Assembly: GCF_001687585.2 (NCBI RefSeq)
Contig: NZ_CP016537.2
Span: forward strand, 158,001 to 222,000
Length of the DNA stretch: 64,000 nt
Direction of reading: 5' to 3'
Source of the DNA: Planococcus halocryophilus
GTDB taxonomy: Bacteria; Bacillota; Bacilli; Bacillales_A; Planococcaceae
The stretch's first letter is position 1. The number at the start of each line of letters is the position of its first letter. The position numbers and the translations under genes were made by a program. Of this stretch, positions 1-64,000 are shown piece by piece. Under the pieces are notes generated by a model. That model was given only the letters and a program-made list of their open reading frames with translations, ran no database searches and was not told the DNA's origin.

Positions 1-1
1 C

Positions 2-691
2 TTTATCGCAAATAGCGCGATGACGTACGGTATTCTACTAGGTTTTACTTTATTGGTCGTATTCTTATCTAAAATTCGCTTGTATTTTTTAATAAATGGC
101 TTAAAACCGGTCTTTATTTTACTGATTTTCACGTTTCTTCTTCATATATTCTTTACACGCGAAGGGGAGTTATTAGTGGATATCGGGTTTATTAAAATTT
201 ACGAAGAAGGATTGCGGCAAGGGATATTCATTTCGATTCGCTTTTTAGTATTGGTGTTTATCACGAGTATTTTAACGTTGACGACCTCACCAATTTCAAT
301 CACAGATGGCATTGAAGTGTTGCTTGGGCCATTCAAGCGAGTTAAATTGCCTGTCCATGAACTGGCTTTAATGATGTCTATTTCGTTGCGCTTTATCCCG
401 ACTTTAATGGATGAAACCGGAAAGATCTTAAAGGCACAAATGGCTAGAGGTTCAGATATCGGCTCAGGTCCAGTGAAAGAGCGTATAAAAGCAGTTGTTC
501 CATTATTGATCCCATTGTTTGTTAGTGCCTTTAAACGAGCAGAGGACCTTGCTACGGCAATGGAAGTTCGAGGTTATCGCGGTGGCGAAGGCAGAACGCG
601 TTATCGCCAGTTAAATTGGCGCTTAATAGATAGCTTAAGTTTAGTGGTACTGGCGGGTCTTGCGGGAATACTGGTCTATTTCCGTCTATAA
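2..691 (+). CDS. ecfT: EcfT, transmembrane component of an energy-coupling factor transporter (5' end outside window)
   Basis: EcfT joins the two ECF ATPases to exchangeable substrate-binding (S) subunits for vitamin and metal uptake. The frame is open to base 2 and upstream codons read FIANSA before the first Met, matching the inside of the family, so about 35-40 N-terminal residues lie outside the window. Several hydrophobic segments are present. The two coupling motifs of the family are visible as AQMARGSDI near residue 140 and AMEVRGYRGGEGRT near 185. It ends 11 bases before truA, the usual Bacillales order of ecfA1-ecfA2-ecfT-truA-rplM-rpsI. Confidence 0.93.
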   Translation, partial: FIANSAMTYGILLGFTLLVVFLSKIRLYFLINGLKPVFILLIFTFLLHIFFTREGELLVDIGFIKIYEEGLRQGIFISIRFLVLVFITSILTLTTSPISITDGIEVLLGPFKRVKLPVHELALMMSISLRFIPTLMDETGKILKAQMARGSDIGSGPVKERIKAVVPLLIPLFVSAFKRAEDLATAMEVRGYRGGEGRTRYRQLNWRLIDSLSLVVLAGLAGILVYFRL

Positions 692-702
692 GGAGAGTAA
701 TT

Positions 703-1446
703 ATGAAACGATTAAAAGCGACCATTGCATATGACGGTTCGGGATTTGCAGGTTATCAAGTACAGCCCGATTCACGTACGGTGCAACTTGAATTAATGAA
801 AGTGCTAGAGACCATCCATAAAGGAAAAGTGGTTCAAGTGGTAGCGAGTGGCCGAACAGATGCTAAAGTTCATGCGACGGGTCAAGTTATTCATTTTGAT
901 ACAGAACTGTCGATTCCGATAAGTGGCTGGTTAAAGGCGCTTAATGTCTTGTTGCCGGAGGATATTCGGGTCAACTCGATTGAAGAAGTAGATACATCTT
1001 TTCATGCGCGTTATCATACGACGGGCAAAACATACCGTTACAAATGGGATCGGAGTCAAATCATCAGTCCATTTACGCGTAGTTTGATGGTTCATGTTAA
1101 GCAACCATTAAATGTCGAAGCTATGAAAAATGCTTCTCAAGCAATCATTGGTACGCATGACTTTTCTAGTTTTTGTGCAGCCAATACAGCCGTAGTTGAT
1201 AAAGTTCGAACAGTAAGGCGATTAGACTTTGAAGAACACGGCAATGAGTTGCACATGATTATAGAAGGAACTGGATTTTTATACAACATGGTTCGAATTA
1301 TTGCGGGAACCTTAGCGGAAGTTGGCATGGGTAGAAGAAAAGCTGAGGAGCTCGAGGAAATTGTAGCTGCAGCCGACAGAGATGCTGCCGGGATAACAGC
1401 TCCAGCTCATGGTCTTTACTTGGAAAACGTGATGTATAGGAGCTGA
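703..1446 (+). CDS. truA: tRNA pseudouridine(38-40) synthase TruA
   Basis: TruA isomerises uridines 38-40 in the anticodon arm of many tRNAs. The product has 247 residues, normal for the family. The catalytic aspartate is in the motif [11 protein letters not shown] (about residues 48-58), and the substrate motif [15 protein letters not shown] follows near residue 105. The start ATG has AAGGAG upstream. It is probably cotranscribed with ecfT and may read into the L13 leader, although rplM has its own promoter candidate. Confidence 0.97.
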
Positions 1447-1478
1447 AGCAACTTTTCCTGGTGTTTTTAGAAAAGCCC

Positions 1479-1507
1479 TTGACTTTTGATGATTTTCGTT
1501 ATAACAT
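1479..1507 (+). promoter_or_regulatory. Probable sigma-A promoter of rplM-rpsI
   Basis: TTGACT at 1479-1484 is followed after 17 bases by TAACAT (1502-1507); TATAAC at 1500-1505 is an alternative -10 with 15-base spacing. It lies after truA and about 135 bases before rplM, leaving room for a structured leader. Prediction from sequence only. Confidence 0.55.
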
Positions 1508-1529
1508 GATGTATGGTATTTTCATTACC

Positions 1530-1630
1530 CCCACGATATGCCCCGGAAGGTTATTTGTGTTAAGGGATAACGAAAAAACGGAACAGCGGAACACTGTAAA
1601 TGATATTAAAAAGAGACGATTTATTAGGAG
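1530..1630 (+). promoter_or_regulatory. Probable L13 leader (r-protein autoregulatory RNA)
   Basis: The roughly 130-base untranslated leader of rplM contains the block CCCCACGATATGCCCCGG and the stretch GGGATAACGAAAAAACGG. This resembles the L13 leader motif of Bacillota, which is thought to bind L13 and repress its own operon. An open frame crosses this region into rplM, but the ribosome binding site and family N-terminus place the real start downstream. Exact boundaries are approximate. Confidence 0.55.
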
Positions 1631-1640
1631 GACAATATAC

Positions 1641-2078
1641 ATGCGTACAACATTCATGGCTAAAGGTCACGAAGTAGAGCGTAAATGGTTGGTTGTCGAT
1701 GCAGAAGGGCAAACTCTTGGACGTTTAGCTTCTGAAGTCGCTTCAATCTTACGTGGAAAATACAAACCAACATTCACACCAAACGTTGACACTGGTGATC
1801 ACGTAATCATCATCAACGCTGAAAAGATTCACCTTACAGGTAAAAAACTTACTGACAAAATCTACTACCGTCACACACAATACACGGGTGGATTGAAACA
1901 ACGTACTGCACTTGAAATGCGCACAAAATACCCAACAAAAATGCTTGAATTGGCTATTAAAGGGATGCTTCCTAAAAACTCTTTAGGTCGTCAAACGTTC
2001 AAAAAGCTGCATGTCTATGCTGGCTCTGAACATAACCACCAAGCACAACAACCGGAAACTTACCAACTTCGCGGTTAA
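1641..2078 (+). CDS. rplM: 50S ribosomal protein L13
   Basis: L13 is an early-assembling protein of the large subunit. The 145-residue product starts [16 protein letters not shown] and contains the family block [16 protein letters not shown], followed by the C-terminal [18 protein letters not shown]. The start at 1641 was chosen over an upstream in-frame ATG at 1461 because TTAGGAGG lies 9 bases before it and because bacterial L13 starts there. It is followed 29 bases later by rpsI. Confidence 0.98.
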
Positions 2079-2107
2079 TAATTAGTAAATAAGAGGAGGA
2101 TACACCT

Positions 2108-2500
2108 TTGGCACAAGTTCAATATATTGGCACAGGTCGTCGTAAAAACTCAACAGCTCGCGTACGTTTAGTACCGGGTGACGGCACAATTACAATTAAC
2201 AACCGTGACGTAGCAGACTACGTTCCTTACGAAACATTACAACAAATCATCAAACAGCCACTAGTTGCTACGGAAACTCTAGGAAGCTACAACATCCTAG
2301 TAAACGTAAACGGTGGTGGATTCACAGGCCAAGCCGGAGCAATCCGTCACGGTATCGCACGCGCTCTACTAACTGTAGACCCTGCATTCCGTCCTGCGTT
2401 GAAATCTGCTGGGTTGTTAACACGTGACCCACGTATGAAAGAACGTAAGAAACCAGGTCTTAAATCAGCACGTCGCGCACCTCAGTTCTCAAAACGTTAA
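2108..2500 (+). CDS. rpsI: 30S ribosomal protein S9
   Basis: S9 reaches the P-site tRNA in the small subunit through its basic C-terminal tail. The 130-residue product begins at a TTG codon with GAGGAGG just upstream ([19 protein letters not shown]) and ends with the invariant-type tail [10 protein letters not shown]. It forms the classic rplM-rpsI operon and is closed by a strong hairpin terminator. Confidence 0.98.
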
Positions 2501-2517
2501 TTTCGATTTTCGTTTAC

Positions 2518-2556
2518 AAAGCACTTTCCGAAGAAATTCGGGAAGTGCTTTTTTTA
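2518..2556 (+). terminator. Rho-independent terminator of rplM-rpsI
   Basis: AAAGCACTTTCC pairs with GGGAAGTGCTTT around a 10-base loop and is followed by a run of T residues. Confidence 0.93.
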
Positions 2557-2711
2557 TTGAGATTTTTCGATTTGTTTGAATGTAGAAATGGAAATAGGTT
2601 TTCAAAGAATAGAGCAATAAATGCTCTATTCTTATAAGGCTGAATAGATTAAAAATAGTATTTGCTGTGCTATACTTTATGTTGAGCAAAATTGATAGGG
2701 AGTGTATCGAT

Positions 2712-3776
2712 ATGTTAACTGAAGAACAAGTACGCGAATTACTCGGAACATTAGAAGATCCGTTTTTACATAGATCGTTAACGGAAACAGAAGGTATTAC
2801 GTCTGTAACGATCAAAGAAGAGAAAAAACACGTCAGTGTGAAAGTGGCAATTGCCAAAACAAACACACCGGAACAAATGCAACTTCAGATGAAAGTTGTC
2901 GAGGTATTAAAAGGAGCCGGAGCGGGGTCTGTTGGTATCCGTTTTGAAGAGCTTCCTCCTGAAGCGTTAGCGAAGTTCCGTGGAACGGTGGACGAATCAG
3001 AAGCACAAGATTTATTGTCGCCATTAAACAAAGTAGAATTTATTTCGATCGCTAGTGGTAAAGGCGGCGTTGGTAAATCAACTGTGTCTGTCAACTTAGC
3101 GATTGCGTTAGCGCGTCTAGGTAAAAAAGTGGGATTGATCGATGCGGATATCTACGGCTTTAGTGTGCCGGATATGATGGGGATTGATAAATCTCCAGTT
3201 GTTCGCGGCCAAACGATTATTCCGGTTGAGCGATTCGGAGTAAAAGTTATTTCGATGGGCTTTTTCGTAGAAGACAATATGCCAGTTGTATGGCGTGGAC
3301 CGATGCTTGGGAAAGTGTTGGATCAATTTTTCCGCGATGTAGAGTGGGGAGAATTGGATTACCTTCTATTGGACTTACCACCAGGCACAGGAGATGTTGC
3401 ACTCGACATTCACCAAATGCTTCCGGCTTCTAAAGAAATCGTGATCACGACACCGCACCCGACTGCAGCATTCGTCGCAGCTCGTGCTGGAGCAATGGCA
3501 ATTCAAACCGACCATGAAGTATTGGGTGTTATCGAAAACATGTCATGGTTTGAGAGCGCAGAGACTGGTAAGAGAGAATACCTCTTTGGCCAAGGAGGCG
3601 GACCGAAACTGTCAGAAGAATTACGTACACCGCTACTCGGACAGATTCCAATGGGCCAGCCTGACTGGAACGAAGAAGACTTTGCTCCATCGGTCTACCT
3701 AGAAGATCATCCGACAGGGAAAATTTATGAAGACATCGCGAATCAAGTGATTAAACAATTCGCTGATAAAAAATAA
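2712..3776 (+). CDS. salA: Mrp/ApbC-family P-loop ATPase (SalA-like)
   Basis: This is a Mrp/NBP35-family protein, used as an iron-sulfur cluster carrier in many bacteria; the B. subtilis homologue at this locus is SalA, also reported as a regulator of scoC. Residues 1-100 form the DUF59/MIP18-like domain. The deviant Walker A motif SGKGGVGKST follows at about residues 115-124, and the LLLDLPPGTGD block near 225. Start 2712 has GGGAG upstream; the in-frame ATG at 2667 lacks one. In B. subtilis cwlD and gerD flank salA, and both are absent here. Confidence 0.9.
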   Translation: MLTEEQVRELLGTLEDPFLHRSLTETEGITSVTIKEEKKHVSVKVAIAKTNTPEQMQLQMKVVEVLKGAGAGSVGIRFEELPPEALAKFRGTVDESEAQDLLSPLNKVEFISIASGKGGVGKSTVSVNLAIALARLGKKVGLIDADIYGFSVPDMMGIDKSPVVRGQTIIPVERFGVKVISMGFFVEDNMPVVWRGPMLGKVLDQFFRDVEWGELDYLLLDLPPGTGDVALDIHQMLPASKEIVITTPHPTAAFVAARAGAMAIQTDHEVLGVIENMSWFESAETGKREYLFGQGGGPKLSEELRTPLLGQIPMGQPDWNEEDFAPSVYLEDHPTGKIYEDIANQVIKQFADKK

Positions 3777-3783
3777 AAGCTTG

Positions 3784-3825
3784 AACAGCCCGGAAGCCTA
3801 TATTGGTTTCCGGGCTGTTATTTTT
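3784..3825 (+). terminator. Rho-independent terminator after salA
   Basis: AACAGCCCGGAA pairs with TTCCGGGCTGTT, followed by ATTTTT. Confidence 0.92.
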
Positions 3826-3970
3826 AAGTGGGTTAATATAGGATGTGGCGATTCAGTAACAAAGCTTTGATATTCGAGGTTTGTTCACAATCTATCGGTT
3901 ATAGTGAATGGATTTTTCAATAGCCGGTTGGTACAATCTTAAAAGAACTTTAAATAACGGAGGCATTCAA

Positions 3971-4636
3971 TTGACAATACGAAACTGGGTTAAGTTTTTC
4001 TTTAAAGCTCTTTTAATAGGTGGAATTGTAACAGGGGTAGTTGGATTATTCGTTCGCTGGGAAGATATATTTGCAGAACCATTTAGTAATGGACAATGGG
4101 GAGAATTTTTAGCGGGATTTGTTTGGCTAGTCATTATCGGTTTAACGATGAGTATCATTAGCCAACTCTGTTTCTTTGCTTACTTAACGGTCCACCAAAT
4201 CGGGATGAACATTTTCCGCACGTTGCGCTTATGGAACTGGGTGCAAGTTTTAATTATTGTAGTGGTTATTGCGGATTTAATTTTATTTCGTTTTGCTCCT
4301 AATGCGCAAACAACAGAGCAATTTTGGTTATACGGAATTCTATTGACGATTTTAATCGTTACTGGAGTTGTGACAGCTTATATTAAAGCGAAATGGACAA
4401 ACAAGGAAACATTTATTTCTGCGTTGTTCTTTATGATTGTAATAACAACAGTAGAATGGCTTCCTGCGTTAATGGTAGAAGCAGGAAATATTGACAGCTG
4501 GGTTACGTTATTACTATTTCCATTCTTAGCGGTAAATGCGTATCAGCTTTTGATATTGCCGAAATACAACGCACAGTCCGATGTGGATCGTCAAAAATTA
4601 GAAGAGCGCCGCGCTGTAAGAAAAGTAAAAGCATAG
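3971..4636 (+). CDS. kbaA: KbaA-like membrane protein (KinB-signalling pathway activation)
   Basis: B. subtilis KbaA is a membrane protein needed for activity of the sporulation kinase KinB. This 221-residue protein has about six hydrophobic segments and family blocks such as FFAYLTVHQIGMNIFR and the C-terminal NAYQLLILPKYN. I chose the TTG at 3971 because CGGAGG is correctly spaced before it; an ATG at 3908 would add 21 residues without a good ribosome binding site. Its position after salA matches B. subtilis. Whether this organism sporulates cannot be judged from the window, so the role is uncertain. Confidence 0.85.
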   Translation: MTIRNWVKFFFKALLIGGIVTGVVGLFVRWEDIFAEPFSNGQWGEFLAGFVWLVIIGLTMSIISQLCFFAYLTVHQIGMNIFRTLRLWNWVQVLIIVVVIADLILFRFAPNAQTTEQFWLYGILLTILIVTGVVTAYIKAKWTNKETFISALFFMIVITTVEWLPALMVEAGNIDSWVTLLLFPFLAVNAYQLLILPKYNAQSDVDRQKLEERRAVRKVKA

Positions 4637-4649
4637 GAAAGTTTTTTGG

Positions 4650-4705
4650 GAAAATCATCTGGCCACTAGTTTTAGCGAAGTGGACAGGTGATTTTTTTGT
4701 TTTTT
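4650..4705 (+). terminator. Rho-independent terminator after kbaA
   Basis: AATCATCTGGCCACT pairs, with a few bulges, with AGTGGACAGGTGATT and runs into T residues. Confidence 0.8.
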
Positions 4706-4828
4706 TAAAAGTTAGCTTGTTCTTAAGAGAAAGTAGGCGGCTGTAAGGGCGGAGAACTTTCGATAGGGGTGGAAAACTTGGGATACAGAAGGGAAAAGAA
4801 GTTTTTGAGAAAAACTTTCGTGAAAGTG

Positions 4829-4860
4829 TTGACAGGAATATAAACATGCTTTAATATAAT
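4829..4860 (+). promoter_or_regulatory. rrn promoter (P1-like) and leader
   Basis: A perfect TTGACA (4829-4834) is followed by TTAATATAAT (4851-4860), which contains -10 hexamers at 17-base (TAATAT) and 20-base (TATAAT) spacing. The remaining 215 bases up to 16S form the processed leader. I see no gene in 4640-5076. Confidence 0.75.
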
Positions 4861-5076
4861 AAAAGTCGCCAAGCAACAACGAACAACATAAACAAAACGG
4901 CGGCACACAACATCAACAACTTGAACCTTGAAAACTGAACAGCAAAACGTCAACAAAACGCAACGGTCGCGCAAAACGGCCCGCGCAAAACTTACTGATC
5001 AACGCAAGTAGATCAAAGCGAATCGTGCGTCTTCGGACGGCGATACGCCAGCAGTATTGAGCAATCAACACTACTC

Positions 5077-6634
<1,558 letters not shown>

Positions 6635-6740
6635 ATAAATTCGGAACCGGGCGCCCTAGGCGCTCCGGGGTTGACGTTTTGCGTTCAGTTTTGAAGGTTC
6701 ACCTTCAGGCGGCAACGCCTTTTTTTGTGACTTTCAAACT

Positions 6741-6752
6741 TGTTCTTTGAAA
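6741..6752 (+). promoter_or_regulatory. boxA-like antitermination element in the 16S-23S spacer
   Basis: TGTTCTTTGAAA resembles the boxA of bacterial rrn operons, which binds NusB/NusE. The spacer (6631-6835) contains no tRNA gene. Confidence 0.6.
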
Positions 6753-6835
6753 ACTGGATAAAACGACATTGAAACAATATGCAAGAAATTCAAGTACGCG
6801 TGACAATTTTTGTCACAACTTTTTAATTAACCATT

Positions 6836-9768
<2,933 letters not shown>

Positions 9769-9843
9769 AAACAAAGTACGCGAAGACTTGCACGTTCCAA
9801 TGTCGTTTATCCAGTTTTGAGTGAACAAGCACTCAACTAAATA

Positions 9844-9960
<117 letters not shown>

Positions 9961-10002
9961 TATTCTATGTTTATTTTTTATTCCTAATGATTCTTTTACC
10001 TT

Positions 10003-10075
10003 GCTTCCATAGCTCAGCAGGTAGAGTGCTTCCATGGTAAGGAAGAGGTCACCGGTTCGAATCCGGTTGGAAGCT
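10003..10075 (+). tRNA. tRNA-Thr (GGT)
   Basis: Cloverleaf with acceptor GCTTCCA/TGGAAGC and anticodon loop ATGGTAA (anticodon GGT, reading ACC/ACT). CCA is not encoded. It is the first of seven tRNA genes cotranscribed behind the rRNAs. Confidence 0.95.
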
Positions 10076-10133
10076 TTTGTTTTTTTACAGAGTTTCTTTA
10101 ATAGGAAATGAAATAAACGATTTTATTATGCAA

Positions 10134-10208
10134 GGCCCCTTGGTCAAGCGGTTAAGACACCGCCCTTTCACGGCGGTAACACGGGTTCGAATCCCGTAGG
10201 GGTCACCA
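10134..10208 (+). tRNA. tRNA-Glu (TTC)
   Basis: Acceptor GGCCCCT/AGGGGTC; anticodon loop CTTTCAC (anticodon TTC); the CCA end is encoded. Confidence 0.96.
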
Positions 10209-10212
10209 TTTT

Positions 10213-10288
10213 GGAGGATTAGCTCAGCTGGGAGAGCATCTGCCTTACAAGCAGAGGGTCGGCGGTTCGATCCCGTCATCCTCCACCA
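10213..10288 (+). tRNA. tRNA-Val (TAC)
   Basis: Acceptor GGAGGAT/ATCCTCC; anticodon loop CTTACAA (anticodon TAC); encoded CCA. Confidence 0.96.
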
Positions 10289-10308
10289 TTTTTTTCATAA
10301 CTTTATAC

Positions 10309-10392
10309 GGTGGGGTAGCGAAGTGGCTAAACGCGGCGGACTGTAAATCCGCTCCTTCGGGTTCGGCAGTTCGAATCTGCCCCCCACCACCA
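10309..10392 (+). tRNA. tRNA-Tyr (GTA)
   Basis: A class II tRNA with a long variable arm (CTCCTTCGGG region). Acceptor GGTGGGG/CCCCACC, anticodon loop CTGTAAA (anticodon GTA), encoded CCA. Confidence 0.96.
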
Positions 10393-10411
10393 GTTTTATT
10401 ATCAGTACCGA

Positions 10412-10486
10412 TGGGGTATAGCCAAGCGGTAAGGCAACGGGTTTTGATCCCGTCATGCCCTGGTTCGAATCCAGGTACCCCAGCCA
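10412..10486 (+). tRNA. tRNA-Gln (TTG)
   Basis: Acceptor TGGGGTA/TACCCCA; anticodon loop TTTTGAT (anticodon TTG); encoded CCA. Confidence 0.96.
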
Positions 10487-10497
10487 TTTTTTATTAT

Positions 10498-10570
10498 GAG
10501 CCATTAGCTCAGCTGGTAGAGCATCTGACTTTTAATCAGAGGGTCGAAGGTTCGAATCCTTCATGGCTCA
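10498..10570 (+). tRNA. tRNA-Lys (TTT)
   Basis: Acceptor GAGCCAT/ATGGCTC; anticodon loop CTTTTAA (anticodon TTT). CCA is not encoded. Confidence 0.96.
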
Positions 10571-10601
10571 TTCTTTTAACATCCTTGCGCCTGTTCAGCG
10601 C

Positions 10602-10674
10602 GGGGCCTTAGCTCAGCTGGGAGAGCGCGTCGCTGGCAGTGACGAGGTCAGGGGTTCGAGCCCCCTAGGCTCCA
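10602..10674 (+). tRNA. tRNA-Ala (GGC)
   Basis: Acceptor GGGGCCT/AGGCTCC; anticodon loop CTGGCAG (anticodon GGC). CCA is not encoded. It is the last tRNA before the shared terminator. Confidence 0.95.
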
Positions 10675-10706
10675 TTGTTCCATGTGTATTTGTACTATCC
10701 ATGTGT

Positions 10707-10746
10707 AAAAAACCCGTATCCATTCATTTGGATACGGGTTTTTTTT
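10707..10746. terminator. Bidirectional terminator between the tRNA cluster and citA
   Basis: AAAAAACCCGTATCC and GGATACGGGTTTTTTT form a symmetric hairpin with T runs on both strands. It can end the rrn/tRNA transcript on + and citA on -; the citA stop codon overlaps its edge. Confidence 0.93.
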
Positions 10747-11824
10747 AGGTTCCGATGTATTCGGACTGTGGGCGAAAGATGACGTTATTTTCTTGTTGTT
10801 CAAGTGTATGAGCTGTCCATCCCACGATGCGCGCCACACTGAAAGTTGGTGTGAATAATTGAGTTGGCATCGCGATGGATCGCATAATCGCGGCTGCATA
10901 AAATTCTACATTGGTGTAAAGTGCGCGACCGGGCTTGCGTTCATTGAGCTTTTCAATGATATAAGCTTCTGCTGTCACTGCTAAATCGAGCCATGAATCT
11001 TCTCCTTGAAGCTCTAGGCATTTTTTTCGGAGGATGATGGACCGTGGATCTTCTGTACGGTAAACTCGGTGACCAAAGCCCATAATTTTGTCCCCGTGAT
11101 TTAACTTGTCTTCAATAACTGGAGCGATGCGTTCTTCAGTTTTTATCGTATCTAGTAAATCGATAACGCCTGACGGGGCACCTCCGTGAAGGGGACCTTT
11201 CATCGTTCCAAGAGCTGAAGTAATGGCAGATACTAAGTCGGATTCGGTCGAGATGGTGACACGCGCTACAAAAGTCGAAGCATTCATGCCATGTTCCATC
11301 GTTAGTTTTAAATAAGTTTCGAGCGCTTCTGTTTGTACAGCAGAAGGCTGTTGTTCGGTGATCATCCAAAGATAGTTAGCGGTATGTCCTAAATCATCTC
11401 TCGACTCAACGGGTTGCTGTCCGTTTTGAATGCGGTAAAAAGCTGCGGTCATTACCGGCAATGCTGCTGTAAGTGCAATGGCTTGCTCTTGAGGTGATAA
11501 GGTTTGAAATTTGGTATGTGTATAAGCGGATACCAATGTCCGCATGGCATCCATCAAAGAGATTTCTTTTGGTAAAAGCTGCGTAATTTGAACAATATGC
11601 GCAGGTAGTTGGCGGTAAAAAAGCAATTGGTGTTGAAGTTCTTTTAATTGTTGATTGTTTGGCGATTGACCATACCAAAGAAAATAAGCTGTTTCCTCAA
11701 ATGATTTTCCTTGGATAACCATTTCTACAAGTTCTCCACGATAGCGTAATTCGCCTAAGTCCCCGTCTACAGAAGCAATCGCAGTTTGAACAGCTACTAC
11801 ACCTTTCAATCCTTTTTGAAACAT
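10745..11824 (-). CDS. citA: Citrate synthase (CitA-like)
   Basis: It condenses acetyl-CoA with oxaloacetate to form citrate. The 359-residue product carries the type I citrate synthase blocks: MEHGMNAS (about 175), GPLHGGAP (about 215), GFGHRVYRTEDPR (about 250) and GRALYTNVEFYAA (about 300), including the active-site histidines and the late aspartate/glutamate region. AGGAGG precedes the ATG. It is divergent from a LysR gene, as in the B. subtilis citA-citR pair, and it is not next to icd-mdh as citZ would be. This supports CitA rather than CitZ. Confidence 0.9.
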   Translation of the reverse strand: MFQKGLKGVVAVQTAIASVDGDLGELRYRGELVEMVIQGKSFEETAYFLWYGQSPNNQQLKELQHQLLFYRQLPAHIVQITQLLPKEISLMDAMRTLVSAYTHTKFQTLSPQEQAIALTAALPVMTAAFYRIQNGQQPVESRDDLGHTANYLWMITEQQPSAVQTEALETYLKLTMEHGMNASTFVARVTISTESDLVSAITSALGTMKGPLHGGAPSGVIDLLDTIKTEERIAPVIEDKLNHGDKIMGFGHRVYRTEDPRSIILRKKCLELQGEDSWLDLAVTAEAYIIEKLNERKPGRALYTNVEFYAAAIMRSIAMPTQLFTPTFSVARIVGWTAHTLEQQENNVIFRPQSEYIGT

Positions 11825-11927
11825 GTGAATTCCTCCTTTTCTTTTAGTTTACTCCTACAGATTGATAATAAAAATTAAAGATATATAATTAAGACAATTA
11901 AGAATATTAATCGAGATGAGGGATGTT

Positions 11928-12809
11928 ATGGAAGTTCAATGGTTGAGAACCTTCGTGGATGCGGCAGAAACCTTGAATTTCAGAAAAACGTCAGAGCGTC
12001 TGTTGATGTCGCAGCCTAGTGTAACAGTTCACATTCGATTATTGGAAGAAAATTTAGGGCTTCTTTTATTTAAGCGTAGCCATAACCGGGTATCTTTAAC
12101 AGAAGAAGGCAGGCATTTTAAAGAAAAAGCCGAAAATGTATTGAAGCAATTAGATGGTAGTGTGGAAGAATTACATGCTTTTGCGCAAGGCTACCGGAAG
12201 AAATGGACATTGGCGATTTCTCCTTTAATGGCAGAAACGGTTTTACCTTATGTACTACGCTCCTTTACAGAACAACATCCGGAAGTTGAGCTAGTAATCC
12301 GTGTAGAAGAATCAGAAGCTATAGAAGATTTGGTTGAAGCAGAGGAAGTATCTGCTGGAATTTCTGCTTTGCCACCTATTGGTCGCACGATTGAACCGTT
12401 TGTTGTATATGAAGACCCACTGCTATTTATTTTGCCAAGAGATGCTTATGATGATGAAACAGGACCAGCGATTTCAATAGAGGAGACCTTGCGGAAATCG
12501 ATTTTGTTTACTCATCATCATCCTGTTTTTTGGGAAGAATTATTAGAGAAATTACGTCTACACATACCGGGAGTGCGAACGATGAAAGTGACACAAGCAC
12601 ATATTGTGAAACGCTTTATTCAAGAAGGACTCGGCATATCGTTTTTGCCAAAATCCATGGTTCGACGGGAATTGGTGGAAGGTCGCTTAATGGAAGCACA
12701 TTTCGATCTGTTTCCCCTCCCCACAGTCTCTACTTATTTTTTAGCGAAACAAATGGGTGCACTAGAGCAAGATTTTTTAAAGCGCATCCAGTCGGTATAC
12801 TTTACTTAA
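11928..12809 (+). CDS. citR: LysR-family regulator, CitR-like
   Basis: This transcription factor has an N-terminal winged helix (MEVQWLRTFVDAAETLNF, then SQPSVTVHIRLLEENLG as the recognition region) and a C-terminal periplasmic-binding-like effector domain, 293 residues in all. CitR of B. subtilis represses the divergent citA, and the same head-to-head layout suggests the same target here. The ATG at 11928 was chosen over one at 11916 because GAGGGATG lies just upstream and because the family starts there. The effector is unknown. Confidence 0.85.
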   Translation: MEVQWLRTFVDAAETLNFRKTSERLLMSQPSVTVHIRLLEENLGLLLFKRSHNRVSLTEEGRHFKEKAENVLKQLDGSVEELHAFAQGYRKKWTLAISPLMAETVLPYVLRSFTEQHPEVELVIRVEESEAIEDLVEAEEVSAGISALPPIGRTIEPFVVYEDPLLFILPRDAYDDETGPAISIEETLRKSILFTHHHPVFWEELLEKLRLHIPGVRTMKVTQAHIVKRFIQEGLGISFLPKSMVRRELVEGRLMEAHFDLFPLPTVSTYFLAKQMGALEQDFLKRIQSVYFT

Positions 12810-12824
12810 AAAGGAGAGATCGGG

Positions 12825-13388
12825 ATGATTATTGAGTCAGATGGCATTCGTTTACGGTTATTAAAAAGAGATGATTTTGAAGCGTTGTGGGCTTTGTATA
12901 CGCCCAAAATTTTTGAGCATATGCTTAATCAAGTCGAAGTTTTTGAAGATATGGTGGCCTGGTTAGAAGCGGGAATGAACCAGTCGAATGTACTTATTTT
13001 TGCGGTAGAAAACCCGGAAACAGCAGAAGTTTTCGGAACAACACGCATATATGCAATTGACGAAACCAATAAAAGCTGTGAAATCGGTGCGACATTTTAT
13101 GCGCAGTCAGCACAGCGAACGCATGTCAATACAACAGTTAAGCGAGCATTGCTCAGCTATTGTTTTGAAGAACGTGGCATGATCCGTGTTCAGTTTAAGA
13201 CAGATGCTGAAAATGTACGCTCGCAGAAGGCGATTGAACGCATTGGAGCAGTTAAAGAAGGTGTGCTGCGAAATGAACGAATTCGGTCCAATGGTAAACC
13301 TAGAGATGCTGTCGTGTACTCAATTATCGATGAAGAGTGGCCAAAAGTGAAAAAAGATTTGGCGAAAAAAGCGAATAAATATACGTAA
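12825..13388 (+). CDS. GNAT-family N-acetyltransferase (RimJ/RimL-like)
   Basis: A 187-residue GNAT protein of the type that acetylates amino groups using acetyl-CoA. It starts IRLRLLKRDDFEALW, typical of RimJ/RimL relatives, and has the acetyl-CoA loop/helix region near residue 125 (DAENVRSQKAIERIGAVKEG). It lies 15 bases after citR, with AAGGAG before its ATG, so it is probably cotranscribed. The substrate cannot be deduced. Confidence 0.85.
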   Translation: MIIESDGIRLRLLKRDDFEALWALYTPKIFEHMLNQVEVFEDMVAWLEAGMNQSNVLIFAVENPETAEVFGTTRIYAIDETNKSCEIGATFYAQSAQRTHVNTTVKRALLSYCFEERGMIRVQFKTDAENVRSQKAIERIGAVKEGVLRNERIRSNGKPRDAVVYSIIDEEWPKVKKDLAKKANKYT

Positions 13389-13398
13389 AAATGTTAGG

Positions 13399-13428
13399 TT
13401 GAGCCAAATAGACCTTAGCGGGTACAAT
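13399..13428 (+). promoter_or_regulatory. Probable sigma-A promoter of rocF
   Basis: TTGAGC (13399-13404) and TACAAT (13423-13428) are 18 bases apart, about 30 bases before the arginase start. Confidence 0.6.
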
Positions 13429-13458
13429 AAGTCTATCTTGCTAAGGGGGTATAAAATA

Positions 13459-14367
13459 ATGAATAAATTAAATATTTCTATTATCGGAGTTCCAATGGAC
13501 CACGGTCAAAATCGTCGTGGTGTTGATATGGGACCAAGCGCTATCCGCTATGCAGGTGTTGTAGACCGCATCGAAGAGTTAGGCCATCACGTTACAGATG
13601 AAGGGGACATCCAGATTGGTCAAACAGACGGCAGTGTAGATACCGAAACAAATTTACGTAATTTGAAAGCGATTACTGAAGCAACAGAAGCACTTGGTGA
13701 TAAAGTATTTAACGTAGCAGAAGCTGGGAATTTTCCATTAGTACTAGGCGGCGATCACAGTATTGCCATTGGTACACTTGCTGGAATTTCAGAACGTCAC
13801 GAAAACTTAGGCGTTATTTGGTATGATGCACACGCAGATATGAACACGAGCGATACATCACCATCAGGTAATATCCACGGCATGCCGCTTGCAGCAAGCT
13901 TTGGACATGGTCATGAAAAATTAACGAACATTCGCGGGTATTCACCAAAAGTGAAACCTGAAAACATTGTTATCATCGGAGCTCGATCAGTAGACCCAGG
14001 TGAGCGTGAATTAATCAAAGAACATGGCATTCGCGTTTACAGCATGCACGAAATTGACAAAATGGGCATGCATGCAGTAATCGAAGATTCAATTCGTTAT
14101 TTGAAAGAAGAGCGCAACACAGATGCGGTTCACTTATCATTAGATCTTGATGGAATTGATCCGATGTATACACCAGGCGTTGGAACACCAGTTCCAGGCG
14201 GCATTAGCTATCGTGAAAGTCATTTAGCAATGGAAATGTTGTATGATGCAAACATCATTACATCTGCTGAATTTGTAGAAGTAAACCCGATTCTTGACGA
14301 GAAAAACAAAACAGCTGATGTAGCAGTTGCGTTAATCGGCTCATTGTTCGGTGAAAAATTATTGTAA
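13459..14367 (+). CDS. rocF: Arginase
   Basis: It hydrolyses arginine to ornithine and urea at a dinuclear manganese site. The 302-residue product has the ureohydrolase signatures GGDHSIAIG (about 96), WYDAHADMNT (about 120) and SLDLDGIDPMYTPG (about 225), which hold the metal ligands, then the glutamate block SAEFVEVNP (about 270). The ATG at 13459 has AAGGGGGT upstream. It stands alone between a promoter and a terminator; other roc genes are not in the window. Confidence 0.96.
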   Translation: MNKLNISIIGVPMDHGQNRRGVDMGPSAIRYAGVVDRIEELGHHVTDEGDIQIGQTDGSVDTETNLRNLKAITEATEALGDKVFNVAEAGNFPLVLGGDHSIAIGTLAGISERHENLGVIWYDAHADMNTSDTSPSGNIHGMPLAASFGHGHEKLTNIRGYSPKVKPENIVIIGARSVDPGERELIKEHGIRVYSMHEIDKMGMHAVIEDSIRYLKEERNTDAVHLSLDLDGIDPMYTPGVGTPVPGGISYRESHLAMEMLYDANIITSAEFVEVNPILDEKNKTADVAVALIGSLFGEKLL

Positions 14368-14378
14368 GTTAGGTGTTA

Positions 14379-14427
14379 GACTGCAGACAAACTCAATCTT
14401 GTTGAGTTGTCTGCAGTCTTTTTTTTA
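14379..14427 (+). terminator. Rho-independent terminator of rocF
   Basis: GACTGCAGACAACTCAA-type inverted repeat around TCTTG, followed by eight T residues. Confidence 0.93.
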
Positions 14428-14591
14428 GTGTGATGCTACTCTTATTTACCGGGTGGATCCACCTTTACTAATGTTTTAGTTACAAAAAATAAAACTAGCT
14501 AAAACTAGCAACTTTTTAAAATCATAATCGTTAGAAAATTAGTTGGATTTATTTGGGTATTTTCTGATACGATAGAATAAGGAAAAATAAT

Positions 14592-14617
14592 TGAAACTTT
14601 TTCAATAAAGATACGTA
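14592..14617 (+). promoter_or_regulatory. ECF (sigma-W type) autoregulatory promoter
   Basis: TGAAAC (14592-14597) and CGTA (14614-14617) are separated by exactly 16 bases, the known sigma-W consensus in Bacillus. It lies about 40 bases before sigW. Autoregulation is inferred from this match and from the known behaviour of sigW. Confidence 0.88.
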
Positions 14618-14655
14618 TATAAAGTACAGCCGCATAGGCGGAGGGAAATGAGATC

Positions 14656-15219
14656 ATGGATGCGTTAGTGAATAAACGAATAGTAAAAGTAATAAAAGGC
14701 GATCAGAACGCATTCGCCGAAATCGTGGAGCTTTACCAGCATCAGCTTTATCATATTTGCTACCGAATGCTTGGGAATAAGCAGGAAGCAGAAGATATTG
14801 CTCAAGAAGCTTTTATGCGTGCGTACGTTAATATTCACACGTTTGATCAGAATCGGAAATTTTCGACTTGGTTATACCGCATCGCCACCAATTTATGCAT
14901 CGACCGAATCCGTAAGAAAAAGCCGGATTATCATTTGGATGCTGAAGTGCGCGGGACGGAAGGCTTGAATATGTATTCGAAAATTGCCAATGAGGATGAA
15001 CTTCCAGAAGAAGAGTTAATGAGGATGGAAGTTCAAGAGCGGGTACAGTACGAAATCAGCCGCTTGCCGGATAAGTACCGTGCGGCTATTGTATTAAAGT
15101 ATATTGAAGAATTGCCACTCACGGAAATTAGTGAAATTTTGGATTTGCCGTTAGGAACGGTAAAGACGCGTATACACCGAGGGCGAGAAGCTCTTCGCAA
15201 GCAATTGAGCAATTTGTAG
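14656..15219 (+). CDS. sigW: RNA polymerase ECF sigma factor SigW
   Basis: An ECF sigma factor of 187 residues. Region 2 contains AEDIAQEAFMRAYVNIHTFD and the -10 recognition stretch FSTWLYRIATNLCIDRIRK. Region 4 has LPLTEISEILDLPLGTVKTRIHRGREALRK-type spacing (about 155-180). In Bacillus SigW controls defences against envelope stress and antimicrobial peptides. It is followed 12 bases later by its anti-sigma factor and preceded by its own ECF promoter. Confidence 0.95.
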   Translation: MDALVNKRIVKVIKGDQNAFAEIVELYQHQLYHICYRMLGNKQEAEDIAQEAFMRAYVNIHTFDQNRKFSTWLYRIATNLCIDRIRKKKPDYHLDAEVRGTEGLNMYSKIANEDELPEEELMRMEVQERVQYEISRLPDKYRAAIVLKYIEELPLTEISEILDLPLGTVKTRIHRGREALRKQLSNL

Positions 15220-15231
15220 GAGGCGAGCACG

Positions 15232-15867
15232 ATGAATGCGTGTCCGGAAAACGTGTTAGAGTTAATGAATCATTACCTCGACGGGGATATTAACCCAAGC
15301 GAGGAACAGCAGTTAAAAGAGCACTTGGAAAGTTGCAGCGATTGTAGAGAGCAGTATCAGGCTTTAAGTAAAACCGTTGCGTTTATCCAAAGTGCTTCTC
15401 ATATACAGGCTCCTTCTGATTTTGTCCAAAAGACAATGGGACGGTTGCCGAAAGAAAGACAGCGCGCGGGTATTCAACGCTGGTTAAGAAGACATCCCAT
15501 GCTTGCTGCAGCCGCGTTGTTCTGTCTGTTAATGAGCACAGCATTGTTTACCAACTTTAACGACGATCAACAGTTTTCATTTACGAAACAACCGAATTTG
15601 GTTGTAGAAGGACAGACGGTTATTGTTCCTGAAGGGGAAACAGTAGTAGGCAACTTAACTGTACGCAATGGAGATTTGCGGGTTGAAGGTGAGCTTCAAG
15701 GAGATGTCACGATTGTCAATGGTCAGTACATGGCATCGAGCGGTGTGATTACCGGAGAAATTGAGGAAATCGATCAAGCTTTTGAATGGCTATGGTTTAC
15801 GATTAAAGAAGGATTTAAAGATGCAGCTGCTATTTTTGAAACAAATGACAATCAAACAAACGATTAA
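15232..15867 (+). CDS. rsiW: Anti-sigma-W factor RsiW (zinc-binding)
   Basis: A 211-residue membrane anti-sigma factor. The N-terminal zinc anti-sigma motif HLESCSDC (H-x3-C-x2-C, about residues 30-37) binds the sigma factor. One transmembrane segment (about 90-107, AAAALFCLLMSTALF) leads to an extracytoplasmic domain with a bactofilin-like VEGELQGDVTI stretch. In Bacillus RsiW is cleaved by PrsW and RasP to free SigW; those proteases are not in this window. Confidence 0.93.
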   Translation: MNACPENVLELMNHYLDGDINPSEEQQLKEHLESCSDCREQYQALSKTVAFIQSASHIQAPSDFVQKTMGRLPKERQRAGIQRWLRRHPMLAAAALFCLLMSTALFTNFNDDQQFSFTKQPNLVVEGQTVIVPEGETVVGNLTVRNGDLRVEGELQGDVTIVNGQYMASSGVITGEIEEIDQAFEWLWFTIKEGFKDAAAIFETNDNQTND

Positions 15868-15899
15868 ACCTGTCCTCTCCTAAAGGATGGGTTTTTTCT
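15866..15899 (+). terminator. Weak hairpin terminator after rsiW
   Basis: AAACC...TCCT and AGGA...GGGTTT form an imperfect hairpin followed by TTTTTT. Partial read-through into cdaA is possible. Confidence 0.55.
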
Positions 15900-15969
15900 A
15901 TGAAGGCAAGCCTAATTCACTTATGATATACTTAATGCATATGCATATGTAGAAAAGCGAGGGTTGCAG

Positions 15970-16806
15970 ATGCCTTTTTTTGAAAGTTTAACAGACCAAA
16001 CATCATTTAGACTTCTAGGAAATATCATCGACATTTTATTGGTTTGGTTCGTTGTTTATAAATTGATAACTGTCATCAAAGGGACGAAAGCCGTTCAATT
16101 GCTGAAAGGAATTTTTGTCATTATTATTGCACGCCTCGTGACGCAAGCGCTCAACCTAGAAACATTGGGTTGGATTATGCAACAGGTATTGGAATGGGGC
16201 TTTTTAGCGATTATTATTATTTTCCAACCAGAGCTGCGCCGTGCACTCGAACAGCTTGGTCGTGGTAGATTGTTCTCCAGCAGTACGTTGAACGAAGAAT
16301 CTGAACGCAACCGACTGATCGAGGCAATGTCCAAGTCTGTCAGTTATATGGCGAAACGGCGAATCGGAGCATTGGTGTCGATTGAACGCGAAACCGGTTT
16401 GAGTGAATATATTGAAACGGGAATTCCGATGAACTCGGACCTTACATCTGAACTGATGATTAATTTATTCATTCCGAATACACCGTTGCATGATGGAGCG
16501 GTGATCGTTCAAAAAAATCGGATTGCCGCAGCCGCTTGTTATTTGCCGCTGTCTGAAAGTCCGTTTATTTCCAAAGAGCTTGGAACACGTCACCGTGCCG
16601 CTCTTGGCATTAGTGAAGTGACCGATGCGATTACAATTGTCGTATCAGAAGAGACCGGTGCCATCAGCTTAACGGCAAATGGTGATTTGCACCGTAATTT
16701 ATCACTCGAAGACTTCGAAGTGAAGTTGCGCCGAATTTGGTTCGGGGTAGCACAGCAAGAAGTCACTTCTTCTTGGTGGAATTGGAGGAGGAAAAAGAAT
16801 GGATAA
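15970..16806 (+). CDS. cdaA: Diadenylate cyclase CdaA
   Basis: It makes cyclic di-AMP from two ATP. The 278-residue protein has three N-terminal membrane segments (to about residue 85), then the DAC domain with the diagnostic motifs LHDGAVIV (about 175) and GTRHRAALG (about 205). The ATG at 15970 is favoured by GAGGG six bases upstream; a TTG two codons earlier is less likely. It overlaps cdaR by 8 bases, and cdaA-cdaR-glmM is the conserved order in Bacillota, where CdaR and GlmM modulate the cyclase. Confidence 0.96.
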   Translation: MPFFESLTDQTSFRLLGNIIDILLVWFVVYKLITVIKGTKAVQLLKGIFVIIIARLVTQALNLETLGWIMQQVLEWGFLAIIIIFQPELRRALEQLGRGRLFSSSTLNEESERNRLIEAMSKSVSYMAKRRIGALVSIERETGLSEYIETGIPMNSDLTSELMINLFIPNTPLHDGAVIVQKNRIAAAACYLPLSESPFISKELGTRHRAALGISEVTDAITIVVSEETGAISLTANGDLHRNLSLEDFEVKLRRIWFGVAQQEVTSSWWNWRRKKNG

Positions 16807-17767
16807 GATGATGGACAATCGCTGGTTTTTGCGAATTACGGCGCTGTTGTTAGCCTTCCTTTTGTTCTTCTCCGTTCAAGCGGAAGATAATTCCACGGGG
16901 TCGACGGACACTAGTCGGGTGTCGGAAGTGATAGAAGATGTAGATCTTGAAATATACCATGACAATGACCTTATGGTTAGCGGTGTGCCAAAAACGGCTG
17001 ACTTGTATTTAACGGGTCCGGTTAGCATTGTTCAAGCTGCGCTTCAGTTAGAAGATTTTACGTTATTTGTGGATTTGCGTAATTTGCCGCTTGGTGAACA
17101 CCAAGTCCCGATTCAAACTGAAAATGTCTCGGATCAATTAACGAGTCGAGTGGATCCAGCATTTGTGAACGTCGTGATTGAAGAGCGGGTGTCGCAGGAA
17201 TTCCGGATTGACCCCGACATTAATGATCGCATGCTAGCAGAGGGATTTGTTTTAGACGAAGTGACGGTCGAACCAGAAACAGTTGTGGTGACGGGGCCTA
17301 AAAGTATGATTGACGCCATCAGCTTTGTGAAAGCCACGGTCTCTGGAGAGCAAGGTGTCAATGAATCTTTTACGACGGCCGCGCGTGTACGGGTACTAGC
17401 AGAAGATTTGACGAAACTAGAAAATGCAGAAATCGAACCGGAAGAAGTTGAAGTGGCTGTTAAAGTTGTCGAATACAGCAAAACAGTACCTGTCAGAATT
17501 GAAGCGACTGGAAACGTTGGAGTAGGTATTAGCATTAACAATTGGACCACATCGACCAAGGAAATCCGGATTTATGGTCCGAAAACAGTTGTCGATGAAA
17601 TGACAGAATATGTAGTGGAAGTAGACGCTGCCAGTATTACTGCAGAAGATAGTACAGTAGATGTAGAGTTGAGTATTCCGACTGGCGCTTCAGCAGTTTC
17701 ACCAGCTCAAGTAACAGTGGAAGCAGAAGTGGTAAGCGATGATTCTGCACAATTGCCAGTAGACTAA
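16799..17767 (+). CDS. cdaR: CdaA regulator CdaR (YbbR-domain protein)
   Basis: A membrane-anchored extracellular protein that regulates CdaA. It has an N-terminal transmembrane/signal segment (LRITALLLAFLLFFSVQA) followed by about three YbbR repeats, visible as recurring DLYLTGPVS, VVVTGPKSMID and EIRIYGPKTVVDE blocks. At 322 residues it is clearly shorter than the roughly 480-residue B. subtilis protein and appears to lack one repeat. The reading frame and its C-terminus look intact, so this is probably a natural short form. Confidence 0.93.
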   Translation: MDKMMDNRWFLRITALLLAFLLFFSVQAEDNSTGSTDTSRVSEVIEDVDLEIYHDNDLMVSGVPKTADLYLTGPVSIVQAALQLEDFTLFVDLRNLPLGEHQVPIQTENVSDQLTSRVDPAFVNVVIEERVSQEFRIDPDINDRMLAEGFVLDEVTVEPETVVVTGPKSMIDAISFVKATVSGEQGVNESFTTAARVRVLAEDLTKLENAEIEPEEVEVAVKVVEYSKTVPVRIEATGNVGVGISINNWTTSTKEIRIYGPKTVVDEMTEYVVEVDAASITAEDSTVDVELSIPTGASAVSPAQVTVEAEVVSDDSAQLPVD

Positions 17768-17839
17768 TAGACAACAGTAATGTGGAGAAAAAATAGATTA
17801 AAAAAATAGTAGCAACTGACTGAAGGAGCGAATATTGTA

Positions 17840-19189
17840 ATGGGAAAATATTTTGGAACAGATGGAGTACGGGGAGTTGCCAATAGCGAGCTAACACCTG
17901 AACTGGCTTTTAGATTAGGTCGTATAGGCGGATACATTTTAACAAAAAGCGCAAAAGACAAACCAAAAGTGCTAATTGGCCGTGATACACGAATTTCAGG
18001 TGAAATGTTAGAAGGCGCTTTGGCTGCCGGACTACTTTCTGTTGGAGCGGAAGTTATGCGCCTGGGCGTTATAAGCACTCCAGGCGTTTCGTATTTGACG
18101 CGTGTCATGAGTGCAGAAGCGGGCGTTATGATTTCAGCTTCGCATAATCCTGTAGAAGACAATGGCATCAAATTCTTCGGTTCAGACGGCTTTAAATTGT
18201 CGGATGCACAAGAAGCAGAAATTGAAGCGTTATTAGATAGCGCCGAAGATCTATTGCCACGCCCAACTGGTGGCGACCTTGGAAGCATCACCGATTATTT
18301 TGAAGGCGGACAAAAATACCTTCAGTATTTAAAACAAACAGTGGATGAAGAATTCGACGGCATTTTAGTAGCGCTTGATTGTGCTCACGGTGCAACGTCA
18401 ACATTAGCAACGCATGTATTCGCGGACTTAGATGCAGACATCACGTCAATGGGTGCTTCACCAAACGGCTTGAATATCAACGCTGGAGTAGGTTCTACGC
18501 ATCCTGAAAAATTAGCGGAGCTTGTCATTGAAAAAGGTGCAGATATTGGTTTAGCATTTGATGGCGACGGTGACCGCCTAATTGCAGTAGATGAAAAAGG
18601 CAATATTGTAGACGGCGATCAAATTATGTACATTTGTGCGAAGCATTTGCATTCTGAAGGTCGTTTGAAAAAAGATACAGTGGTTTCGACTGTAATGAGC
18701 AATATGGGCTTTTACAAAGCATTGGAAAGCCACGGCATGAAGAGCAACAAAACGGCTGTTGGTGATCGTTATGTAGTAGAAGAAATGAAGAAAAATGAAT
18801 ACAACTTGGGCGGCGAACAATCGGGTCATATTATTTTCCTGGATTACAATACTACAGGCGATGGCTTATTGACGGGTCTTCAGTTGGTTAACATCATGAA
18901 AATTACGGGCAAGAAATTGTCTGAGTTAGCATCTGAAATGACGATTTTCCCGCAAAAACTGGTAAATATTCGTGTGACCGATAAACATGCGGTGACGGAT
19001 AACGCGAAAGTGGCAGAAGTTATTTCTGAAGTTGAAACAGAGATGAATGGCAACGGCCGTGTGCTTGTGCGTCCTTCAGGTACAGAGCCATTGGTACGTA
19101 TTATGGTAGAGGCAGCTTCAGCGGAAGACTGTGAAAACTATGTAGAGCGCATTGCAGTGGTTGTCCGTAGCGAAATGGGTTTAAGCTAA
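17840..19189 (+). CDS. glmM: Phosphoglucosamine mutase
   Basis: It interconverts glucosamine-6-phosphate and glucosamine-1-phosphate for UDP-GlcNAc and cell wall synthesis. The 449-residue protein has the phosphoserine loop [17 protein letters not shown] (active serine near residue 101), the magnesium loop [14 protein letters not shown] (about 240), the sugar loop GGEQSGHI (about 330) and the phosphate-binding loop [14 protein letters not shown] (about 415). GAAGGAG precedes its ATG. It is the third gene of the cda operon. Confidence 0.97.
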
Positions 19190-19205
19190 TCAAATCAATT
19201 ATTTC

Positions 19206-19245
19206 GAGTCCGTGAGCATCTTTGCTTGCGGGCTTTTTTTTAGGA
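19206..19245 (+). terminator. Rho-independent terminator of cdaA-cdaR-glmM
   Basis: GTCCGTGAGCA pairs with TGCTTGCGGGC around TCTT, followed by eight T residues. Confidence 0.87.
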
Positions 19246-19303
19246 TTTTTGATTTTGAGAGGGCGATTTGGGGTAAAGGAAAGGAAGTGTGGGTGTAGAA
19301 GAC

Positions 19304-19507
19304 GAAGAAAGCGCTACAGGCGGACGCTTTCCAGGGGGCCGGCTTCAGCCGCTTCCCTCGCTTTGCTCAGTCCAAGGTCTTCAGCTCGCCCTGATCCCCT
19401 TGGAAAGTCATTGTACGAATGTAATTCGGGCAATGGCTTTGCGACGAAGCTAGCGAAGCGATGCAGGAGCACATTTGCGCACTTCGCCGCCTTGCGCGCT
19501 TTCTTCT
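19304..19507 (+). repeat. Intergenic hairpin repeat, family A copy 1 (with internal insertion)
   Basis: The left arm GAAGAAAGCGC...AGGCGG is complementary to the right arm CCGCCT...GCGCTTTCTTC. The internal text (GCTTCCCTCGC...CTCAGTCCAAGGTCTTCAGCTCG) matches the copies at 45868 and 42720. About 79 bases at 19405-19483 are absent from the other copies. An open frame over this region is a by-product of the repeat. Confidence 0.8.
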
Positions 19508-19530
19508 GAGCATAGTTCTCTAGCTATGAA

Positions 19531-19637
19531 GCAAACTAGCGGAGACTCCCGCGGGACAGCGAAGTGTCGAAATCCACTCGGGCGTATAGCCCGAGTTAGT
19601 TCGGCGCAAGCCCGCAGGAAAGCGTAGCTAGTTTGCG
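19531..19637 (-). repeat. Intergenic hairpin repeat, family B copy 1
   Basis: The arms GCAAACTAGC (19531) and GCTAGTTTGC (ending 19637) are perfectly complementary. The inner motifs GGAGACTCCCGCGGG and CCGCAGGAAAGCGTAG define the family. A central hairpin ACTCGGGC/GCCCGAGT is present. Confidence 0.85.
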
Positions 19638-19803
19638 GAATAGCTTACAGATACTTGATTGTAAGAAAATATAAAAAGCGGTAAAACTAACAACAGCCCG
19701 TTCTATATCAAATTTTAAAGCGTTGAAAATAAATTTGGAAAGACAAATAGACCAGTATACGGAAAAAGCTGGTAAAATAGTACTAAACAACTATTTGCTT
19801 TAA

Positions 19804-19832
19804 TTGACGTGATTGTGTTGAGACTGTATGAT
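19804..19832 (+). promoter_or_regulatory. Probable sigma-A promoter of glmS
   Basis: TTGACG (19804-19809) and TATGAT (19827-19832) are 17 bases apart, about 260 bases before glmS. This gives a leader that contains the whole ribozyme. The interval 19638-19803 between repeat B1 and this promoter shows nothing recognisable. Confidence 0.75.
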
Positions 19833-19896
19833 AGTAGAGTCGGTTTACGACTACTGAAAAGGAGGATAGAAGTTGAGTGATAGGAAAACAATTATA

Positions 19897-20049
19897 GCGC
19901 CTGTACTAGAGAAATTGGACGGACAAGTCATCTCTAGTAGACGAGGAGAAGGAGTATCGAATTTTCGGCGGATCCCTTCCGGCCATGAAGCCTGGTCGTG
20001 ATGTCCATTCTTAAAACAGTCGAGTGATCGATTGGCCAACAAGATGGAT
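19897..20049 (+). ncRNA. glmS ribozyme (glucosamine-6-phosphate riboswitch)
   Basis: A self-cleaving RNA that uses glucosamine-6-phosphate as cofactor and lowers glmS expression when product is plentiful. Conserved blocks are present: AGCGCC at the cleavage site (predicted between 19896 and 19897), GACGAGG...GGAGTATCGAATTTTCGG, and CGGCGGATCCCTTCCGG. A P4-like stem TCCATTCTT/AAGATGGA encloses the hairpin CAGTCGA/TCGATTG. It lies directly upstream of glmS, as in all known cases. Confidence 0.95.
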
Positions 20050-20094
20050 AGGCTCAAACACTTATTCGAACGAGATAAATGGAGGAATTTAATT

Positions 20095-21897
20095 ATGTGT
20101 GGAATTGTAGGATATATTGGAGAAAATGATTCAAAGGAAATTTTGTTAAAAGGCTTAGAGCGTTTGGAATACCGCGGTTATGATTCAGCAGGAATCGCAG
20201 TACGTAACGGTAGCGGTGTGAAAGTATTTAAAGAAAAAGGACGTATCGCAGATTTACGCGGCGTTGTAGAAAATGATGTTATGGGTTCAACTGGGATCGG
20301 TCATACGCGTTGGGCTACTCATGGTAAACCAACACGTGCGAATGCTCACCCGCATCAAAACACATCTGACCGTTTCACAATTGTGCATAACGGCGTAATT
20401 GAAAACTACCACCACATTCAGCGCGATTATTTAGCTGACGTGGAAATGGAGTCAGATACGGATACAGAGATTATCGTTCAGTTGATCGGTAAATTTGTTA
20501 ATGAAGGTCAAACAACTCAAGAAGCATTTACTAAAACTCTTACTTTATTGAAGGGTTCATATGCGATTGCATTACTGGATGCAGAAGAAGAGCAAACGAT
20601 TTTTGTAGCGAAAAACAAGAGCCCATTATTAGTGGGACTTGGCGAAGATTTTAACGTTGTGGCATCAGATGCAATGGCAATGTTGCAATTGACTGACCAG
20701 TTTGTTGAGTTGATGGACCAAGAAATCGTTATCGTCCGCAAAGACAGCGTGGAAATTTTAACATTGGATGGCAAGTCGGTAAGCCGCCTACCATTCACTG
20801 CAGAAATTGACATGAGCGACATTGAAAAAGGCACATACCCTCACTATATGTTAAAAGAAATTGACGAGCAGCCAGCAGTTGTCCGCAAAATCGTTCAGGC
20901 ATATCAGGACGGAAATGATAAATTGACCATCCAACCAGAAATTTTGGACGCGATGCAAGCTGCTGACCGCATCCACATCATTGCGGCAGGAACAAGCTAC
21001 CATGCAGGGTTGATCGGCAAAGAATACATCGAAAAATTAGCGGGTATTCCGGTTGAAGTACATGTTTCTAGTGAATTTGGTTACAATATGCCATTGTTGT
21101 CAGAAAAACCATTGTTCATCTTTATTTCTCAATCAGGTGAAACAGCGGATAGCCGTCAAGTATTGGTGAAAATCAAAGAGCTAGGCCATGCGTCATTAAC
21201 AGTAACAAACGTTGCAGGATCTACGTTATCTCGTGAGTCTGACCATACGTTATTGTTGTATGCAGGTCCAGAAATTGCAGTTGCTTCAACAAAAGCATAC
21301 ACTGCACAATTGGCAGTTTTGTCGATTCTAGCAGCTGTAACTGCTGAAGCACGCGGCATTGATATCGGTTTTGACTTGGTTCAAGAACTAGGAATCGTTG
21401 CAAATGCGATTCAAGCACAAGTGGATTCTAAAGAAGAAATGGAACAAATTGCGACAGACTTCTTGTCGACAACACGTAACTGCTTCTTTATCGGTCGCGT
21501 AATGGATTATTTCGTTGGACTTGAAGGTTCATTGAAATTAAAAGAAATTTCGTATATCCAAGCTGAAGGCTTTGCAGGAGGCGAATTAAAACACGGTACG
21601 ATTGCATTGATCGAAGAAGGTACACCGGTTATCGCACTTGCAACACAAGAAGCGGTTAACTTGAACATCCGTGGTAACGTCAAAGAAGTAGCGGCACGCG
21701 GCGCGCACACATGTATCATTTCGATGGAAGGCTTACAAGAAGAAGGCGATAGCCTGGTCTTGCCAAAAGTGAACGAATTGCTATCACCACTAGTATCGGT
21801 TATCCCGATGCAGTTGATCAGCTATTACGCAGCGCTTCACCGCGACTGTGACGTTGACAAGCCACGTAACTTAGCAAAATCAGTAACAGTTGAATAA
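20095..21897 (+). CDS. glmS: Glutamine--fructose-6-phosphate aminotransferase (isomerizing)
   Basis: It makes glucosamine-6-phosphate from fructose-6-phosphate and glutamine, the first step to UDP-GlcNAc. The 600-residue protein starts MCGIVGYIG, so processing exposes the catalytic cysteine; this fixes the start at 20095 (GGAGG upstream) and excludes the in-frame TTG at 20032. The N-terminal glutaminase domain (to about 240) has GHTRWATHG. Two SIS domains follow ([18 protein letters not shown]), and the C-terminus is the usual [11 protein letters not shown]. It is controlled by the upstream ribozyme. Confidence 0.97.
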
Positions 21898-21907
21898 TAG
21901 CTTTTAG

Positions 21908-21950
21908 GAAAGACCCTTTTGGATAAATTTCAGAAGGGTCTTTCAGTTTT
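21908..21950 (+). terminator. Rho-independent terminator of glmS
   Basis: GAAAGACCCTT pairs with AAGGGTCTTTC and is followed by a T-rich tail. Confidence 0.9.
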
Positions 21951-21990
21951 ATAACAAAAGATAGTTAAATCATTTCTTCGTCTTTAAATG

Positions 21991-22109
21991 GGATTCTCTG
22001 CACCAAGCGGACGCTTTCCGCGGACGAAGTGCTGAGCCTCCTCGCAAGCTCCTGCGGGGTCTCATCACTCCGTTCTTCCGCAGGAGTCGCCGCTTAGTGC
22101 TCCGAATCC
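21991..22109 (+). repeat. Intergenic hairpin repeat, family A copy 2
   Basis: The arms GGATTC-TCT-GCACCAAGCGG and CCGCTTAGTGC-TCC-GAATCC are complementary except for a 3-base internal loop and one G-T. They flank the family motifs GGACGCTTTCCGCGG and GCAGGAGTCGCC. Only this copy has these arm sequences. Confidence 0.85.
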
Positions 22110-22188
22110 TTGAGTGACGGTATAAAAAAGGCTCTTTTTATCGTTTATAGTTTGGCGATTCGTTGCCATTTTACGCCTTACCAAATGG

Positions 22189-22194
22189 TATAAT
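22189..22194 (+). promoter_or_regulatory. Candidate -10 element of the STAS-domain gene
   Basis: TATAAT lies 30 bases before the start codon. No convincing -35 at 16-18 bases is seen; TTGCCA is 20 bases upstream. Confidence 0.4.
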
Positions 22195-22224
22195 AGAGAC
22201 AACATAAGAAAAGGTGTGAAACAA

Positions 22225-23043
22225 ATGTCCTCTTTTAAAGATTTTTCCAGGTACATCAGTGATAACGCTGAATCGTTATCAGCGGAAGTAGTCGAATCGG
22301 TTGTGCAGGAAATGAACTTGAACATTCCAGAGTGGGAAAAAGAGCGGGCTGCTGGGATGTATATTCAGTTGCTTGAGTTTTTTGGACAAGCTCTTCTCGA
22401 GAGTGGACAAATTGAAGTTCCGGACGCATTGATCGAATGGAGTAAAAAAAATGCGGAAATGCAAATCGCTTCGGATGGGGCTCTTTCAACGATTGTAATT
22501 CGATACCCAGTAACGCGCAAAGTGTTTTCAGAGATTTTTACACGGTTGAGCGTAGAATTTAATTTAACGGTTGTTGACAGCGCTAAAGCGATTCAAGCCA
22601 TTCATGCAGTCCTTGATGTAAGTTTAAATGAGACCATTTTTGCATTTGAGCAGCTATCGGAAAGAAAACAGGCGGAAACCCGTATAGAGTTACTGAATCT
22701 ATCCGCACCGATTGTGCCGGTATTAGAAGACGTCGTAGTGCTCCCGCTAATTGGGGTGATGGACAGTTACCGAATTGCGCATATTATGAATAATGTAATC
22801 CCGAGAATCGCAGAGAAAAAAGTTCATCACGTGATCATAGATTTTTCAGGGGTATTGACGATTGATGATCACGTTGCGCTGTCGCTTCAACAAATTGGTA
22901 GCACGCTTCAATTGATGGGCATTCATGTGGTCATTGCCGGACTAAGACCAGACCTTGTTCAAGCGATTGTTCACAGTGGCATTGATATGCTCGATACAGA
23001 GTCGTACGCGACTGTAAAACAAGCGTTGGAAAGCGTGAAATAA
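22225..23043 (+). CDS. RsbR-type stressosome protein (STAS domain)
   Basis: RsbR-family proteins form the stressosome with RsbS and RsbT and relay stress to sigma-B. This 272-residue protein has a variable all-helical sensor-like N-half (to about 150) and a C-terminal STAS domain starting APIVPVLEDVVVLPLIGVMDSYR. At the usual phosphorylation sites it shows Ser in MDSYR and Asp in TIDDHVA, rather than two threonines, so its phospho-control may differ. ATG 22225 was chosen because AAAGGTG is well spaced. rsbS and rsbT are not adjacent, so it is a lone paralogue. Confidence 0.82.
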   Translation: MSSFKDFSRYISDNAESLSAEVVESVVQEMNLNIPEWEKERAAGMYIQLLEFFGQALLESGQIEVPDALIEWSKKNAEMQIASDGALSTIVIRYPVTRKVFSEIFTRLSVEFNLTVVDSAKAIQAIHAVLDVSLNETIFAFEQLSERKQAETRIELLNLSAPIVPVLEDVVVLPLIGVMDSYRIAHIMNNVIPRIAEKKVHHVIIDFSGVLTIDDHVALSLQQIGSTLQLMGIHVVIAGLRPDLVQAIVHSGIDMLDTESYATVKQALESVK

Positions 23044-23050
23044 CAAAGTA

Positions 23051-23088
23051 AAGCCACGTTCCTTTTTTTGAGGAACGTGGCTTTTTTG
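23051..23088. terminator. Bidirectional terminator between the STAS gene and the GGDEF-EAL gene
   Basis: AAGCCACGTTCC pairs with GGAACGTGGCTT and is followed by TTTT; it sits between convergent genes. Confidence 0.9.
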
Positions 23089-23093
23089 TGGTA

Positions 23094-24911
23094 TTAATTA
23101 ATTGGCGATGAGGCCGGTTGGTAAAGTCGCTCGATTTCTTCAGGTGGCAACGGTCGGTTAAAGTAATAACCTTGCGCTTGGTTGCACTTTTTTTGTTTTA
23201 AAAATTGCAGTTGATCTAGCGTTTCAACGCCTTCAGCAATGACGTTCAACTGCAAATTGTCGGCCATTTTGATGATGGTGTCGACAAGTGCTGCGTCTTT
23301 CGGGTCGGTAATAATGTTCCGGATAAAGTATTGGTCGATTTTCAATGTATCGACTGGGAACAGCTTTAAATAACGAAGCGATGAAAAGCCAGTACCAAAG
23401 TCATCAATCGATAAGTGAATGCCCATGGCTTTTAGTTTTTGCATGTTCTCAATGGCGCTAGTAGAACTTTGGATAATACTTTCAGTCAATTCAAGTTCCA
23501 AATATTTAGGATTTAGATCTGATTCAGAAAGTGCAGCATGGACTGTATCCATCAAATTGCATCGTGAAAACTGGTGAGACGAAATATTGACCGCAACGCG
23601 GAAGTGCGGAAGTCCAGCATCTTGCCACGCCTTGTTTTGCAGGCAAGCTTGGCGTAAGACATATTCACCAATTTGAATAATGCTCCCAGTATCTTCAGCA
23701 ACGGGAATAAATTCAGCAGGTGAAATGTTCCCAAGTCTAGGGTGTACCCAGCGAACTAGAGCTTCCAGGCCAACTATTTTGTCGGTTTTTAAATCGATTT
23801 GGGGTTGATAATGGATAAAGAATTCGCCGTATTCCAAACCTTTTCGGATATCAATGGCCAATTTCGATCTTCGAAGAGCTACTTGGTTGGTACTTTCTGT
23901 GAAAAACTGAAAATTGTTTTTGCCTTGATTTTTTGCTTGAGAAAGAGCGATATCTGCATTTTTTACTAAAGTATCCAAGTCGATGCCGTCATTCGGAAAG
24001 ATGCTGATGCCGATAGAAGGTGTGACAAATAAATCTTCTTGTTGAAATCGGAACGGTTGTTTAAACAGCTGTAATATTTTTTGCGCATGATCAGTCGCTT
24101 TGAAACTATCAGTATTCGGCAATAATAGTATAAATTCATCTGCGCCAAAACGGGAAATCGTATCATCCGCATGCGCGATGCTCTGAAAACGTTTGGCGAC
24201 TTCAATTAGCATTTGATCGCCAGTGTAATGTCCATATGTGTCATTGATCAATTTAAAATGGTCCAAATCGATGTATAACAAGGAAAGGCTTTGGTTGCTA
24301 CCGTTCAGTTGCTGGAGTTTTGACGCTAGTTGATCACTAAACATCCGTCGATTTGGCAAGCCTGTTAAAGGGTCTCGATAAACGAGGTTATTAATTTTTG
24401 CTTCTGTGTCTTTTCTTTCAGTGATGTCACGAATGATATTGCTGAAAAACAATCCATCTTCCGTTTTCCATGTCCCCACAGATATTTCAATCGGAATTTC
24501 CAGACCGTCTTTGCGACGACCTACTAACTCGATGCGTCTGCCAATCACACTAGGGACGCCTGTCTCCGAATAACGTTGTAATCCCTTACGATGACCATCT
24601 ATTAAAGACTCGGGAATAATAATTTCTAAATTAACGCCAATGGCTTCACTTTTACTAAAGCCAAAAATGGTCTCAGCGCCTAAATTCCACTGCAAGATGG
24701 TTCCTTGCTGATCGGCAACAATCACCGCATCAGAAGTCGATTCAAATACTGATTCGAATTTCAACTCTAATTCAGTGGAATTACTTTTCTTCAGGAGTTT
24801 TTGGGTATTCCGAAAATGAACAACTAGTAAGCTAATGGACAATATAAGGGCTAATAAAATAATAGACAATAATAGGACGAATAAAGTATCGGAAAGTAAA
24901 AAAGTAGCCAT
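23094..24911 (-). CDS. Membrane PAS-GGDEF-EAL protein (c-di-GMP turnover)
   Basis: A 605-residue c-di-GMP signalling protein. An N-terminal transmembrane helix (about 8-32) is followed by a PAS domain (about 50-165), a GGDEF domain (about 175-335) and an EAL domain (about 345-600). The EAL motifs are intact (EALVRW, ELTES, DDFGTGFSSL, EGVE), predicting phosphodiesterase activity. The GGDEF signature reads GADEF, a variant whose cyclase activity is uncertain. AAAGGAGG lies upstream of the ATG. A c-di-GMP riboswitch in front of the flagellar operon (about 44812) is a plausible downstream reader. Confidence 0.93.
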   Translation of the reverse strand: MATFLLSDTLFVLLLSIILLALILSISLLVVHFRNTQKLLKKSNSTELELKFESVFESTSDAVIVADQQGTILQWNLGAETIFGFSKSEAIGVNLEIIIPESLIDGHRKGLQRYSETGVPSVIGRRIELVGRRKDGLEIPIEISVGTWKTEDGLFFSNIIRDITERKDTEAKINNLVYRDPLTGLPNRRMFSDQLASKLQQLNGSNQSLSLLYIDLDHFKLINDTYGHYTGDQMLIEVAKRFQSIAHADDTISRFGADEFILLLPNTDSFKATDHAQKILQLFKQPFRFQQEDLFVTPSIGISIFPNDGIDLDTLVKNADIALSQAKNQGKNNFQFFTESTNQVALRRSKLAIDIRKGLEYGEFFIHYQPQIDLKTDKIVGLEALVRWVHPRLGNISPAEFIPVAEDTGSIIQIGEYVLRQACLQNKAWQDAGLPHFRVAVNISSHQFSRCNLMDTVHAALSESDLNPKYLELELTESIIQSSTSAIENMQKLKAMGIHLSIDDFGTGFSSLRYLKLFPVDTLKIDQYFIRNIITDPKDAALVDTIIKMADNLQLNVIAEGVETLDQLQFLKQKKCNQAQGYYFNRPLPPEEIERLYQPASSPIN

Positions 24912-25152
24912 GAAAAAAGGTGAGCCTCCTTTACAAAATAAGTAGTTTAACGAGCTTGAGTTAGAAGGTTAACCACATTTCAGCTTAGTGTTTACACATC
25001 ATATCACAAAAATATACGCGAATTGATAAAAAGTTTATTTCATATAATTGGTAATTTTTGCGTTAATTTGTAAGGGGGATTTCATAAAATCACTTACTCT
25101 TATTTATCCCCTCACGGAAACTAGTATAGCTTACATCTATTTCGAAAGGACA

Positions 25153-25242
25153 ATGAAAATGGAATTTAAAAGAGTTTCTGGGTTTAAAACTGGTGTGACG
25201 ACGTGCCAAGGCGTGGTGCCGATGGACTGGACATTATTTTAA
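25153..25242 (+). CDS. Possible 29-residue peptide of unknown function
   Basis: A short frame with AAAGGA 3 to 8 bases before its start; a second ATG follows two codons on. The peptide is basic in the first half, has a single Cys and ends in MDWTLF. I do not recognise it. It is the only coding candidate in the 449-base gap between the divergent GGDEF-EAL and GAF-HD-GYP genes, and may be a chance frame. Confidence 0.3.
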   Translation: MKMEFKRVSGFKTGVTTCQGVVPMDWTLF

Positions 25243-25360
25243 TAATGGATAATATTGCTTAATGTTTCACAAAAAGATATGATCGACAAGAAATAAAAAA
25301 GTACTAAACAAAAACAATAAAATGCTAAAGATCCAAGAAACAAGCAATCGGAGGAACAGC

Positions 25361-26512
25361 ATGACCCATATAAAAGAATTAGAATCTAAAGTTCAAGAAC
25401 TCGTTACCTTGCTAGAAGCATCCAAGCAGTTAAATTCAAATTTAGAAATGGGCGAAGTGCTTGAGAGCATCTTATTGCAAATGGTGCGCATTGTCGGAGC
25501 CGAAGCGGGCACGTTATGGGTGTTGGATAAAAAACGACAAAAAATTAAAGTGTCTGCAGCCTACGGGCCATCAGCGGCTAGCATATTAAACATCGAATTG
25601 GATCAAAATGAAGGCATCGTCGGCAAAGTGATTCGGACAGGAGAAGCACAACTAATCGAAAACGTTGCGGAAAATCCAGACTGGACAGCACGCGTCGATC
25701 AGTCAAGTGGGTTTGTGACCAAGTCGATGATTACCGTGCCGCTCGCGGTCAAAGGCAAAGTTCTTGGAGCGATGCAGCTACTCAATAAACAAGATATCGC
25801 TTTTTTCTCTGAACAAGACATTCGCTTAGCTGATGCGCTTTCGAGTCAATCCGCATTAGCGCTTCATAACAGTCAAATGTACGAAGAATTGCAACAAATG
25901 CTCTTGAGCATGATTCGAACACTAGCAAAAGTGTTAGACGCACGTGACCCTTATACGGCGGGACATTCAGAACGCGTCGCAAAATATTCTCTGTGGATCG
26001 CGCAAAAACTCGAGCTAAGTGCATCCGATTGCGAAGAGTTATATAAAGCGGCATTGCTACACGATATCGGAAAAATTGGCATAACAGATGCCATTCTCCG
26101 AAAACCTGACCGTTTAACGGTTGAAGAATATACGACGATCCAGCAACATACGGTAATTGGCGCAGATATATTATCGAATGTGGAACCAAAAGACGCCATG
26201 GTTCATGCAGCAGACACAGCTTTGTCTCATCACGAACGACTTGACGGGACCGGTTATCCGCATGGTTTAGCTGGTGATGCAATCCCGTTGTTCGCACGCA
26301 TTGTGGGAGTTGCGGATACGTTTGATGCGATGACAACGGCTCGTTCATATAGTAAGGGCTTATCTTATCAATTAGGCGTAGAAGAGTTGCGTCGCTGCAA
26401 AGAAACCTTATTTGACGCTCAAATCGTTGATGCGTTCACGGCGATTTTAGAAGAGTGCGATTACCAAATCGATCAATACGAAGCAGGGCAGGGAAGAGGT
26501 TACCGGTTATGA
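25361..26512 (+). CDS. GAF and HD-GYP domain protein (predicted c-di-GMP phosphodiesterase)
   Basis: This 383-residue protein has a short N-terminal coiled coil, a GAF sensor domain (about 20-170; VGAEAGTLWVLD, MITVPLAVKGKVLGAMQLLNK) and a C-terminal HD-GYP domain (about 185-370). The metal-binding HD is in LLHDIGKIG, the second histidine pair is in LSHHERLDGTGYP, so the GYP signature is intact. GGAGG precedes the ATG at 25361; an upstream ATG (25322) lacks a site. It overlaps the next gene by ATGA, so the two are translationally coupled. Confidence 0.92.
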   Translation: MTHIKELESKVQELVTLLEASKQLNSNLEMGEVLESILLQMVRIVGAEAGTLWVLDKKRQKIKVSAAYGPSAASILNIELDQNEGIVGKVIRTGEAQLIENVAENPDWTARVDQSSGFVTKSMITVPLAVKGKVLGAMQLLNKQDIAFFSEQDIRLADALSSQSALALHNSQMYEELQQMLLSMIRTLAKVLDARDPYTAGHSERVAKYSLWIAQKLELSASDCEELYKAALLHDIGKIGITDAILRKPDRLTVEEYTTIQQHTVIGADILSNVEPKDAMVHAADTALSHHERLDGTGYPHGLAGDAIPLFARIVGVADTFDAMTTARSYSKGLSYQLGVEELRRCKETLFDAQIVDAFTAILEECDYQIDQYEAGQGRGYRL

Positions 26513-26853
26513 GTCAGTTTGATGTGTTATTGATTGGGCATTTAATCGGTGACTTTTTGCTGCAAACAAGTTGGATGGCTAAATACAAAGCGACAAAATG
26601 GCTGCCGCTACTGACGCACGTATCGATTTACACAGCTGTAATCGCCTTGTTTGGCGCGTTTTCAGGCGGACTGTCGTTGCCAGCAATTCTCATCGTTTTT
26701 CTTGGCCATATTATTTTAGACCGAAAAACCTTTGTTATGTTTTGGGTGCAGCGCGTTCAAACAGCTAAAGGTCCAGAAAAAGGTTGGTTATCAATCATGG
26801 CAGATCAAATTTTCCACATCATATTACTGGCCATTGCCATCGCAATTTCCTAG
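26509..26853 (+). CDS. DUF3307 family membrane protein
   Basis: A 114-residue protein with three or four hydrophobic segments. It has the DUF3307 hallmark H-x3-D-F-x2-Q near the N-terminus (HLIGDFLLQTSWMA) and a second HIILDRKTF motif in the middle. Its start overlaps the stop of the HD-GYP gene, and it ends 10 bases before the cyclase gene, so the three form one operon. The biochemical role of DUF3307 is unknown to me. Confidence 0.82.
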   Translation: MSQFDVLLIGHLIGDFLLQTSWMAKYKATKWLPLLTHVSIYTAVIALFGAFSGGLSLPAILIVFLGHIILDRKTFVMFWVQRVQTAKGPEKGWLSIMADQIFHIILLAIAIAIS

Positions 26854-26863
26854 GAGTGAAAAA

Positions 26864-28693
26864 ATGAAATTCAAAACAAAAACCTACGTGTTAGAAAAAG
26901 AAATAGTGTTGGACCGAAAAACCGCTTGGCAATTGTTAGCGGATAATAACCGAATGAACTTGTATATCGGGTTGTTCCCCGTAACGTTCAGCCCGGCGAA
27001 GCAAGACGGAACGGAAATCTTTTACCGTGAAGCCTACGCAAAAGCATTGGGACTGGTGCCGATCAAATGGCAAGAGTTTCCGTTTCAATGGCAGAAATAC
27101 GATAGCTATACCGTTGAGCGCCGTTATTTGTCAGGACCTCTCAAACAGTACAGCATGAAAGCCGAACTGTTCGATACGGCGGATAACGGCACGCGGATCA
27201 AGTTGACGGCTTCTTTTTGGCCGCTCAATCCTATTGGCTACGCAGGCGTGTTGATCAGCGGAATTCCCGCTGTGAAGAAAATGATGACCTACTTGGATGA
27301 TTATTTGCAGTCTGGAGCGGAAAAAATATCTGAAGCGCCGCAAAAGCCGAGTAAGGGCAAAATCAATTTACCGGAACTGGAGCGGATGTCAGCGTTACTG
27401 GCGAAGTCGCCGGTTGACGAGAAGTTTGTCGAGTTGTTGCATCGCTATTTAGCCGAGCGTGACGACCGAGACGTTGCGCAAATCGAACCTGTCCAATTAG
27501 CCCATCATTGGGGAGCCGATTTGGACGAAACTTTACGCGTGTTGCTTTATGCCACAAAAGCAGGCATGTTAAATCTGAGTTGGAATGTCATTTGTCCAAA
27601 TTGTCGCGTCTCAAAAGTTGAACACAATTCATTGTCGCAACTAGAAGAGCAGTTTCACTGTGATTTATGCGGTGTGAATTACGATGCGGATTTTGATCAG
27701 TTTGTCGAGTTGAACTTCTCGGTTCATGAAGCGGTCCGAACAGCATACGCGGAAGTGTATTGCATCGGTGGCCCGACGATTACGCCACATGTGCAAGCGC
27801 AACAAATTATCGAGTCAGGCAAGACCAAGAGCTTTATGATTCCCCAAAGTGAAAAAGCATTGCGCTTCCGTGTGATTCAAGCAAACGACCGGGTAGTGGT
27901 AGACCGCAATGTGGAATCAAACGAACTCGTTTACTCTGATTTGGGTTGGTCACACGATTCGGTGTCGGGATTGAGTGACGTTTCGGTCACAAACACCAGT
28001 AGCGCAGACATCGTCGTGGCGTTAGAAAACTCAGATTGGACTGCGCAAACCGTAACCGCCGCCAAAGTAACGGCGATGCAAGAGTTTCGCGATTTGTTTT
28101 CTTCAGAAGTGTTGTCTCCTGGACAGAAAATCGATATTGGGCACGTGACGATTTTGTTTACCGATTTAAAAGGTTCGACAATGTTATACGAAACAGTCGG
28201 CGATTCGAGTGCTTACGGACAAGTACGCAACCATTTTGAATTTTTAACGCAACACATTGCCGGGAATTCCGGCAGTATCGTCAAAACAATTGGTGACGCG
28301 GTAATGGCCGTGTTCCACAAACCTGAAGATGCGTTGCGAGCAGCGCTCGCCATTCAAGAAAATTTAGCTGCGTTTAATCAAACCGCAAAAGAAGAAATTG
28401 TTTTACGACTCGGGTTATATAGCGGAGCGGCGATTGCTGTGAATTCCAATGACCGACTCGATTATTTTGGGCGTACCGTGAACATTGCAGCGCGCATTCA
28501 AGGTCAAGGCGAGGGCGGCGACATCGTTATTAGTAGGGATGTCTTAGATCAGCCAATGTCAGCGAGCTTGCTTGCAAGGGATGAGTTAGAGTTAGAAGAA
28601 TTTTCGGCTGTGTTAAAAGGAATTGACGGAGCGGTGGACTTGGTACGAGTGCGACTGAGAGAAGGTTCGGTTACTGAAGAGCAAGTTGTGTAA
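26864..28693 (+). CDS. Class III adenylate/guanylate cyclase with SRPBCC-like and zinc-ribbon-like (DUF5939) domains
   Basis: A 609-residue soluble protein. Residues 1-150 resemble an SRPBCC (START-like) ligand-binding fold. A middle domain contains two Cys pairs (CPNC near 245, CDLC near 268), like DUF5939. The C-terminal class III cyclase domain (about 425-560) keeps the catalytic residues: metal aspartates in LFTDLKGST and IGDAVMAVF and the transition-state Asn/Arg in VNIAARIQ. It should make cAMP or cGMP from NTP; the substrate cannot be assigned. Such cyclases are uncommon in Bacillales. GGAG precedes the ATG at 26864. Confidence 0.88.
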   Translation: MKFKTKTYVLEKEIVLDRKTAWQLLADNNRMNLYIGLFPVTFSPAKQDGTEIFYREAYAKALGLVPIKWQEFPFQWQKYDSYTVERRYLSGPLKQYSMKAELFDTADNGTRIKLTASFWPLNPIGYAGVLISGIPAVKKMMTYLDDYLQSGAEKISEAPQKPSKGKINLPELERMSALLAKSPVDEKFVELLHRYLAERDDRDVAQIEPVQLAHHWGADLDETLRVLLYATKAGMLNLSWNVICPNCRVSKVEHNSLSQLEEQFHCDLCGVNYDADFDQFVELNFSVHEAVRTAYAEVYCIGGPTITPHVQAQQIIESGKTKSFMIPQSEKALRFRVIQANDRVVVDRNVESNELVYSDLGWSHDSVSGLSDVSVTNTSSADIVVALENSDWTAQTVTAAKVTAMQEFRDLFSSEVLSPGQKIDIGHVTILFTDLKGSTMLYETVGDSSAYGQVRNHFEFLTQHIAGNSGSIVKTIGDAVMAVFHKPEDALRAALAIQENLAAFNQTAKEEIVLRLGLYSGAAIAVNSNDRLDYFGRTVNIAARIQGQGEGGDIVISRDVLDQPMSASLLARDELELEEFSAVLKGIDGAVDLVRVRLREGSVTEEQVV

Positions 28694-28726
28694 TTGAAAA
28701 GCTTACTAAAAATTGATTGTTAATAA

Positions 28727-28762
28727 ATGTCTTGTAAGATATCTTTATCTTACAAGGCATTT
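28727..28762 (+). terminator. Hairpin after the cyclase gene (terminator-like)
   Basis: TGTCTTGTAAGAT pairs with ATCTTACAAGGCA. The following ATTTAGTTGTT is only weakly T-rich, so termination may be partial or the hairpin may lie in the fliW leader. Confidence 0.6.
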
Positions 28763-28785
28763 AGTTGTTACGGAAGGAGTCGGAC

Positions 28786-29241
28786 ATGAAAATTCAAACA
28801 GAACAATTCGGAGAAATCGAACTAGCAGAAGAGCGTGTCATTACGTTTGATAAAGGAATTCCAGGATTTGAAGAGGTTAAAGACTATGTATTGATCCCGG
28901 CAGACACAGAAGGCGAGTCGCCATTCTTTTTCTTGCAGTCGGTAGAACACGTGGAAGTAAGCTTTTTCCTAGTCGATCCGTTTACGTTTTTCCAAGACTA
29001 CGATATTAAGTTAGAAGAGCAAATGGTGGAGCGGCTGCAACTAGAAGAGCCGACAGATGCCATTGTGTTGACGACAGTCACAGTCAAAGGCGACATTAGT
29101 AGCGCAACGACTAACTTAAAAGCACCACTGGTCATCAACAATAAAAAACAACAAGGCATGCAAATCGTGTTGAATAACAAAGACTATGCAATCAAGCAGG
29201 CGTTATTTCAAGTCGACAACACCGCTGCAAGGCAGGTGTAG
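28786..29241 (+). CDS. fliW: Flagellar assembly factor FliW
   Basis: FliW binds CsrA and flagellin; when flagellin is exported, FliW releases it and sequesters CsrA, which permits hag translation. The 151-residue product has the family blocks FGEIELAEERVITFDKGIPGF and QSVEHVEVSFFLVDPFTFF. GGAAGGAG lies 6 bases before the ATG. It is followed 3 bases later by csrA and then by hag, so all partners of the homeostatic switch are adjacent. Confidence 0.97.
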   Translation: MKIQTEQFGEIELAEERVITFDKGIPGFEEVKDYVLIPADTEGESPFFFLQSVEHVEVSFFLVDPFTFFQDYDIKLEEQMVERLQLEEPTDAIVLTTVTVKGDISSATTNLKAPLVINNKKQQGMQIVLNNKDYAIKQALFQVDNTAARQV

Positions 29242-29244
29242 AAC

Positions 29245-29469
29245 ATGTTAGTACTCGGACGCAAAAAAGGCGAAACCATCGTCATTAACGACGACATTGA
29301 AATCACGGTCACTTCGATCGAAGGTGACATGGTGCGACTCGGCATCACCGCACCAAAACAAATCACCATCCACCGAAAAGAAGTCTATTTGGAAATTCAA
29401 GAAGAAAACAAACAAGCAACGTCAAATGTTATCAACTTGAGTGATTTTTTAAGTATGCGGAAAAAATAG
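29245..29469 (+). CDS. csrA: Translational repressor CsrA
   Basis: This 74-residue RNA-binding dimer blocks flagellin translation. It starts [20 protein letters not shown] and has the conserved [19 protein letters not shown] core that forms the RNA-binding edge. A slightly longer C-terminal extension ([14 protein letters not shown]) is of the kind FliW contacts in Bacillus. Its likely target hairpin lies 212 bases downstream at the hag start. Confidence 0.97.
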
Positions 29470-29472
29470 CCC

Positions 29473-29500
29473 AAAGCCTGCAGAATTTGCAGGCTTTTTC
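29473..29500 (+). terminator. Rho-independent terminator of fliW-csrA
   Basis: AAAGCCTGCA pairs with TGCAGGCTTT around GAATT, followed by a T run. It separates fliW-csrA from the sigma-D promoter of hag. Confidence 0.92.
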
Positions 29501-29598
29501 TATGCCTATCGCGCCACTGTGGCAGACTCAATTGTTCTTCAAATTGTGGCTACCGCGGGGGCGCAAAAAAATATTCTAAATCTTTTTTCAAAAAACAC

Positions 29599-29625
29599 TA
29601 AACATTTATAAAACCTCTCCGATAA
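29599..29625 (+). promoter_or_regulatory. Sigma-D promoter of hag
   Basis: TAAA (29599-29602), 15 bases, then TCCGATAA, one base from the GCCGATAA-type consensus. It is placed about 75 bases before the flagellin start, as expected for a leader carrying CsrA sites. Confidence 0.9.
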
Positions 29626-29680
29626 TAATATATGTAAGGCAGTGCAAAAGGATTTGGACGCTTACAAAAAACAAAAAAAC

Positions 29681-29696
29681 ATTACACGGAGGTAAT
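29681..29696 (+). promoter_or_regulatory. CsrA-binding hairpin over the hag ribosome binding site
   Basis: ATTAC and GTAAT form a stem that places ACGGAG in the hexaloop. The GGA of the loop is part of the Shine-Dalgarno sequence (CGGAGG) of hag, 5 bases before its ATG. This is the textbook form of a CsrA site. An AAGGATTTGG segment at 29648-29657 may be a second, upstream site. Confidence 0.8.
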
Positions 29697-29701
29697 ACAC
29701 A

Positions 29702-31288
29702 ATGATTATCAATCACAATATCGCAGCATTAAACACACACAGACAGATGGCATCGGCTCAAAGCTCACAAATGGACAGCATGGAGAAATTGTCTTCAGGA
29801 CTTCGCATTAACAGTGCAAAAGATGATGCAGCGGGTCTTACAATTTCTGAAAAAATGCGTGGACAGATTCGCGGATTAGAGCAAGCTTCAACTAACGCTC
29901 AAGACAGCATTTCGTTGATTCAGACTGCAGAAGGTTCTTTGAGTGAAACTCAAGATATTCTTCAACGTATGCGTGAATTAGCTGTACAATCCGGTAACGA
30001 TACTAACACAACAACAGATCGTGGAGAAATTCAAAAAGAGATTGATTCTTTAACTTCTGAGATCAATCGTATTGGTAATACAACTGAGTTCAACACGCAA
30101 AAATTATTGAACGGTTCTAAAGATTCGACAAATCTTGCCGTTGCTGCTGGACAGGTAACTGTAGGTGGAATGACTTTTGATACTACTGGTGGCGCATTGA
30201 ATGGTTATACCTTCGAAATGGGCACAGTAACAGATGGAACCGTTCCTTCAGTTGTTTTGGATGCAGACACTAAAAAAATCACAATTAATGGTGACTTTGA
30301 TGCTACTGCGACAGGATTCACAGCAGCATCAGATATAGAGACGGCATTAAATGCCGAATTGATTACTAAGGGTGTTACACAAACTGTCACAGTTGGTGGA
30401 GCTTCGGCTGCTACGGCTACCGGAGATGCATCAGGAGCAGTAACTGGTGGAGTTGATGCAGGAGCTGGTCTTCAATTCCAAATCGGTGCTAACGAAAACC
30501 AAAGCTTGACGCTTGAGATTACTGATATGCGTGCTAAGAATTTAGGTCTTTCTGGAGCAACTGGTGGTAATTTTGCTTCTACTAATAAAGTATCTGATGG
30601 AACTAATGGCTCTCTAACAGAAGCGGCTCTCGATTTGTCAACGGCTGCAAAATCTGCAAAAGCTATTACAATTATCAATAACGCTATCGAAAAAGTATCT
30701 GGAGAACGTTCTAAGCTGGGAGCAAACCAAAACCGATTAGAACATACAATCAATAACTTGAACACATCTTCTGAAAACCTAACAGCTGCGGAATCAAGAA
30801 TCCGCGACGTTGATTATGCCGAAGCCGCGTAAGCGAGTGGAGGTGCAGTCGTCCTGGCCGGTAACAGCCAGAGATTACGACCGGGTGAATTGCTGGAAAG
30901 CCCTGATAGCTTTTATTGCCACAACGTAGTTGGAAACGACAAGCGTGACGGCCTGAAAAAATAAAAGATTGGGCAATCAGCAGCCAAGCTCCTGTCTCGA
31001 AAGAGTGGAGAAGGTTCAACGACTAGGATAGACCATCTAAGGCGCAAGCTATGGTGATGAAATCCGTAGGTGAGGCAGTATACATCAGTACTGTGGATCC
31101 GAAGTGCCCGGCCCCTACTAATACTAGAGGGTGAAGATATAGTCTAGTCATTTATGAAAGTAAATGTTCGCACGATGGCGAAAGAAATGATGGAACAAAC
31201 AAAGAACTCGATTCTTGCACAAGCATCACAAGCAATGCTGGCTCAGGCCAACCAAGCACCACAGCAAGTACTACAATTGCTACGTTAA
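29702..31288 (+). CDS. hag: Flagellin, split by a group I intron (exons 29702-30817 and 31178-31288)
   Basis: The major filament protein, 408 residues after splicing. Exon 1 (372 codons) encodes the conserved D0/D1 N-terminus (MIINHNIAALNTHRQM, KLSSGLRINSAKDDAAGL), a variable central part (about 140-290) and the start of the C-terminal helix (ENLTAAESRIRDVDY). Exon 2 (36 codons) supplies AKEMMEQTKNSILAQASQAM and the end NQAPQQVLQLLR. The junction RDVDY|AKEMM fits the flagellin family exactly. Without splicing, translation stops at 30830-30832 and loses the C-terminal D0 helix. Control elements are the sigma-D promoter and the CsrA hairpin upstream. Confidence 0.93.
30818..31177 (+). other. 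Group I self-splicing intron in flagellin, 360 bases, no internal ORF
   Basis: P1 is formed by exon TTAT plus intron GC (30814-30819) with GCGTAA (30827-30832), including the required U-G at the 5' splice site. P10 pairs exon-2 GCG (31178-31180) with CGC (30826-30828). Core elements: P, AATTGCTGGAAA; Q, AATCAGCAGCCAAGC; R, GTTCAACGACTAG; S, AAGATATAGTC. P7 is GACTA with TAGTC. A P9 hairpin CATTTA/TAAATG precedes the terminal G at 31177. The core resembles phage-type subgroup IA; the subgroup call is tentative. Confidence 0.92.
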
Positions 31289-31301
31289 TTTAAAGAAATC
31301 T

Positions 31302-31328
31302 AGGAGCCTGAGTTTAGGCTCCTTTTTC
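31302..31328 (+). terminator. Rho-independent terminator of hag
   Basis: AGGAGCCT pairs with AGGCTCCT and is followed by TTTTT. Confidence 0.9.
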
Positions 31329-31345
31329 TATAAGGAGGCGAGTCC

Positions 31346-31522
31346 ATGGATATCGCTGCGTTATCAATGGCAATGAGTCAGGCAAGCGTAAGAACTGAAG
31401 CGAATGTTTCGGTGATGAAGAAAACGATCGATCAAGCGGAAACGAATGGTCAGGATGTTGTGAAGATGTTAGAGCAGTCTGTTCGTCCGCATGTAGGAAG
31501 TTCGATTGATTTTAGAGCATAA
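31346..31522 (+). CDS. YjfB-family putative motility protein
   Basis: A 58-residue protein starting MDIAALSMAMSQASVR and ending VGSSIDFRA, which matches the small YjfB family found beside flagellar genes in Bacillota. AAGGAGG is well placed before the ATG. It lies 17 bases after the hag terminator, so it is probably expressed by read-through of hag. The function is not known. Confidence 0.85.
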   Translation: MDIAALSMAMSQASVRTEANVSVMKKTIDQAETNGQDVVKMLEQSVRPHVGSSIDFRA

Positions 31523-31525
31523 TAT

Positions 31526-31583
31526 GAAAAGAGTTTCCTCAAAAGGTCATGAAAAATGACTTTTGTAGGAAACTCTTTTTTCT
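31526..31583 (+). terminator. Strong terminator after the yjfB-like gene
   Basis: AAAAGAGTTTCCT...AAAGGTCAT pairs with ATGACTTTTGTAGGAAACTCTTTT, then T residues; a long, nearly perfect stem. Confidence 0.92.
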
Positions 31584-31610
31584 TCATAAGTAGTGGCTCA
31601 TGTCCATTGC

Positions 31611-31691
31611 GCCGGACGCTTTCCGCGGGCACGGCCTCAGCCGGTTACACCGTCTTCACCGCGTGCTGTTCCCGCTGGAGTCGCCGTCTCC
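31611..31691 (+). repeat. Intergenic hairpin repeat, family A copy 3 (degenerate, overlaps endonuclease 3' end)
   Basis: It contains CGGACGCTTTCCGCGGGCAC and GGAGTCGCCGTC. The outer arms match each other poorly, unlike other copies. The last residues of the endonuclease reading frame (GNGDGDSSGNSTR) are read from this repeat. Confidence 0.65.
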
Positions 31692-32572
31692 ATTACCATT
31701 CGCTATATATGTCTTACAATCTGATGGTATAAGGGTGACGCTGTTTTCACGTAACTCTCTCCATTTGTAAACAATAGACCAGTACGTGCGGTTCAAATGA
31801 AGGGCAATTTCTTTATCTGTTTTTCCTTCTTTTTTCATTTGACATAGTATTTCACATTCTTCTTTTGTATAATTTTTTCGCCGATCTGATGAACTCGCAA
31901 TCACTTCGTAGCCGGGATGAGAGTCCTTATAACGTTCTATTTCTTTTTGAAAACGAAAACCCCAATCGGTTTTATGATACATGGACGGGCAGTCTTTTGA
32001 GGCATCACCAACTATCTTTAGGAATTTCATAGTTTCACTCACTTTGGTGGTTTTTAATATATAACCAAATCCATCAGGCCTCTTACTAGTAGTAAATTCG
32101 ACTCCAAAATGAGTGCTTATGTGTAATTTTAATTTGCATAGATCTTCGAAGCGTAAAGACTGCAGGTGTAGGTAAATATGTGGCGTCAAATAAATGGTTT
32201 TCTTTAATTCGTTTCTATTAGCAGAAATGCATAACGAACCATCATCTAAATACAAAGTCGTGAGAAACAAAGGCGATTTACATAACTCAAGCATTTTGGG
32301 AGAGATGATTTTATCTCCATTCGCATTGTAAAAGTGATCAAACATTAATGTTAACAAAGGTAGCGATGGGGAAAGAAGTAAAGAATTAGATTGATTAAAG
32401 TAAAAAGTAGAAGGGAGCAAATTCGATACTCTAATTGTTGGATACTAAAATGTTCTCTATAACTATTATTTTTTCGGCGAGAACCTGGATATCTCTTAGT
32501 GATTTCGCCATCTCCTAAAATACTTGCGATTAAGACATTTTGCTCGTTAGAATTCAGAGAGAACAAATCCAT
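31656..32572 (-). pseudogene. LAGLIDADG-type homing endonuclease, frameshifted
   Basis: The N-terminal part (32572 down to about 32425) reads NSNEQNVLIASILGDGEIT and then HFSIQQLEYR, the first LAGLIDADG helix region. The rest (about 32420 to 31656) continues in another frame with LLPSTFYFN, the second catalytic block LYLDDGSLCIS and a C-terminal helix-turn-helix-like region (YTKEECEILCQMKKEGKTDK). The frames do not join: compared with relatives, the expected xWK segment after EYR is missing, consistent with a deletion of 3n+1 bases near 32420-32428. AGGAGG precedes the ATG at 32572. It lies outside the nearby flagellin intron and on the opposite strand. Confidence 0.85.
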
Positions 32573-32591
32573 AAAACCACCTCCTACTTAA

Positions 32592-32603
32592 GAACGTATG
32601 TTC
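32592..32603 (-). promoter_or_regulatory. LexA (SOS) box of the endonuclease gene
   Basis: GAACATACGTTC on the minus strand differs by one base from the strongest Bacillus LexA half-site pair GAACATATGTTC and fits GAAC-N4-GTTC. It sits 5 bases downstream of the -10 hexamer, over the likely start of transcription. Confidence 0.75.
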
Positions 32604-32608
32604 CTTTT

Positions 32609-32638
32609 AATATACTATGACTTAGCTATTAATGTCTA
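32609..32638 (-). promoter_or_regulatory. Probable sigma-A promoter of the endonuclease gene
   Basis: On the minus strand TAGACA (32638-32633) and TATATT (32614-32609) are 18 bases apart, each one mismatch from consensus. Confidence 0.6.
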
Positions 32639-32763
32639 TTTCAAGTCGGGGTTTTCTGATATTTATTCTAAATATTTTTTACTACCACAATTATCCTATT
32701 CTTTTTTCTCTCATTATCTTGTAAACTAAACAAGATTACTCTAACAAAGGGTGTGAGAACCGA

Positions 32764-33501
32764 TTGACCAGTCCAATTTCTTCTAATTTCCTTTTATATA
32801 ATACAATCGCCACGATGGCGAAATCGATGCCTGCTATGGGGCAAACTGGTAGTGATAGTAGTTCTATCGGCAGTTCAACAAGTCCAAGTACATTTTTTGC
32901 GATGCTCATGAACGCTATGATGGAAAGCATCGAAGAAAAAAATTCCACGGTTTCGCAAACAGGAGCGCAAGTTTCATTGCCAACTTTAACAACACCTTTA
33001 ACCGCTCCACTAACAAATTCCTATAATCCGGCCATTTCAATTCCGCCGCTCAACACAAAAGAAGTGCCAACCGCTGCAACCGATACGAGCGACTTGAAAT
33101 TCAGACCGACACAATTTATCAAATTAGACAATACATTGGACGGCAAATTGAGTGGTACCGCTGCTCATTTTATCAATGCCGGGAAAAAATACGATTTGGA
33201 TCCGAATTTATTGTCCGCAATTGCGATTCACGAAACAGGCAATGGTTCGTCGCGCGCGGTCAATGATAAAAACAATGTTGCAGGCATGATGGGTAAAAAT
33301 GGCTTGCGAAGCTATGCATCCGTGGAAGACAGCATTTTCGATATGGCGCGTAATTTACGTCAAAACTATTTAAATCAAGGCAAAGACACCATCGTGAAAA
33401 TCGGTGCGAAGTACGCGCCAGTTGGAGCCGCGAACGATCCAACTGGGCTAAACAATCACTGGACAAAAGGTGTCAGCAGCCAATATTCTAAACTGACATA
33501 A
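32764..33501 (+). CDS. Peptidoglycan hydrolase with glucosaminidase-like domain, flagellum-associated
   Basis: A 245-residue protein. The first 110 residues are Ser/Thr/Pro-rich and carry no signal peptide. The C-terminal domain (about 125-245) has a glucosaminidase/lysozyme-like core: KYDLDPNLLSAIAIHETGNG with the likely catalytic Glu, NNVAGMMG, and a KIGAKYAPVGAANDP block. Lack of a signal peptide and the flagellar neighbours suggest an FlgJ-like role, cutting the wall for the rod, perhaps after export by the flagellar apparatus; this is inference. The TTG start has AAAGGGTG upstream. Confidence 0.75.
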   Translation: MTSPISSNFLLYNTIATMAKSMPAMGQTGSDSSSIGSSTSPSTFFAMLMNAMMESIEEKNSTVSQTGAQVSLPTLTTPLTAPLTNSYNPAISIPPLNTKEVPTAATDTSDLKFRPTQFIKLDNTLDGKLSGTAAHFINAGKKYDLDPNLLSAIAIHETGNGSSRAVNDKNNVAGMMGKNGLRSYASVEDSIFDMARNLRQNYLNQGKDTIVKIGAKYAPVGAANDPTGLNNHWTKGVSSQYSKLT

Positions 33502-33539
33502 AATAGGGCAGGTTTACACAAGCCTGATCATGTAGACAA

Positions 33540-33585
33540 AAGAGGTATTGGGGCGAATTTGCTCCAATACCTCTTCTTATTCACT
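33540..33585 (+). terminator. Rho-independent terminator after the hydrolase gene
   Basis: AAGAGGTATTGGGGC pairs with GCTCCAATACCTCTT and is followed by a T-rich tail. Confidence 0.88.
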
Positions 33586-33624
33586 CTTTTTCATGAAATA
33601 ATCTTGATGTTCTTTTAACATAGA

Positions 33625-33720
33625 CGCTAGCGATGGCGCGTCCACGGGGTAGACGGAGCAAGAAGACAGGTGGTTTTCCTGGCTTCTTGCGGAAGTCATC
33701 CCCAAAGCGACCAGCGCGGG
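33625..33720 (+). repeat. Intergenic hairpin repeat, family C copy 1
   Basis: Family motifs GGCGCGTCCACGGG, AAGAAGACAGG, CCTGGCTTCTTGCGG and CCCAAAGCG are shared with copies at 36525 and 46203. The internal AAGAAGACAGG/CCTGGCTTCTT forms a hairpin and the ends CGCT/AGCG are complementary. Confidence 0.8.
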
Positions 33721-33807
33721 TTTATGGCGTCACAAACTGTGCAAACGGAATTTGTCTACAGTCTGAGGTTTTCACAAACCTGTCTTATTTTTTTTTTGCT
33801 TTTTTAC

Positions 33808-33834
33808 TAAAAAAATCTGCTTTTCTGCCGATAA
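33808..33834 (+). promoter_or_regulatory. Sigma-D promoter of flaG-fliD
   Basis: TAAA (33808-33811), exactly 15 bases, then GCCGATAA (33827-33834): a near-perfect sigma-D promoter 52 bases before flaG. Confidence 0.92.
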
Positions 33835-33885
33835 CTACTATATAGAACCCTTTAGTCAATCTGAAGGACAAGGAGTGTAACCCAC

Positions 33886-34230
33886 ATGGAAGTAACAAAA
33901 CTGCCTGCTATCGAATTTCCGAGAATCAGCGAACCCAATCCGGCCGTCTCTAAAAAGCCGATTGCAACAGAAGAAAACCAAAACAAACAAGCCGATAAAG
34001 CCATTACGAAAGAAGCACTTACCGATAAAGTAGAGAGCATGAACAAATTTCTAGAGTCAGCTACAACGAATGTGAAATTTCAGTTTCATGAAGAGATGAA
34101 TGTTTATTATGTTCAAGTCGTGAATTCTCTAACAGAAGAAATTTTAAGAGAAATTCCCAATAAGAAGTTTTTAGACATGTATGCCTCGATGGCTGATTTT
34201 GCTGGCCTGATGGTGGATGAGAAATTATAA
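33886..34230 (+). CDS. flaG: FlaG-family flagellar protein
   Basis: A 114-residue protein with an extended N-terminal half and a conserved C-terminal FlaG domain: VKFQFHEEMNVYYVQVVNS, then EEILREIPNKKFLDMYASM. FlaG proteins lie beside fliD and affect filament length in some bacteria. AAGGAG lies upstream of the ATG. It is the first gene of flaG-fliD-fliT-fliS, under a sigma-D promoter. Confidence 0.92.
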   Translation: MEVTKLPAIEFPRISEPNPAVSKKPIATEENQNKQADKAITKEALTDKVESMNKFLESATTNVKFQFHEEMNVYYVQVVNSLTEEILREIPNKKFLDMYASMADFAGLMVDEKL

Positions 34231-34248
34231 GATCGGAGTGAATCATGT

Positions 34249-35724
34249 ATGCGCATTGGCGGATTAGCATCAGGCATGGATACCGAATCAATCGTTAAAG
34301 ATATGATGACTGTCCAAAAAATGCCATTAGATAAATTGATGCAAGAAAAAACATTTACAGAATGGCAACAAGAAGCAGTAAGAGAGACCAACTTATCCAT
34401 GTCGAGCTTGCGGACGAGTGCTAGTAGTCTAAGGCTTCAGTCATCGTTTAATGCATACAGTGCAGTGTCGCCGAACCCAACAAGTTTTACCGTTGCCACA
34501 ACGCCTACTGCAATGAGCGGATCGTATAAAGTAGAAGTAGTAAGTGTAGCGAGTGCGGCGAAATTGACTTCAGCGAATGCGGTACAGAATACGGCAGGTA
34601 ACGCTGCTAAATCGACAGACCAAATTGGTGTAGCCGGAAAAATTGATATCAATGGTATTAACATTGACGTAGCAAGTACTGACACCTTTGCGGACGTTGC
34701 GAAAAAGTTGCAAGATGCTACAGCTTCTTCAGTTCCAGCTTTACGAGCTAGCTTTGATGACACGACATCGCGCTTTTTCATTTCGACAAAAGAAATGGGT
34801 TCGGAGCAAGCTTTCACTATGAATTTCACGGATGTAGATGGAGTTGCAAGTCAAGCATTAGCCGATAAAATCGTTAATAACGGTACTGCTACAGCAGCAG
34901 CGACAGGAGCTATAGACGGAGCCATCAAATTTGATGGTATAGCAGTAAATGGATTAAAATCCAACCAAACAACGGTCAATGGATTAACGATTAATCTTTT
35001 GCAGGCAGGTTCAGAGTCTGTTGTCAACGTTCAGTCTAATCCTGAAAAACCATTAGCTATGATTAAAGAATTTATCGATAAATACAACGAAACCATCGAT
35101 ACATTGCAAAAGCAGATTATCGAAAAGCGCTACCCAAATTTCCAACCCTTATCTGATGAACAGAAAAAAGAACTAACAGAAACGGAAATCGAATTATGGG
35201 AAGAAAAAGCGCGGAGTGGATTATTACGCAATGACCCGATAATGAAATCGGCCTTACAAGATTTACGAAGAGCCTTTATGGACAAAGTATCCGGACTTGC
35301 AGATGGCAACCTCAATCATTTATCGCAAATCGGTATAAATACCGGCTCTTACACAGAAGGCGGTAAATTGTTTATTGATGACAAGAAATTAACGGAAGCG
35401 CTAGCGAACAAGCCAGAAGAAGTAATGGCTTTGTTCACAACGCGAGACGCAGCTGGCAACGGCGTCGGCGCACGCGTTTATGACACGTTAAATGACATTG
35501 TTAAAAAACTCAGCGCAAAAGCGGGCAGTTCTTCAAGCTCAGTCGATAACAGTACACTTTCTCAAAAATTAAAACGAATGGATACGGAAATTAGTCGCTG
35601 GCAAGACCGACTAACAAGTATTGAAGATCGCTACTGGAAGCAATTTACCGCGATGGAAAAAGCGTTAAGTAAGATGAACTCCCAAAGCACCTGGATGCAA
35701 CAAAGCTTGTTCGGTGGTTCGTGA
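34249..35724 (+). CDS. fliD: Flagellar filament cap protein FliD
   Basis: FliD caps the filament and promotes flagellin folding at the tip. The 491-residue protein starts MRIGGLASGMDTESIVKDMM, the family signature, and has an extended Ala/Thr-rich middle and a C-terminal amphipathic region (ISRWQDRLTSIEDRYWKQF). RBS CGGAG is 9 to 13 bases before the start. An out-of-frame ATG 4 bases earlier was rejected. Its stop overlaps the fliT start (TGATG). Confidence 0.96.
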   Translation: MRIGGLASGMDTESIVKDMMTVQKMPLDKLMQEKTFTEWQQEAVRETNLSMSSLRTSASSLRLQSSFNAYSAVSPNPTSFTVATTPTAMSGSYKVEVVSVASAAKLTSANAVQNTAGNAAKSTDQIGVAGKIDINGINIDVASTDTFADVAKKLQDATASSVPALRASFDDTTSRFFISTKEMGSEQAFTMNFTDVDGVASQALADKIVNNGTATAAATGAIDGAIKFDGIAVNGLKSNQTTVNGLTINLLQAGSESVVNVQSNPEKPLAMIKEFIDKYNETIDTLQKQIIEKRYPNFQPLSDEQKKELTETEIELWEEKARSGLLRNDPIMKSALQDLRRAFMDKVSGLADGNLNHLSQIGINTGSYTEGGKLFIDDKKLTEALANKPEEVMALFTTRDAAGNGVGARVYDTLNDIVKKLSAKAGSSSSSVDNSTLSQKLKRMDTEISRWQDRLTSIEDRYWKQFTAMEKALSKMNSQSTWMQQSLFGGS

Positions 35725-36113
35725 TGAGTGATTCAAAGCCAATTATGTATGCTTTTCTCAAACAGGCTCGTGAGATTTATGAAAAAGCGCAACAGGTCAA
35801 TTCACGAATGGAAGACAATGAAGAAGGAATTGTCGAATCGCTTGAAGGCCTATTTACTCAACGCGAAGAAACCATTCGTCAATTAGAAACCTTCATGAAG
35901 CAACGGAACTTCCGTTGGACAGAAGAAGAACATTCGATTATTGAACAACTAAAAGAAATTGAACAAAAACTTCAGCCGCTGATCAACGGATTACACCAAT
36001 CGTTTTTTGCCCAAATTACACGCATTACCCAAACAAAAGAAATATCCAAAAAATACGGCGGTGCCTACCAAACAGTAGCAACAGCAGGTTCATTTATAGA
36101 CAAACGCAATTAA
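35724..36113 (+). CDS. fliT: FliT-like flagellar chaperone
   Basis: A 129-residue, mostly helical acidic protein lying between fliD and fliS. Size, composition and position fit FliT, the export chaperone for FliD, though sequence similarity in this family is low. The start codon overlaps the fliD stop, implying coupling. In B. subtilis the order is fliD-fliS-fliT, so the last two genes are reversed here. Confidence 0.75.
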   Translation: MSDSKPIMYAFLKQAREIYEKAQQVNSRMEDNEEGIVESLEGLFTQREETIRQLETFMKQRNFRWTEEEHSIIEQLKEIEQKLQPLINGLHQSFFAQITRITQTKEISKKYGGAYQTVATAGSFIDKRN

Positions 36114-36131
36114 TCGCAAGGGGGAAAACGA

Positions 36132-36506
36132 ATGGTCACCATCAATCCTTACCAGACCTACCAGCAAAACTCAGTAATGACCGCATCACCTCAAGAACTG
36201 ACATTAATGCTTTATAACGGCTGTCTAAAATTCATGAAACTAGCAAAACGTGCCATGGCTGATAAAAAAATCGAAGAAAAAAATACAAACATCATTAAAG
36301 CCCAAAACATCATCCAAGAACTGCGCAGTACATTAAAAGCAGACATCGAAATGTCAGCGGGTCTCGAGCAAATGTATGAATACATGTACAATCGCCTAGT
36401 AGAAGCTAACATGAAAAATGACGTAACAGCACTAGAAGAAGTAGAAGCGCTTATGACAGATATTCGCAACACATGGAAACAAGCCATGGCTTTAGTGAAG
36501 AAATAA
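36132..36506 (+). CDS. fliS: Flagellin export chaperone FliS
   Basis: FliS binds the C-terminal D0 helix of flagellin before export. The 124-residue protein has the family N-terminus NPYQTYQQNSVMTASPQELTLMLYNGCLKFM and the acidic helix ALEEVEALMTDIRNTWKQAM. AAGGGGG precedes the ATG. The flagellin part it binds is encoded by hag exon 2, so FliS clients exist only after intron splicing. Confidence 0.95.
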   Translation: MVTINPYQTYQQNSVMTASPQELTLMLYNGCLKFMKLAKRAMADKKIEEKNTNIIKAQNIIQELRSTLKADIEMSAGLEQMYEYMYNRLVEANMKNDVTALEEVEALMTDIRNTWKQAMALVKK

Positions 36507-36524
36507 GGAAGTTGATTTCCAAGT

Positions 36525-36615
36525 CGCATCTGCGCTTTGGGCATAGCTCCCACAAGAAGCCAGGCAAAGAAGGCTAGTCTTCTTGTTTCGCTTAGCCCGT
36601 GGACGCGCCGATGCT
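36525..36615 (-). repeat. Intergenic hairpin repeat, family C copy 2 (inverted)
   Basis: Reverse complement of the family C motif set (CTTTGGGCATAGCTCCC, CAAGAAGCCAGGC, CCCGTGGACGCGCC). The ends GCATC/GATGC are complementary and differ from those of copies 1 and 3. Confidence 0.8.
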
Positions 36616-36622
36616 AAGTATT

Positions 36623-36667
36623 TAGGTATAGTTAAATAAGAAGAGAATTATTTAACTATACCTTTTA
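36623..36667 (+). terminator. Terminator of flaG-fliD-fliT-fliS
   Basis: AGGTATAGTTAAATAA pairs perfectly with TTATTTAACTATACCT and is followed by TTT. Confidence 0.8.
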
Positions 36668-36672
36668 AAGCT

Positions 36673-36798
36673 AGAAGAATGAGCGTAAGGCGGCGACTCC
36701 TGCGGAAAAACGGAGTGATGAGACCCCGCAGGAGCTTGCGACGAGGAGGCTCAGCGCTTCGTCCGCGGAAAGCGTCCGCCTGGAGCGAAGCCTTCAAG
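36673..36798 (-). repeat. Intergenic hairpin repeat, family A copy 4
   Basis: GGCGGCGACTCCTGCGG on the left and CCGCGGAAAGCGTCCGCC on the right, the reverse orientation of copies 1, 2 and 6. Outer arms (AGAAGAATGAGCG / CGAAGCCTTCAA) are partly complementary. An open frame here is a repeat by-product. Confidence 0.8.
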
Positions 36799-36855
36799 AA
36801 CCTCTTACTTTTACTAAGAAGTATGAAGTTCACTATTTTGAAAATTAGATATGAA

Positions 36856-36960
36856 GTAAAACAACGGAGACTCCCGCGGGATAGCGAAGTGTCGAACTAA
36901 CTCGGGCGTATAGCCCGAGTTAGTTCGGCGCAAGCCCGCAGGAAAGCGTAGTTGTTTTAC
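36856..36960 (-). repeat. Intergenic hairpin repeat, family B copy 2
   Basis: The arms GTAAAACAAC and GTTGTTTTAC are perfectly complementary around GGAGACTCCCGCGGG and CCGCAGGAAAGCGTAG. The central hairpin AACTCGGGC/GCCCGAGTT is nearly identical to that of copy 1. Confidence 0.87.
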
Positions 36961-36982
36961 GTAATATCATGCATACTATAAT
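36952..36982 (+). promoter_or_regulatory. Candidate promoter of motAB-fliL, -35 in a repeat arm
   Basis: TATAAT at 36977-36982 is 35 bases before motA. The only -35-like hexamer, TTGTTT (36952-36957), is 19 bases away and lies in the right arm of repeat B2. Confidence 0.4.
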
Positions 36983-37016
36983 AAAATTACACAGGTGAAT
37001 GAAATGAGGTATAAAC

Positions 37017-37817
37017 GTGGATAAGACATCATGGATAGGAGTCATCCTGGGATTCGTCGTGTTGATAGGAGGGATGATCCTTAAAGGATCAAACCCGATG
37101 GCCCTGTATAATCCAGCGGCGCTGGTCATTATTTTTGCTGGTACCATCGCCTGTCTTCTCGTTGCGTTTCCGATGGATGAAATTAAAAAAATTCCCAGCT
37201 TGTTCAAAGTGATTTTCAGTGAACAGAAAGCGGTCTCTATCAAGGAAATGATTCCGATGTTTACGGGATGGGCTATGCTCGCACGAAAAGAAGGCTTGCT
37301 TGCATTAGAAGAAAAATCAGAAGAAGTAGAAGATCCATTTTTGCAACGCGGATTGAAAATGGTTGTAGATGGCCAGTCACAAGAACACATCCGTGATTTG
37401 ATGGAAGAAGAAATTGCGGCTATGGAAGAGCGTCACGAACTCGGTGCGAAAATTTTCGCACAAGCTGGTACATACGCACCAACACTTGGGGTACTCGGTG
37501 CCGTTATCGGGTTAGTTGCCGCACTCGGTCACTTGGACGATGTAGCACTTTTAGGTAAATCCATTTCCGCTGCCTTTATCGCAACATTATTCGGAATTTT
37601 CTCAGGGTATGTGTTATGGCATCCATTCGCCAATAAACTAAAGCGGAAATCAGAAGCCGAAGTAAAAACAAAAATGATTATGCTAGAAGGATTGCTCGCT
37701 GTTCAAGAAGGCTTGCCAGTCCGTACAGTAGAAGAAAAACTATTAACTTACTTACCAGCGAAAGACCGTGTGCTTGAATCTGATGAAGAAGGAAGCGGTG
37801 TTCAAGTTGAAGCGTAA
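37017..37817 (+). CDS. motA: Flagellar motor stator protein MotA
   Basis: MotA and MotB form the ion-driven stator. The 266-residue protein has four membrane segments, the PomA/MotA signature FAQAGTYAPTLGVLGAVIGL (about 143-162) and FIATLFGIFSGYVLWHPFANKLKRKSE. It starts at GTG with GAGGT upstream. The ion (proton or sodium) is not certain from MotA alone. It overlaps motB. Confidence 0.96.
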   Translation: MDKTSWIGVILGFVVLIGGMILKGSNPMALYNPAALVIIFAGTIACLLVAFPMDEIKKIPSLFKVIFSEQKAVSIKEMIPMFTGWAMLARKEGLLALEEKSEEVEDPFLQRGLKMVVDGQSQEHIRDLMEEEIAAMEERHELGAKIFAQAGTYAPTLGVLGAVIGLVAALGHLDDVALLGKSISAAFIATLFGIFSGYVLWHPFANKLKRKSEAEVKTKMIMLEGLLAVQEGLPVRTVEEKLLTYLPAKDRVLESDEEGSGVQVEA

Positions 37818-38571
37818 AAAAAAGCATGAAGAACATGTAGATGAAGCTTGGCTATTGCCTTATGCCGACATATTGACGCTGTTGCTCGCTTTATTTATCG
37901 TTTTGTTCGCTTCTAGCCAAGTGGACACTCAAAAATTCAATGCTATTGCCGAATCATTTAATAGTGAACTAAAAGGTGGGACAGGCATACTTGATGACCA
38001 AGCGCCTGTTGAAAGCATTGATACGTCGCCAGTTGCAGAGTTAAATGAAGATCCGGTGTCTGGTGAAAGTCCGGAAGAGATTTTTGTCGCCAAAGACCAG
38101 CAAGAATTAAAAGATTTTCAAACGAAGATTGAAGCGTATATAGCTGATAAAGGCTTGTCGCTTCGCCTTGAAACCGAGTTAACTGGTAAAGGGCTAATGA
38201 TCACCATTAAAGATGGCTTGTTATTTGAATCGGGAAGTGCAGATTTACTCGAAGATTCACAGACCATTATAGAAGAGATTTCAAATTTGTTAATTTCAGA
38301 TCCGCCACGGATGATTTTCATCGAAGGACACACGGATAACATCCCAACAGGCCAAGTGAAATATCCAACCAACTGGGAATTGAGTTCAGCGCGAGCTATT
38401 AATTTCATGAGAATTTTGCTTCAAAATGATAAACTTGAGCCACAGAAGTTTAGTGCGACGGGCTATAGCGAATACCAGCCGATCGCGTCTAACGATACGC
38501 CTGAAGGAAGAGCGGAAAATCGCCGCGTTGAAGTATTGATCTCACCTTTTGAAGTAGAAACTGAAGAATAA
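37807..38571 (+). CDS. motB: Flagellar motor stator protein MotB
   Basis: MotB anchors the stator to peptidoglycan. The single transmembrane helix holds the ion-binding aspartate in LPYADILTLLLALFIVLFAS. The C-terminal OmpA domain has IFIEGHTDNIPTG, NWELSSARAINFM and RRVEV. I chose TTG 37807 (MKRKKKHEEHVDEAW) from the family N-terminus; GTG 37798 would add three residues and is possible. The gene overlaps motA by 11 bases. The 'YADILTLL' pattern resembles proton-type MotB. Confidence 0.93.
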   Translation: MKRKKKHEEHVDEAWLLPYADILTLLLALFIVLFASSQVDTQKFNAIAESFNSELKGGTGILDDQAPVESIDTSPVAELNEDPVSGESPEEIFVAKDQQELKDFQTKIEAYIADKGLSLRLETELTGKGLMITIKDGLLFESGSADLLEDSQTIIEEISNLLISDPPRMIFIEGHTDNIPTGQVKYPTNWELSSARAINFMRILLQNDKLEPQKFSATGYSEYQPIASNDTPEGRAENRRVEVLISPFEVETEE

Positions 38572-38581
38572 GAGGTGCACT

Positions 38582-39007
38582 ATGGGGAAAACAATCAAAA
38601 TAATTGTAGCTTTTATCGTGTTGGTAGCTATTGGCGGAGGGGCTTATTTTTACTTTGTGCCAAAAGATGACAAAGCAGAAGAACACAAATCACACAGCGC
38701 CGAAGAAATAGCGGAAATGAGTATCGACACGGATGTCATCACAACGAACTTAGCATCTGCTGGAAATTTCGGGATCGTCCAGTTTAATATTTTATTAAGC
38801 GATAAAGAAACAAAAGAAGAAGCTGAAAAGCGTACTGCTGAAGTGCGTGCGGCTGTTATTTCAACAGTTGCCAGTTTTACAAAAGATGAATTGGTCGGAG
38901 AAAGCGGTATTAAAATGATTGAAGAAGAATTAATTGGACGTCTAGCCGAAGTTTTTGAAAAAGGCACAGTTGAACGAGTACTGGTGACCGAATTTAAAAT
39001 GCAATAA
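38582..39007 (+). CDS. fliL: Flagellar basal body-associated protein FliL
   Basis: FliL is a single-pass membrane protein that surrounds and supports stators. The 141-residue protein has one N-terminal membrane segment (about 5-25, IIVAFIVLVAIGGGAYFYFV) and a C-terminal domain ending GTVERVLVTEFKMQ, typical of FliL. It lies 10 bases after motB, with AGAGGTG upstream. In B. subtilis fliL sits between flbD and fliM in the large operon; here it has moved to the stator operon. Confidence 0.88.
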   Translation: MGKTIKIIVAFIVLVAIGGGAYFYFVPKDDKAEEHKSHSAEEIAEMSIDTDVITTNLASAGNFGIVQFNILLSDKETKEEAEKRTAEVRAAVISTVASFTKDELVGESGIKMIEEELIGRLAEVFEKGTVERVLVTEFKMQ

Positions 39008-39020
39008 TACTAAATTTCGC

Positions 39021-39047
39021 TAAACATTTGAGTAGAACTGCCGATAT
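39021..39047 (+). promoter_or_regulatory. Sigma-D promoter of yvyF-flgM-flgN-flgK-flgL
   Basis: TAAA (39021-39024), exactly 15 bases, then GCCGATAT (39040-39047): a perfect sigma-D consensus, 31 bases before yvyF. Confidence 0.95.
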
Positions 39048-39077
39048 AATCTATAGAGAAGGTCAGGTGAGTACATA

Positions 39078-39506
39078 ATGGGAGCAAATCAGCTGAGTAA
39101 TTGCCGGATTTGCGGTACATTATTCCTTAAGGACTACACTGACTGTTGCATAGACTGCTACAAAGAAATCGAAGAAGATTTTAAATTGGTAACCGATTTT
39201 TTAAGGAATAGTTACAATCGCAATGCAAACATTCAGGAAGTCAGTCAATTTACAAATATCCCAGTCAAGCAAATCGCTGATTTTATACGCGATGGTCGAA
39301 TATACGCAGAGGACTATCCGAATCTAGGTTATCCGTGTCAGCGTTGTGATAAGCTGATTAAAAGACAGATGCTTTGCAAGGAATGCTTTGAGACATTTAA
39401 AGAGGAAATCGACCGGACAGTGAAAACGGGTATGTTTATGCAAAAAACTGGAAAAAAGTTGATAGAACCACAAAGTGATGTGCAATACTGGAAATTACGA
39501 AAATGA
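39078..39506 (+). CDS. yvyF: YvyF-type flagellar operon protein (TIGR03826 family)
   Basis: A 142-residue protein with two cysteine-rich knuckles, CRICGTLFLKDYTDCCIDC at the N-terminus and CQRCDKLIKRQMLCKEC near residue 88, around a helix-turn-helix-like middle (IQEVSQFTNIPVKQIADFI). This is the protein that precedes flgM in Bacillus flagellar regions. Metal binding is likely; the molecular function is not established. Confidence 0.9.
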   Translation: MGANQLSNCRICGTLFLKDYTDCCIDCYKEIEEDFKLVTDFLRNSYNRNANIQEVSQFTNIPVKQIADFIRDGRIYAEDYPNLGYPCQRCDKLIKRQMLCKECFETFKEEIDRTVKTGMFMQKTGKKLIEPQSDVQYWKLRK

Positions 39507-39536
39507 AATGACAATAAACTAAAGGGTGGTGAAGGA

Positions 39537-39806
39537 ATGAATATCGATAAAACAAATAGTTCTTCCTTTATTCAATCTTATCAAAAAATGCAAGTAACTC
39601 CGGCAGCGAAAACCAAGCCGTTGCAAAAAGAAGACGAGCTACAAATTTCAAATGAGGCGAAAGCGATGTTCGAAAAAAATGCTAGCGTGGACATTGAAAG
39701 ACAAGAAAAAATCCAGTTATTAAAAGCGCAAGTGGCATCAGGTGAATACCAAGTGGATGCAGGCAAAGTAGCCGATAAAGTGCATCAATTTTGGTTCGAC
39801 AAATAA
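39537..39806 (+). CDS. flgM: Anti-sigma-D factor FlgM
   Basis: FlgM holds sigma-D inactive until the hook-basal body is complete. The 89-residue protein has the family C-terminal helices: LQISNEAKAMFE, then EKIQLLKAQVASGEYQVDAGKVADK. AGGGTGG lies upstream of the ATG. Being under a sigma-D promoter gives negative feedback. Confidence 0.94.
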   Translation: MNIDKTNSSSFIQSYQKMQVTPAAKTKPLQKEDELQISNEAKAMFEKNASVDIERQEKIQLLKAQVASGEYQVDAGKVADKVHQFWFDK

Positions 39807-39834
39807 AAAAGCTTTTTAAAGAGGAGGATATCGG

Positions 39835-40320
39835 ATGCTGAACTTAGTAGTAAACACGCTGGACGAATTGATCAGCATACAAAAACAGCTTATCCGTTAT
39901 GCCGAGCGCAAGCAGACCGTGTTAATCGAACGAAAAGTCGATGAACTAACGGAGCTTGTGAAAGAAGAAGCAAAGCTGGTTAAGCAGCTTGGCCAATTGG
40001 AAGACGAACGGCAACAACTTGTAGCCGACGTGTTGGAAGAGCATCCTGGACTGACATTTAGTCAGTTTGCAGAGCAGATTCCGGATGAACAAGTAAAACA
40101 AGAGCTTCACTTACAATTGAAAACCTTACAAACGCTTTTGACCGAACTTCAAGCAAAAAACAAAACCAACGAAAAACTTCTTGAAGACTCAATGAGCTTT
40201 GTTCAACATATGATTACCCAAGTAACAAAATCAAAGCAACAAAATTTTAACTACCAATCACCGGCAGGACAACAAAAACCACAATCAAACAATCAAGGCT
40301 TTTTCGATACAAGAGCCTAG
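39835..40320 (+). CDS. flgN: FlgN family chaperone
   Basis: A 161-residue, long helical/coiled-coil protein, placed between flgM and flgK as expected for the chaperone of the hook-filament junction proteins. The N-terminal helices (LDELISIQKQLIRYAERKQ) match the FlgN domain; the C-terminus is Gln/Asn-rich. GAGGAGG precedes the ATG. Confidence 0.88.
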   Translation: MLNLVVNTLDELISIQKQLIRYAERKQTVLIERKVDELTELVKEEAKLVKQLGQLEDERQQLVADVLEEHPGLTFSQFAEQIPDEQVKQELHLQLKTLQTLLTELQAKNKTNEKLLEDSMSFVQHMITQVTKSKQQNFNYQSPAGQQKPQSNNQGFFDTRA

Positions 40321-40344
40321 AAATTGTTGGGAGGCAAGTAGACT

Positions 40345-41613
40345 ATGGTTTCGACATTTCACGGATTAGAATTAGGAAAACGCGGCTTATCTGTTGGCCA
40401 GGCCAGCCTTTCAACGACGGGGCAAAATATCGCCAATGTAAATACGAAAGGCTATTCACGCCAACAAGTGAATTCAAGTGCTTCTCCGTCTTTGGATGTT
40501 TGGACAAACCAAGGGGCGAACACTGGCCAGCTCGGAACCGGCGTCAATATCGATTCAATTACCCGTGTAAGAGACCGCTTCCTCGACCAACAAGTTCGGG
40601 ACCATTCAGAAACACTTGGGCAATGGCAAGCAAAACAAACAACATTAGATCGTTTGGAAACCATCGTAAATGAACCCAGCACTAGTGGATTAAATAGCGC
40701 AATGGATGCGTTAAAAAATGCGTGGCAAGATTTAGCCAACGAACCGGATAGCCTAGCAGCACAAGCCATTGTGAAAGAACGCGCTCAAGGATTTGTCGAC
40801 GTCGCCCAGTCGATGAACAAATCAATGGAAAACTTAAAAGGTGAACTAACACTACAAACACAAGAAACAGTTGCTGAAGCAAACGGTTATTTAAAACAAA
40901 TCGCTGAGTTAAACAAAAGCATTGTCCGCGATGGCAATCAGTCAAATGACTTGAAAGACAAGCGAGATGCTTTAGTAGAAGATCTTTCGAAATTGATGTC
41001 CATTAAAGTGGATGAAAAACCAAGTGGCAGTTATTCGATTAGCCTTTCTTCAAACAAACAAGCGTTGGTGACTGGTGAAGAAGTTTCTAAAATTGATGTC
41101 GACAGTGTAAACGCTAACCCGAAAAGGTACGGCGGTAAATTGGCTGGGTTGAGCGAGTCAATGGAAAGCGCGATATATTATCAAGACAAATTGATAAGTG
41201 TGGTCAAAAATTTTGCGCAAGCAAACACCATGTCAAAAACAGGTAGCACAGATCAAGCTTTATTTATCGGGGATGCTGACAACTTCAACATATCAGAGTT
41301 AAAAGTGAATTACGCAGCGAGTCCATTAAAACAACCGGCCGCAACGGGTAAACCATCAGAAGACGCACAAAGTTACTTCAGAGAACTGGTGAGTGAACTA
41401 GGTGCAGAAAGTCAGTCAGCAATCAATTCGGTTGCTAATCACGAAGCAACTCTTCAAGCAACAGAAAATCGTCGGCAATCTGTAACCGGCGTTTCTCTTG
41501 ATGAAGAAATGGCAAATTTGATTAAGTACCAACATTCATATAATGCAGCAGCACGATTAGTATCGATGACGGACCAAATGCTAGATACCATCATTAATCG
41601 AATGGCCAACTGA
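40345..41613 (+). CDS. flgK: Flagellar hook-associated protein FlgK
   Basis: FlgK is the first hook-filament junction protein. The 422-residue protein starts STFHGLELGKRGLSVGQASL and has NIANVNTKGYSRQQV. It ends with SLDEEMANLIKYQHSYNAAARLVSMTDQM, the conserved D0 ends. It is shorter than the roughly 500-residue B. subtilis protein because the middle domain is reduced; both ends are complete. Confidence 0.95.
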   Translation: MVSTFHGLELGKRGLSVGQASLSTTGQNIANVNTKGYSRQQVNSSASPSLDVWTNQGANTGQLGTGVNIDSITRVRDRFLDQQVRDHSETLGQWQAKQTTLDRLETIVNEPSTSGLNSAMDALKNAWQDLANEPDSLAAQAIVKERAQGFVDVAQSMNKSMENLKGELTLQTQETVAEANGYLKQIAELNKSIVRDGNQSNDLKDKRDALVEDLSKLMSIKVDEKPSGSYSISLSSNKQALVTGEEVSKIDVDSVNANPKRYGGKLAGLSESMESAIYYQDKLISVVKNFAQANTMSKTGSTDQALFIGDADNFNISELKVNYAASPLKQPAATGKPSEDAQSYFRELVSELGAESQSAINSVANHEATLQATENRRQSVTGVSLDEEMANLIKYQHSYNAAARLVSMTDQMLDTIINRMAN

Positions 41614-41640
41614 TAGAAGTAGGAACGTGGAGGGGAAACC

Positions 41641-42522
41641 ATGAGAGTCACACAACAAATGCTTAACCAAAACTCCATACGCAATATGAGCCAAAACTTG
41701 AGCCGTTTCGAAAAAATGAACAATCAAGTATCATCCGGCAAATCGCTTCACCGGCCATCAGATGATCCGAACGGTGTCAGTAAAGCAATGAACCTAAAAA
41801 GCACGCTTTCAGCAAACGCGCAATTTGAACGAAATACTAACGAATCAAAGTTGTGGATGGATGAAACCGGTCAAAACATTGATTCGATGGTGGGGGTTAT
41901 GCAACGAGTACGCGAACTGGCAATTCAAGGAAATAATGATACATATTCCGAAATTGACCGCAAGGCAATTGATGCTGAAATTGGAGAGTTAACTGAGCAA
42001 ATGCGAGGATTAGCTAATGCAAAAGTTAATGGTCGTTCATTATTCAATGGTCAGAAAACAGGAGAATCGCCGTTTCCTGAAAAAGGAAATTATGCATTTG
42101 ATAGTACAGACCTAGTGGCTAGAACATTTGCAATCGGTGAAGGCATAAACATTCAAGCGAGTGTCCTACCTGATGAACTGTTCGGTGCGGCAACAGAGGA
42201 CACCAATATCTTTAAAACATTGCAAAGCATATCGGCTAGTTTACAAGCTGGTACTTCCATCGATTTGGAAAAAACCGATGCAGGAATCGACCGATTATTA
42301 ACAGTAGGTGCTCAAAACGGTGTACGCCAAAATCGTGTAGAAGCCGTTGAAAATCGTTTGCTCGATAGTAACTTGGAACTTCAATCGATGTTATCAAGAG
42401 TCGAAGACGTTGACTACGCAGAAGCCGTTATCAAACTTAAGAGTGAAGAAAGTATTTACCAGGCAAGCCTTGCAGCAACAGCAAAAATCATTCAGCCAAG
42501 TTTAATGGACTTTTTGAGATAA
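41641..42522 (+). CDS. flgL: Flagellar hook-associated protein FlgL
   Basis: The second junction protein, flagellin-like, 293 residues. It starts MRVTQQMLNQNSIRNMSQNL, has the LHRPSDDPNGVSKAM block and the C-terminal DVDYAEAVIKLKSEESIYQA. It ends the sigma-D operon. Three hairpin repeats and a terminator, not genes, occupy the space to the next gene. Confidence 0.95.
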   Translation: MRVTQQMLNQNSIRNMSQNLSRFEKMNNQVSSGKSLHRPSDDPNGVSKAMNLKSTLSANAQFERNTNESKLWMDETGQNIDSMVGVMQRVRELAIQGNNDTYSEIDRKAIDAEIGELTEQMRGLANAKVNGRSLFNGQKTGESPFPEKGNYAFDSTDLVARTFAIGEGINIQASVLPDELFGAATEDTNIFKTLQSISASLQAGTSIDLEKTDAGIDRLLTVGAQNGVRQNRVEAVENRLLDSNLELQSMLSRVEDVDYAEAVIKLKSEESIYQASLAATAKIIQPSLMDFLR

Positions 42523-42569
42523 GAAGATAAATAGTATTAATAAGCATTAAAAATTTATCGGGATATTCC

Positions 42570-42678
42570 GCAAAACAACTACGCTTTCCGCGGGCTCGCG
42601 CCCAAGCCTCCTCAGTCGCTGTGCGCCTTGCGGGGTCTCGGTCGTCTCACTATTCCGCAGGAGTCTCCGTTGTTTTGC
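42570..42678 (+). repeat. Intergenic hairpin repeat, family B copy 3
   Basis: The arms GCAAAACAAC and GTTGTTTTGC are perfectly complementary around TACGCTTTCCGCGGG and GCAGGAGTCTCC. The centre differs from copies 1 and 2 and resembles family A copy 2 (TGCGGGGTCTC). Confidence 0.86.
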
Positions 42679-42719
42679 TCCATACCCTAGTAGTCAAAAA
42701 TACAATTTATAACTTTTTA

Positions 42720-42846
42720 GAAGAAAGAGCGGAAGGCGGCGACTCCTGGGGGAATAGTGCGAGCTGAAGACCCTGGACTGAGCGCAGCGAGGGAAGCGGC
42801 TGAAGCCGTGCCCCCCGGAACGCGTCCGCCTGGAGCGATTTCTTCC
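42720..42846 (-). repeat. Intergenic hairpin repeat, family A copy 5
   Basis: GAAGAAAGAGCGGAAGGCGG at the left and CCGCCTGGAGCGATTTCTTC at the right pair at both ends of the arm, with an internal loop. The centre is the reverse complement of copy 6. Confidence 0.86.
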
Positions 42847-42862
42847 AAATAGAATACATAGA

Positions 42863-42900
42863 AAAAGAGCAGTCACCCCGTGGGGTGACTGCTCTTTTTG
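42863..42900. terminator. Bidirectional terminator between flgL side and flhO-flhP
   Basis: AAAAAGAGCAGTCACCCC pairs with GGGGTGACTGCTCTTTTT, a perfect symmetrical stem with T runs on both strands. Confidence 0.93.
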
Positions 42901-42901
42901 G

Positions 42902-43744
42902 TTATCCTTTAATCGTATTGACTAAGCCCATCATGTCATCTGCATAAGAAATGGCTCTACCTTGTGATTGAAACAATCGTTGTGTAGCAATCAATTCGGT
43001 CATCTCATCAGTCAAATCGACATTGGACATTTCCAACGCGCCTTGCTTAATACTAATTCCCCCATCATTTTGCTGAGACAAGTTGAGGAGCTGTAAATTG
43101 CCGTTCGCGATTTGTTCAGCTTCTGTCCCATTTAAGCGGAATCGATTTTCACCGATTTTCGCTAATGAATCTTGTCGGTTAATTTGAGCAATACCCATTT
43201 GGATTTCAGTCGGTTGCTTATCCGAGTCTTTATAAGAAATCTCTAAAGCACCTTGTCCATTTAAGCGGATATTTTCAAAGTCAGCATCGAAAACAATTGG
43301 TTGGTTATCAGCGCCTAATACCGCATCACCGTTCGCTGTTACTAAGCCAACTTGCGTCGAATTCAAAATAGGCTGTACTTGGAAAGATCCATCTTTTGTA
43401 TAAAATGTATTCTCTTCAGATGCAACACGGAAGTAAGCTGATTCGCCTTGAATCATAAAGTCAAGCGGCCGGTCAGTTTGTTGGATAGAGCCTTGCTCAT
43501 TGCGAACAGCTGTCTGTGAAAGAATCGCGCCGGCACCAAGACGTAAACCGTAAGGCGTAATTCGTCCAACTTCATTTTGTGGACCGACTTGTTTTTCGAT
43601 AGACTGTACAAGCGCATCTGAAAAGCTGGCTTCTTGGCGTTTATAACCATTGGTATTTACGTTAGCAATATTGTTGCCAATCAAGTCTATTTTTTTTTGC
43701 AGTTCACTCATTGTATTACTAGCTGTATTCATCTGGATATTCAA
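42902..43744 (-). CDS. flhP: Flagellar rod protein FlhP (FlgG/FlgF-like)
   Basis: A 280-residue flagellar basal-body rod protein. The N-terminal rod signature is LIGNNIANVNTNGYKRQEASF and the C-terminal one is MSNVDLTDEMTELIATQRLFQSQGRAI, with the middle domain typical of distal rod proteins. It starts at TTG with GGAGG 10 bases upstream (an ATG four codons later is possible). It follows flhO by 14 bases. Confidence 0.92.
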   Translation of the reverse strand: MNIQMNTASNTMSELQKKIDLIGNNIANVNTNGYKRQEASFSDALVQSIEKQVGPQNEVGRITPYGLRLGAGAILSQTAVRNEQGSIQQTDRPLDFMIQGESAYFRVASEENTFYTKDGSFQVQPILNSTQVGLVTANGDAVLGADNQPIVFDADFENIRLNGQGALEISYKDSDKQPTEIQMGIAQINRQDSLAKIGENRFRLNGTEAEQIANGNLQLLNLSQQNDGGISIKQGALEMSNVDLTDEMTELIATQRLFQSQGRAISYADDMMGLVNTIKG

Positions 43745-43758
43745 CTTTTCAATTCCTC

Positions 43759-44595
43759 CTAGACGCGCCCAATCTCATTTACAGCTTTTTCCATGCTGCG
43801 ATCATACGCTTGAATTACTTTTTGGTTTGATTCGAAGCCTCGGTATGTCGTCATCATGTCTGTCATAGTCTTGGTTAAATCAACATTCGACTGTTCGATG
43901 AACCCTTGCTTGATAAAGTTGTTTGTTCCATCAAGCAATTCAACGTCATCAATAAATTGAGGGAGTGCTTCAGGATTTCCAGCCCATCGTAAAAGATTTT
44001 GTCCTTCTTTCACAAATTGCTCAGGATTTTCGGTATGGCCGATCCATAATCGATCTTCTTGTGAGCCATTGGCTAAAATAATTTGGCCATTTTCCTCTAC
44101 AGTAAAATCAGCTGAACCAACTTGAATCGGTTGTAAGTTTTCGCCTAAAACAGCAAAACCATCACTAGTGGTCAAAAAGCCATTTGTATCCACAGCAAAC
44201 GATCCATTTTTTGTGTAACGCACGTCGCCATCTTCTGCAGCTACTGCAAACACCATCGACCCTCTTTGTTGGGTATCTGGATTTTTTGGCAATAACTCAT
44301 CCAGCAAGGCAATATCTGTTTGATTTCCAGTTTCTTTCAAAGGACCTTGAAGAAAAGAAGGAATCCCCTCTTGTGTGTACACCCCAGTAGTTAAAGTGCC
44401 AATATTATGTGGTACTATCGTACCTTTTTTACTATTTTCAACCGCTTTGATTAATTGCTCAGGAAAAGCACGGAAAACGGTCTGGTCTTCTTTAAAACCA
44501 GGGGTATTCGCATTGGATAAGTTATTTGTTAATATTTGTTGTTGTCTATTATTAGCCATCATTCCTGATGTAGCAGTGTATAATCCACGAAACAT
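43759..44595 (-). CDS. flhO: Flagellar rod protein FlhO (FlgF-like)
   Basis: A 278-residue rod protein starting FRGLYTATSGMMANNRQQQILTNNL-type (rod N-terminus, NANTPGFKE) and ending NVDLTKTMTDMMTTYRGFESNQKVIQ. AAAGGAAG lies upstream of its ATG. flhO-flhP is transcribed away from the flgB operon, and the two share a 391-base intergenic region that carries a riboswitch on the flgB side. Confidence 0.92.
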   Translation of the reverse strand: MFRGLYTATSGMMANNRQQQILTNNLSNANTPGFKEDQTVFRAFPEQLIKAVENSKKGTIVPHNIGTLTTGVYTQEGIPSFLQGPLKETGNQTDIALLDELLPKNPDTQQRGSMVFAVAAEDGDVRYTKNGSFAVDTNGFLTTSDGFAVLGENLQPIQVGSADFTVEENGQIILANGSQEDRLWIGHTENPEQFVKEGQNLLRWAGNPEALPQFIDDVELLDGTNNFIKQGFIEQSNVDLTKTMTDMMTTYRGFESNQKVIQAYDRSMEKAVNEIGRV

Positions 44596-44814
44596 CTAGT
44601 TTCTTCCTTTCAAAACCGAATCATTATTTCTCGCGTATCATAACATTTTAAATATATAAAAAACAGTGACTTTTAAATTAAAATGGAAAATATATCTTTA
44701 AAAGTTTTAGAAAAGAAGAATATACAAAATTATTGAAACATGATACTATCACTTTGTTATTATTTTTTGAAATATAGTACTAAATAATGAGTTTAAAAAT
44801 CAAATATATGATTA

Positions 44815-44905
44815 TCATGGTGAAAATGGCAAACTTATTCGAAAGATAAAGACGCAAAACCACGGGCCTAACTACATAATGTACATGGCAGCCGGGTTAT
44901 CAAAA
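44815..44905 (+). promoter_or_regulatory. Cyclic-di-GMP-I (GEMM-I) riboswitch
   Basis: The aptamer core is recognisable: GGCAAAC (44828-44834), the GAAA tetraloop hairpin TTATTCGAAAGATAA, GACGCAAA...CC..GGGCCTAA, a second hairpin (TACATAATGTA) and GGCAGCCGGGTTATC. This order and these conserved bases define class I c-di-GMP riboswitches. A possible upstream promoter is TTGAAA/TATTAT at 44733-44763. Ends of P1 are approximate. Confidence 0.9.
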
Positions 44906-44906
44906 G

Positions 44907-44951
44907 TGGTAGATTTTAATTGAATCCACCTTTTTTAGAGGTGGATTTTTA
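44907..44951 (+). terminator. Riboswitch expression platform: terminator before flgB
   Basis: AATCCACCT pairs with AGGTGGATT (44923-44947) and is followed by TTTT, an intrinsic terminator. GGTAGATT at 44908-44915, next to the aptamer, can pair at 7 of 8 positions with AATCCACC, giving an antiterminator. The polarity of the response to c-di-GMP cannot be read with confidence. Confidence 0.78.
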
Positions 44952-44986
44952 TATGAAGATCAGCTGTTAAAAAAAGGAGTTTATCA

Positions 44987-45388
44987 ATGAATATATTCCC
45001 TAAATCGATTGATGCAATGGAGCAAGCTTTATCAGCGTCAACGCTTAAACAACGTGTTCATTCAGCAAATATTGCTAATGTAGATACCCCAAATTACAAA
45101 AGTAAAAAAGTGGATTTCCAAGCAGCGCTAGACACAGCTATGAACAAACAAAAACTTTCAAGCTATAAAACTGACAATCGCCATTTGTCATTTAGCAACG
45201 AATCTTCTATAGGCACAACTAGAGTTCTGACAAACAACTCAACGCAATATAGTAACAATGGCAATAATGTCGACATGGATGTTGAAATGGCTGAACTGGC
45301 AAAAAATCAATTATGGTATAACGCTGTAACAGAACGGGTCAACGGAAAACTTAATAGTCTTAGCTCAGTTATTAATGGAGGGAGATAA
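44987..45388 (+). CDS. flgB: Flagellar basal body rod protein FlgB
   Basis: Proximal rod protein, 133 residues. It has SANIANVDTPNYKSKKVDF near the N-terminus and VDMDVEMAELAKNQLWYNAV near the C-terminus. AAAGGAG precedes the ATG. It is the first gene of the long fla operon, downstream of the c-di-GMP riboswitch and terminator. Confidence 0.96.
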   Translation: MNIFPKSIDAMEQALSASTLKQRVHSANIANVDTPNYKSKKVDFQAALDTAMNKQKLSSYKTDNRHLSFSNESSIGTTRVLTNNSTQYSNNGNNVDMDVEMAELAKNQLWYNAVTERVNGKLNSLSSVINGGR

Positions 45389-45393
45389 TTAAG

Positions 45394-45849
45394 ATGAGTT
45401 TATTTAGTGGTTTTAATATCAGTGCTTCCGGACTGACAGCAAATCGGCTTCGAATGGATGTTGTATCAGCTAATATTGCAAATGCCAATACAAATCGTGC
45501 CGAACTAGTGGATGGTGAGTGGATGCCATATCGCCGGAAAACCGTAGAATTGTCGCAAAGTGGTTCGTCACCTTTTGCCAATCAATTGCAGTCAGCAATC
45601 CATAGAGGGGACACCGCTGTGACTGGTGTCAAAGTATCGGAAATAAAAGAAGATCAAACACCATTTACATTAAGGTATGATCCGGAACATCCAGATGCCG
45701 GTGAAGACGGCTATGTCCGTTCTTCTAATGTCGATCCCTTAAAGGAAATGGTGGATTTGATGTCGGCAACTCGTTCTTATGAAGCCAACGTCACCGCATT
45801 AAACGCATCAAAAAGCATGTTTATGAAAGCTTTGGAAATCGGGAAGTAA
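45394..45849 (+). CDS. flgC: Flagellar basal body rod protein FlgC
   Basis: Proximal rod protein, 151 residues: GFNISASGLTANRLRMDVVS, ANIANANTNRAE, YVRSSNVDPLKEMVDLMSAT and the C-terminal RSYEANVTALNASKSMFMKA. It lies 5 bases after flgB. A 503-base gap with three hairpin repeats follows before fliE, although these genes are normally contiguous. Confidence 0.96.
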   Translation: MSLFSGFNISASGLTANRLRMDVVSANIANANTNRAELVDGEWMPYRRKTVELSQSGSSPFANQLQSAIHRGDTAVTGVKVSEIKEDQTPFTLRYDPEHPDAGEDGYVRSSNVDPLKEMVDLMSATRSYEANVTALNASKSMFMKALEIGK

Positions 45850-45867
45850 TACATAGTTGGTAAAGGT

Positions 45868-45995
45868 GGAAGAAATCACTCCAGGCGGACGCTTTCCGGG
45901 GGGCACGGCATCAGCCGCTTCCCTCGCTGCGCTCAGTCCAGGGTCTTCAGCTCGCGCTATTCCCCCAGGAGTCGCCGCCTTCCGCTCTTTCTTCT
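45868..45995 (+). repeat. Intergenic hairpin repeat, family A copy 6
   Basis: GGAAGAAATCACTCCAGGCGG and CCGCCTTCCGCTCTTTCTTC pair at both ends of the arm. The centre GCTTCCCTCGCTGCGCTCAG / GTCTTCAGCTCGCGC is the reverse complement of copy 5. Confidence 0.87.
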
Positions 45996-46042
45996 ATGAG
46001 TCACAAAATAATAAAAAAGATTTAACTTTAAACTCGTAGTAT

Positions 46043-46158
46043 ATGGAGCAAACCAGCTGCGCTTTCCTGCGGGCTTGCGCCGAACTAACTCGGGCTAATC
46101 GCCCGAGTGGATTTCGACACTTCGCTATCCCGCGAGAGTCTCCGCTGGTTTACTCCAT
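46043..46158 (+). repeat. Intergenic hairpin repeat, family B copy 4
   Basis: The arms ATGGAGCAAACCAGC and GCTGGTTTACTCCAT are complementary over 15 positions with one G-T type mismatch. The centre AACTCGGGC...GCCCGAGT and GACACTTCGCTATCCCGCG match copies 1 and 2 inverted. Confidence 0.87.
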
Positions 46159-46202
46159 ATCTTTATGAAGTAGTGTGAAAATGGGTGTTTTTTTCAGCCA
46201 AT

Positions 46203-46298
46203 CTTCAGCGCCGGCGCGTCCACGGGCTGGGCGAAGTAAGAAGACAGGTGCACTTTACCTGGCTTCTTGCGGGAGCCATGCCCAAAGCGGCCGAAGCG
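46203..46298 (+). repeat. Intergenic hairpin repeat, family C copy 3
   Basis: CGGCGCGTCCACGGGC, AAGAAGACAGGTG, CTGGCTTCTTGCGGG and GCCCAAAGCG in the family order. Terminal CTTC/GAAG differ from copies 1 and 2. Confidence 0.82.
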
Positions 46299-46352
46299 AT
46301 TTATAAAATAGAAGATTATTTCGATCAACTATAGAACATTAAGGAGGCACTT

Positions 46353-46649
46353 ATGGAAAAAATAAGCCAGATTCAAACACCTTTCATTCAAAATCAATTG
46401 TTCAATAATGTAAAACCTGAGAGTAAAGTAGAAGGATTTGGACAAGTACTTAAAGATGCTTTAAAAGAAGTGAGTGCGGCACAAAATGAATCCGATAAAT
46501 TGACCAATCAATTGATAACAGGAGAAGTTCAAGATGTCCATGAAGTCATGATTGCTTCACAAAAAGCCAGCTTATCTTTGCAAATGACGATGCAAGTACG
46601 CAACAAAGTGGTTGAAGCTTATCAAGAAGTTATGAGAATGCAAGTATGA
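46353..46649 (+). CDS. fliE: Flagellar hook-basal body protein FliE
   Basis: FliE joins the MS ring to the rod. The 98-residue protein has FGQVLKDALKEVSAAQNESD and the conserved C-terminus DVHEVMIASQKASLSLQMTMQVRNKVVEAYQEVMRMQV-type ending. AAGGAGG precedes the ATG. Confidence 0.95.
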   Translation: MEKISQIQTPFIQNQLFNNVKPESKVEGFGQVLKDALKEVSAAQNESDKLTNQLITGEVQDVHEVMIASQKASLSLQMTMQVRNKVVEAYQEVMRMQV

Positions 46650-46674
46650 TTAAGACTGGCAGGATGATGATGAA

Positions 46675-48315
46675 ATGAAAGAGAAGTTTTCGACATATAA
46701 ATTGAAATTGAGTGAATCGTGGACCAGTTTTTCTCCTGTAACGAAATGGTCTGTTATTGGCTCATTTTTTATCACCTTAATTATTCTTGGTGTCTTTGTT
46801 TTTTACAGCAATCAATCAAATTTTTCCGTCTTGTATTCCGATTTGACGCCAGCTGAAGCAGGGGAAATAAAGACAGCAATAGAAGATCAGGCCATACCAG
46901 TAGAAGTTTCTGCGGATGGCAAAACCATTAGCGTGCCAGAAGAACATTTGGCTAATTTGAAAGTGAGCCTTGCTGCAGAAGGTATTCCGAAGAATGGAAA
47001 TGTCAATTACGGCACATTTAGCGAGAATATGGGACTCGGTATGACCGATCGTCATTTCGATGTGGTGGAGCGAGATGCTATGCAAAATGAGCTGGCATAT
47101 TTGATAAAACAAATTGACGGTGTAACAGAAGCAAACGTTATGATTACGCTCCCAAAAGAAAATATTTGGATAACAGATGAGGAGCAGACATCTACTGCCT
47201 CTATTGTAGTAAAGGGCGATTCGACACTGCAATTGGACCAAAAACAAATTAATGGCTTGTATCACTTAATCAGCAAATCGGTTCCAAGTTTGCCGCCAGA
47301 TCAAATTGTTATTATGGATCAGAATGGCCAAGTGTTTGAAGTGCAAGATGAGAACCAGTTAGATACTAATTTATCCGTTTACCAGCAACACCGTGAAATT
47401 CAAAAAGGCATTGAGCAGGATATTCAACGTGAATTGCAACAAATGCTCGGCTTACTACTTGGACAGGACAAAGTAGTCGTGTCAGTTATGACAAATATTG
47501 ATTTTACAAAAGAAAAACGAGAAGAGCAATTAGTTGAACCGGTTGATGTTGAAAACAATAAAGGTTTAGATATCAGCGTTGAGCGAATTATTGAAACGTA
47601 TTCAAGTGAAGGTGTAGTCATTGAAGATGCTGCGGGAACTGGTGAAACTGAAATTGCCAATTATCCAGGTGTGAACGGAACTGGTAATAGTGAGTCTGAG
47701 CGATCCGAAGAGCGGATTAACAGTGAAGTGAATCGGATTAACCGCCAAATTGAAATGAGTCCGTACGTTATTGACGATATCACGATAAACGTAGGTGTAG
47801 AACCACCAGTTCCTGAGAATCCAGCCAGCTTAACACAAGAGAATATTGCTGATATCAGCAATCTGTTGAAAAATGCAGTCAGTACGTCATTGAGTATGAA
47901 TGAAGTAACTGCCACTGAGATGGAGTTGGAAGATCGAATTTCTGTTTTTGCAACAGAATTCCAAGGACGTCCGGTCATTGAAGACGAAGAACCAGAAATC
48001 ACATTCCTTACGGGTATACCGAATAGTCTTCTTGTTGTTATTTGTGCAGCAATAGTGTTACTGCTAATTATTGTTATTGCAGTCATCTTACTGCGTAGAA
48101 ATAAAAAAGAAAAAGTTTTAGAAGAAGAATATGACTTTGGTGGATTTGAACAAGCATTGGCCAAATCGAACCAGATAGAAACTGAAGAAGAAGAAATCGA
48201 TTTGTCCGAGTTTAGTAACAGATCAAATCCTAAGCGGAAAACGATTGAAAAGCTTGCCAAAGGACGACCTGAAGATTTCACAAAATTATTGCGGTCATGG
48301 ATGGCAGATGACTAG
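46675..48315 (+). CDS. fliF: Flagellar MS-ring protein FliF
   Basis: FliF forms the membrane ring on which the motor assembles. The 546-residue protein has two membrane segments (about 25-45 and 445-468), the YscJ-like ring domain between (SVLYSDLTPAEAGEIKTAI, GVTEANVMITLPKE, TASIVVK) and a C-terminal cytoplasmic tail (EKLAKGRPEDFTKLLRSWM) that binds FliG. AGGATG lies upstream of the ATG. Confidence 0.97.
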   Translation: MKEKFSTYKLKLSESWTSFSPVTKWSVIGSFFITLIILGVFVFYSNQSNFSVLYSDLTPAEAGEIKTAIEDQAIPVEVSADGKTISVPEEHLANLKVSLAAEGIPKNGNVNYGTFSENMGLGMTDRHFDVVERDAMQNELAYLIKQIDGVTEANVMITLPKENIWITDEEQTSTASIVVKGDSTLQLDQKQINGLYHLISKSVPSLPPDQIVIMDQNGQVFEVQDENQLDTNLSVYQQHREIQKGIEQDIQRELQQMLGLLLGQDKVVVSVMTNIDFTKEKREEQLVEPVDVENNKGLDISVERIIETYSSEGVVIEDAAGTGETEIANYPGVNGTGNSESERSEERINSEVNRINRQIEMSPYVIDDITINVGVEPPVPENPASLTQENIADISNLLKNAVSTSLSMNEVTATEMELEDRISVFATEFQGRPVIEDEEPEITFLTGIPNSLLVVICAAIVLLLIIVIAVILLRRNKKEKVLEEEYDFGGFEQALAKSNQIETEEEEIDLSEFSNRSNPKRKTIEKLAKGRPEDFTKLLRSWMADD

Positions 48316-48326
48316 GAGAGTGTCAT

Positions 48327-49340
48327 ATGGTTAGAGGAATACATGAGTTGACCGGGGTTCAAAAAGTGGCTATTTTATTGGTTGGTTTAGGACCTGAAGT
48401 CTCAATTGAAATATTTAAGCAATTATCAGAACCGGAAATTGATCAATTGACGATGGAGATTTCCAATGTTCGTCAGTTGAGAAATAGTCAAACAGAAAGA
48501 GTAATTAATGAGTTTTATGAAATGATTTTAGCTCAAGATTATATGAATGAAGGCGGTTTGGTTTATGCCCGCAATATTCTTGAGCAGGCACTTGGCAAAG
48601 AAAAAGCAATGGATACGATTAGCCGATTATCCAACCGGCTTCAAGTAAAACCGTTTAGCTTTGCACGTAAAGCCGATCCAACACAAATTTTAAACATACT
48701 TCAACATGAGCAAGCGCAGACGATTGCATTGGTTCTATCTTATTTGGATGCCAAGCAATCGTCGAAGATCTTATCTGAGTTACCGAGTGAAAAACAAGCA
48801 GAAGTGGCAAGACGTATAGCTTTGATGGAAAGCACTTCTCCGGATGTTATCCATCAAGTAGAGCAAATTTTGGAGCGGAAGCTGACTGCCAACGGTAGCC
48901 AGGATTACACAGCGACAGGCGGAGTTGAGGCAATTGTTCGCGTGTTAAGCAATGTTGATCGCGGTACGGAAAAATCAATTTTAGGAGAACTTGAAAAAGA
49001 TAATGCAGAACTCGTTGCGGAAATCAAAAAACGTATGTTTGTCTTTGAGGATATTATTTATCTTGAAAGTCGTTCTGTTCAGCGCATTATTCGTGAAGTG
49101 AGCGATGCTGATTTGACGTTTGCCTTGAAAGTCGCAAGTGAAGAAGTTAAAGACAGTATTTACCGCAACATGTCGACTCGCAGATCGGAAGCTGTCCGTG
49201 AAGAAATTGAAATTATGGGTCCAGTCAAGCTAAAAGATGTGGAAAATGCACAAACGAACATCGTTGGTTTGATACGAGATATGGAGGAAAAAGGAGAAAT
49301 TTCTGTGTCGCGTGGAGAAGGAGATGAAATGATTGTCTAA
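48327..49340 (+). CDS. fliG: Flagellar motor switch protein FliG
   Basis: FliG is the rotor protein that takes torque from MotA. The 337-residue protein has three ARM-like domains: GVQKVAILLVGLGPEVSIEI, the middle EHPQ-like motif HEQAQTIALVLSYLD, and the C-terminal charged torque helix region DIIYLESRSVQRIIREV. The C-terminal end overlaps fliH by 8 bases. Confidence 0.97.
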   Translation: MVRGIHELTGVQKVAILLVGLGPEVSIEIFKQLSEPEIDQLTMEISNVRQLRNSQTERVINEFYEMILAQDYMNEGGLVYARNILEQALGKEKAMDTISRLSNRLQVKPFSFARKADPTQILNILQHEQAQTIALVLSYLDAKQSSKILSELPSEKQAEVARRIALMESTSPDVIHQVEQILERKLTANGSQDYTATGGVEAIVRVLSNVDRGTEKSILGELEKDNAELVAEIKKRMFVFEDIIYLESRSVQRIIREVSDADLTFALKVASEEVKDSIYRNMSTRRSEAVREEIEIMGPVKLKDVENAQTNIVGLIRDMEEKGEISVSRGEGDEMIV

Positions 49341-50130
49341 TATCATTCGTCTTTCCCAGTCCCATTCTAGTGAAAAGAAAATTATTCAAACGCGTAAGAT
49401 CGAAGCGAAAAAAACGGCTTTGATTGTGCAAGATGCAGATCCAAAATTACAACGTCAGCAATTGCTTGAAGAAATTAGCGGACTAGAATCTCGTCGTGAG
49501 CAATTGCAAGCTCAACTAGTGAGCGACCAAGAAAATGCACACCAAGAAATTAGTGAGTGGTGGCAGGAAAAACAACAACAAGCGCAGCAACTTGCGGAAC
49601 AGCTTGGTCAAGAAGCAGAGCAGAAAGGCTTTCAAGCAGGATTTGCGCAAGGTTTGCAACAAGCCGAACGAGACAGTAGTGAAAAGCGGCTGGAAATGAC
49701 GCGCTTGTTAGAGCTGGCTTATATAGAAAAAGCAAACATCATTCAACAAGCAGAGCCTTTCTTATTGTCTTTGAGCATCACTATTGCTGAAAAAGTCATT
49801 CACAATGAATTAAAACAAGATACACAACAATTGCTACATATCATTCAGCGGGCGTTAAAGCAGGTAGAAGAAGCAGAAGACATCACGATGCAAGTTTCAC
49901 CTGAGGATTACCCGATTATTATTCCCTTTTTAGAAGAACTAAAAACCTATATTAAAGCAGATTCAGAATTGAAACTAATACCAGTTGCGAATTTAACACC
50001 AGGTGGTTGCCGAATTCATACAGCGAGCGGTTCTTATGATGCCATGGTCGATAACCAACTAGAAGAAATCAAAAATAAATTACTCGCTTACTGTGAGGAG
50101 AAAACCAACGATGAACTTGTGGGAAGATGA
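49333..50130 (+). CDS. fliH: Flagellar assembly protein FliH
   Basis: FliH is the stator-like partner of the FliI ATPase. The 265-residue protein has a long Gln/Glu-rich coiled coil (about 35-130, including EQLGQEAEQKGFQAGFAQGL with the typical Gly spacing) and a C-terminal V-type ATPase E-subunit-like domain. It starts at TTG with GGAGATGAAATGA upstream, overlapping fliG, and overlaps fliI by 20 bases. Confidence 0.92.
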   Translation: MSNIIRLSQSHSSEKKIIQTRKIEAKKTALIVQDADPKLQRQQLLEEISGLESRREQLQAQLVSDQENAHQEISEWWQEKQQQAQQLAEQLGQEAEQKGFQAGFAQGLQQAERDSSEKRLEMTRLLELAYIEKANIIQQAEPFLLSLSITIAEKVIHNELKQDTQQLLHIIQRALKQVEEAEDITMQVSPEDYPIIIPFLEELKTYIKADSELKLIPVANLTPGGCRIHTASGSYDAMVDNQLEEIKNKLLAYCEEKTNDELVGR

Positions 50131-51427
50131 ATACCTGGAACTGCTAGATGAAATTGAACCGATTAAAAAACACGGAAAAGTAATTCAAGTGATTGGTTTA
50201 ACCATTGAATCGCGTGGTCCGAATGCGAAAATCGGGGAGCTTTGTCTACTGTATCCAAATCGCAACGAGCCACCTATTGAAGCAGAAGTTGTCGGCTTTA
50301 AGGAAAATAAAATCATGCTCATGCCTTTACAGGATTTATCACAAGTTGGACCGGGGTGTTTGGTCGTTGCAACAGGAGGTCCACTTCAAATTAAAGTTGG
50401 ACCTTCTATTTTAGGGAAAGTTTTGGATGGAACCGGGATGCCGCTGGACGAAAGTTTGTTGCCGCGTGGTTTGAAAAAGTATTCGACCAATAATGCGCCT
50501 CCTAATCCGCTAAAACGCCCAAGAATCGATAAACCACTCGAAGTTGGCGTTCGCGCCATTGATGGCTTACTGACGGTTGGACAAGGCCAACGAATTGGCG
50601 TATTTGCCGGCAGTGGTGTTGGAAAAAGTACGTTGATGGGTATGATCGCTCGAAATACGGAAGCCGATATTAATGTTATTGCTTTAGTTGGAGAGCGTGG
50701 GCGCGAAGTTCGTGATTTTATTGAACGTGATTTAGGTCCTGAAGGGCTGAAAAAATCTGTGGTAGTAGCGGCGACTTCCGATCAAACGCCCATGCAGCGT
50801 ATTAAAGCGGCACTGACGGCGACCGCAATTGCCGAGTATTTCCGAGATCAAGGAAAAAACGTCATGCTGATGATGGATTCGGTTACACGCTTTGCGATGG
50901 CACAACGAGAAGTTGGCTTAGCAGTAGGTGAACCACCGACGAGTAAAGGATATACGCCAAGTGTTTTTGCATTACTGCCAAAATTACTTGAGCGATCGGG
51001 TACGTCAAGCAAAGGGACGATTACGGCTTTTTATACCGTTTTAGTAGATGGAGATGACATGAACGAACCGATTGCCGATGCGGTACGAGGAATTTTAGAT
51101 GGTCATATCGTTTTGGACCGAAAAATTGCTCAAAAAGGTCAATTTCCAGCAATCAACGTAATGGCCAGCGTAAGCCGCGTCATGCATGAAGTAGTCTCGG
51201 AAGAGCACCAACTAGCAGCAAGGGATTTTAAGCGCTTATTGGCAGCTTATGAGACGTCAGAAGACCTGATCAATATTGGCGCTTATAAAAGCGGTGCCAA
51301 TAAAGAAATTGACGACGCCATTCGAGCATATCCAGTGATCAAAGAATACTTGCAACAAGACATATATGAAAAAGCTAAAATCGAAGAAAGCGTAGAACGG
51401 CTATCAGCACAATTTGGAGGGATTTAA
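50111..51427 (+). CDS. fliI: Flagellum-specific ATP synthase/ATPase FliI
   Basis: FliI energises substrate delivery to the flagellar export gate. The 438-residue protein has Walker A GVFAGSGVGKSTLM (about 170), VGERGREVRDFI, Walker B LMMDSVTRFAMAQREVGLA and the ATPase signature region of F1-beta relatives. ATG 50111 has GAGGAG upstream; an earlier in-frame start at 50093 is less likely. Confidence 0.96.
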   Translation: MNLWEDEYLELLDEIEPIKKHGKVIQVIGLTIESRGPNAKIGELCLLYPNRNEPPIEAEVVGFKENKIMLMPLQDLSQVGPGCLVVATGGPLQIKVGPSILGKVLDGTGMPLDESLLPRGLKKYSTNNAPPNPLKRPRIDKPLEVGVRAIDGLLTVGQGQRIGVFAGSGVGKSTLMGMIARNTEADINVIALVGERGREVRDFIERDLGPEGLKKSVVVAATSDQTPMQRIKAALTATAIAEYFRDQGKNVMLMMDSVTRFAMAQREVGLAVGEPPTSKGYTPSVFALLPKLLERSGTSSKGTITAFYTVLVDGDDMNEPIADAVRGILDGHIVLDRKIAQKGQFPAINVMASVSRVMHEVVSEEHQLAARDFKRLLAAYETSEDLINIGAYKSGANKEIDDAIRAYPVIKEYLQQDIYEKAKIEESVERLSAQFGGI

Positions 51428-51428
51428 A

Positions 51429-51899
51429 CTGACACAATTCAACTTTCGATTTCAAAAGATATTGGATTTAAAAGAAAATGAAAAGGGCTTTGCGCAGATC
51501 CAAATGGCTGAAGCCATGAAACAACATGAAGTAGGGCATCAGCGAAACCGTATCATCCAAAAGAAAATTAACGAAGCTGAGCAATTTAAAAACACGAAAC
51601 AGCAAAGTGGGATCAACATTTCGGAGCTAAGAATGTTAGAAGATTATATTTACCAACTTCAAGATGAATCGCTGTCTTCTAAACGAGAATTAGAACATTT
51701 GCAAAAAAAAGTATCAACTTCTCAAGGTTTGTTACAAAAAAAAGCCCAAGAAGAAAAAACGTGGGAAAACTTAAAAGAGCAAAAGTTGACGCATTTTCAA
51801 GAAGAAAGCAAAGCAGCTGAGCAAAGTTTTTTTGACGAAATGGCCAGCACACGATTTTATCGCTTAACCAAAGCGAATAACTTGGCAGAAGGGACTTAA
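51429..51899 (+). CDS. fliJ: Flagellar export protein FliJ (probable CTG start)
   Basis: FliJ is a coiled-coil stalk-like protein of the export ATPase. From the CTG at 51429 the product has 156 residues starting TQFNFRFQKILDLKENEK, exactly the family N-terminus, and GGAGGG lies 8 to 13 bases upstream. The only other in-frame start is TTG at 51414, which has no ribosome binding site and would use the GGAGGG as coding sequence. The rest is a helical coiled coil. Confidence 0.85.
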   Translation: MTQFNFRFQKILDLKENEKGFAQIQMAEAMKQHEVGHQRNRIIQKKINEAEQFKNTKQQSGINISELRMLEDYIYQLQDESLSSKRELEHLQKKVSTSQGLLQKKAQEEKTWENLKEQKLTHFQEESKAAEQSFFDEMASTRFYRLTKANNLAEGT

Positions 51900-51903
51900 G
51901 CGG

Positions 51904-53214
51904 ATGGAAGCATTGAAACCAACGTTTCACCAAACTAATAGTCTCCCTGTCAAAACTGCTGCTGTACCCGTCCAAGGTCAAGCGGTATTTGCTTCTTTAC
52001 TCGAGTCATTAAATTTAGGAGCAGAATTGTCGAACGCGGAACAGCAGCCTGCAGAAACTTTACTGGAAAATTTGTCATCCTTACTGGAGTCTTTGCAGGA
52101 GTTGTCAGTTGAAGATCAGCCAGCTGAATTGCAAGAAATTCAATACGCAGTTCTTCAGCTACAAGAGCTTCAAAGCGAGATCCCACAGCCACGTTTTGCG
52201 GTGATCAATCAAACGGTTGAAAGTGCGGAGAACGTAACAGATGTGAACAACAAACTGATTGAGTTGCTCGAAAAAATTCAACAGAAGTTGCAGATTTTAA
52301 CAGAAGCCATGACGAAAGAAGTTCAAAAATCTTCAGGGCTTGCTGAGATAGAAGAAAGCAAAAAAACGGTAAGCTTTAACGAAATAACGCAAATTTCTAA
52401 GCAGCTCGATGAATTGATCGGCATGCTTGAGAGAAAGTCACAAACAAAAATAGGGATTGAAGAAAGCAAAACATTGCCGGAGATTCCAAAGTTTATCAGC
52501 GAAATGTTAAAACCCGTAAAAGAAATACCGAAAGTACCCGTTGATATACAAGAAACTCCGAAAATAACGGAAAAAGTAGAGTTACAACCTATTCCGAAAA
52601 TCCACAACGGAGAAGAACTTCAATCCCCTAAAATACTGACTGAAGTAAAAACTTCTCAAGAGGCGGCTTCTCAAACTGTAGCTTCCATAGCAACGGATGC
52701 AAGCAAAGTTACAGGGAATACTGCTAGAACAGAAGCAAGTCCACAATCTACGCCATTTGTTCGCTTAGAAAACCTATTGGAAGATTTGGGAGGAATGCTG
52801 AAAAGCTCGATGCGTTTAGTAGAAAGCCAAGAAGGTATGAAAATGCGCGTCAATATTTTCCCTGAACATTTAGGGCATTTAGAAATTCTCCTAACGTCTA
52901 CGAATGGTAAATTGGCTGCTCAAATTATGGCGAGCACTCCGATGGCAAAAGAAGCAATAGAACTTCAATTAAATCAACTAAGGGTGTCATTAGTTCAGCA
53001 AGGTGTAGAAGTAGAGAAAATCGAAGTGCTTCAACAAAGTTCGCAGCAAGCTTTTAATCAGCAGCAATCACAGTCGGGACAACGTTTTACACAGCCTCAA
53101 CAAAGAAACGGAAAAACACATGACAATAATGGTTATGTGCAGCTTGAAGACGATAAGGGAGCGGAACGCCAGCCTCTTGTAGGTGAAATGATGAAAGTGG
53201 ACTATACCGTATAA
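51904..53214 (+). CDS. fliK: Flagellar hook-length control protein FliK
   Basis: A secreted ruler that sets hook length and switches export specificity. The 436-residue protein has a long, poorly conserved Glu/Lys/Pro-rich region and a C-terminal Flg_hook domain (about 290-385; MRVNIFPEHLGHLEILLTST, QIMASTPMAKEAIELQLNQL), followed by a Gln-rich tail. Confidence 0.92.
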   Translation: MEALKPTFHQTNSLPVKTAAVPVQGQAVFASLLESLNLGAELSNAEQQPAETLLENLSSLLESLQELSVEDQPAELQEIQYAVLQLQELQSEIPQPRFAVINQTVESAENVTDVNNKLIELLEKIQQKLQILTEAMTKEVQKSSGLAEIEESKKTVSFNEITQISKQLDELIGMLERKSQTKIGIEESKTLPEIPKFISEMLKPVKEIPKVPVDIQETPKITEKVELQPIPKIHNGEELQSPKILTEVKTSQEAASQTVASIATDASKVTGNTARTEASPQSTPFVRLENLLEDLGGMLKSSMRLVESQEGMKMRVNIFPEHLGHLEILLTSTNGKLAAQIMASTPMAKEAIELQLNQLRVSLVQQGVEVEKIEVLQQSSQQAFNQQQSQSGQRFTQPQQRNGKTHDNNGYVQLEDDKGAERQPLVGEMMKVDYTV

Positions 53215-53230
53215 AAGAGAGGGTGTTTGG

Positions 53231-53686
53231 ATGAACATCACGACAGCGATAACTGGAACCGCTGCTGCGCAAACTTCAGCTACTAAGAGGGAACCGACAA
53301 ATGCACTTGGACAAGACGCTTTTTTGAAAATCTTGGTGACACAAATGAAGCACCAAGATCCAATGGAGCCATTAAAAGATACAGAATTTATCGGCCAGAT
53401 GGCACAGTTTACAAGCCTCGAACAATTGACCAATTTAAATAAGACCATGAGTCAATTTGTGACCAATCAATCTGCTTCTTCTTTAGCAGATTATGCGCAT
53501 TTAATCGGAACATCGGTTAAATGGCAGTCAGAAACCGGGTCAGGTGAAGGAATCGTTAAAGCCTTGTCTAGCAAGAATGGGGAATTGCTAGCTGAGCTTG
53601 AAGGCTCTGATGGCAAAGTGCCAATAAACTCGATAATCCATATTGAAAAAAACGCGAGCTTGTCAAATGAACAAGAAACTGTGTGA
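53231..53686 (+). CDS. flgD: Flagellar hook assembly protein FlgD
   Basis: FlgD is the hook cap. The 151-residue protein has the N-terminal signature LGQDAFLKILVTQMKHQDPMEPLKDTEFIGQMAQF-type block (about 26-60), then a short domain. It has GAGAGGG upstream of the ATG and lacks the longer C-terminal domain of enterobacterial FlgD, as in other Bacillales. Confidence 0.94.
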   Translation: MNITTAITGTAAAQTSATKREPTNALGQDAFLKILVTQMKHQDPMEPLKDTEFIGQMAQFTSLEQLTNLNKTMSQFVTNQSASSLADYAHLIGTSVKWQSETGSGEGIVKALSSKNGELLAELEGSDGKVPINSIIHIEKNASLSNEQETV

Positions 53687-53729
53687 TCCATTTTTGGATA
53701 AAACACCGTTCTTGAAAGGGGAAATTTAA

Positions 53730-54512
53730 ATGTTACGTTCAATGTACTCAGGTGTATCAGGTATGAAAGGCTTTCAAACAAAATTAGATGTAATCGGAAA
53801 CAATATTTCAAACGTGAATACAGTAGGATATAAAAAAAGCACAATTAACTTTCAAGATCTTTTAAGCCAAAATATGTCTGATAGTGGTGCAAACCCAATG
53901 CAGGTTGGTTTAGGTTCATCAATGGCAACAATAGGTGTAAATCACAATGCGGGTTCATTAATGACTACTGGAGTTGGAACAGACCTTGCGGTTATGGGAG
54001 ACGGATTTTTCGTTGTTAAAGATCCGGAAGCAGCCCCTGGGGAAGGACAATATTTAACGCGTGCAGGTAACTTTACTGTGACTGCTGATGGGGACCTTGT
54101 AACAGCACAAGGCTATGAAGTTTTAGATAGTACAGGGAATAAAATTAATGTCGCAGGTTTTGACTCGTTCTCCATTAATCGCTTAGGTGAAGTAGTTCGT
54201 AAACAAGCTGATGGAACAGAAGACAATAGTATAAAAATGGGGGTTTCAGCACCTGAGAATCCTTCAGGTCTTCGTAAAATGGGTGGTTCATTATACCAAA
54301 TGACAAATATAGCTAGTGCGAACGGGATAAATATTCAAACCGCAACTGATGCGAATTCAGAAGTAGGTTCTGGCGTACTTGAAATGTCAAACGTTGACTT
54401 AACGGAAGAGTTTACGGAAATGATTATTGCGCAGCGTGGATTCCAAGCAAATTCACGTACTGTGACTACTTCTGATGAAATCTTACAAGAAGTTATGAAT
54501 CTGAAACGCTAA
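53730..54512 (+). CDS. flgE: Flagellar hook protein (FlgE, formerly called FlgG in Bacillus)
   Basis: A 260-residue hook protein: LRSMYSGVSGMKGFQTKLDV, IGNNISNVNTVGYKKSTINF, GDGFFVVKDPE and the C-terminus EMSNVDLTEEFTEMIIAQRGFQANSRTVTTSDEILQ. Gene position after flgD and its size match B. subtilis FlgE/FlgG. AAAGGGG precedes the ATG. Confidence 0.92.
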   Translation: MLRSMYSGVSGMKGFQTKLDVIGNNISNVNTVGYKKSTINFQDLLSQNMSDSGANPMQVGLGSSMATIGVNHNAGSLMTTGVGTDLAVMGDGFFVVKDPEAAPGEGQYLTRAGNFTVTADGDLVTAQGYEVLDSTGNKINVAGFDSFSINRLGEVVRKQADGTEDNSIKMGVSAPENPSGLRKMGGSLYQMTNIASANGINIQTATDANSEVGSGVLEMSNVDLTEEFTEMIIAQRGFQANSRTVTTSDEILQEVMNLKR

Positions 54513-54561
54513 TAGAGGGGGTTTAGGCTGAGTAGAGCCGTGGCTTTGACCAGCAACTAAT

Positions 54562-54777
54562 ATGATTCAACTTACCAGATTAAACCGCTCGTCTATTGTA
54601 TTGAATGCCATCTATATTGAACGAATAGAATCAACACCAGATACATTGGTGACATTAACAACAGGCAAGAAAGTCCATGTACTAGAAACCATAGAGGAAG
54701 TTACGGACAAAGTGACCGATTATTACCGGAAACTGAACATTTTACCTCGTTTGCATGAGCCGAACTTGGACGAATGA
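54562..54777 (+). CDS. flbD: FlbD/SwrD family protein
   Basis: A small 71-residue protein, MIQLTRLNRSSIVLNAIYIE, then VTLTTGKKVHVLETIEEV, matching the FlbD family; the B. subtilis member SwrD increases motor power. It ends 14 bases before the fliM start. In B. subtilis fliL follows it; here fliL is elsewhere. Confidence 0.92.
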   Translation: MIQLTRLNRSSIVLNAIYIERIESTPDTLVTLTTGKKVHVLETIEEVTDKVTDYYRKLNILPRLHEPNLDE

Positions 54778-54790
54778 GGAGGCAATCAAA

Positions 54791-55774
54791 GTGACAGACG
54801 TTTTATCAGATGAAAATATCAAAACCATTCTTTCGTCAATTGGGAAACAAAGGCCGAAAGCTATCGACAAAAAAAGAAATGTTCAAGAGTATGATTTCAA
54901 GAAAGCATTACGTTTCTCACAAGATCATATCCGTACCTTATCCCGGATTCATGAGAACTTTTCCCGCTTATTGGCTTCATACTTCTCGGCGCAACTTCGA
55001 ACTTATGTTCAAGTGAATGTTGAAGCAGTAGAGGAAGTTTCTTATCAGGAGTTTATCCGCAATATCGAGAAAAAATCGATGTTGGGAGTCTTCGAAGCTT
55101 CACCGCTTCAAGGAAGTATGGTTATGGATTTTTCGCCGGACGTGGTGCACGTCATGTTCGATCGTCTTCTAGGAGGACAAGGAAACATTTTAGAGAAATC
55201 CAGTGAATTGACCGAAATTGAAATCAGTGTCATCAAACGGGTTTTTGCAAAATCACTCGACTGCTTTCAGGAAGCTTGGTTATCGGTGATAAAGCTAACT
55301 CCTGAGCTCAAAGAAATTGAAGTGAATCCGCAATTCCTGACCACTTCTTCTCCAAATGAAACAGTCATATTAGTAAAGCTACAAACAAAAATCGGCAATG
55401 TAGAAGGCATCATCAATATCTGTCTGCCTCATGTCGTACTAGAACAAATTTTACCGAAGCTGTCAGCGAAACATTGGCTGGCCAATCAAAAAAAAGCTAT
55501 TGAAATCCATGAAATGGAAGCTCTCGAGGAAAAGCTCCAGAGCACTAAAATGGAAATCAAAGCTGTACTGGGACAAACGACAATTGAACTTGGAGATTTT
55601 CTGAACTTGAAAAATGGAGATGTGATTCGTTTAAATGAATCATACGATTCACCTGTCACGCTTCAAGTAGACAATAAATTAAAATTTTATGCGCAACCAG
55701 GCGTTTCAAAAGGTCGAATGGCTGTACAAGTGACCGAAGTATCAACTCAAGGAGTTGTTTTCGATGACGATTAA
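54791..55774 (+). CDS. fliM: Flagellar motor switch protein FliM
   Basis: C-ring protein of 327 residues. It starts [18 protein letters not shown], a CheY-P-binding N-terminal motif, with CheC-like middle domain ([17 protein letters not shown]) and C-terminal SpoA/FliN-like domain ([15 protein letters not shown]). The GTG at 54791 has AGGAGG upstream; the ATG at 54755 lies inside flbD and was rejected. The stop overlaps the fliY start. Confidence 0.94.
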
Positions 55775-56822
55775 TCAGCACTCACCAGAAGAACTTGCAA
55801 GTTTACTGAATTACGAGAAGACAGGAGGTAAGATGATGCCAGAAAACTCATTATCAAAAACAGAGTCAGAAGCAGTCATCGAATTGTTGAACACATCACT
55901 GGGCGGTTCCGCTGTCGTGTTGTCATCACTGCTTTCCGAACAGGTCTTCGTGACTTCACCAACTTTGACTATAAAGGATAAAGACGAAATGTTCGCTTCT
56001 GTGACTGCACCGTTCTATGGGGTACTTGGAGAATACGCTGGAGCTGCTAAAGGTATGCAAATCCTTGCCGTTTCAAAAAGAGAACTCGATGTGGCATTGG
56101 CAACCGGCCAGGACCTTACCGAGGAAGATGCCAAATTTAAAGCAGTTCAAGAGCTGGTTGAAAAGATGTTTGTTGCCGTAACAGAGTCGATGTCCACATT
56201 AATGGAAAAAGAAATTACTCATTCTTTAACGGGCATAGACATTGTCAACCAAGGTGAAGATTTTGCTGTAGATAATTACACTAAAGAGCAATGGTTTACG
56301 GAATCAGAATTTCAGATAAATGTCAGCAGCAGACAAAACATTCGCTTCTATCTGTATCTGCCGCTACCATTTGTTAAAAGTTTAGTTTCTATACTGAATG
56401 AACCGTTTGATGAAGAAGAAATAAAGGAGATCGGTGAAATGCCAAAGCCATCAGATAACAAGCACAATGAGCAGGCTCAAAGTCCACTGACTCAAGAAAG
56501 TCAGGCGATTCAAAGTGTTCAATTTTCAAGCTTTGATAACACAGAATTAGAGACATCTGAGCCGAATAACCTGAATATGCTATTGGACATCCCTCTTCAA
56601 GTAACCGTGGAACTAGGACGTACTAAACGGATGGTTAAAGACATATTAGAAATTTCTCAAGGATCTATTATCGAATTGGATAAATTAGCTGGAGAACCGG
56701 TTGATATTCTAATTAACAATAAGTTGATCGCAGTGGGAGAAGTTGTTGTCATTGATGAGAACTTCGGCGTTCGTGTAACAGATGTACTGAGTACGGCTGA
56801 GCGCATTTCAAAATTGCGTTAA
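55764..56822 (+). CDS. fliY: FliY: FliN-type switch protein with CheC-like domain
   Basis: A 352-residue C-ring protein. It starts with the short CheY-binding-like motif [11 protein letters not shown], then a CheC-like domain (about 30-220) and a C-terminal FliN/SpoA domain (about 265-350; [35 protein letters not shown]). The first phosphatase site E40-x2-N43-x22-P66 is kept; the second reads E130-L-V-E133 with no Pro. Start 55764 overlaps the fliM stop and has AAGGAG upstream; an internal ATG at 55834 with its own AGGAGG could make a shorter form. cheY, normally next, is absent. Confidence 0.9.
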
Positions 56823-56848
56823 TGCCTGATAGAAGGAGTTTGCCAAGA

Positions 56849-57496
56849 GTGAACAAAACAATATATTTATATCTCATGCTGCTCATGGCGGCTCTGTTTT
56901 TTGCTGCAATGTCGGTGCCTTTGACTGTTCAAGCGAGTCCAAACGTTGTGGAATGGATGAACAATGAAGAGCCAACAGAAGAAGTACCGGTAGAAAGCAT
57001 AGAAAATCCACCGGTAGAGGAAAAAAGTCTAGCGGGTATCATCATCCAATTAGCTTTTTATACGCTACTAATCGTGGTGATGATTTACGGACTTATTAAA
57101 TTTTTGGCAGCACGTCAAAAAAATCTTCAACCCAATCAGGCTGTTAAGTTAATGGGAGGTACGCCATTAGGTAACAATAAATCGCTGCAAGTAGTGAAAG
57201 TCGGTGGTCAAGTGTATTTAATCGGCGTGGGTGATGAAGTAACGTTGATCAAGGAATTTTCGGATGCAGCAGAAATTAGCGCCATCGAAAAGGACTTTGA
57301 ACAACAGCAGCCGGCCATCTCTCAAAACTTATTTAACTTTACGAAGAAAAAAATTGGGGACTTTTCGAAACAACCGCAAAAAAATGGTTTCGATCAGTTA
57401 TTCAAACAAAGCTTGAATAAGCAAAAAGCTAAGCAACAAGATCTTGAAAAAGAGTTTCAGCAAGACTCACACGATAAGGAAGGGCGTCCATTATGA
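56849..57496 (+). CDS. fliO: Flagellar biosynthesis protein FliO (FliZ)
   Basis: FliO helps to assemble the FliP-FliQ-FliR export gate. From GTG 56849 (AAGGAG upstream) the 215-residue protein has an N-terminal signal-like segment (LYLMLLMAALFFAAM), a short extracytoplasmic part, a transmembrane helix (about 60-83) and a C-terminal FliO domain with VGGQVYLIGVGDEVTLIKE. An in-frame ATG at 56822, overlapping the fliY stop, would add nine residues. Confidence 0.88.
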   Translation: MNKTIYLYLMLLMAALFFAAMSVPLTVQASPNVVEWMNNEEPTEEVPVESIENPPVEEKSLAGIIIQLAFYTLLIVVMIYGLIKFLAARQKNLQPNQAVKLMGGTPLGNNKSLQVVKVGGQVYLIGVGDEVTLIKEFSDAAEISAIEKDFEQQQPAISQNLFNFTKKKIGDFSKQPQKNGFDQLFKQSLNKQKAKQQDLEKEFQQDSHDKEGRPL

Positions 57497-58182
57497 TTCC
57501 GGAAATTTTATCTTCCATCAATATTCCGGGCATTGATTTTGGCGCAGAGTCACCTGAAGATGTCTCAACAACACTTCAGTTATTTTTCTTATTAACGATT
57601 CTTTCACTAGCTCCAGGCATCCTGATCATGATGACCAGTTTTACACGAATCATCATCGTTTTATCGTTTGTCCGAACTGGACTTGGTACTCAATCGATGC
57701 CGCCAAACCAAGTGTTGGTTGGTCTCGCGTTATTTTTAACGTTTTTCATCATGTCACCGATTGTCACAGAGATGAACGAGACGGCGTTGCAGCCTTATTT
57801 GGACGGTGAAATGGAACAACAAGAAGCATTAGATACAGCGATTGTGCCGTTAAAAGAATTTATGGCGAAAAATACGCGTGAAAAAGACTTAGCGTTATTT
57901 TTTAAATACGCAGAGCTTGAAAAACCTAACAGTATTGAAGAAATCCCACTAACTTCACTCATTCCAGCATTTGCGATTAGTGAGATGAAGACAGCTTTCC
58001 AAATCGGCTTTGTTATTTTCATTCCTTTTTTGATCATCGATATGGTTGTGGCCAGTACGTTAATGGCGATGGGGATGATGATGTTACCGCCAGTCATGAT
58101 TTCGTTGCCATTTAAAATCTTACTATTTGTTCTTGTAGATGGCTGGTATTTAATAATCGAATCGCTGCTGGTCAGCTTTTGA
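57493..58182 (+). CDS. fliP: Flagellar export gate protein FliP
   Basis: A 229-residue membrane protein of the export gate: LTILSLAPGILIMMTSFTRI, VGLALFLTFFIMSP, IGFVIFIPFLIIDMVVASTL and GMMMLPPVMISLPFKILLF. The start overlaps the fliO stop (ATGA). Confidence 0.96.
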   Translation: MIPEILSSINIPGIDFGAESPEDVSTTLQLFFLLTILSLAPGILIMMTSFTRIIIVLSFVRTGLGTQSMPPNQVLVGLALFLTFFIMSPIVTEMNETALQPYLDGEMEQQEALDTAIVPLKEFMAKNTREKDLALFFKYAELEKPNSIEEIPLTSLIPAFAISEMKTAFQIGFVIFIPFLIIDMVVASTLMAMGMMMLPPVMISLPFKILLFVLVDGWYLIIESLLVSF

Positions 58183-58198
58183 CGAAAGGAAGAAAACG

Positions 58199-58468
58199 AT
58201 GACTCCAGATATGGTGATTAAACTAGCCGAACAATCGATTTTTACTGTTATTCTTATATCTGCTCCGATGCTGCTCATTGCCCTGGCTGTCGGCTTATTG
58301 GTTAGTGTGTTTCAAGCGATGACACAAATCCAGGAACAAACACTGGCGTTTATCCCGAAAATATTGGCAGTGTTCATCGCACTCGTCGTTTTTGGACCTT
58401 GGATGCTGACATTGTTGTTAGATTACACACGAGATTTGTTTGAGCAATTGCCGAGAATTATCGGGTAA
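58199..58468 (+). CDS. fliQ: Flagellar export gate protein FliQ
   Basis: An 89-residue, two-helix membrane protein: PMLLIALAVGLLVSVFQAMTQIQEQTLAF is the family block. Six bases separate its stop from fliR. Confidence 0.96.
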   Translation: MTPDMVIKLAEQSIFTVILISAPMLLIALAVGLLVSVFQAMTQIQEQTLAFIPKILAVFIALVVFGPWMLTLLLDYTRDLFEQLPRIIG

Positions 58469-58474
58469 GCGGAC

Positions 58475-59254
58475 ATGGAGAATATTTTTGACATACTGCC
58501 ATATTTCTTACTTATGCTCATTCGCTTGACCGGTTTTTTTCTACTCGCTCCGATTTTCTCAATGCGGGGCGTGCCCAATCAATTTAAAGTAGGCATCGCA
58601 GCGTTTCTAGCTTTTGTCGCAGTTTCTACATTGCCCATGGGAGAACCCATTCTTTTAGACTCAACGTATCTATTATTAATCATTAAAGAACTGGCCATTG
58701 GTTTAGCACTCGGCTTCACAGCAGCTTTAATCTTATATACGGTTCAAATCGCTGGGGCTTTTATCGATTTTCAAATGGGCTTTTCCATGGCCAATGTATT
58801 GGACCCTCAAACGGGTGCACAAGTACCGATTATCGGCCATTTCAAGTACATGATGGCGCTATTATTTTTACTCACCGTAAACGGTCACCATTTAATGCTT
58901 GATGGTGTGATGCAAAGCTTGCGGATCTTCCCAGTAGAGCGATTAGCTGTGTCAGTAAAAGCTGAAGATATTGCACAGTTTATGACCAGCTTGTTTGCGG
59001 AAATGTTTATGATTGCGCTGCAAATTGCGTTGCCAATTGTAGGCGCGTTGTTTTTAGTGGATATTGCACTTGGGATTTTAGCGAAAACGGTGCCACAGCT
59101 AAACATATTTGCTGTTGGGTTGCCGCTCAAAATCTTTGTCGGTTTTATCATGCTTTTCCTGACGATGCCTGTGTTTTTCTATATCTTGCAGATTCTCTTT
59201 GAGAAACTCTTGGTGAGCATGGCTCAACTGATCAGTATATTAGGAGGAACGTAA
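58475..59254 (+). CDS. fliR: Flagellar export gate protein FliR
   Basis: A 259-residue membrane protein with about six helices; blocks LIRLTGFFLLAPIFSMRGVP, QMGFSMANVLDPQTG and LALGLLAKTVPQ-like LGILAKTVPQLNIFAVG. flhB starts at the very next base. Confidence 0.95.
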   Translation: MENIFDILPYFLLMLIRLTGFFLLAPIFSMRGVPNQFKVGIAAFLAFVAVSTLPMGEPILLDSTYLLLIIKELAIGLALGFTAALILYTVQIAGAFIDFQMGFSMANVLDPQTGAQVPIIGHFKYMMALLFLLTVNGHHLMLDGVMQSLRIFPVERLAVSVKAEDIAQFMTSLFAEMFMIALQIALPIVGALFLVDIALGILAKTVPQLNIFAVGLPLKIFVGFIMLFLTMPVFFYILQILFEKLLVSMAQLISILGGT

Positions 59255-60343
59255 GTGGTGAAACGATATCCTTTGGATCTGCAATTTTTTGCCGGTGAAA
59301 AAACTGAAAAAGCAACACCGCAAAAACGCCAGGAATCCAAGCGAAAGGGACAAGTCGCTAAAAGTCCTGAAGTCGCTGCCGCGATGATTATTATCGGTGG
59401 GATCATACTTCTGAACTCACTCGGTGGTTGGATGTTGGAACGAATTTTAGCCATTTACCGTATTCACTTTACACAATATATTTCCTGGGAAATAACTCCG
59501 GCAACCATTCGTACTTTGTTTGAACAAATGGCCATGAACGCTTTTTGGTTAATGGTGCCGATTATGCTAGTTGGTATGGTTTTTGGTTATTTAGGAAATT
59601 TCATTCAAGTAGGTGTGATTTTCACGTCAGACCCCATCATGGCAAAATTTGAACGATTAGATCCGATTAAAGGTGCGAAACGAATTTTCTCGGTTCGGGC
59701 GTTAGTGGAACTTGGGAAATCGTTATTAAAAATTGCCATCATCGGAGGCGCGGCATTTGGTGTGCTTTGGGTTGGGAAAGATGAATTGTTTACGTTGTCT
59801 CAAAAAAGCATTGGTTACTCGTTTTCTTTTATCGGCTCGTTAGTTTTTCAAATGGGTTTGATTGCCGGACTGATTTTACTTAGTTTGTCGATTCTCGATT
59901 ATATTTACCAAAAATACGAATTTGAAAAAGGCATTAAAATGTCGAAGCAAGACATTAAAGATGAATACAAAAAAGCGGAAGGCGATCCGCTAATTAAATC
60001 TAAAATAAAAGACAAGCAACGCCAAATGAGCATGAACCGAATGATACAGGATTTGCCAAGTGCGGATGTGTTGATCACCAATCCAACGCATTATGCCATC
60101 GCTATCAAGTATGATGCTGAAACGATGGAAGCTCCGGTTATCATCGCGATGGGGAAAGATCATCTCGCGTTAAAAATTAAAGAAAAAGCAAAAGAATTTG
60201 GAATTGTGACGATGGAAAATAAGCCTCTTGCACGAGCGCTGTATGCCCAAGTTGAAGTTGGGGATGCTGTACCGGAAGAATTGTTTCTCGCCGTAGCTGA
60301 GGTTTTAGCATATATTTACCGCTTAAAAGGAAAGATTCGATAA
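59255..60343 (+). CDS. flhB: Flagellar export switch protein FlhB
   Basis: FlhB sets the substrate class exported. The 362-residue protein has four helices and the autocleavage site in LITNPTHYAIAIKYD (NPTH, about residue 276). The N-terminus EKTEKATPQKRQESKRKGQVAKS is typical. It begins at GTG directly after the fliR stop, with TTAGGAGG upstream. Confidence 0.97.
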   Translation: MVKRYPLDLQFFAGEKTEKATPQKRQESKRKGQVAKSPEVAAAMIIIGGIILLNSLGGWMLERILAIYRIHFTQYISWEITPATIRTLFEQMAMNAFWLMVPIMLVGMVFGYLGNFIQVGVIFTSDPIMAKFERLDPIKGAKRIFSVRALVELGKSLLKIAIIGGAAFGVLWVGKDELFTLSQKSIGYSFSFIGSLVFQMGLIAGLILLSLSILDYIYQKYEFEKGIKMSKQDIKDEYKKAEGDPLIKSKIKDKQRQMSMNRMIQDLPSADVLITNPTHYAIAIKYDAETMEAPVIIAMGKDHLALKIKEKAKEFGIVTMENKPLARALYAQVEVGDAVPEELFLAVAEVLAYIYRLKGKIR

Positions 60344-60365
60344 TTAGGAAGAGGAGGGGACCCGC

Positions 60366-62405
60366 GTGAAATTTAGAGATTATGCCATCATGGTAGCCGT
60401 AATCATGATTGTGGTGATGATGGTCATCCCTCTTCCGCCGCTGTTATTAGATGTTTTAATCATGATCAACATCAGCCTCGCCTTAACTATTTTGTTAGTG
60501 GCGATGAATACAAAAGAGCCACTGCAATTTTCTATTTTTCCTACCTTACTTTTATTAACAACGCTATTTCGTTTAGGATTAAACGTCTCCACAACGCGTT
60601 CAATTTTAACCAATCAAACCGGTGGACAAGTCATCGAGACGTTCGGTTCGTTTGTGGTTGGTGGCAGTGCCATTATCGGGATTTTAGTGTTCTTGATCTT
60701 GGTTATTATTCAGTTTTTAGTTATCACAAAAGGATCAGAGCGAGTGGCAGAAGTTGCTGCACGTTTTACACTCGATTCGATGCCAGGTAAACAAATGAGT
60801 ATTGACGCTGACCTTGGTGCAGGTATGATTTCGGACCAAGAAGCTAAACACCGTCGTGAAAAAGTAGGTTCGGAAGCGGATTTTTACGGCGCTATGGATG
60901 GTGCTAGTAAATTCGTTAAGGGAGATGCCATTGCTGGGATTATCATTACCATCATCAATATTATTGGTGGATTACTAATTGGTGTCATAGTTCATGGTCT
61001 GCCATTCGGACAAGCTGCTCAGTTATTTACTCTCTTATCAATCGGAGATGGCTTAGTTTCACAAATTCCAGCGCTATTGATTTCGACAGCGATGGGTATT
61101 GTTGTGACGCGTGCGGTATCAGACGGCAATTTAGGGTCGGATATTACAAGACAACTTTTCGCATATCCAAAAATGCTCTATATTGTTGCTGGAACTTTAG
61201 TGATGTTCGCAGTCTTTACGCCGATTAGCCCGATGTTAGTTGTGCCGATTGCAGGAGTTATCTCTTATGGCGCATTCCAAATGCAACGAACGTTGAAGTC
61301 TGAAGAAAAACAAGAACTTGACGTAAGTAAAGACGATAAGGAAGTCGAAGGGATGAAGAGTCCTGAAAGCGTCATCGACTTATTGCATGTGGATGCCATT
61401 GAATTTGAATTTGGGTATGGCCTCATTCCGATTGCCGATAAAAATCAAGGCGGCGATCTACTCGACCGCGTCATCATGATTCGCCGACAATGCGCAATGG
61501 AGCTTGGCATTGTCGTTCCAGTTATTCGCATTCGTGACAATATTCAACTGCAACCAAATGAATACATTATTAAAATTAAAGGTAACCGCGTAGCATCAGG
61601 TGAAATTATGCTCGATCATTATTTGGCTATGAGTCCAGGTATTGACGACGAATCTGTAGAAGGCATCGAAACCATTGAACCGGCCTTTGGCATGCCAGCG
61701 TTATGGGTTGATGAAGATATGAAAGAAGAAGCGGAAATGGCGGGCTACGCCATTGTAGATCCACCTTCTGTTGTGTCCACTCATTTAACCGAAGTGATCA
61801 AACGTCATGCACATGAATTGATCGGGAGACAAGAAGTGAAATCACTTATTGAAAACATGCGCGAAACGGCACCAGCGGTAGTAGAAGAATTAGTGCCCAA
61901 CTTGATGACCATTGGTGAAGTGCAAAAAGTGCTGATGAAGTTATTAAAAGAGAAAGTATCGATTCGCAATTTATTAGCTATTTTAGAAACGTTGGCAGAC
62001 TATTCTTCGCAAACGAAAGATGCTGACTTGTTGACGGAATATGTCCGTCAGTCCTTATCGCGACAAATTACGTTGCAATATGCTACACCAAAAGAGCCAT
62101 TGCAGGTGATTACAGCAGGAGCAAGTCTTGAGAAGAAATTTGCGGATTCGGTTCATCGCACGGAACAAGGTAATTACTTGTCCATCGATCCAGAAGCTTC
62201 TCAGACGATTTTCCAAAAGATCACGGAACAAGCATCACAGCTTCAACAAACAGGTGTACAGCCTATCTTGTTGACGTCTCCTGCCATCCGTATTTACATG
62301 AGACAGTTTGTCGAGCGTTTTGCACCAGATTTACCAGTACTATCGTATAACGAGCTAGAGCCGGAGGTTGAAATTCAAAGTGTTGGAGTGGTGAACATCT
62401 CATGA
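60366..62405 (+). CDS. flhA: Flagellar export protein FlhA
   Basis: The 679-residue export-gate ring protein: about eight N-terminal helices, the FHIPEP signature SEADFYGAMDGASKFVKGDAIAG (about 175-197) and a large cytosolic domain from about 330. It starts at GTG with GGAGGGG upstream and overlaps flhF by ATGA. Confidence 0.97.
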   Translation: MKFRDYAIMVAVIMIVVMMVIPLPPLLLDVLIMINISLALTILLVAMNTKEPLQFSIFPTLLLLTTLFRLGLNVSTTRSILTNQTGGQVIETFGSFVVGGSAIIGILVFLILVIIQFLVITKGSERVAEVAARFTLDSMPGKQMSIDADLGAGMISDQEAKHRREKVGSEADFYGAMDGASKFVKGDAIAGIIITIINIIGGLLIGVIVHGLPFGQAAQLFTLLSIGDGLVSQIPALLISTAMGIVVTRAVSDGNLGSDITRQLFAYPKMLYIVAGTLVMFAVFTPISPMLVVPIAGVISYGAFQMQRTLKSEEKQELDVSKDDKEVEGMKSPESVIDLLHVDAIEFEFGYGLIPIADKNQGGDLLDRVIMIRRQCAMELGIVVPVIRIRDNIQLQPNEYIIKIKGNRVASGEIMLDHYLAMSPGIDDESVEGIETIEPAFGMPALWVDEDMKEEAEMAGYAIVDPPSVVSTHLTEVIKRHAHELIGRQEVKSLIENMRETAPAVVEELVPNLMTIGEVQKVLMKLLKEKVSIRNLLAILETLADYSSQTKDADLLTEYVRQSLSRQITLQYATPKEPLQVITAGASLEKKFADSVHRTEQGNYLSIDPEASQTIFQKITEQASQLQQTGVQPILLTSPAIRIYMRQFVERFAPDLPVLSYNELEPEVEIQSVGVVNIS

Positions 62406-63526
62406 GGCTAAAAACATACATCGTCAGTACGATGGCCGATGCAATTCCAATGATCAAAAAGGATTTAGGCCCAGATGCCTTGATCTTGAACACAAAAAAA
62501 ATTAAAACTGGGGGTTTTTTAGGTTTTTTCCGGCAAGAAAAACTAGAAGTTACAGCGGCAATCGACCCAGTTACCTCAACGGAAAGTAAAAAAATAGAAC
62601 CAACAAAGCTAGCGTTAAAAAAGATAGAACCTTCCAGAAGTCATGACCACTCAAAAGATTCTCCAGCTGAACTCATTAATGAGCTAAAGAACATCAAACA
62701 GTTTATGGTGCAGCAGATGAAAGAAGAAAACCTGCCGGAATCACTTCGGTTGTTGAAAGCTCAATTGACTGCACAAGAAGTAGCACCCGAAATTTCGGCT
62801 GACTTGCTGGCGAAATTAATGTCAAAAGTAGGTGGGGATACGACCCGAACTTTAGACAGTGTGCGGCTGTTAGCCCGTGAAGAACTAGTAGCGATAATTG
62901 AAGCTCACCAATCACAATCCGCTTTGCAAGACCCAGAGGTTATCTGTTTTATCGGTCCGACGGGAGTGGGGAAAACAACTACTATCGCTAAAATTGCGGC
63001 TGATTATATGCTGACAAAAGATAAAAAAGTAGGATTGATTACGGCGGATACATACAGAATAGCTGCAGTTGAGCAATTGAAAACCTATGGCGGTATTTTA
63101 AACATCCCGGTTAAAGTAGTAGAATCCTCAACAGATCTGACAAGGGCAATTGAGGAATTTCAGGACTGCGACATTATTTTAATGGATACGGCTGGACGAA
63201 ATTATCAACAGGCGAAGTATATTGAAGAGCTTAAACGCTTATTGCCGACTGACAGCAAAGTACAAATTCATCTAGTGTTGAGTTTGACTTCCAAGTACGA
63301 AGATATGAGAAAAATTATTAATAATTTCGGATCGATTTCCATGGATGAACTACTTTTGACCAAAAAAGACGAAACGGGTTCTGCTGGTGCTATCGTGAAC
63401 TTGGTTTGTCAATACGACATTCCCATCCGTCATATTGCTAACGGTCAAAACGTTCCAAACGATATAGTGGCGTTCACGCCAGAATTGGCGGCTGATTTCA
63501 TTATGGGGGAAGAAAATCATGCTTGA
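62402..63526 (+). CDS. flhF: SRP-type GTPase FlhF
   Basis: FlhF places flagella. The 374-residue protein has an N-terminal basic B-domain, an N-domain (about 110-170), and an SRP GTPase G-domain: IGPTGVGKTTTIAKIAA (about 185), DTYRIAAVEQL and MDTAGRNYQQ. The start overlaps flhA, and the end overlaps flhG by 8 bases. Confidence 0.96.
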   Translation: MRLKTYIVSTMADAIPMIKKDLGPDALILNTKKIKTGGFLGFFRQEKLEVTAAIDPVTSTESKKIEPTKLALKKIEPSRSHDHSKDSPAELINELKNIKQFMVQQMKEENLPESLRLLKAQLTAQEVAPEISADLLAKLMSKVGGDTTRTLDSVRLLAREELVAIIEAHQSQSALQDPEVICFIGPTGVGKTTTIAKIAADYMLTKDKKVGLITADTYRIAAVEQLKTYGGILNIPVKVVESSTDLTRAIEEFQDCDIILMDTAGRNYQQAKYIEELKRLLPTDSKVQIHLVLSLTSKYEDMRKIINNFGSISMDELLLTKKDETGSAGAIVNLVCQYDIPIRHIANGQNVPNDIVAFTPELAADFIMGEENHA

Positions 63527-64000
63527 TCAGGCAAAACAGTTAAGGGAAAAGATGATAGCAAAAAAGACTGATGGGGCTGACCGGAAATCTATTAAAAAGA
63601 CTCGTGTATTGGCGATAACCAGCGGAAAAGGAGGAGTTGGAAAATCCAACTTCGCTTTGAATTTTGGTTTAGGTCTAGTGGAAAATGACAAAAAAGTACT
63701 GATTTTCGATGTTGATTTGGGATTTGCTAATATTGATGTATTATTAGGTCGCATCCCTAAAGAAACCATTGCCTCAATGATTGAAAAAGATTTGGCCGTC
63801 CGAGATATCATTGAAAAAGGACCAAAGGGACTCCTGTTCATATCAGGTGGTAATGGTTTTAATGAGTTATTTCAAATGGACGATCACAAATTACACAAAT
63901 TTTTTCAGGAACTGGCCACGCTACAAGGTGAAGTAGATTATATTATCTTAGATACAGGTGCGGGACTGTCTTATGAAAATCTTCGTTTTATCTTGGCTGC
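63519..64000 (+). CDS. flhG: MinD-like ATPase FlhG (YlxH), truncated by window end
   Basis: FlhG limits and positions flagella together with FlhF. The visible 160 residues contain the deviant Walker A ITSGKGGVGKSNFALNFG (about 32), the Walker A' FDVDLGFANIDVLLG and IILDTGAGLS. The reading frame is open to the right edge. The N-terminal extension MLDQAKQLREKM is the type that contacts FlhF. Confidence 0.95.
   Translation, partial: MLDQAKQLREKMIAKKTDGADRKSIKKTRVLAITSGKGGVGKSNFALNFGLGLVENDKKVLIFDVDLGFANIDVLLGRIPKETIASMIEKDLAVRDIIEKGPKGLLFISGGNGFNELFQMDDHKLHKFFQELATLQGEVDYIILDTGAGLSYENLRFILA

Follow-up and report, generated by a model that had tools for sequence, protein, structure and literature searches.

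A group I intron in the flagellin gene of Planococcus halocryophilus with a conserved in-frame alanine tail, a candidate degron

The flagellin (hag) gene of Planococcus halocryophilus is interrupted by a group I intron, and the reading frame of exon 1 continues into the intron and ends there on a short alanine tail conserved at the peptide level among relatives. The best explanation, which we consider quite probable, combines a group I intron in flagellin with a coded Ala-tail degron for the chains made from unspliced mRNA. The gene was studied in a window of 64,000 nucleotides taken from the 3.42 Mb, one-contig genome, and its features are listed in Table 1.

Table 1. Features of the flagellin locus (positions in the window)
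Feature	Position	Strand	Basis
Flagellin (hag) exon 1, end ...SRIRDVD	29702..30814	+	ORF; Pfam Flagellin_N plus Flagellin_C up to profile position 54; 5' splice site placed by P1
P1 hairpin, exon GAU 30812-30814 with GUC 30848-30850	30812..30850	+	Predicted fold; covariation
Group I intron, 360 nt	30815..31174	+	RF00028; ends placed by P1, frame and relatives without the intron; P9-to-last-base spacing as in most site-2 introns
In-frame coded tail YAEAA*, unspliced mRNA, candidate degron	30815..30832	+	Translation; conservation in 134 relatives
J7/9 GU and P9 hairpin, with the terminal intron G (31174) 8 nt past P9	31147..31174	+	Sequence; spacing set against that of site-2 introns
Flagellin exon 2, MAKEMM...VLQLLR and stop	31175..31288	+	Pfam Flagellin_C positions 52-86; relatives without intron
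Last 14 codons of exon 2, possible scar of site-2 intron loss	31244..31285	+	Bases as in exon 3 of site-2 relatives
Free-standing LAGLIDADG gene, frame broken (pieces 31656-32420 and 32351-32572)	31656..32572	-	PF03161

The intron and its splice junction

The original prediction had proposed a group I intron in the gap of the flagellin frame, and the covariance model RF00028 confirmed it with 90.6 bits (gathering score 50). The match covered 30843-31166 (E 6.9e-22 over the window) and model positions 1-253, the full length, and no other match at E up to 0.001 was obtained in the whole genome. The break was also as predicted: the frame opens at ATG 29702 and stops at 30830-30832, the C-terminal residues return about 345 nt later, and Flagellin_C is divided between the pieces (profile positions 1-54 and 52-86). 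Since the genome holds a single flagellin gene, and this gene carries the intron, a complete filament would require splicing, in agreement with the original prediction. The other flagellin-like gene (26 percent identity, 299 codons) is probably the hook-filament junction protein. We infer from the sequence that the hag intron is spliced in P. halocryophilus.

Other elements were also observed in the window. A c-di-GMP-I riboswitch (44818-44904, plus strand, 73.8 bits), a second RNA element on flagellar genes there, lies just upstream of frames that by eye resemble flgB, flgC, fliE and fliF. In addition, a glmS ribozyme (19885-20059, plus strand, 111.4 bits) and a 16S-23S-5S rRNA operon followed by seven tRNA genes (5078-10674, plus strand) were present.

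To place the junction, the 36 flagellin loci of the genus were resolved into 41 gene copies, 24 with the intron at this position (site 1) and 17 without it, some of the latter carrying an intron at a second position (site 2). The copies were sorted by the codon following GAY, which was TAT or ATG in all 41. Every copy without the site-1 intron read GAY ATG GCN (17/17; RDVDMA in 14, RDTDMA in 3), and every copy with it had GAT TAT on the 5' side and ATG GCG on the 3' side (24/24). Furthermore, the last exon codon was GAT in 24/24 Planococcus copies with the intron versus 8/17 without (Fisher 7e-5, kinship ignored), an excess that is expected if the exon base-pairs with the intron.

The P1 hairpin was compared in 134 distinct site-1 copies from many genera. 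A copy was required to have GTCGTCCT, a group I core and an SRI-D-D-like flagellin motif at most 110 nt upstream; the motif was found in 222 of 223 hits, and 134 were left once identical sequences were removed. The tail was no criterion, and the RF00028 searches of 46 genus genomes and 151 Bacilli genomes were run without GTCGTCCT. GUC belongs to the selection criterion and its constancy carries no weight, so that the P1 argument rests on the inner pairs and the fold. The outer pair was closed in 133/134 predicted folds. The inner pairs int4, int5 and int6 were kept in 134, 134 and 133 copies, respectively, and they covary: GC, GU or AU at int4, CG, UA, AU or UG at int5, and UA, CG or UG at int6, with some compensatory changes. 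Past GAU/GUC there followed a U-A pair (133/134), an A-C mismatch (133/134) and then U-A or U-G. In the predicted fold of the window, U30814-G30848 forms the wobble at the 5' splice site, and the stop codon lies within the P1 apical loop.

With the 5' site at 30814|30815, the in-frame 3' site 31174|31175 yields the family protein sequence. On P1 covariation and the reading frame, the predicted junction is thus 30814|31175, and the product RDVD|MAKEMM agrees with the intronless copies, which bears out the earlier claim that removal of the intron restores the frame. The terminal intron base is G31174, and G also ended the intron in all 77 site-2 copies for which exon 3 was identified. The spacing from P9 to the intron end was 8 nt in 51/77 site-2 and 82/131 site-1 folds; the others had 1-9 nt, or no hairpin in 9. 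The P9.0 pairing fitted 58/77 site-2 copies versus 57 and 48 for slid controls, hardly better, and the 3' site was therefore not assigned from it.

The junction originally predicted, 30817|31178 with the product RDVDY|AKEMM, was not borne out, being one codon (3 nt) off at both ends on the comparative evidence, and we regard it as very unlikely. It maintains the frame, and the UUAU/GUAA pairs on which its P1 was built are indeed present in the window; J7/9 GU could also pair with the AU ahead of G31177. However, the G of its U-G pair is not conserved, as it is the third base of an alanine codon (T 42, G 37, A 29, C 26 among 134 copies), and the family-wide P1 sets the wobble at U30814. Moreover, it puts Tyr where Met stands in all 17 genus copies without the intron, and it would need 11 nt from P9 to the last G, a distance never found in the site-2 folds. 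The two junctions predict different spliced RNA sequences, which would be GTTGATATGGCG for 30814|31175 and GTTGATTATGCG for 30817|31178. Other placements were also tried and rejected. For 30810|31171, in which the IGS GCGU would pair with exon ACGU, the needed U is C in the intron-carrying copy G002, and combinations giving RDVDY|MAKEMM make the product one residue too long.

The coded alanine tail and its explanation

The exon frame ended within the intron on Ala-stop in 134/134 site-1 copies and on Ala-Ala-stop in 129/134. The tail had five codons in 114 copies and six in 20; the most frequent sequence was YALAA (69), and YAEAA, the form of the window, was found in 19. The last Ala codon was GC in all 134 with any third base, and the stop codon was TAA in 122, TAG in 12 and TGA in none. 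Changes were counted by parsimony on a tree of the intron body, tail excluded, with 131 of the 134 copies. The last Ala codon had changed 0 times at each of its first two bases and 47 times at the third, and the stop codon 0, 0 and 12 times, versus 28 and 29 changes at the first two bases past the stop, which pair with the last Ala GC in the usual fold. At the residue level, there were 0 changes in the last position, 5 in the second-last and 23 in the third-last. No copy had a frame-shifting indel in the tail, and the spacer past the stop, 10-24 nt long, occurred in every phase. As the Ala GC is invariant, its third base free and its pairing partners changing, selection on the tail as a peptide is the simplest reading of these sequences. 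RNA pairing in the modelled P1 apical stem accounts for part of the conservation of the two Ala codons.

The tail was also compared with introns found by the RF00028 search of 151 Bacilli genomes, in which 22 matches were above the cut-off. Three more flagellin site-1 introns outside the genus ended in YALAA, HTEAA and YALAA. Five introns were located in ribonucleotide-reductase genes (Pfam), two of them below the Rfam cut-off; their upstream frames stopped close to the intron start and ended in GGSR (3), RGK and TGK. An upstream frame ending in AA was found at none of the 15 non-flagellin loci shown in this search, for most of which the frames are only presumed exons.

In the filament core, the C-terminal and N-terminal helices of flagellin pair with each other. 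Truncated subunits would be without this C-terminal segment, and their removal would therefore be useful. In the proposed mechanism, the intron separates the GAU codon for Asp from the AUG codon for Met in RDVD|MAKEMM. A ribosome would read exon 1 and five intron codons and halt in the P1 loop, which would keep it away from the catalytic core. P1 would then refold, guanosine would attack after U30814, and the exons would be joined at 31175. Chains made before splicing would be without the C-terminal helix and terminate in YAEAA, for which roughly half of the relatives have YALAA. Their Ala end would act as a coded degron akin to the ssrA tag or the RqcH alanine tails, and the truncated subunits would be removed, probably via ClpXP. 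The order of the ribosome and splicing events, the degradation and the protease are what we infer here.

Known degrons agree with this in part. In E. coli, whose ssrA tag is AANDENYALAA, the sequence SENYALAA is degraded; ALAA is bound in the pore of ClpX, and by itself, with no linker ahead of it, it was insufficient in vitro but effective in vivo (PMC8512704). In B. subtilis, stalled chains are marked with alanine tails that ClpXP recognises (PMC8957991). The C-terminal Ala-Ala of an ssrA-like degron is present in the window as in the 129 relatives. The full ALAA end was found in 69/134 copies, and the window has AEAA instead; the third-last residue is mostly Glu in Planococcus, which may weaken ClpX binding. 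By ARAGORN, which was run on 18 of 30 tmRNA loci, the genome's own tmRNA tag is GKTNQNLAFAA, with an AFAA end; 11 other Planococcus loci gave GKTN[QN]NLAFAA, and 6 other Bacilli loci ended in LAA. In addition, the genome encodes an NFACT (RqcH-type) protein and a ClpX-zinc-finger protein.

An ordinary ORF-less group I intron without any degron was weighed against the degron reading; the stop codon would then shield the ribozyme core, and GCNGCN-UAA would be kept as an apical P1 hairpin or termination aid. The apical stem does fully pair the last Ala GC in 107/134 predicted folds, and the third-last residue varies, as this explanation would allow. However, the partner bases past the stop have changed many times and the Ala GC never, the lower P1 pairs do exchange, and GC is retained in the 27 copies without full pairing. 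Furthermore, the tail frame was never shifted while the spacer behind it varies in all phases, and the frames upstream of the reductase introns have no AA end. We thus consider the absence of a degron unlikely. An intron that is dead or too rarely spliced, with truncated flagellin and a non-motile cell, would fit the broken endonuclease gene nearby; the core nevertheless scores comparably to the cores of relatives in RF00028, P1 folds in the prediction, and the flagellin C-terminus is preserved in exon 2, which makes this explanation most improbable. The coded degron is accordingly the preferred reading of the tail.

The second intron site and the endonuclease gene

Relatives carry a further group I intron 14 codons ahead of the flagellin end. 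For this site 2, 79 distinct copies were collected by a QAMLA-like motif and a core, the tail being no criterion, and exon 3 was not found in 2 of them. A complete flagellin C-terminus, commonly Q-S-N-Q-M-P-Q-G-V-L-Q-L-L-R-stop, was present inside the intron in 77/79 copies. Non-consensus bases in these 77 numbered 199 at the first, 66 at the second and 372 at the third codon position, and V-L-Q-L-L was almost invariant as protein. With the C-terminus carried by the intron, spliced and unspliced site-2 mRNAs would both code for full-length flagellin. By eye, exon UCU stood with the IGS GGGA in two copies, and nearly all others had GCU with GGGC. Two other placements of the site-2 splice were rejected: after CAAT, which is lost in G002 and G010 (CAAG), and at the stop codon, from which a nonsense frame results. 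Short tails were observed instead of the carried C-terminus in the site-2 introns of L291 (QLLVA*) and L288 (QFEQVA*); LVA resembles a known ssrA variant.

Taken with the site-1 tail, the carried C-terminus suggests that the flagellin introns of Bacilli safeguard against their own splicing failure, by a degron at site 1 and a replacement C-terminus at site 2, the choice being set by the amount of protein lost; on balance, we lean towards this generalisation.

Site 2 is empty in the window. Its last 42 coding bases were shared to 41/42 with exon 3 of six site-2 genomes, compared with 38-39 for other site-2 genomes, two with only 29-30, and at most 37/42 for copies without the site-2 intron; the first G041 copy was counted twice in this comparison. 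A clean loss of the site-2 intron from the window is proposed on this basis with moderate confidence, kinship being uncontrolled. Two adjacent flagellin genes, both with the site-1 intron, were observed in L056 and L061, and the second copy of L061 has site 2 too. Site-2 introns with the carried C-terminus were also observed outside Bacilli, in L091 (Fusibacter tunisiensis) and in L173, the latter with weak endonuclease matches, which suggests transfer between classes.

The broken gene downstream of hag codes for a LAGLIDADG endonuclease. Its larger piece matched PF03161 with E 1.3e-7, the smaller piece matched no Pfam family, and the two overlapping frames matched one 309-aa relative. The gene was found in 10/46 genus genomes, the window's included, and 9 of the 10 have the site-2 intron; it was present in 9/16 genomes with site 2 versus 1/30 without (Fisher 9e-5, kinship ignored). 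A similar result was obtained with 128 loci having at least 1.6 kb beyond the last flagellin-like end, with site-2 calls by a script rule that dropped L089, L108 and L127, each with a site-2 intron and an endonuclease. Here the endonuclease was present in 23/60 loci with site 2 versus 1/68 without, namely the window, and in all 24 it lay downstream and antisense. It was present in 1/54 loci with site 1 only (again the window) and in 0/14 intronless loci, and 37/60 site-2 loci had no endonuclease gene within 2.5 kb. The association thus holds for the site-2 intron and not for the window's own site-1 intron. Most likely, the endonuclease promotes the spread of the site-2 intron through collaborative homing, in which a free-standing endonuclease targets the intron insertion site (PMC3984707). 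Viral contigs were scanned for a source of the endonuclease; four stretches fitted the pattern, and none was confirmed as a relative.

Distribution and comparison with known systems

RF00028 introns above the cut-off were found in 27/46 genus genomes, in flagellin in all 27, with site 1 in 22 genomes and site 2 in 16, where the site-2 survey took in the intronless G039 and left out the second G041 copy. A flagellin gene was found in 35/46 genomes (36 matches, one of them weak at 22 percent). Across the order, the IGS-P2 pattern was present in 50/261 genomes. A contig scan for the intron core gave at least 117 stretches, and among the stretches listed the script assigned core matches to site 1 in at least 109 cases and to others, mostly flagellin site 2, in at least 21. 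Judged from these matches, the site-1 intron is widespread in Bacilli. A weak RF00028 match of 24.3 bits was also observed in L068 (G045:C1:386475-386678), about 200 kb away from the flagellin gene.

The peptide-conserved tail, the wide spread in Bacilli, the second site and the broken endonuclease are additions to the original prediction, and the predicted flagellin splice site is corrected. Self-splicing introns are commonly treated as neutral since they remove themselves. If confirmed, our reading would mean that selection acts on the protein made when the intron stays in, one intron encoding the means by which its failed product is discarded, and its sister a working substitute. RNA splicing, ribosome termination and proteolysis would then be joined in one element. 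This could explain the persistence of an intron in a highly expressed bacterial gene, and whether splicing sets flagellar output would become testable. Among the open-access PMC titles and abstracts searched, none dealt with an intron-coded degron or with Planococcus flagellin introns, and neither the coded alanine tail, the carried C-terminus nor the endonuclease partner was reported in the open-access literature searched. The genus Planococcus is not known to be thermophilic.

Flagellin introns have been described before. Hayakawa and Ishizuka (2009, 2012), as related in PMC3984707 and PMC4853749, reported group I introns in the flagellin of Geobacillus stearothermophilus and thermophilic Bacillus. 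Like the intron in our study, these lie in flagellin, and their self-splicing was reported to be temperature-dependent; the accounts in the two papers, compared by description only, are silent on a coded tail, on a second site and on an endonuclease partner. Bacillus recA and nrdE also contain group I introns (PMC3984707), again within protein-coding genes of Bacilli. In the five reductase introns of the present search, a stop lies close to the intron start, as in flagellin, but there is no AA tail. As in the collaborative homing pairs described in that paper, a free-standing LAGLIDADG gene stands beside an ORF-less intron; here, however, the pair is predicted on a bacterial chromosome, the gene is convergent with flagellin, and the window's copy is broken. 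The Ala-Ala C-terminus is common to the ssrA (tmRNA) tag, the RqcH alanine tails and the intron tail, and the YALAA of 69/134 intron tails is identical to the five C-terminal residues of the E. coli tag. In contrast to the ssrA and RqcH tails, which are added to stalled ribosomes, the intron tail is coded in the genome and reached through normal termination.
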